Positions 1-16,903 of a stretch of DNA of 16,903 bases are shown piece after piece. The stretch is from contig JAUWBH010000138.1 of NCBI GenBank assembly GCA_030605085.1, positions 1 through 16,903 on the forward strand. The letters run 5' to 3'. Origin of the DNA: Promethearchaeota archaeon (GTDB lineage Archaea; Asgardarchaeota; Lokiarchaeia; Sigynarchaeales; SOKP01). Every line of letters begins with the position of its first letter. Position 1 is the first letter of the stretch. A model generated the notes under the pieces. That model did no database searches. It worked only from the letters and a program-made list of their open reading frames with translations, and was not told the DNA's origin. A program made the position numbers and the translations under genes.

Positions 1-432
1 GGTTTGTCTGAAGATGGAACTTGGATAATATGGTCTCCCGATCATTTCTGCTTAAAAAAGATTTCAAATGAAGAGTGGAAAGATTTTAAAATCAAGAGCA
101 AGGTTATGTACGATCTTTTGAACAATGAACAAGTTCCGGAAAAAATAAGGAAATTTAATAAGGAACTCCTCAAATCTTCCTCTTATATTGGAAAACTTGA
201 AAATGTGGCTTTAGTTTCCCCAGATCGCCATTTTGGACCCCGATGTGGACACTGCAGTTTTATTTGCGTAGCCGACCATAAGAAACGAGTTGAACTCTTT
301 AAAATGTTGAAACGTAGTGGAAAAGTTTATATGGACGATGATGGAAATGAGTATGTTAAAAAACTTAACGATAATGGAGCGGAAATAATTTATTATCCGC
401 CAACATTTAAAAAATATTCTTCAAGTAAATGA
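1..432 (+). CDS. C-terminal part of a QueG-like 4Fe-4S protein (5' partial)
   Basis: The open frame runs into the left edge of the window, so only the last ~143 codons are present and the true start lies outside. The visible part contains a CGHCSFIC block (about residues 81-88 counting from codon 4) followed by a basic helix and 'LLKRSGKV'-like residues (here LKRSGKVYMDDDG). That arrangement resembles the extreme C-terminus of archaeal and bacterial iron-sulfur proteins related to epoxyqueuosine reductase, where a final CGNCQxxC motif supplies cluster ligands and is followed by (R/K)xxLLxxSGVV. Upstream domains that would prove the family are missing, so the enzymatic role (queuosine maturation or another corrinoid/Fe-S reduction) is a guess. 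It ends 129 nt before the next gene, which has its own promoter. Confidence 0.5.
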   Translation, partial: GLSEDGTWIIWSPDHFCLKKISNEEWKDFKIKSKVMYDLLNNEQVPEKIRKFNKELLKSSSYIGKLENVALVSPDRHFGPRCGHCSFICVADHKKRVELFKMLKRSGKVYMDDDGNEYVKKLNDNGAEIIYYPPTFKKYSSSK

Positions 433-520
433 TTTTAATTTCATTTGTAATAAATTTAAAGCTAATTTCTTAAGTACTTAAAATTAAATAAGTCCTTTAA
501 GACCTAATTTCATGCGAAGA

Positions 521-535
521 TTTAAATTATTTTAT
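521..535 (+). promoter_or_regulatory. Archaeal TATA box for the zinc-ribbon gene
   Basis: TTTAAATTATTTTAT lies about 30-40 nt upstream of a strong Shine-Dalgarno sequence (GAGGTGA, 551-557), which itself sits 4 nt before the ATG at 562. Transcription would be expected to start around 550. A perfect 12-bp palindrome (TTAAGTACTTAA, 470-481) lies about 40 nt further upstream and could be an operator, but nothing else supports that. Confidence 0.45.
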
Positions 536-561
536 ATTTTTTTTTAAAATGAGGTGATTCT

Positions 562-810
562 ATGGCAAATTATCAAGCACTTCTATGTGATGTTTGTGGA
601 AAGGATCCAGATGCGGAAAATTGCGGAAAATGTGGTAGAGATGCTGGTTCTGAAGGAAGGGCTGCTTTTCTCTGTGATAATTGTGGAGAAAACGAAGAAT
701 ATTGCATAAAATGTGGTGCTTATGTTGGTTCTGAAGGAATTACTGCTCTTATCTGTTTTGATTGTGGATATGATCAGGAATATTGCGCAAAATGTGGAAG
801 AGCTATATAA
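562..810 (+). CDS. Triple zinc-ribbon mini-protein
   Basis: This 82-residue protein is built of three tandem units, each with two CxxC knuckles: Cys9/12 with Cys21/24, Cys38/41 with Cys48/51, and Cys65/68 with Cys75/78. The twelve cysteines could hold three zinc ions. Units are 27-29 residues apart, and units 1-2 and 2-3 are joined by the same 'GSEG' linker; the DNA shows the matching repeat (GGTTCTGAAGGAA at both linkers), pointing to internal duplication. There are no other domains, membrane segments or signal peptide, so it is probably a small cytosolic nucleic-acid- or protein-binding adaptor. I do not recognise a specific family. The start is well supported by GAGGTGA with 4-nt spacing. 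It has its own promoter and is followed by a convergent fucosidase gene. Confidence 0.8.
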   Translation: MANYQALLCDVCGKDPDAENCGKCGRDAGSEGRAAFLCDNCGENEEYCIKCGAYVGSEGITALICFDCGYDQEYCAKCGRAI

Positions 811-926
811 TACTCCAGTGAGATAACAAGGCTTTTCTCCAATAAAGATTCGCAATATGGTGGATGAGATGTTTGAGGCTGAGTCTAAATGGCTACCTTA
901 ATTTTAAAATTTTGTTCTAAAATATT

Positions 927-2297
927 TTATATTGGTTTAGGAGTAATTTTAAATGCAAAAGCAGGACCATCTTCTAGATCATCTGGAATTGAAATAGTCA
1001 AATTTTCTCCATCTTGTTTCCAAGGTAAAACATCTTTGCGACCCAGCAACTTAATGCTTGTTTCTTTAGCAATTGTTAGCGATTTAATGGTGACTTTATT
1101 TCCTTTAGGTTTATCTAACAGAATAGCGTAAAGAGAATCATTCTTCAGGGTATATCTCACTCCAATATCATCTAAAGTTTTACTTTCTGCTTTATCCCAA
1201 GGGCGGGTTCCAAAAATAGCATCTCCATTTATATCAAGCCATTTACCAAGCCCTAAAATACATTTCTTTTGAATTTCCAGAATTGTGCCATCTGGCATGG
1301 GACCGACATTCAGTAATAGATTGCCATTTTTACTTACAATGTCCACAAACATGCGTATTAATTTTTCGGGTGTTAAATAATCTTTTTCCGTTTCGGTTTT
1401 ATTATATCCGTAAGAATTTCCAATACCTCGATTAGCTTCCCATTTTTTTTTCTTAGCTCTTTTAAATACTTCATACTCAGGAGTTAGAAAATCATAATGT
1501 CTTAATGTTGGATAATTTTTATCTTGAATTATTGCCCTCCATCTATTGTTAATTACGCCTTCTGGAAATTTATTGTAGAAGTAGGCAAATAATTCGTATG
1601 GATTAGCATTAGGAGGATATCCTATATCATTCCAAAGAATTTTCGTTTCATACTTATCAATTAATTCACGCCAATGACTATTAATGTATTTAATAAATTC
1701 AGAAGTCAATACTCCATTTTCTACAAAACTTCTAACATCTTTTATTGGTTCAGGATTAAAAGACCAATCGAGAAGCCCTGAATAATAAAATCCCATCTTC
1801 ATTCCTTCGTTTCTAACTGCTTCCGTAAGTTCACCTACAATGTCTCTACTCGCCATATAATTTTCTTTTTTTGGATTAGTATATTTACTTGGCCATAGCA
1901 GGAAACCATCGTGATGTTTTGTTACAAGGACTACATATTTAGCTCCTGCTTTTTTGAATAGTTCCGCCCATTCATTAGGATTCCATTTTTTAATGGCTTC
2001 GTTAAAAATTGGAACAAAATCATCGTAAGAGAAATCTTCGCCGTAAGTTTCATAATGGTATTTTTGCGTAGGGCTCCCAGGAATTCTAAGCGAATTAAGA
2101 TACCATTCAGCATATGGATTATTTTTAAAATGTTCTTCAAATCCCCTTTTCATAGAATCTATTAAATCTACACCCGTAACAGCAAAAGCGGGAACCGAAT
2201 AAAGCCCCCAATGTATAAAGATACCAAGTTTAGCGTCGTGATACCACTCGGGAACTTCGTGCTTGCTAATAGATTCTTTATCTGGAGTATAATTCAC
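927..2297 (-). CDS. Alpha-L-fucosidase, glycoside hydrolase family 29
   Basis: It hydrolyses terminal alpha-L-fucose from glycans by a retaining mechanism. GH29 hallmarks are all present in its 456 residues: the N-terminal 'FIHWG' strand (His29), 'KHHDGF' (residues 127-132), and 'LWNDIGYP' (221-228) in which Asp224 is the expected nucleophile. 'TPEYE' (272-276) supplies the likely acid/base, Glu274 or Glu276. A beta-sandwich-like C-terminal region occupies about residues 365-456. There is no signal peptide or membrane anchor, so it should act in the cytoplasm on imported oligosaccharides. The start is a GTG, chosen because TGAGGT (2310-2305) precedes it by 7 nt. It is transcribed alone and divergently from the dehydratase gene at 2846, with a structured-RNA candidate between them. 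Substrate linkage cannot be read from sequence. Confidence 0.93.
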   Translation of the reverse strand: MNYTPDKESISKHEVPEWYHDAKLGIFIHWGLYSVPAFAVTGVDLIDSMKRGFEEHFKNNPYAEWYLNSLRIPGSPTQKYHYETYGEDFSYDDFVPIFNEAIKKWNPNEWAELFKKAGAKYVVLVTKHHDGFLLWPSKYTNPKKENYMASRDIVGELTEAVRNEGMKMGFYYSGLLDWSFNPEPIKDVRSFVENGVLTSEFIKYINSHWRELIDKYETKILWNDIGYPPNANPYELFAYFYNKFPEGVINNRWRAIIQDKNYPTLRHYDFLTPEYEVFKRAKKKKWEANRGIGNSYGYNKTETEKDYLTPEKLIRMFVDIVSKNGNLLLNVGPMPDGTILEIQKKCILGLGKWLDINGDAIFGTRPWDKAESKTLDDIGVRYTLKNDSLYAILLDKPKGNKVTIKSLTIAKETSIKLLGRKDVLPWKQDGENLTISIPDDLEDGPAFAFKITPKPI

Positions 2298-2330
2298 TTT
2301 TTTTACCTCAGTATTATCTTCTTTGAATGC

Positions 2331-2343
2331 TTAAATAAATATT
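2331..2343 (-). promoter_or_regulatory. TATA box of the fucosidase gene
   Basis: On the minus strand this reads AATATTTATTTAA, centred about 27 nt before an expected start site near 2310. The resulting leader would be about 13 nt and would contain just the Shine-Dalgarno TGAGGT and its spacer. Confidence 0.45.
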
Positions 2344-2558
2344 CATTATGAAATTAAATCTTTCTTCAAATTTTTAAATTGATTTCGATTCACACATTTG
2401 CTTAAATTGTATTTTAAGTTCTTAGTTAAATTTATATAATCGAAAAAATCAATAACATTTATACCAAATATTATCAAATAATAATATTTTTGTAATCATA
2501 TCATTTCGAAAAAAAATAAATACTGCTGTAAATCAGAAAGGCTTTACACGATAGATGC
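2344..2558. other. AT-rich intergenic DNA with no gene seen
   Basis: This part of the 548-nt fucosidase-dehydratase gap is extremely AT-rich (2461-2520 has 8 G/C in 60). I see no ORF with a ribosome binding site, no repeat and no tRNA. The only suggestive element is a possible BRE/TATA around 2507-2519 (CGAAAAAAAATAAAT), which could be an alternative upstream promoter for the RNA candidate that follows. Confidence 0.5.
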
Positions 2559-2565
2559 TTAAATA
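2559..2565 (+). promoter_or_regulatory. Possible TATA box of the structured-RNA candidate
   Basis: TTAAATA is a good archaeal TATA core. Its usual 25-27 nt distance to the start site would place transcription initiation at about 2585-2590, exactly where the first stable hairpin begins (2586). Confidence 0.35.
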
Positions 2566-2585
2566 CTTTATCTCAATATTAATAG

Positions 2586-2750
2586 ATTGAGGAGTTCCCT
2601 CAATTGTAGAAAAGTTTTCTCGTATCGAGAATGGAAGAGTATAACTGAAAGTCCGTCCAGCGCAGTTCTGGATGACGCCCTTTCGGAGTAGAAACGCATT
2701 CCCAAATTCCGCAACGGATGATGGGATAGAGGCGTTCGGACTAATGCCGC
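2586..2750 (+). ncRNA. Candidate structured non-coding RNA (GC-rich island with nested helices)
   Basis: Bases 2641-2750 are 53% G+C (58 of 110) inside DNA that falls to 13% just upstream, the signature used to find RNA genes in AT-rich archaea. The stretch folds into non-crossing perfect helices. Hairpins are 2586-2592/2598-2604 (7 bp) and 2617-2622/2626-2631 (6 bp). A three-way junction follows, closed by 2650-2655/2737-2742 (AGTCCG/CGGACT), with arms 2656-2660/2668-2672 and 2693-2697/2732-2736. The second arm continues as 2700-2704/2722-2726 and 2708-2711/2715-2718. Several extensions need G-U pairs that exist only in the plus-strand RNA (2655-2673, 2585-2605), favouring that strand. It matches no RNA family I know. 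It ends before the dehydratase TATA box, so it is more likely a separate RNA than a leader. Exact ends are uncertain. Confidence 0.5.
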
Positions 2751-2805
2751 AAATAATACAGCAAAACATCGTTGATAATATTATTTGAAATAATTTGAAT
2801 ACCAC

Positions 2806-2817
2806 TTTATATATTTT
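2806..2817 (+). promoter_or_regulatory. TATA box of the dehydratase gene
   Basis: TTTATATATTTT is centred about 34 nt before the ATG at 2846, giving an expected start site near 2838 and an almost leaderless mRNA. It also argues against the in-frame TTG at 2795 as the start, because that codon would lie upstream of the promoter. Confidence 0.55.
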
Positions 2818-2845
2818 AATAGTCTTACCTTATAAAGTAAAAAAC

Positions 2846-4522
2846 ATGACTATGACTGCAGAAAAAAAAGATTTAGATCCAATAAAAGCTTACGAGAGAG
2901 CTTTATATTTAGGATGTGGCTATTCCTACGAAGATTTAGAAAAACCTAAAATAGCAATTGTTAACTCGTGGAACGAAATCAATCCCGGTCATATACACCT
3001 TCGAAAGTTAAGCGAGTTTATTAAGGAAGAGATTAGAAATGCGGGAGGGACACCCATGGAATTTAATACTATAGCAATTTGCGATGGTATAGCTAATTCT
3101 GGGGATTTTTCTAATTTTGTTTTGCCTTCCAGAGAAATTATTGCGGCGTCCGTAGAATGTACGATAAAAGCTTATGGTTTTGATGGGATGGTGATGCTAT
3201 GCTCTTGCGATAAAATTATTCCAGGCATGTTGTTAGCAGCCGCACGATGCAATATCCCTACTATTTTTCTAACTGGAGGTGTAATGGAACCAAAAATCTT
3301 TATCGATGGACCGTTAAAAGGAAAAACCTACATAACTTCTGATATTAAAGAAGCAATTGGAGAATATCAGGCGGGAAAAATAACTAAAGAAGAATTATTT
3401 CTAATTGAATCACAGACTTGTTGTACTCCAGGTACTTGTAATATGATGGGTACTGCAAATACTATGGCGTGCATTGTAGAAGCAATGGGTCTTTCATTAC
3501 CAAATTGCGCTACAATGAGTGCTGTTAGCAAAGAAAGGGAGGAATTATGTAAAGAAACTGGAAAAGTTATATTAAACTTAGTTAAAGAAAAAGTAAAGGC
3601 TTTAGATATTATTACAACCACTTCGATAGAAAATGCCATTAAAGTTGCTCTATCTTTTGGAGGGTCGACAAATATGATACTTTATATGTGCGCTTTATCA
3701 CGCGAGATTGGAGGTATATTGAATCATTTTGATTTCGATAATCTAAGTAAATCCGTTCCGTTATTAGCGAAATTTAAACCAGCGTCAGAGTATAATCTTA
3801 CAGAATTTCATGAAGCGGGAGGTGTAGGAGTTTTAATGAAAAAATTATCAAAACTTTTAGATTTATCTTCTAATACTATCCTTGGTTTAAACTTAGAAGA
3901 ATATCTCAATCTTATAAAGATTACTGAATATCATATTATTCGAAATTTAGATGATCCCATCTCAAAAGAAGGAGGAATTGCTGTTTTGAAAGGAAGCTTA
4001 GCCCCAGAAGGAGCCATAATAAAGCAAAGTGCTGTTAATCCCCAAATGCGAAAGCATAAAGGTCCAGCAAAAGTTTTTGAATCTGAAGAGGATGTAAAAA
4101 AAGCACTTTTATCAAACAAAATAAAAGAAGGAGATGTTTTGGTTATTCGAAATGAAGGTCCAAAAGGTTCACCTGGAATGAGAGAGTTATCTATACCTGC
4201 TGCGATATTAATCGGTATGGGATTAGGCGATTCAGTTGCTATGATTACGGATGGAAGATATTCAGGAGCAACAAGAGGACCTTGTATTGGACATGTATGC
4301 CCTGAAGCTTTTGAAGGTGGACCCATCGCGATTGTTAAAGATGGAGATGAGATTGAAATAGATATTGATAATCGTAAAATAAATTTACTTCTCTCAAAAA
4401 ACGAGATTGAAAAAAGATTAAAAAAATGGGAACAGCCAGACACAAAAATAAATCCGGAATATTTAAATATTTATAGAAAAATCGTAAGTTCTGCAAAATA
4501 TGGAGCATATTTTAAAGTATAA
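2846..4522 (+). CDS. IlvD/Edd-family dehydratase (dihydroxy-acid or sugar-acid dehydratase)
   Basis: The family removes water from 2,3-dihydroxy acids using an Fe-S cluster and Mg2+. It makes branched-chain 2-oxo acids (IlvD) or 2-keto-3-deoxy sugar acids. The 558 residues, counted from ATG 2846, match family length. Visible motifs are '[13 protein letters not shown]' (40-52), 'CDKIIPGM' (121-128, with the Mg-binding lysine), '[13 protein letters not shown]' (195-207, cluster Cys198) and a C-terminal '[10 protein letters not shown]' whose serine is the expected catalytic base. The usual first cluster cysteine is replaced by Gly48-His49, as in many archaeal and thermophile IlvD proteins, whereas the 'PGTC..MGTA' form is reminiscent of sugar-acid dehydratases. 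No other branched-chain amino acid gene is nearby, and the divergent neighbour is a fucosidase, so L-fuconate or another aldonate is a plausible alternative substrate. Family assignment is firm; substrate is open. Confidence 0.9.
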
Positions 4523-4594
4523 AGATAATGAATTTATTTTAATATATATTTTCAACTTTAAAATTGTATTAATTTTAGAAGGATTCATATTATT

Positions 4595-5035
4595 ATGACC
4601 ATAAACGAAAAAATAAAAAGAGTAGCAATAGTGAGATGCGATAGAACTCAAGAATCGTGCCCAGGAACATCTTGTTTATTGTCATTTTCAGAGAAGAAGC
4701 ACACATTTAAGGATTACGATGAAAATACTAAATTAGTTGGCTTTTTTTCCTGCGGAGGATGTCCTGGAAGGCGAATATTTAGACTAATTCGAAATCTAAA
4801 AGAAGAAAGTGGAGTTGATATAATTCATGTAGCTTCTTGTATTTTAAAAGAAACTCCATTTCCTAAATGCCTTCATAAAAGAGATATCATAAATTCCATT
4901 AAAAACATGGGAGTTGAAGTCGTTCTAGGTTCTGACGATAAATGGGAAAAAGAATTACAAATCAAAAAGCAGAAAGGAAAATTAGAAGATTACGAAGAAA
5001 GCGAAGATTTGTTAGATGGTGCCAAGCATTGGTAA
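4595..5035 (+). CDS. CGGC-domain (putative metal-binding) protein
   Basis: The 146-residue protein carries the CGGC motif at residues 53-56 that names this family (Pfam CGGC), plus Cys15 in 'VRCDRT', Cys22, Cys27, Cys82 and Cys92 in conserved-looking positions. The family is presumed to bind a metal or cluster, and its biochemical role is not established. The C-terminal ~35 residues are highly charged and probably flexible. A TATA-like element (TTTTAATATATATTTTC, about 4537-4553) precedes it, with a GAAGGA ribosome-binding site at 4578-4583. Its stop codon abuts the stop codon of the convergent flavodoxin-ferredoxin gene with no base between, so the two transcripts must overlap. Cytosolic; no membrane segments. 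Confidence 0.8.
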   Translation: MTINEKIKRVAIVRCDRTQESCPGTSCLLSFSEKKHTFKDYDENTKLVGFFSCGGCPGRRIFRLIRNLKEESGVDIIHVASCILKETPFPKCLHKRDIINSIKNMGVEVVLGSDDKWEKELQIKKQKGKLEDYEESEDLLDGAKHW

Positions 5036-5815
5036 TTAATTTTGATTTATAATATCTTGAATCGTAACTTCTGGGTGATGATATCTTTTTCTCTTTGAAG
5101 TTTTTCTACCGTATTGAATTGCTTTTTGAGGACAGAAATGGATGCAAGCAAAACATCTCTGACATTTATGTTGCCACTGGGGTATACCTTCTACAATGGA
5201 GATGTTTTTTACAGGACAGATGTCTTTACATATGCCACAAGAATTACAATTATCATCCGAAGAGAATTTTGTATCACTATTATTAACTTTTTTGCGAAAT
5301 CGTCTATTCATAAACCTTCCAATTAAAGGTAATTTTTCTTTCTCTACTTCCATTCCACTTTCTTTTATTAACATAGATATTTTATCAACTTTTTTTCTAG
5401 CGTTTTCAAATAAAATCTTCTGCTTTTCCTCAGAAGGAGCATCAAAAACGGGAATATAATTGTCAGGCATTTTAATAAAAAACCCTGAATTTAGATTTTT
5501 AGATTTTCTTTTAAGTATATTTCTAAGCTGATGCAGAGATCCTCCGATTTTCCCTCCACCGCATGTTATTACGGAAAATATATAATTTGCCTTATTTAAA
5601 TCAATTCTATTTATAAAATCATATACAATTTTTGGTAATCCTAACCAATACAATGGAAATATAAACCCAACTTTCTCACTCTCGGAGATAATAGTTTCCT
5701 GCTGCCAAATACTAGCAATCGGGACTAGCTTACAATCTTCTAGCTTTTCCGCAAGATCTCTAGCAATCTTCAGCGAATTACCTGTTCCTGAAAAGTAATA
5801 AAGAGTACACATCAT
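5036..5815 (-). CDS. EFR1-type flavodoxin-ferredoxin fusion
   Basis: This 259-residue electron carrier has an N-terminal flavodoxin domain (about 1-150) whose FMN phosphate loop is 'YFSGTGNS' (7-14). A C-terminal 2[4Fe-4S] ferredoxin follows: Cys190-x2-Cys193-x2-Cys196-x3-Cys200-Pro and Cys218-x2-Cys221-x2-Cys224-x3-Cys228-Pro. This is the architecture of EFR1-family ferrodoxins, which are soluble single-chain proteins able to pass electrons between flavin and clusters; physiological partners are usually unknown. A TATA-like element on the minus strand (2 turns upstream, about 5844-5835) would place initiation at the ATG, i.e. a leaderless mRNA. The second codon is also ATG, so the start could be one codon later. 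It converges exactly onto the CGGC gene and diverges from the peptidase gene at 5947. Confidence 0.9.
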   Translation of the reverse strand: MMCTLYYFSGTGNSLKIARDLAEKLEDCKLVPIASIWQQETIISESEKVGFIFPLYWLGLPKIVYDFINRIDLNKANYIFSVITCGGGKIGGSLHQLRNILKRKSKNLNSGFFIKMPDNYIPVFDAPSEEKQKILFENARKKVDKISMLIKESGMEVEKEKLPLIGRFMNRRFRKKVNNSDTKFSSDDNCNSCGICKDICPVKNISIVEGIPQWQHKCQRCFACIHFCPQKAIQYGRKTSKRKRYHHPEVTIQDIINQN

Positions 5816-5834
5816 AATTAAATCGCATTATTTC

Positions 5835-5844
5835 TTAATAAATT
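5835..5844 (-). promoter_or_regulatory. Possible TATA box of the flavodoxin-ferredoxin gene
   Basis: On the minus strand the sequence reads AATTTATTAA, about 25 nt before the ATG at 5815. This implies a leaderless transcript, consistent with the absence of any Shine-Dalgarno sequence. Confidence 0.35.
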
Positions 5845-5946
5845 GAATGTTAGAATAAAAATAGTGTTTTTTTATATTAAAACCACGTTAATTATAAATA
5901 TTAATGAAGTAAAAAATTAATTTGAGTTAAAGAATAAATCTGACCT

Positions 5947-7164
5947 ATGATTGATGAAAAACGCATAAAGGAAAATTTGGAAATGTTTTCCTTTCCACGA
6001 TTATCTGGTACTGAAAATGAGAAAAAAGCTTTTAATTTAGCAAAGAAAAAAGTTGAAGAGTTAAAATTGAGACATTCTGTCCAAGAGTTTTCGTTCAGTA
6101 CTTTTTATGCAAGGATTTACCCAAAATTAGCAGCATTATTAACATTTTGGATTCTGTTCGTTTTATATGTAAATTATCTTGATTTTTTCTGGCTTGTAAA
6201 TCTTATAATAGTATTTTCAATATTCATTCCATTATACTTTATTACTAGAAAGCCAGAAAAAATCAGATTTGGAAAGAAATTAACATCTCAAAATTTATAT
6301 GTCAAAATTCCTGCAAATTTCGATAAAAATAAAGTAAAAACCAATTTTAATAAAAAATTACCTGACAATATAAACGAAAACCACAAAAACAATATTTTTC
6401 TTTTCTCACATTTAGATTCAAAATGTCAGAGATTTCCTATACATATTCGTAGTAAAGTCTTTAAATTTTGGCTATATTCTACTCTAGTAACATTTTTCAT
6501 TATAATTCCTAAAAATTTTATTGTAGGGGCTTTTTTTCCCCAATATTCTTTATGGTTTTACATCATTGGAGTTATTCCCTTAGGTATAAACTTTATCTCA
6601 ACAATTTTAGTCATTCTTAATACTACTACAAATGAATCCCCTGGTGCGTTGGACAATGCTTCAGGAATTTCATGCGTTTTTGAACTTTTGAATTACTATC
6701 TTGCTCCAGAAACTAAATTAAAACATTTTAATTTATGGTTTGTTTTTACAGGAGCAGAAGAATGCGGGACAATGGGTGTACGACATTTTTATAATATAAT
6801 AAAAGATTTCGATAGGAGAACTTCAGTAACTCTTAATTTTGACTCCATAGGGAAGAGTATAACTATTTTTACTTCTGCCAATGAGGATTATAACTATTAC
6901 AATTGCTATAAAAATTTTTTCGAAAAGGCCAGAAAATTCAAGGCAATAGTTTATTCAAAAGACCCGCTTATACACACATCTCGCAGTGATGGCTACTTCC
7001 TATACAATAAGGGGGGTTTTAATGGAATAGGTTTTGGTGATTTTCATTCCTATAAATACATGCACACAGCAGATGATACAGTAGATAAAGTGAATCCAAT
7101 TGTTTTAAAAAATTTATGTAATCTTATTATTGATTTTTTAAAAGATATAGACAATCAATCTTAA
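5947..7164 (+). CDS. Integral-membrane M28-family zinc metallopeptidase
   Basis: M28 peptidases are two-zinc aminopeptidases or related exopeptidases. All five expected ligands and the base are visible in the 405 residues: His155 in 'SHLDS', bridging Asp236 in 'SPGALDNASG', Glu271-Glu272 (base and ligand) in 'GAEECG', Asp299 in 'NFDSIG' and His373 in 'YMHTADD'. The site therefore looks active. Unusually there are two membrane hairpins: residues about 62-80 and 82-100 before the catalytic domain, and about 172-195 and 200-224 between His155 and Asp236. In ordinary M28 enzymes these two ligands are only about 10-15 residues apart. A membrane-embedded or membrane-facing active site follows from this layout. 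It is a single-gene unit by spacing, and the substrate is unknown. No clear Shine-Dalgarno sequence precedes the ATG. Confidence 0.88.
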   Translation: MIDEKRIKENLEMFSFPRLSGTENEKKAFNLAKKKVEELKLRHSVQEFSFSTFYARIYPKLAALLTFWILFVLYVNYLDFFWLVNLIIVFSIFIPLYFITRKPEKIRFGKKLTSQNLYVKIPANFDKNKVKTNFNKKLPDNINENHKNNIFLFSHLDSKCQRFPIHIRSKVFKFWLYSTLVTFFIIIPKNFIVGAFFPQYSLWFYIIGVIPLGINFISTILVILNTTTNESPGALDNASGISCVFELLNYYLAPETKLKHFNLWFVFTGAEECGTMGVRHFYNIIKDFDRRTSVTLNFDSIGKSITIFTSANEDYNYYNCYKNFFEKARKFKAIVYSKDPLIHTSRSDGYFLYNKGGFNGIGFGDFHSYKYMHTADDTVDKVNPIVLKNLCNLIIDFLKDIDNQS

Positions 7165-7192
7165 ATATTTTAACTATTTTTATCGATTTGGG

Positions 7193-7206
7193 AAAAAAAT
7201 AAATAG
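7193..7206 (+). promoter_or_regulatory. TATA box of the DNA methyltransferase gene
   Basis: AAAAAAATAAATAG preceded by GGG (BRE-like) is centred about 27 nt before the GTG start at 7229. This predicts a leaderless mRNA and supports the choice of the non-ATG start. Confidence 0.5.
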
Positions 7207-7228
7207 AAATTGAATGTAATAATATTCA

Positions 7229-8782
7229 GTGAGCAAAATAAAGATTAAAAACAATAAAGAACTAGGGGTTGTATTAACACCTCCTAAAACTTGTGATTAT
7301 ATTATATCAAGGTTAGGCTCAATCAATAAGGAACAAAAAATTTTAGATCCCTGCGTTGGTCCGGGGATATTTATCAAAAGATTGTTAAAAGCGGAAGTTG
7401 AAAAACATCAAATTCATACTTTTGACATAAATTCTGATTATAAATCTGAGATTGAAAAATTAGGTGTATCCTTTAAATCACAAGATACTTTATTATCATT
7501 ATTTCCAGACTCTTATAATGAATTTGATTTTATTGTAGGAAATCCTCCATATTTAAATAAAGCGAGCACTTATGTACGAAAGAACAGATCTAAATTACAA
7601 AAAATTTATGGAGAGATAAACGCTCACGAAACTTATTCAATGTTCATAGTTAACAGCATATGGAGGTTGAAGAATGGGGGAAAATTAGGATTTATCACCA
7701 GCGATTCTTTTCTGACTCTCAATACTCACACGAAATTGAGAAAATTTATTCTTAACAATTGTAAAATTAACGAAATTCTATTGTCTCCAAAAAATTTATT
7801 TGACAGCCAAAATGTAAGCACTAATGCTGCAATTATAATTCTTACTAAATGCACAGGAAAAAAAGCTAAAAATGCAAGGCTAGAAAATATAATGAGAATC
7901 GTTCCAAGAGTAGAGATAGAGGATAATTATAGGAATCCTAAAGTTATTTATAATTTCAAACAAGAAAAATATCATTTATTACCATTTAATATTTTTTTCG
8001 TCGACATAGAAAAGCAGATTATTGATTTATTTGAAAAATCTACGCCGTTAGAAGATTATATAAAAGGTTATATAGGGATGCACACTCATAACAACTTGAA
8101 ATATGTAGCTGCAGTTGAAGGTACCGAATTAGCAGAGGTTTTTAGAAAGCGAAATGAAAAAATTCAAGACCCGTATAGCAAATACAAAATAATTTTAAGA
8201 GAAAAACTTGAATCTGAAAAATGGAAGCCATATTTAAAGCGAGGCGGAGCGGATCAGTACTATAGACCAATAATAGAAGCATTAGATTGGGATAAGAAGT
8301 CAATACCTATTTATGATATTCCTAAAAATGTTCCATTTGAAGAGGAAGGCATTGTGATAAGTGGAGTGAGCTCCAGATTATCCGCTCGTTATATGCCAAA
8401 TGGATGCTATTGGGATTCCAATAAAGCCATCGGGTTTATTATTAGAAATGAATTAATAACAATAGAATATACTTTAGGTCTTTTAAATAGTTCGTTGTAC
8501 AATTACCTTGCAAAAGGAATTATAAATAATACATATAGCATTCAAATAACGGGAATTCATGCTTTACCTTTCATTTTACCCGATAATGAAACTAAAGAAA
8601 AAGTAGAACATCAAGTCAAATTAATTATTGAAAATAAAAAAAAGAACTTGGAATATGACTATACAAATGAGCAAAAGATAATCGATGAGATTATTTTTAA
8701 TTTTTACGCTAATAAATTTAATTTCCCTAAAGAACTAAAAAAAAAGTTAGATGAGAACTTTTCTATTTATAAGAACAATTAA
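7229..8782 (+). CDS. TaqI/Eco57I-like N6-adenine DNA methyltransferase
   Basis: It transfers a methyl group from S-adenosylmethionine to adenine N6 in a specific DNA site. Conserved blocks appear in gamma-class order: motif X 'GVVLTPPKTCDYI' (13-25), motif I 'LDPCVGPGIF' (39-48), the acidic motif II residue Asp67, and motif IV 'NPPY' (105-108) that binds the target adenine. The C-terminal half (about 260-470) resembles the TaqI-like specificity domain, with 'GYIG' near 276, 'RGGADQYYRP' around 340 and a helical 'LGLLNSSLYNYL' segment. At 517 residues there is no room for a fused nuclease, and no PD-(D/E)xK or other restriction gene is visible beside it. It may be an orphan methyltransferase or the modification half of a system whose partner is elsewhere. 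GTG start, leaderless by promoter position. Converges on the GTPase-TIR gene. Confidence 0.88.
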   Translation: MSKIKIKNNKELGVVLTPPKTCDYIISRLGSINKEQKILDPCVGPGIFIKRLLKAEVEKHQIHTFDINSDYKSEIEKLGVSFKSQDTLLSLFPDSYNEFDFIVGNPPYLNKASTYVRKNRSKLQKIYGEINAHETYSMFIVNSIWRLKNGGKLGFITSDSFLTLNTHTKLRKFILNNCKINEILLSPKNLFDSQNVSTNAAIIILTKCTGKKAKNARLENIMRIVPRVEIEDNYRNPKVIYNFKQEKYHLLPFNIFFVDIEKQIIDLFEKSTPLEDYIKGYIGMHTHNNLKYVAAVEGTELAEVFRKRNEKIQDPYSKYKIILREKLESEKWKPYLKRGGADQYYRPIIEALDWDKKSIPIYDIPKNVPFEEEGIVISGVSSRLSARYMPNGCYWDSNKAIGFIIRNELITIEYTLGLLNSSLYNYLAKGIINNTYSIQITGIHALPFILPDNETKEKVEHQVKLIIENKKKNLEYDYTNEQKIIDEIIFNFYANKFNFPKELKKKLDENFSIYKNN

Positions 8783-8920
8783 AAAAATGCTAAATAATCC
8801 AATAATAGTTTCGTATTCAACACTTCCTTACCTGTATCATTCTAATTTTCAAGTTACTTTTACTTTCTTTGGAAAGAAATTTATTCAAAAATTTATGAAT
8901 TAAAAATACTGGAATTTTTT

Positions 8921-10225
8921 CTAAAAATCTGTCTTTAAATCTTTTATATCTATTATTCGTCTTTTAACTTTTTTCAATGTTATATCATAAATCTCATTAA
9001 TTGTTTTTTGAAGATTAAAAGCGTCGAATTCAACGCCCAATCTTGATTTTAAAAGCGGAGGGATGTGTTCTGATTTAATAAATACAGGGAGAATTGGTTT
9101 ACCGAGAGCGTCCGCAGCAGTCCACTCCTTTTCAACGAATTTAGACTTTAATGCATTTGGAGAGCAAAATAAGAGCATAATATCACATGTACCTAGATTA
9201 TCGTTCATGTATTTTACAAAGTTATCGTATGATTCTCCCTCATAAAAAAGGACTTTTTCAATCCCCTTCTTATTATTTAGATTTTCAGCGATTTCTTTAA
9301 TTTTGAATAGTTGTGCGTCTTTAGTTGCATAGCTCACGAACACTGTTATGGTTTTTTTTACGTGTAAATCATCAACAGCAGAATCTTTTGTTAATTGTTT
9401 TTCTTTTAACTCTATTTCTCTTTCTCTTAGTTTCAACTCTCTTTCCTTTAATTCTATCAGCTTTGAGGGTTTTGCTTCTTGAATTTTGATGCCATTTATT
9501 TTTTTTTCCAGTGTTATTAATTTATCAAAAATCACTTTTTGACTTAAATTACTAAGATCTTTAGGAGTTAATTTTGGAGTTGAAGGAGTTGTTGAAACAG
9601 GAGTAACACTTGGACGATATATAATTTTTTCAGATAAAAAATATTCGCTGTGAATGTCTACTCCGAGCATTAGACTAGCAATGCAATAAAAACTGTCAAA
9701 TATACCTTCTTTTGTTATAGTGGAAGTTTCTATATAGGGTGTTTTATATTTACGAATAAATTCATCGAGTTCTTTTGGTGAAACAGCAAATTTTTCTGGA
9801 TCAGTTTTATTTCCAACAAGAAGAATTGGAATTTCCTTTTTTTTCTTCTTTTTTCGTCTGTATAAATTTTCCTTAATTAATTTAATCCAATCATCCAGAT
9901 GTATGAAAGACATGCGATCTGAGAGATCAAATATTATTGAAATTCCTAAAGCTCCTATTAAATACATTGGTCTATTTGAACTAAATTGTTCTAGACCTCC
10001 CTCTCCAATATCCCATCCAATATCCCAGATTTGGAGCTTTATTCTCAACGGACCTCTTTCCTCCGTATCAACTGTAATAGTCTTTACATGGAAATCGACG
10101 CCAATAACTTTTTTATAATCTTCAGTGAAAAAACCTTTTGTAAATAATTTAACAAAGTCTTCTCTTCCACCACCTGCATCTCCTACTATGCACATTTTAA
10201 ACATATAGTCGTAATCATCACTCAT
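8921..10225 (-). CDS. Degenerate small GTPase - coiled coil - TIR domain fusion
   Basis: Residues about 8-190 form a Ras/Rab-like domain: P-loop 'GDAGGGRE' (15-22), switch I 'VIGVDF' (40-45), switch II region 'WDIGWDIGEGG' (67-77), base-recognition 'NKTD' (139-142) and G5-like 'ETST' (166-169). The P-loop Lys is Arg21, the Ser/Thr is Glu22, the switch-I Thr is Val40 and no DxxG is intact. Guanine recognition may survive while GTP hydrolysis probably does not. A Pro/Thr-rich linker (205-221) and a charged coiled coil (about 226-280) lead to a TIR domain (about 292-405) with 'VFVSYATKDA' and the expected NADase glutamate Glu367 in 'SKFVEKEW'. I infer a GTPase-fold sensor or oligomeriser controlling NAD cleavage. 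It has its own promoter and follows the RyR gene by 93 nt on the same strand. Confidence 0.9.
   Translation of the reverse strand: MSDDYDYMFKMCIVGDAGGGREDFVKLFTKGFFTEDYKKVIGVDFHVKTITVDTEERGPLRIKLQIWDIGWDIGEGGLEQFSSNRPMYLIGALGISIIFDLSDRMSFIHLDDWIKLIKENLYRRKKKKKKEIPILLVGNKTDPEKFAVSPKELDEFIRKYKTPYIETSTITKEGIFDSFYCIASLMLGVDIHSEYFLSEKIIYRPSVTPVSTTPSTPKLTPKDLSNLSQKVIFDKLITLEKKINGIKIQEAKPSKLIELKERELKLREREIELKEKQLTKDSAVDDLHVKKTITVFVSYATKDAQLFKIKEIAENLNNKKGIEKVLFYEGESYDNFVKYMNDNLGTCDIMLLFCSPNALKSKFVEKEWTAADALGKPILPVFIKSEHIPPLLKSRLGVEFDAFNLQKTINEIYDITLKKVKRRIIDIKDLKTDF
10004..10027 (+). repeat. Perfect 12-bp tandem duplication inside the GTPase switch II codons
   Basis: TCCAATATCCCA occurs twice in direct succession (10004-10015 and 10016-10027). 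In the minus-strand gene this duplicates four codons, giving WDIG-WDIG where canonical small GTPases have a single WDTAG-type block. It is in frame and looks like replication slippage. Confidence 0.9.
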
Positions 10226-10256
10226 TTGATTTCACTATTTATTAATTATTAATATC

Positions 10257-10271
10257 ACTAATATATATCTC
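10257..10271 (-). promoter_or_regulatory. TATA box of the GTPase-TIR gene
   Basis: The minus strand reads GAGATATATATTAGTG across this site, about 39 nt before the ATG at 10225. The predicted start site is near 10238. A dedicated promoter means the TIR gene need not be co-transcribed with the upstream RyR gene. Confidence 0.45.
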
Positions 10272-10287
10272 ACTTATTTTGAATGTA

Positions 10288-10304
10288 TTTCCCAAAATGG
10301 GAAA
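10288..10304. promoter_or_regulatory. Perfect inverted repeat upstream of the GTPase-TIR promoter
   Basis: TTTCCCA-AAA-TGGGAAA has 7-bp arms around a 3-bp spacer and is the only G+C-containing element in this 93-nt gap. It lies just upstream of the TIR TATA box, where an archaeal activator or repressor dimer could bind. It also lies just after the RyR stop codon, so it could be a weak transcription terminator; no T-run follows it in the minus direction, which favours an operator. Confidence 0.45.
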
Positions 10305-10318
10305 ACTTACTAACTTTT

Positions 10319-12226
10319 TTACTTTCTTTGAATACCCAGATTAATAAATGCTAAAAGTTGAGGGATATACTTAATAAAATCGAAATCTTTTCTCTGTTCC
10401 TCTGAAGTTAATTTGTCAAAAGGTTTTATAAAAGGAGATTTTTTATTTTTTACATCTTTAGTTTCACCGTAAGTCCATCCTGACAGAAGTCGTTCAGTCA
10501 CCCACCTATTATGTTCAATTCTAGCTAAAAGCTCAAGTTCTTCAGGTTTAAATACGAATTCACTATGAATTTTACCTTTAACTGGAACGATATCACAATC
10601 AATTGCTCTTAGCTTTATAAATGTGTGGTCTACTAGTTGTCTATTAGAATTTTTCAAATCAACAGGTAATTGATCCCAAGGAGATAAAGAGATTTGTTCC
10701 TTTTTAGACAAATCTTCAAATTTTTTACCTTGCCTTTCCAATTTATTTAATTCTTTTTTCCTATAATACTCATGATATTCCCTAGAAAGCAAATCTAATG
10801 TTTCATTTAGAATTATTTCTCTTGAACATGATTTTTTAAAGAGACCAAAGGATTTAATGGGATAGGTTTCGAAATATTTGAAAATTACTTCATTTTCTTC
10901 TAGTTCTACTCTGATATCTATTTTTCTATCTTTTAAAATTATTGGTAAAGTTAACGCACACATAATTGAAAGATTCTTGTCGTTAAAGCAAATTATAATT
11001 GCAGTGATAGGATGTTCATTTTCAATTGAATATAATTTATCGTTAAAAATCTTAATATTTTTTATATCTAAAGCTTCATATTGGATATCGCAGACATCAT
11101 GAATGGCGGGATAACGGTATTCAAATTGAGTTTTTAACTCTTCAATATTTCGATCGATAATTGTTATACGTACTTTTTTTTCATTGGCATAATGCGCTTG
11201 CCTAACAGCTTGTAAAACTACGCTCTCTCCCATTTCACCAAAACCAATTACCAATAAGTGTACTTGAACTCCATCTGTTTTTGTATCGACTAATTTATCG
11301 ATTTCAAATTCGTAAAATAAACAACGAGCACAGTTTTCATAAATATTAAAAATTTTTAACTCAAAGTGTGCAAGGCCCTCATGGAATAGAACGCGAGGGG
11401 AATATAATGCCTGTAAGTGGATATCTTTTATGTGGATAAAACATCTTAATTTATGTTTGTGTACACGAGAAGATTTAGGTACTTTTGACTGAATTGGTGG
11501 TAAAAATTCGCTTTGTTCTTGCTTTAAATCCATTTTTTTGCCATATCTTTTTTTTAATCTCTCATATGCTAATATACCAACTTCCATATTGATGGAATCA
11601 TCGGATTCTATTGAAATCAAATATTTAGCATAATGAACTCGAACTCTACGAAGAATAAACCGGTCTGTACAATTTCCTATCATTACTAAAACACCTAATT
11701 CTTTATATTTAGCTATGTACTCATTATTCTTATCCTTATCAATTACTATGACTTTTTCATCATTTTTACGGAATTGTTTTATAATATACATAGATCTTTT
11801 GTTCAAGCCACATATTACAACATGTTTATTAGCGAAATTTGATAAAAGTAATTTTAATCTGTTTCGAAATATTATTGTAATCGTTCTTATCGTAGAATAA
11901 GCCAAGATCAGAGGACATAAAACCATTGCAATCTTTAATAGTAGGGGAATCGGAGGTTCAATATCAAATTCAAGAATAAATAATCGAGCAGTAAGGATTC
12001 CCAAATAAAAAGGATCTTTAATGTGAGGAAATTTCATAGAATATCCAATAAATCCTAATAATGCGGCAATAGAAGTTAATGCTATGATAAAGAAAAGCTC
12101 CACACTTAGAAAATAAATCTTTATAAATTCGAGTATATTTGTTGTGTGTTTACTTTTTTTTAATTTTTTTTTTTTTTCTTCGGTTTTGAACAACTCTAAG
12201 AAATCTTCGTAGAAACTTTCGGTCAT
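10319..12226 (-). CDS. Membrane protein with two RCK/TrkA-N domains and a C-terminal RyR domain
   Basis: The 635-residue chain has two clear membrane helices (about 35-62 and 93-121) with a short hydrophobic segment between (72-88, containing 'ARLFILEF'). A first RCK-like Rossmann domain follows (134-225) with the degenerate turn 'CGLNKRSM', then a second (about 320-460) with intact 'GFGEMGES' (328-335). The C-terminal ryanodine-receptor domain (about 478-632) shows 'EHNRW' (571-575), 'SGWTYG' (582-587) and 'LLAFINLGI' near the end. No TVGYG selectivity filter is present. Layout and the ARLFILE segment agree with bacterial TrkA-N/RyR proteins found in nucleotide-signalling conflict loci. I infer a ligand-gated membrane effector. 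It is divergent from the TPR-SLOG gene across a 235-nt promoter region and is followed by the GTPase-TIR gene. Confidence 0.88.
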   Translation of the reverse strand: MTESFYEDFLELFKTEEKKKKLKKSKHTTNILEFIKIYFLSVELFFIIALTSIAALLGFIGYSMKFPHIKDPFYLGILTARLFILEFDIEPPIPLLLKIAMVLCPLILAYSTIRTITIIFRNRLKLLLSNFANKHVVICGLNKRSMYIIKQFRKNDEKVIVIDKDKNNEYIAKYKELGVLVMIGNCTDRFILRRVRVHYAKYLISIESDDSINMEVGILAYERLKKRYGKKMDLKQEQSEFLPPIQSKVPKSSRVHKHKLRCFIHIKDIHLQALYSPRVLFHEGLAHFELKIFNIYENCARCLFYEFEIDKLVDTKTDGVQVHLLVIGFGEMGESVVLQAVRQAHYANEKKVRITIIDRNIEELKTQFEYRYPAIHDVCDIQYEALDIKNIKIFNDKLYSIENEHPITAIIICFNDKNLSIMCALTLPIILKDRKIDIRVELEENEVIFKYFETYPIKSFGLFKKSCSREIILNETLDLLSREYHEYYRKKELNKLERQGKKFEDLSKKEQISLSPWDQLPVDLKNSNRQLVDHTFIKLRAIDCDIVPVKGKIHSEFVFKPEELELLARIEHNRWVTERLLSGWTYGETKDVKNKKSPFIKPFDKLTSEEQRKDFDFIKYIPQLLAFINLGIQRK

Positions 12227-12301
12227 TTTTTTCTGCTCTTAAAAATTTTTTTTAAAAATTGATATTATTAGGTTTTTTTTTTTTCCTAATAAATTTTTAC
12301 C

Positions 12302-12317
12302 TTTAATATATATTTAG
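12302..12317 (-). promoter_or_regulatory. TATA box of the RyR membrane-protein gene
   Basis: The minus strand reads AAATATATATTAAA within this interval, predicting initiation near 12283 and a ~57-nt A/T-rich leader. It shares the 12227-12461 intergenic region with the divergent TPR-SLOG promoter 70 bp away, so a single regulator could control both. Confidence 0.4.
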
Positions 12318-12378
12318 TTGAGGTATTCCTCTTCTCTTTTTTTATATTTATTAATCTAACCTTATTAATTACTTAACC

Positions 12379-12390
12379 TTATATATATTT
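12379..12390 (+). promoter_or_regulatory. TATA box of the TPR-SLOG gene
   Basis: TTATATATATTT is an excellent archaeal TATA box. Initiation near 12415 would give a ~45-50 nt leader that carries the AGGTG ribosome-binding site at 12446-12450. Confidence 0.45.
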
Positions 12391-12461
12391 GAAAAAAACA
12401 CTTATTAGAAAGAATTGATAAATAATATCCTATTTATTTAAAATCAGGTGTTGATATCAAA

Positions 12462-13550
12462 ATGAAAGCAAATAATGATTTTGGTGCATTTATGTCTTTA
12501 GGTAAGGCAAACAAATATACTAACGATAATAAAGCACACATATATTTTAAAAAAGCTTTTGAAATCGATCCTAGCAATCCAGATTCCCTGAGCAATTATT
12601 TAATTTATGAGATTAGAAAGCAAGGAAATTTAGATCCCATTGTTAAATCTAAGTCTATCATTTTAAATTCAATTGAGAGATGCAAAAACCAAATAAAGAG
12701 AAAAACTAACATATCTAAGTCCTATTTCAATAAAGCGTTATTTCATTTATTTCTTAGCGATATACAATTTTGCTTAGAGAATTATTTAATTGGATTAAAA
12801 TTCAATCCAGAAGAAGATATGATTACAGATACTCTAAATACTTTGGATTTGCTTAAAGGTGTGGAGGACCAATTAAAAGAGCTTGTATTGATAAATAATT
12901 TATTATTACTTTATCTAAAATTTCATTATAAAAACGATAAAGCAAAAGATCGTTTTACATTAAGTTCAGAATTAAAAATGAATAAATTTAACGGACCAAT
13001 AGTTATTTTAGTTGGGGCTACTACATCTCAGTTTGAAAAAGAAGTAGGTAAATATAAGAATAATGTTATAAATGCTTTTAAAAATTTTAAGGGAACGGTT
13101 ATTTCAGGTGGTACTATTGAAGGAATTTGTGGGTTAGCCGGTGATTTACAAGAAAATTATTCAAAATCGATAAAGACAATTGGATATGTTCCTAAGATTA
13201 TACCTCCCAATGTTGAATTTGATTCTAGGTATTCAAAAATTTGCCTAACAAATGGATCAGACTTTAGTGCTCGAGAACCAATTAATTATTGGATAAATAT
13301 TTGGTCAAATAATATAGACAATAAAGATGTTAAAATTCTTGGAATAGATGGAGGAACAATCGCTTTTTTTGAGTATCGCTTAGCATTGCTACTCAATTCA
13401 AAAGTAGGTATTTTAAATGATAGTGGTGGAGAAACCTTAAAATTAATTAGAGATCCAATCTGGCAAAATTTAAAAATAGGAGAAAAAAAACTGCTGAAGA
13501 AAATAAAAAATAACATAAATGATATTGAGGATTTTATTTTGTATTATTAA
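12462..13550 (+). CDS. TPR-like helical domain fused to a TRPM-type SLOG (LSDAT) nucleotide-sensor domain
   Basis: The N-terminal ~155 residues are helical with tetratricopeptide-like repeats ('AHIYFKKAFEIDPSNPDSL', 25-43, and a second unit around 86-118). The C-terminal half (about 176-335) has a Rossmannoid SLOG pattern: strand 'GPIVILVGATT' (178-188), 'VISGGTIEGICGLAG' (213-227) and 'ILGIDGGTIAFFE' (292-304), where a G-G-T turn and a downstream Glu304 are arranged as in SLOG/LOG-fold proteins, then 'KVGILNDSGG' (314-323). SLOG domains bind nucleotide-derived ligands; in the Thoeris protein ThsA one senses a TIR-made cADPR isomer, and TRPM channels carry a related domain. No effector domain or membrane segment is visible, so this is probably a receptor or adaptor. 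It is divergent from the RyR gene. Ribosome-binding site AGGTG with 11-nt spacing. Confidence 0.82.
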   Translation: MKANNDFGAFMSLGKANKYTNDNKAHIYFKKAFEIDPSNPDSLSNYLIYEIRKQGNLDPIVKSKSIILNSIERCKNQIKRKTNISKSYFNKALFHLFLSDIQFCLENYLIGLKFNPEEDMITDTLNTLDLLKGVEDQLKELVLINNLLLLYLKFHYKNDKAKDRFTLSSELKMNKFNGPIVILVGATTSQFEKEVGKYKNNVINAFKNFKGTVISGGTIEGICGLAGDLQENYSKSIKTIGYVPKIIPPNVEFDSRYSKICLTNGSDFSAREPINYWINIWSNNIDNKDVKILGIDGGTIAFFEYRLALLLNSKVGILNDSGGETLKLIRDPIWQNLKIGEKKLLKKIKNNINDIEDFILYY

Positions 13551-13634
13551 TTTTTTTTGAAAAAATTAAGTTTTTATAATAAGAAAAAGTGTAGATAGAT
13601 AGCCTTCTTAATTATTAAAGTAATTAGATAATTG

Positions 13635-14129
13635 TTATGGTGGGATAAATTCTACAAATTCTATCGCTGTTCCATCAGGGTCCTTGCACGTAGCGATTCT
13701 TATTAATCCCACCCCCGGCGTCTCAGGAACCAGGTCAACATCTTGAGGAGGGCTAATGAATTCAACTCCCTTTGTCTTTAGATCATTGTATGTTTTGTCA
13801 ACATCATCCACACCTAGAGCCATCCAAGCAATGTCGATGTTGTTCAATTTCTCATATGGTCTACCAGTGGAAGCTGGCTTAGTCCATTGAAGAAGATCGA
13901 TGACTGTAGCTTTTTTGTCATAGCCAAAGCAGATAAGACAAGCTTTCCACTCAGCCGTCTCCCCCAATCCAAGGCCAATTCCGACACCTCTGCTCTCTGT
14001 CTTCCTTTTAATAACGGTTTCCTTCTTTGTACCACCAACTACATGCCCTCCTAGTAGATCGCAATAAAATTTCAGCGATCTTTCAATATCGGAGACAACC
14101 ACATTCATGTGGACAATCTGGTTTATCAT
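13635..14129 (-). CDS. VOC-fold (glyoxalase/bleomycin-resistance/dioxygenase superfamily) protein
   Basis: The 164 residues show the paired beta-alpha-beta-beta-beta modules of the vicinal-oxygen-chelate fold: 'IVHMNVVVSDIERSLKFY' (5-22) opens the first and 'IDIAWMALGVDDVDKTY' (98-114) the second, ending in 'DPDGTAIEFVEF' (150-161). Candidate metal ligands are His7, Asp78 and Glu157. The position that is normally His in the second module is Asp99, so metal geometry or activity may differ from glyoxalase I. The reaction cannot be assigned. Its DNA is about 45-53% G+C in sampled 60-base blocks, against about 28% in the neighbouring TPR-SLOG gene, which suggests recent acquisition. GGCGGT stands 7 nt before the ATG as a Shine-Dalgarno-like site. 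Confidence 0.85.
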   Translation of the reverse strand: MINQIVHMNVVVSDIERSLKFYCDLLGGHVVGGTKKETVIKRKTESRGVGIGLGLGETAEWKACLICFGYDKKATVIDLLQWTKPASTGRPYEKLNNIDIAWMALGVDDVDKTYNDLKTKGVEFISPPQDVDLVPETPGVGLIRIATCKDPDGTAIEFVEFIPP

Positions 14130-14327
14130 TTAAATACCGCCTTTTCCATAATTCAAAATAATAAAGCATTTTTTTAATCCGTTTTGAAAATTATCTTGTA
14201 TTAATATTTTTTCTTATCTTTTTTAAAATTAACGATAATCAAGTGGTTGGTATGAATTTAGGAAATATCTCTACTAAAGAATTATCTTTTAAAGGTTTAT
14301 TAGATAAATTCTACCTAAGTATTGAAT

Positions 14328-14336
14328 AAAAAAAAA
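14328..14336 (-). terminator. T-run terminator of the E1 operon
   Basis: Nine T residues in the minus-strand transcript begin 5 nt after the E1 beta stop codon, within TATATTTTTTTTTATTC. Archaeal intrinsic termination relies on such U-tracts. It would end the E1 alpha-beta transcript before the VOC gene. Confidence 0.5.
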
Positions 14337-14341
14337 TATAT

Positions 14342-15328
14342 TTAAATTAGTTTCTTAACTTTATCTTGAATCGATTTCGCATTTGGAATGATATTTTTTT
14401 CTAAAGTTTGTGAATAGGGAATTGGAACATCCGGAGTGTTAAGTCTTATAATATTTTTCTTTAAATATTGAAAACCTTCTTCTACGACAAAAGCTGCGAT
14501 TTCTGCGCTCACTGAGCAAGTTTTACAGCCCTCATCAACGATAAGCAGTTTTCCCGTTTTTTCAACCGAATTCAGTATAGATTTTTTATCCATTGGTACT
14601 AATGTTCTTGGATCTATTACTTCACAATGAATATTTTCTTCCTTTAATTTATTAGCTGCATTTAGACTTTCTTGAACCATAGCTCCCGTAGCGACAATTG
14701 TCACATCATCTCCCTCTGTGAATTTCCTCGCTTGCCCAAATGGTATCGTGAAATTTTTATCTAATGGAACCTCCCCGCTTCGGAAATAACACTGCTTATT
14801 TTCAAAGAAGATGACCGGATCGTCATCTCGTATGGCACTTTTTAATAAACCCTTAAAATCAGCTGGATCTGAAGGCAACACGACTTTTAAACCAGGCACA
14901 TGCATGAACCATGATTCAAATGATTGGGAATGCTGTGCCGCTCCCATTATACCGGTTCCAAATGGAACTCTAATCGTAACAGGAACAGAGATTTGTGCTC
15001 CATACATGTATCTTGCTTTTGCAGCTTGGTTCACTATCATTTCCATGCATACGCATAAAAAGTCAGCAAACATAATTTCAGCAATAGGACGCATTCCGGC
15101 CATGGCTGCTCCCACTGCACATCCTAATATCGCATTTTCACTAATAGGGGTATCACGAACTCTCTCAGCTCCAAATTTTTCTAATAGACCTTTAGTGACA
15201 AAGAAAGTTCCACCATAGCTTCCTATATCTTCTCCCAGGATAAACACCGATTCATCGCGTTCCATTTCTTCTTCAATAGCTAACCTTATAGCATTTGATC
15301 CCGCCATTGACATAGTTTCTCCAGACAA
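14342..15328 (-). CDS. Thiamine-diphosphate 2-oxoacid/acetoin dehydrogenase E1, beta subunit
   Basis: The beta subunit completes the thiamine-diphosphate site of the alpha2-beta2 E1 component that decarboxylates pyruvate, a branched 2-oxo acid or acetoin and passes the acyl group to lipoyl-E2. The protein has the transketolase pyrimidine-binding domain ('GEDIGSYGG', 'RVRDTPISENAILGCAVGAA') and the C-terminal transketolase domain ('EVIDPRTLVPMD', 'VDEGCKTCSVSAEIAA'). I chose the TTG at 15328: GGAGGT (15341-15336) precedes it by 7 nt and it begins one base after the alpha-subunit stop, giving 328 residues. The next ATG (15313) is 22 nt from that site. Translational coupling keeps alpha and beta equimolar. 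No E2 or E3 gene follows, only a T-run and a VOC gene. Confidence 0.9.
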   Translation of the reverse strand: MSGETMSMAGSNAIRLAIEEEMERDESVFILGEDIGSYGGTFFVTKGLLEKFGAERVRDTPISENAILGCAVGAAMAGMRPIAEIMFADFLCVCMEMIVNQAAKARYMYGAQISVPVTIRVPFGTGIMGAAQHSQSFESWFMHVPGLKVVLPSDPADFKGLLKSAIRDDDPVIFFENKQCYFRSGEVPLDKNFTIPFGQARKFTEGDDVTIVATGAMVQESLNAANKLKEENIHCEVIDPRTLVPMDKKSILNSVEKTGKLLIVDEGCKTCSVSAEIAAFVVEEGFQYLKKNIIRLNTPDVPIPYSQTLEKNIIPNAKSIQDKVKKLI

Positions 15329-15329
15329 T

Positions 15330-16331
15330 TCAATTACCTCCTGATTTAATAGGATTCTTATATACATCATCTAACACGGTGCTTGGTTCTGGTTTCGGAC
15401 TTTTTTTTGTAAATTTTACGCTTTCTTCAATTAAGGCTAAAGTTTTTTCCTCTATCTCTTGAATTATAACTTGATCAATGATTTCTCCTCGGATAAGTCT
15501 CGTTTTAAAAGCTTTAATAGGGCATTTAAGTTTCCATTCTTCTTTTTCTTCCGTAGATCGGTATTTGTCAGCATCCATGGTTGTTTGGCCAGCCCACCTA
15601 TAAGTCTTGCATTCAATCAATGTGGGACCTCCTCCTTTTCTAGCAAGTTCAACTGCTTCTTTTATAGTTTTATATACTTCGATTACATCATTACCATCTA
15701 TTGATATGCCCTTCATGCCGTACCCTTGGGCTCTAAGAGAAAAATCCTTAATAGCAGTAGCATTGGCAGTAGGATTACTCCATCCATACAAATTATTTTC
15801 TAGTATAAATATTACAGGAAGTTTCCATACCGCAGCAAGATTCATTGATTCATGTAGCATTCCCTGGTTTGCGGCCCCATCACCAAAAAATGTTAGAGCA
15901 ACTTTACCTTCATTTCTCATTTTTGAAGCCAACGCGACCCCAAGCGCTAATGGAGGTCCTGCTCCTACAATTCCATTGGCACCAAGCATATTTTTAGAAA
16001 AATCCGCTACATGCATTGATCCACCACGACCCTTGCATATTCCATCCTCCTTTCCGTAGACTTCGGCCATTAATGAATTTAAATTTCCATCTTTAGCAAG
16101 AAAATGTCCATGTCCCCTATGCGTAGATGTTGTATAATCATCCTCATTAATTGCAGCACAAGCTCCGACAGCAATGGCTTCTTCGCCTATATAAGTGTGA
16201 ACTAAAGGAGACTTAATTTTTCCAGCATCTTTAGTAATTCTCTGTTCAAAATCACGAATCAATAACATTTTTTTATATAAGTTGATTAATTCCTCAGGAC
16301 TGAACTCTTTAGGAAACTCATCACTACTCAT
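15330..16331 (-). CDS. Thiamine-diphosphate 2-oxoacid/acetoin dehydrogenase E1, alpha subunit
   Basis: The alpha subunit binds the diphosphate of the cofactor through the motif starting 'GDG' (150-152) and ending 'NN' (179-180). 'THRGHGH' (70-76) and 'GRGGSMH' (101-107), followed by 'MLGANGIVGAGPP', are typical of E1 alpha and particularly of acetoin-dehydrogenase (AcoA-like) and PDH alpha chains; which substrate is used cannot be told from the sequence alone. The start is the ATG at 16331 because GAGG (16343-16340) stands 8 nt before it; this gives 333 residues, whereas an upstream in-frame ATG would add 16 residues unlike the family. First gene of a two-gene operon with the beta subunit, and soluble. 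Confidence 0.9.
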   Translation of the reverse strand: MSSDEFPKEFSPEELINLYKKMLLIRDFEQRITKDAGKIKSPLVHTYIGEEAIAVGACAAINEDDYTTSTHRGHGHFLAKDGNLNSLMAEVYGKEDGICKGRGGSMHVADFSKNMLGANGIVGAGPPLALGVALASKMRNEGKVALTFFGDGAANQGMLHESMNLAAVWKLPVIFILENNLYGWSNPTANATAIKDFSLRAQGYGMKGISIDGNDVIEVYKTIKEAVELARKGGGPTLIECKTYRWAGQTTMDADKYRSTEEKEEWKLKCPIKAFKTRLIRGEIIDQVIIQEIEEKTLALIEESVKFTKKSPKPEPSTVLDDVYKNPIKSGGN

Positions 16332-16354
16332 TATTAAATCCTCAGTTTTATGAT

Positions 16355-16367
16355 TTAAGTATTTAAA
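16355..16367 (-). promoter_or_regulatory. Probable TATA box of the E1 operon
   Basis: The minus strand reads TTTAAATACTTAA about 25-30 nt before a start site expected near 16338, very close to the Shine-Dalgarno sequence of the alpha subunit gene. Confidence 0.4.
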
Positions 16368-16615
16368 TTTAATTCTCAATATAACGAAATTGTTATTAAA
16401 ATTAAATTCAATCGGAAATATTTAATTCTTTCTGTTCATTGATAAATTCAAAAATTATTTTTTAACAGCAATTATAAACATTTCTCTTATATTTTTTTAT
16501 TGATAAAATTAACAATTAAATCCACATGAAAAAGAAGTCCTTTACAGATCTTTTTAGATTAAATCTATTTTTTTTAATTTTTCAAACTTTTCAGCGATTT
16601 TTTAAGAATGAAATA

Positions 16616-16630
16616 AAATTTAAATAAAAG
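16616..16630 (+). promoter_or_regulatory. Probable TATA box of the right-edge small gene
   Basis: AAATTTAAATAAAAG is centred about 33 nt before the TTG at 16657. This predicts an essentially leaderless transcript and is the main support for the start codon. The remainder of the 277-nt gap (16380-16615) is AT-rich with no convincing gene. Confidence 0.4.
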
Positions 16631-16656
16631 AATAACAGTTAAAATATTGAGAAATA

Positions 16657-16887
16657 TTGAAAGTAAACTTAGATAAAGATGTAGCTGAGGATTTAATCAG
16701 CTATAAATTAAAAAATATTCAAGAACATATAAATGAAATATTGAAGAGATGGAATGAGAACTCTGCCTCGGTGTTTTTAGAAAAAGCTAAAAACGGTACT
16801 TATTCCGAAGCAGAGAATGATGCCATCGATCTCAAGCAACTCTTGCTTGAAGAAAAGAAATTAAATAAGTTATTTAAATCATTTTAG
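16657..16887 (+). CDS. Short helical hypothetical protein
   Basis: The 76-residue product is strongly charged and predicted by eye to be almost all helical, with heptad-like leucine/isoleucine spacing at about 9-30 and 57-73, and a single loop around 'KNGTYSEAE'. I do not recognise a family. No cysteines, signal peptide or membrane segment are present. The size and pattern would fit a small antitoxin-like or dimeric adaptor protein, but nothing else supports that and the neighbour beyond the window is unseen. Start is TTG, chosen from promoter position only; there is no ribosome-binding site. Confidence 0.5.
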   Translation: MKVNLDKDVAEDLISYKLKNIQEHINEILKRWNENSASVFLEKAKNGTYSEAENDAIDLKQLLLEEKKLNKLFKSF

Positions 16888-16903
16888 GATCAAGAAGTCG
16901 TGT

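Follow-up and report, generated by a model that had tools for sequence, protein, structure and literature searches.

Results

The DNA analysed here (the window) is a stretch of 16,903 nucleotides from a Promethearchaeota archaeon, in which we confirmed a neighbourhood of three genes encoding a Ras-GTPase–TIR fusion (GTPase-TIR), a two-TM/RCK/RyR membrane protein (RyR-RCK) and a TPR–SLOG protein. The features are as follows:

8783..14341, no strand: accessory interval, comprising the trio and a VOC/glyoxalase gene (13635-14129), from the comparison with genome G116
8921..10225, minus strand: GTPase-TIR fusion, 434 aa, with a degenerate Ras-like GTPase, a charged coiled-coil-like linker and TIR_2 (ORF, Pfam)
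9023-9343, minus strand: TIR domain, predicted NADase and signal generator (Pfam TIR_2; Glu conserved)
9674-10198, minus strand: Ras-like GTPase part of the fusion (Pfam Ras)
10319..12226, minus strand: RyR-RCK membrane protein, 635 aa, with two TM, RCK1, a Rossmann/RCK2-like part and a C-terminal RyR
10340..10534, minus strand: RyR domain (Pfam RyR, E=1.5e-17)
11552..11821, minus strand: RCK1/TrkA_N domain (Pfam, E=1.3e-17)
11837..12142, minus strand: two predicted TM helices and a P-helix-like segment, the latter present in most relatives (hydropathy)
12227..12461, no strand: A+T-rich intergenic region, 235 bp, presumed promoters of the RyR-RCK and TPR-SLOG genes (divergent ORFs)
12462..13550, plus strand: TPR-SLOG protein, 362 aa (ORF, Pfam)
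About 12462-12990, plus strand: TPR part
12996-13448, plus strand: LSDAT-type SLOG domain

As stated in the original prediction, which was made from the sequence alone, the genes for RyR-RCK and TPR-SLOG are divergent, with this A+T-rich gap between them; the TIR gene lies 2,236 bp from the TPR-SLOG gene. The domain make-up given there holds for the TIR domain with its glutamate, for RyR and for RCK1, while the GTPase has a degenerate P-loop and the SLOG domain scores just below the Pfam cut-off.

In the GTPase-TIR protein Pfam matched Ras at residues 10-184 (E=3e-27) and TIR_2 at residues 295-401 (E=4e-15). The NADase-type glutamic acid is E367, and in an alignment of 26 rows, which include 3 duplicates and thus represent 23 distinct TIR domains with that of the window counted, 22 of the 23 have a glutamic acid at this position and the remaining row has an aspartic acid. 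The P-loop reads GDAGGGRE and does not fit the GxxxxGK[ST] consensus; all 13 other family members showing a P-loop read GIGK, and the S/T after the lysine is missing in 8 of these 13 relatives. As the P-loop lysine is lost from the window protein, the proposal that its GTPase detects infection is left without support. The ThsB_TIR profile gave 19.7 bits with the window TIR (cut-off 21.2), and NCBIfam ThcB4 gave 14.6 bits (cut-off 220).

The RyR-RCK protein matched TrkA_N/RCK at residues 136-225 and RyR (PF02026) at residues 565-629, the latter with 64 bits against a cut-off of 27.4, and its hydropathy profile shows two strong peaks, with centres near 38-57 and 98-111, and a weak third one at 416-418. 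The region behind RCK1 gave no Pfam TrkA_N match. A second RCK domain is predicted there because all family members (16 of 16) share a Rossmann motif, G[FLM]GxxG, and because the dual-RCK channel GsuK (4gx0) gave a profile match, which spans RCK1 only. A TVGYG-type K+ selectivity filter was found in none of the 16 members within the first 160 residues, where P0012 is truncated, so that the disruption of ion balance by this protein is no more than a prediction. The protein, differing in one residue, is encoded again on a separate contig of 4,082 bp (P0001), and the gene is therefore not a one-off assembly artefact.

The original prediction treated RyR as a nucleotide-ligand domain, and a 2026 preprint supports this by describing phage RyR domains that bind or cleave 2'- and 3'cADPR (PMC13232231). 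Judged by spacing, H572, W575 and D614 of the window protein correspond to H75, W78 and D117 of the phage protein RyDEP, and S597 stands in place of its phosphate-contacting H100, meaning that three of the four named contact residues are kept.

The TPR-SLOG protein reached 22.6 bits with LSDAT_prok (cut-off 25.4), and a homologous Asgard protein from G106 (L078:8967-11483) scored above the cut-off with 29.7 bits. The window protein begins inside the TPR part and does not have the N-terminal RelA/SpoT-type domain seen in most of its longer relatives. In relatives of the G135/G071 type the motifs of this domain are largely retained. Because these are RelA/SpoT-TPR-SLOG proteins, the usual output of the SLOG sensor is probably a RelA/SpoT-type domain and not a channel.

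The related genome G116 has the same flanks as the window (MTase 72%, PDH E1 beta 92% and alpha 88% identical), with no trio and two unrelated genes in the accessory interval. The TaqI-like MTase beside the trio, which is the one possible defence gene next to it, gave a PADLOC type II MTase match, which could suggest a defence island. We rejected this and regard the MTase as core chromosome: each of the 12 related genomes searched has a best match with 69-73% identity, and in 11 of them a single stretch of about 10 kb on one contig holds IlvD, an M28 peptidase and the MTase, which are spread over two contigs in the twelfth (G117). PADLOC, applied to the trio and the MTase, showed no match to Thoeris at E<=1 and no defence system among the three trio proteins, apart from one weak DzbA match (E=0.023). 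Pfam gave no match to a SIR2 or macro domain at E<=1 in these three proteins either.

To see how the parts of the trio are distributed, we used alignments of the three families to search 227 Asgard genomes. The absence of a conserved neighbourhood had been named beforehand as refuting the prediction, and in the narrow sense this is what we found, since the exact trio occurs in 0 of the 227 genomes; pairs of its parts still recur in relatives. Full-length GTPase-TIR (7 candidates per genome scored) and full-length RyR-RCK were each found in 1 of 227 genomes, with the other partners absent beside the gene. RyR-RCK matches at E<=1e-9 occur in 26 genomes, 25 of them over the TM/TrkA_N part only, and the RyR domain itself was found in 4 and near-complete TPR-SLOG in 13 of the 227. 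Metagenome contigs carry the relatives P0002 (RyR-RCK, 77%), P0018 (short TPR-SLOG, 52%) and P0024 (GTPase-TIR, 63%).

The link between TIR and TPR-SLOG is clearly seen elsewhere in Asgard archaea: a TIR gene lies less than 5 kb from a TPR-SLOG relative in 9 of 12 evaluable genomes (G106, G119, G122, G126, G135, G142, G145, G149 and G161), with 0.15 expected. The gap is 47-532 bp in eight of the nine and 2.1 kb in G161. This corresponds to P about 2e-16 if genomes are assumed to be independent, and to 2.5e-5 to 5e-5 with one genome per clade, where 3 of 6 clades are positive. No TIR gene was found within 5 kb of TPR-SLOG in G071 and G153. G124, with a TIR gene at 5,017 bp and five further TIR genes beyond, was scored as a miss for being 17 bp past the limit, and counting it as a neighbour would give 10 of 12 genomes and 4 of 6 clades; G131 was not evaluable, as a contig end adjoins its TPR-SLOG gene. 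Eleven of the 12 genomes have 0-7 TIR matches each and G161 has 26, and the single TIR match of G145 is the TPR-SLOG neighbour. The TIR domains of several RelA/SpoT-TPR-SLOG partners match the TIR-family profile of the window well, and in G124 a DUF4062-type gene adjoins the RelA/SpoT-TPR-SLOG gene.

RyR is likewise linked to TPR-SLOG and to TIR. A stand-alone RyR gene in G161 is flanked by two TPR-SLOG genes, an adjacency expected by chance at about 0.2%, with TIR and NUDIX genes near, and in G158 a RyR gene lies directly 3' of a HEAT-TIR gene on a contig of 58% G+C that could be mis-binned. The surroundings of the RyR gene in G006 showed no TIR or SLOG gene. In G162 a small GTPase is the sole partner-type gene near RyR-RCK and the contig ends upstream; we did not count it as a second GTPase link, the chance expectation being ~5% (52 Ras matches in 4.2 Mb).

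The association of RyR-RCK with an NADase-type gene extends to bacterial plasmids, where a TIR or DUF4062 gene adjoins it in three of three lineages (5 records). A TIR-WD40 gene lies 3 bp upstream in Fusobacterium, a DUF4062-type gene overlaps RyR-RCK by 4 bp in all three Sinorhizobium records (24.0 bits, just below the cut-off of 24.7), and in Arcobacter, with RCK and RyR split over two adjacent ORFs, a DUF4062 gene follows 47 bp downstream. Azospirillum contributes 4 plasmid records among the matches listed. Two candidates were rejected, namely the Rhodococcus plasmids (5 records, one viewed), whose match covers 16% of the query and TrkA_N only, and the Burkholderia plasmid L090, which gave nothing with the RCK and RyR profiles. 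With the RelA/SpoT-TPR-SLOG protein as query, 4 plasmid records matched, in each case covering 17-22% of it and only the RelA/SpoT part. Viral contigs held no confirmed relative of RyR-RCK, TPR-SLOG or GTPase-TIR, and phage records held no RyR-RCK match and one weak match to a stand-alone RyR.

Discussion

Signalling from TIR via a nucleotide to an effector is known in bacteria and plants, and Burroughs et al. 2015 (NAR) reportedly suggested that RyR, SLOG and TIR belong to conflict systems based on nucleotides. We somewhat favour the reading that the trio forms one accessory nucleotide-signalling module with a TIR-made signal, sensing by SLOG and RyR and an RCK membrane output, whose most probable function is immunity or stress suicide, with a presumed antiviral role. 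The TIR domain, controlled by the GTPase-like and coiled N-terminus, would turn NAD+ into an ADP-ribose-type signal, and TPR-SLOG would bind either this or a related signal. RyR, at the C-terminus of the membrane protein, would bind the TIR product too and pass this on through two Rossmann/RCK domains to a state change of the two-TM pore-like region, which may lead to ion leak or depolarisation. In the lineage of the window the RelA/SpoT-type domain may have been lost, with the RyR-RCK protein replacing it as output. We infer the NADase activity, the signal identity, the ligand gating, the conducting pore and the antiviral role.

Several other explanations have to be weighed against such a module. 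The three might be unrelated housekeeping genes brought together by chance, coding for a regulator of an ion channel, a protein with a small GTPase and a TPR protein, given that the exact trio was seen once and that small GTPases are abundant in Asgard genomes, as in G162. This is already disfavoured and very improbable in view of the frequency of TIR near TPR-SLOG and the RyR-TIR and RyR-SLOG links in further genomes. A system of two genes only, either TPR-SLOG or RyR-RCK with TIR, would mean that the third gene sits in this variable spot by chance; relatives do repeat pairs and not the trio, and unrelated genes occupy this spot in G116. However, the rare RyR and the likewise uncommon near-complete TPR-SLOG adjoin both in the window and in G161, and we consider this explanation unlikely, if still a serious one. 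Much the same holds for a real circuit without antiviral function, which would report NAD+/ADP-ribose or membrane stress and tune ion balance as part of normal cell physiology: adenine nucleotides are sensed by RCK domains, with GsuK activated by NAD+ and ADP according to the part of PMC3510474 available, the second Rossmann motif is kept throughout the family and PADLOC showed no defence system in the trio besides the weak DzbA match. But the patchy distribution of RyR and of full-length RyR-RCK, the accessory interval, the varied TIR N-termini and the TIR/DUF4062 partners point to conflict systems.

RyR could also be a brake that cleaves the TIR signal by hydrolysis or sequesters it and so limits or times the response, leaving SLOG or NAD+ loss as the effector arm. 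RyDEP is a phage evasion protein with glycosidase activity on 2'/3'cADPR and some of its homologues are sponges (PMC13232231). H572 and D614, at the positions of the catalytic dyad, are retained in the window, and the Asgard RyR proteins beside TIR/SLOG in G161 and G158 are stand-alone, so that binding or cleavage are their sole options. Nevertheless a brake seems rather improbable for the window protein, as its RyR is joined to TM-RCK, a layout that in GsuK serves ligand gating (PMC3510474, as far as available), its phosphate-contacting histidine is replaced by serine, and among 8 phage homologues examined, binding of the signals was seen for 6 and cleavage for the DyoEdafos protein alone (PMC13232231).

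If the favoured module holds and RyR gates the RCK protein with the TIR product, it would offer a small testable model for the action of cADPR-type signals on RyR-domain channels and would define an archaeal family of TIR-RelA/SpoT-SLOG systems. The action of cADPR on RyR channels has long been disputed in animal Ca2+ signalling, and Asgard archaea are the closest relatives of eukaryotes. A further-reaching view, possible but doubtful, is that an Asgard TIR-made cADPR-type signal feeding a RyR-gated membrane channel is a prokaryotic, ligand-gated equivalent of cADPR-ryanodine-receptor signalling, and belongs to a modular family that combines a sensor/output core (SLOG with a RelA/SpoT-type domain or RyR-RCK) with interchangeable TIR proteins carrying GTPase, TPR, tandem TIR or surface ectodomains.

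Comparison with known systems

Among the matches listed from the openly licensed PMC literature we did not find the trio described, and the available portion of the main text of an Asgard defence survey (PMC11291487) does not mention Thoeris, SLOG or ryanodine. The trio resembles Thoeris (ThsB TIR and ThsA SIR2-SLOG) in the NADase-type glutamate of its TIR and in a partner gene with SLOG. It differs in having neither SIR2 nor a macro domain, the latter being the effector of some Thoeris systems according to the accessible part of PMC11204291, in an LSDAT-type SLOG on a TPR scaffold and in its output, which would be the RyR-RCK membrane protein in the window or a RelA/SpoT-type domain in relatives. 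DUF4062 is described in the available text of PMC13174449 as a TIR-like NADase of phage defence, and the 'Swarozyc' DUF4062 as causing NAD+ depletion by one phage-portal-activated protein, with no RyR/SLOG partner mentioned in that text; the likeness is that DUF4062-type genes adjoin RyR-RCK in the Sinorhizobium and Arcobacter plasmids.

With phage RyDEP the window RyR shares the Pfam family and the spacing of H572, W575 and D614, but it is the C-terminal part of an archaeal TM-RCK protein and has serine for H100. The order of two TM followed by tandem Rossmann/RCK domains, the second by motif in the window, is that of GsuK, from which the window protein differs by the missing TVGYG-type filter and the additional C-terminal RyR. 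Closest to the window TPR-SLOG are the homologous RelA/SpoT-TPR-S-LSDAT proteins of Asgard archaea with a TIR gene nearby; the window copy, in contrast, has no RelA/SpoT-type domain and adjoins RyR-RCK. Animal RyR and TRPM2 channels have RyR (PF02026) and LSDAT-type domains, as the trio does, and are regulated by cADPR/ADPR. In the window the domains sit on separate small proteins, and this likeness is only one at the level of domains.

Results and Discussion

Judged by its genes, the 16,903 bp window is Asgard DNA. Its IlvD reaches 80% identity with genomes of the phylum to which a Lokiarchaeota MAG belongs, the named relatives of the GTPase-TIR belong to Hermodarchaeota and Hodarchaeota and those of the TPR-SLOG protein to 'Promethearchaeia', and the other relatives' loci that bear names are Lokiarchaeota. 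Between an IlvD-M28 peptidase-methyltransferase block and the PDH E1 genes the window carries, in this order:

8921–10225 (−), GTPase-TIR
10319–12226 (−), RyR-RCK membrane protein
12462–13550 (+), TPR-SLOG protein
13635–14129 (−), VOC protein

In the related genome G116, two unrelated genes stand in place of the trio between matching flanks (methyltransferase 72%, PDH E1 beta 92%, alpha 88%). In the seven further relatives in which the stretch after the methyltransferase was read, it holds other genes, and the trio is likewise missing. The trio is therefore accessory. The upstream block (window 2846–8782) is a conserved chromosomal one in 11 of the 12 related Asgard genomes searched and is divided between two contigs in the twelfth; its TaqI-like N6-adenine methyltransferase, 69–73% identical to its counterparts there, looks like a core orphan enzyme.

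TPR-SLOG matched at E ≤ 1e-8 in at least 19 of 227 Asgard genomes (at most seven candidates scored per genome). In 13 of these most of the model is covered, and the match in G149 runs into a contig end. Twelve of the 13 could be evaluated, G131 being set aside as its contig ends beside the gene, and nine have a TIR gene within 5 kb, with gaps of 47–532 bp in eight and 2,111 bp in G161. The nearest TIR gene in G124 lies at 5,017 bp with five more beyond, and none was found within 5 kb in G071 and G153. From the TIR counts per genome 0.15 genomes were expected versus nine seen (P about 2e-16 with genomes treated as independent). The nine are not independent and were grouped into three sets of related genes; with one genome per clade (3/6) P is 2.5e-5 to 5e-5, and some deeper forks of the tree are weakly supported. 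The exact trio was not found again in the 227 genomes. The N-termini of the scanned TIR partners vary, being TPR (L080), a beta-helix and membrane-anchor type (L076), another anchored type (L082) or, at L068, tandem TIR and Big-TIR; the window counterpart has a GTPase.

Most longer TPR-SLOG relatives possess an N-terminal RelA/SpoT-type domain (by Pfam in L068, L078 and P0022, by alignment in nine Asgard proteins) and a TPR-S-like region, TPR-S itself being below cut-off in every scanned relative. The second copy in G124 is without the RelA/SpoT-type domain, and that in G161 is preceded by a separate ORF. The window protein groups with P0018, another short form, with support of 100/100, so the shortening is common to two sequences. 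A GYxSxHY-like motif is apparently kept in G071, G135, G153 and G161 and partly in G124; it looks eroded in G106, G119, G126 and G149, and with this loss the RelA/SpoT-type domain beside the TIR genes there (L078, L085, L082, L076) may be a pseudo-enzyme. Genes are densely clustered in G124 (C38, L071/L072), where two TPR-SLOG genes, of which one includes the RelA/SpoT-type domain, are accompanied by a DUF4062-TPR gene 35 bp upstream, and six TIR genes lie 5–17 kb off.

The NADase-type glutamate of the window TIR is retained (E367). Of 23 distinct TIR domains, counting that of the window, 22 have Glu at this position and one has Asp (26 rows compared, three being duplicates from overlapping loci). 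The P-loop of the GTPase-like domain reads GDAGGGRE, without the P-loop lysine, and all 13 other family members showing that part have GIGK followed by T (five) or by E or Q (eight). With the lysine lost, a role as scaffold or weak nucleotide binder is more probable for this domain than one as a clean switch. One full-length GTPase-TIR was found outside the window (L001), with no other trio partner found near it. According to precomputed Pfam assignments, similar TIR domains also occur with Band-7 (P0039), ubiquitin-like (P0057, P0074), TPR (P0060) and LRR (P0061) domains.

RyR (PF02026) was found in four of the 227 Asgard genomes, two of which have a TIR gene no more than 5 kb from it (P about 0.003). 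In G161 the RyR gene has a TPR-SLOG gene on either side; also nearby are two TIR genes, a NUDIX gene and one gene whose AAA/2H matches fall below threshold. This cluster (L068/L069, C4 4022–16874), which brings together 4xTIR, Big-TIR, a stand-alone RyR, NUDIX and both TPR-SLOG genes, is likely a hub of ADP-ribose signalling in a different Asgard archaeon. The RyR gene of G158 comes about 100 bp after a HEAT-TIR gene on a contig of 58% G+C, which is therefore possibly mis-binned; the match in G162 is a RyR-RCK gene close to which lies a small GTPase, and no relevant neighbours were found in view around that of G006. The single full-length RyR-RCK found outside the window (L032) lies at a contig end, with no other trio partner found nearby.

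On plasmids, RyR-RCK genes in five records from three lineages each stand beside a TIR or DUF4062-type gene; DUF4062 is reported to be an NADase that resembles TIR and acts in phage defence (PMC13174449). In all three Sinorhizobium records a DUF4062-type TPR protein gene overlaps RyR-RCK by 4 bp (score 24.0 vs a cut-off of 24.7 in the one record scanned), and in Arcobacter, where two neighbouring ORFs encode RCK and RyR separately, DUF4062 lies 47 bp away. In Fusobacterium vincentii (L062, 4932–9818) a TIR-WD40 gene lies 3 bp upstream of RyR-RCK, and the pair may be a bacterial counterpart consisting of two genes.

These links, all of genomic context, suggest a model in which the TIR would make an NAD-derived signal that SLOG and RyR would both read, the output being the RCK membrane protein in the window and the RelA/SpoT-type domain in relatives. 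We consider this whole chain, as read from sequence, modestly probable; it overlaps with the alternatives below, so that their likelihoods do not add up to one. That RyR instead acts as a brake seems quite unlikely; ordinary NAD or ion physiology is a doubtful explanation, and a partial pairing rather than the whole trio is equally doubtful.

A 2026 preprint reports that 2'cADPR and 3'cADPR are bound or cleaved by RyR-domain proteins of phages, with H75, W78, H100 and D117 named as contacts in the phage protein RyDEP (PMC13232231). Placed by RyDEP's spacing alone (3, 22, 17), the window residues are H572, W575, S597 and D614. The bacterial structure 3nrt has the same spacing in the alignment. 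In the three stand-alone Asgard RyR proteins the matching columns hold His, Trp, His and Asp, and the loop that separates Trp from the second His is longer.

The RyR-RCK protein has two strong hydrophobic segments, RCK/TrkA_N, a second Rossmann motif and RyR, and no K+ filter motif was found in the pore-like segment of 16 relatives (one truncated there). Among the best 60 of 82 matches to solved structures, those outside RyR were chains of TrkA-domain channels (4gvl, 4gx5, 4gx0; GsuK), and GsuK is reported to be activated by NAD+ and ADP (PMC3510474). The restriction of the exact trio to the window counts against the module, and the TIR/TPR-SLOG and TIR/RyR links recur separately.

Comparison with known systems

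The terms SLOG, Thoeris and ryanodine do not occur in the main text of the Asgard defence survey consulted (PMC11291487). The proposed way of working resembles that of Thoeris, but the effector is not of the SIR2/macro kind and the system is therefore not classed as Thoeris. Instead, the window trio is a new variant among TIR-nucleotide-effector systems, and TIR with RelA/SpoT-TPR-SLOG is a further pairing, which the Asgard genomes show in three groups of related genes.
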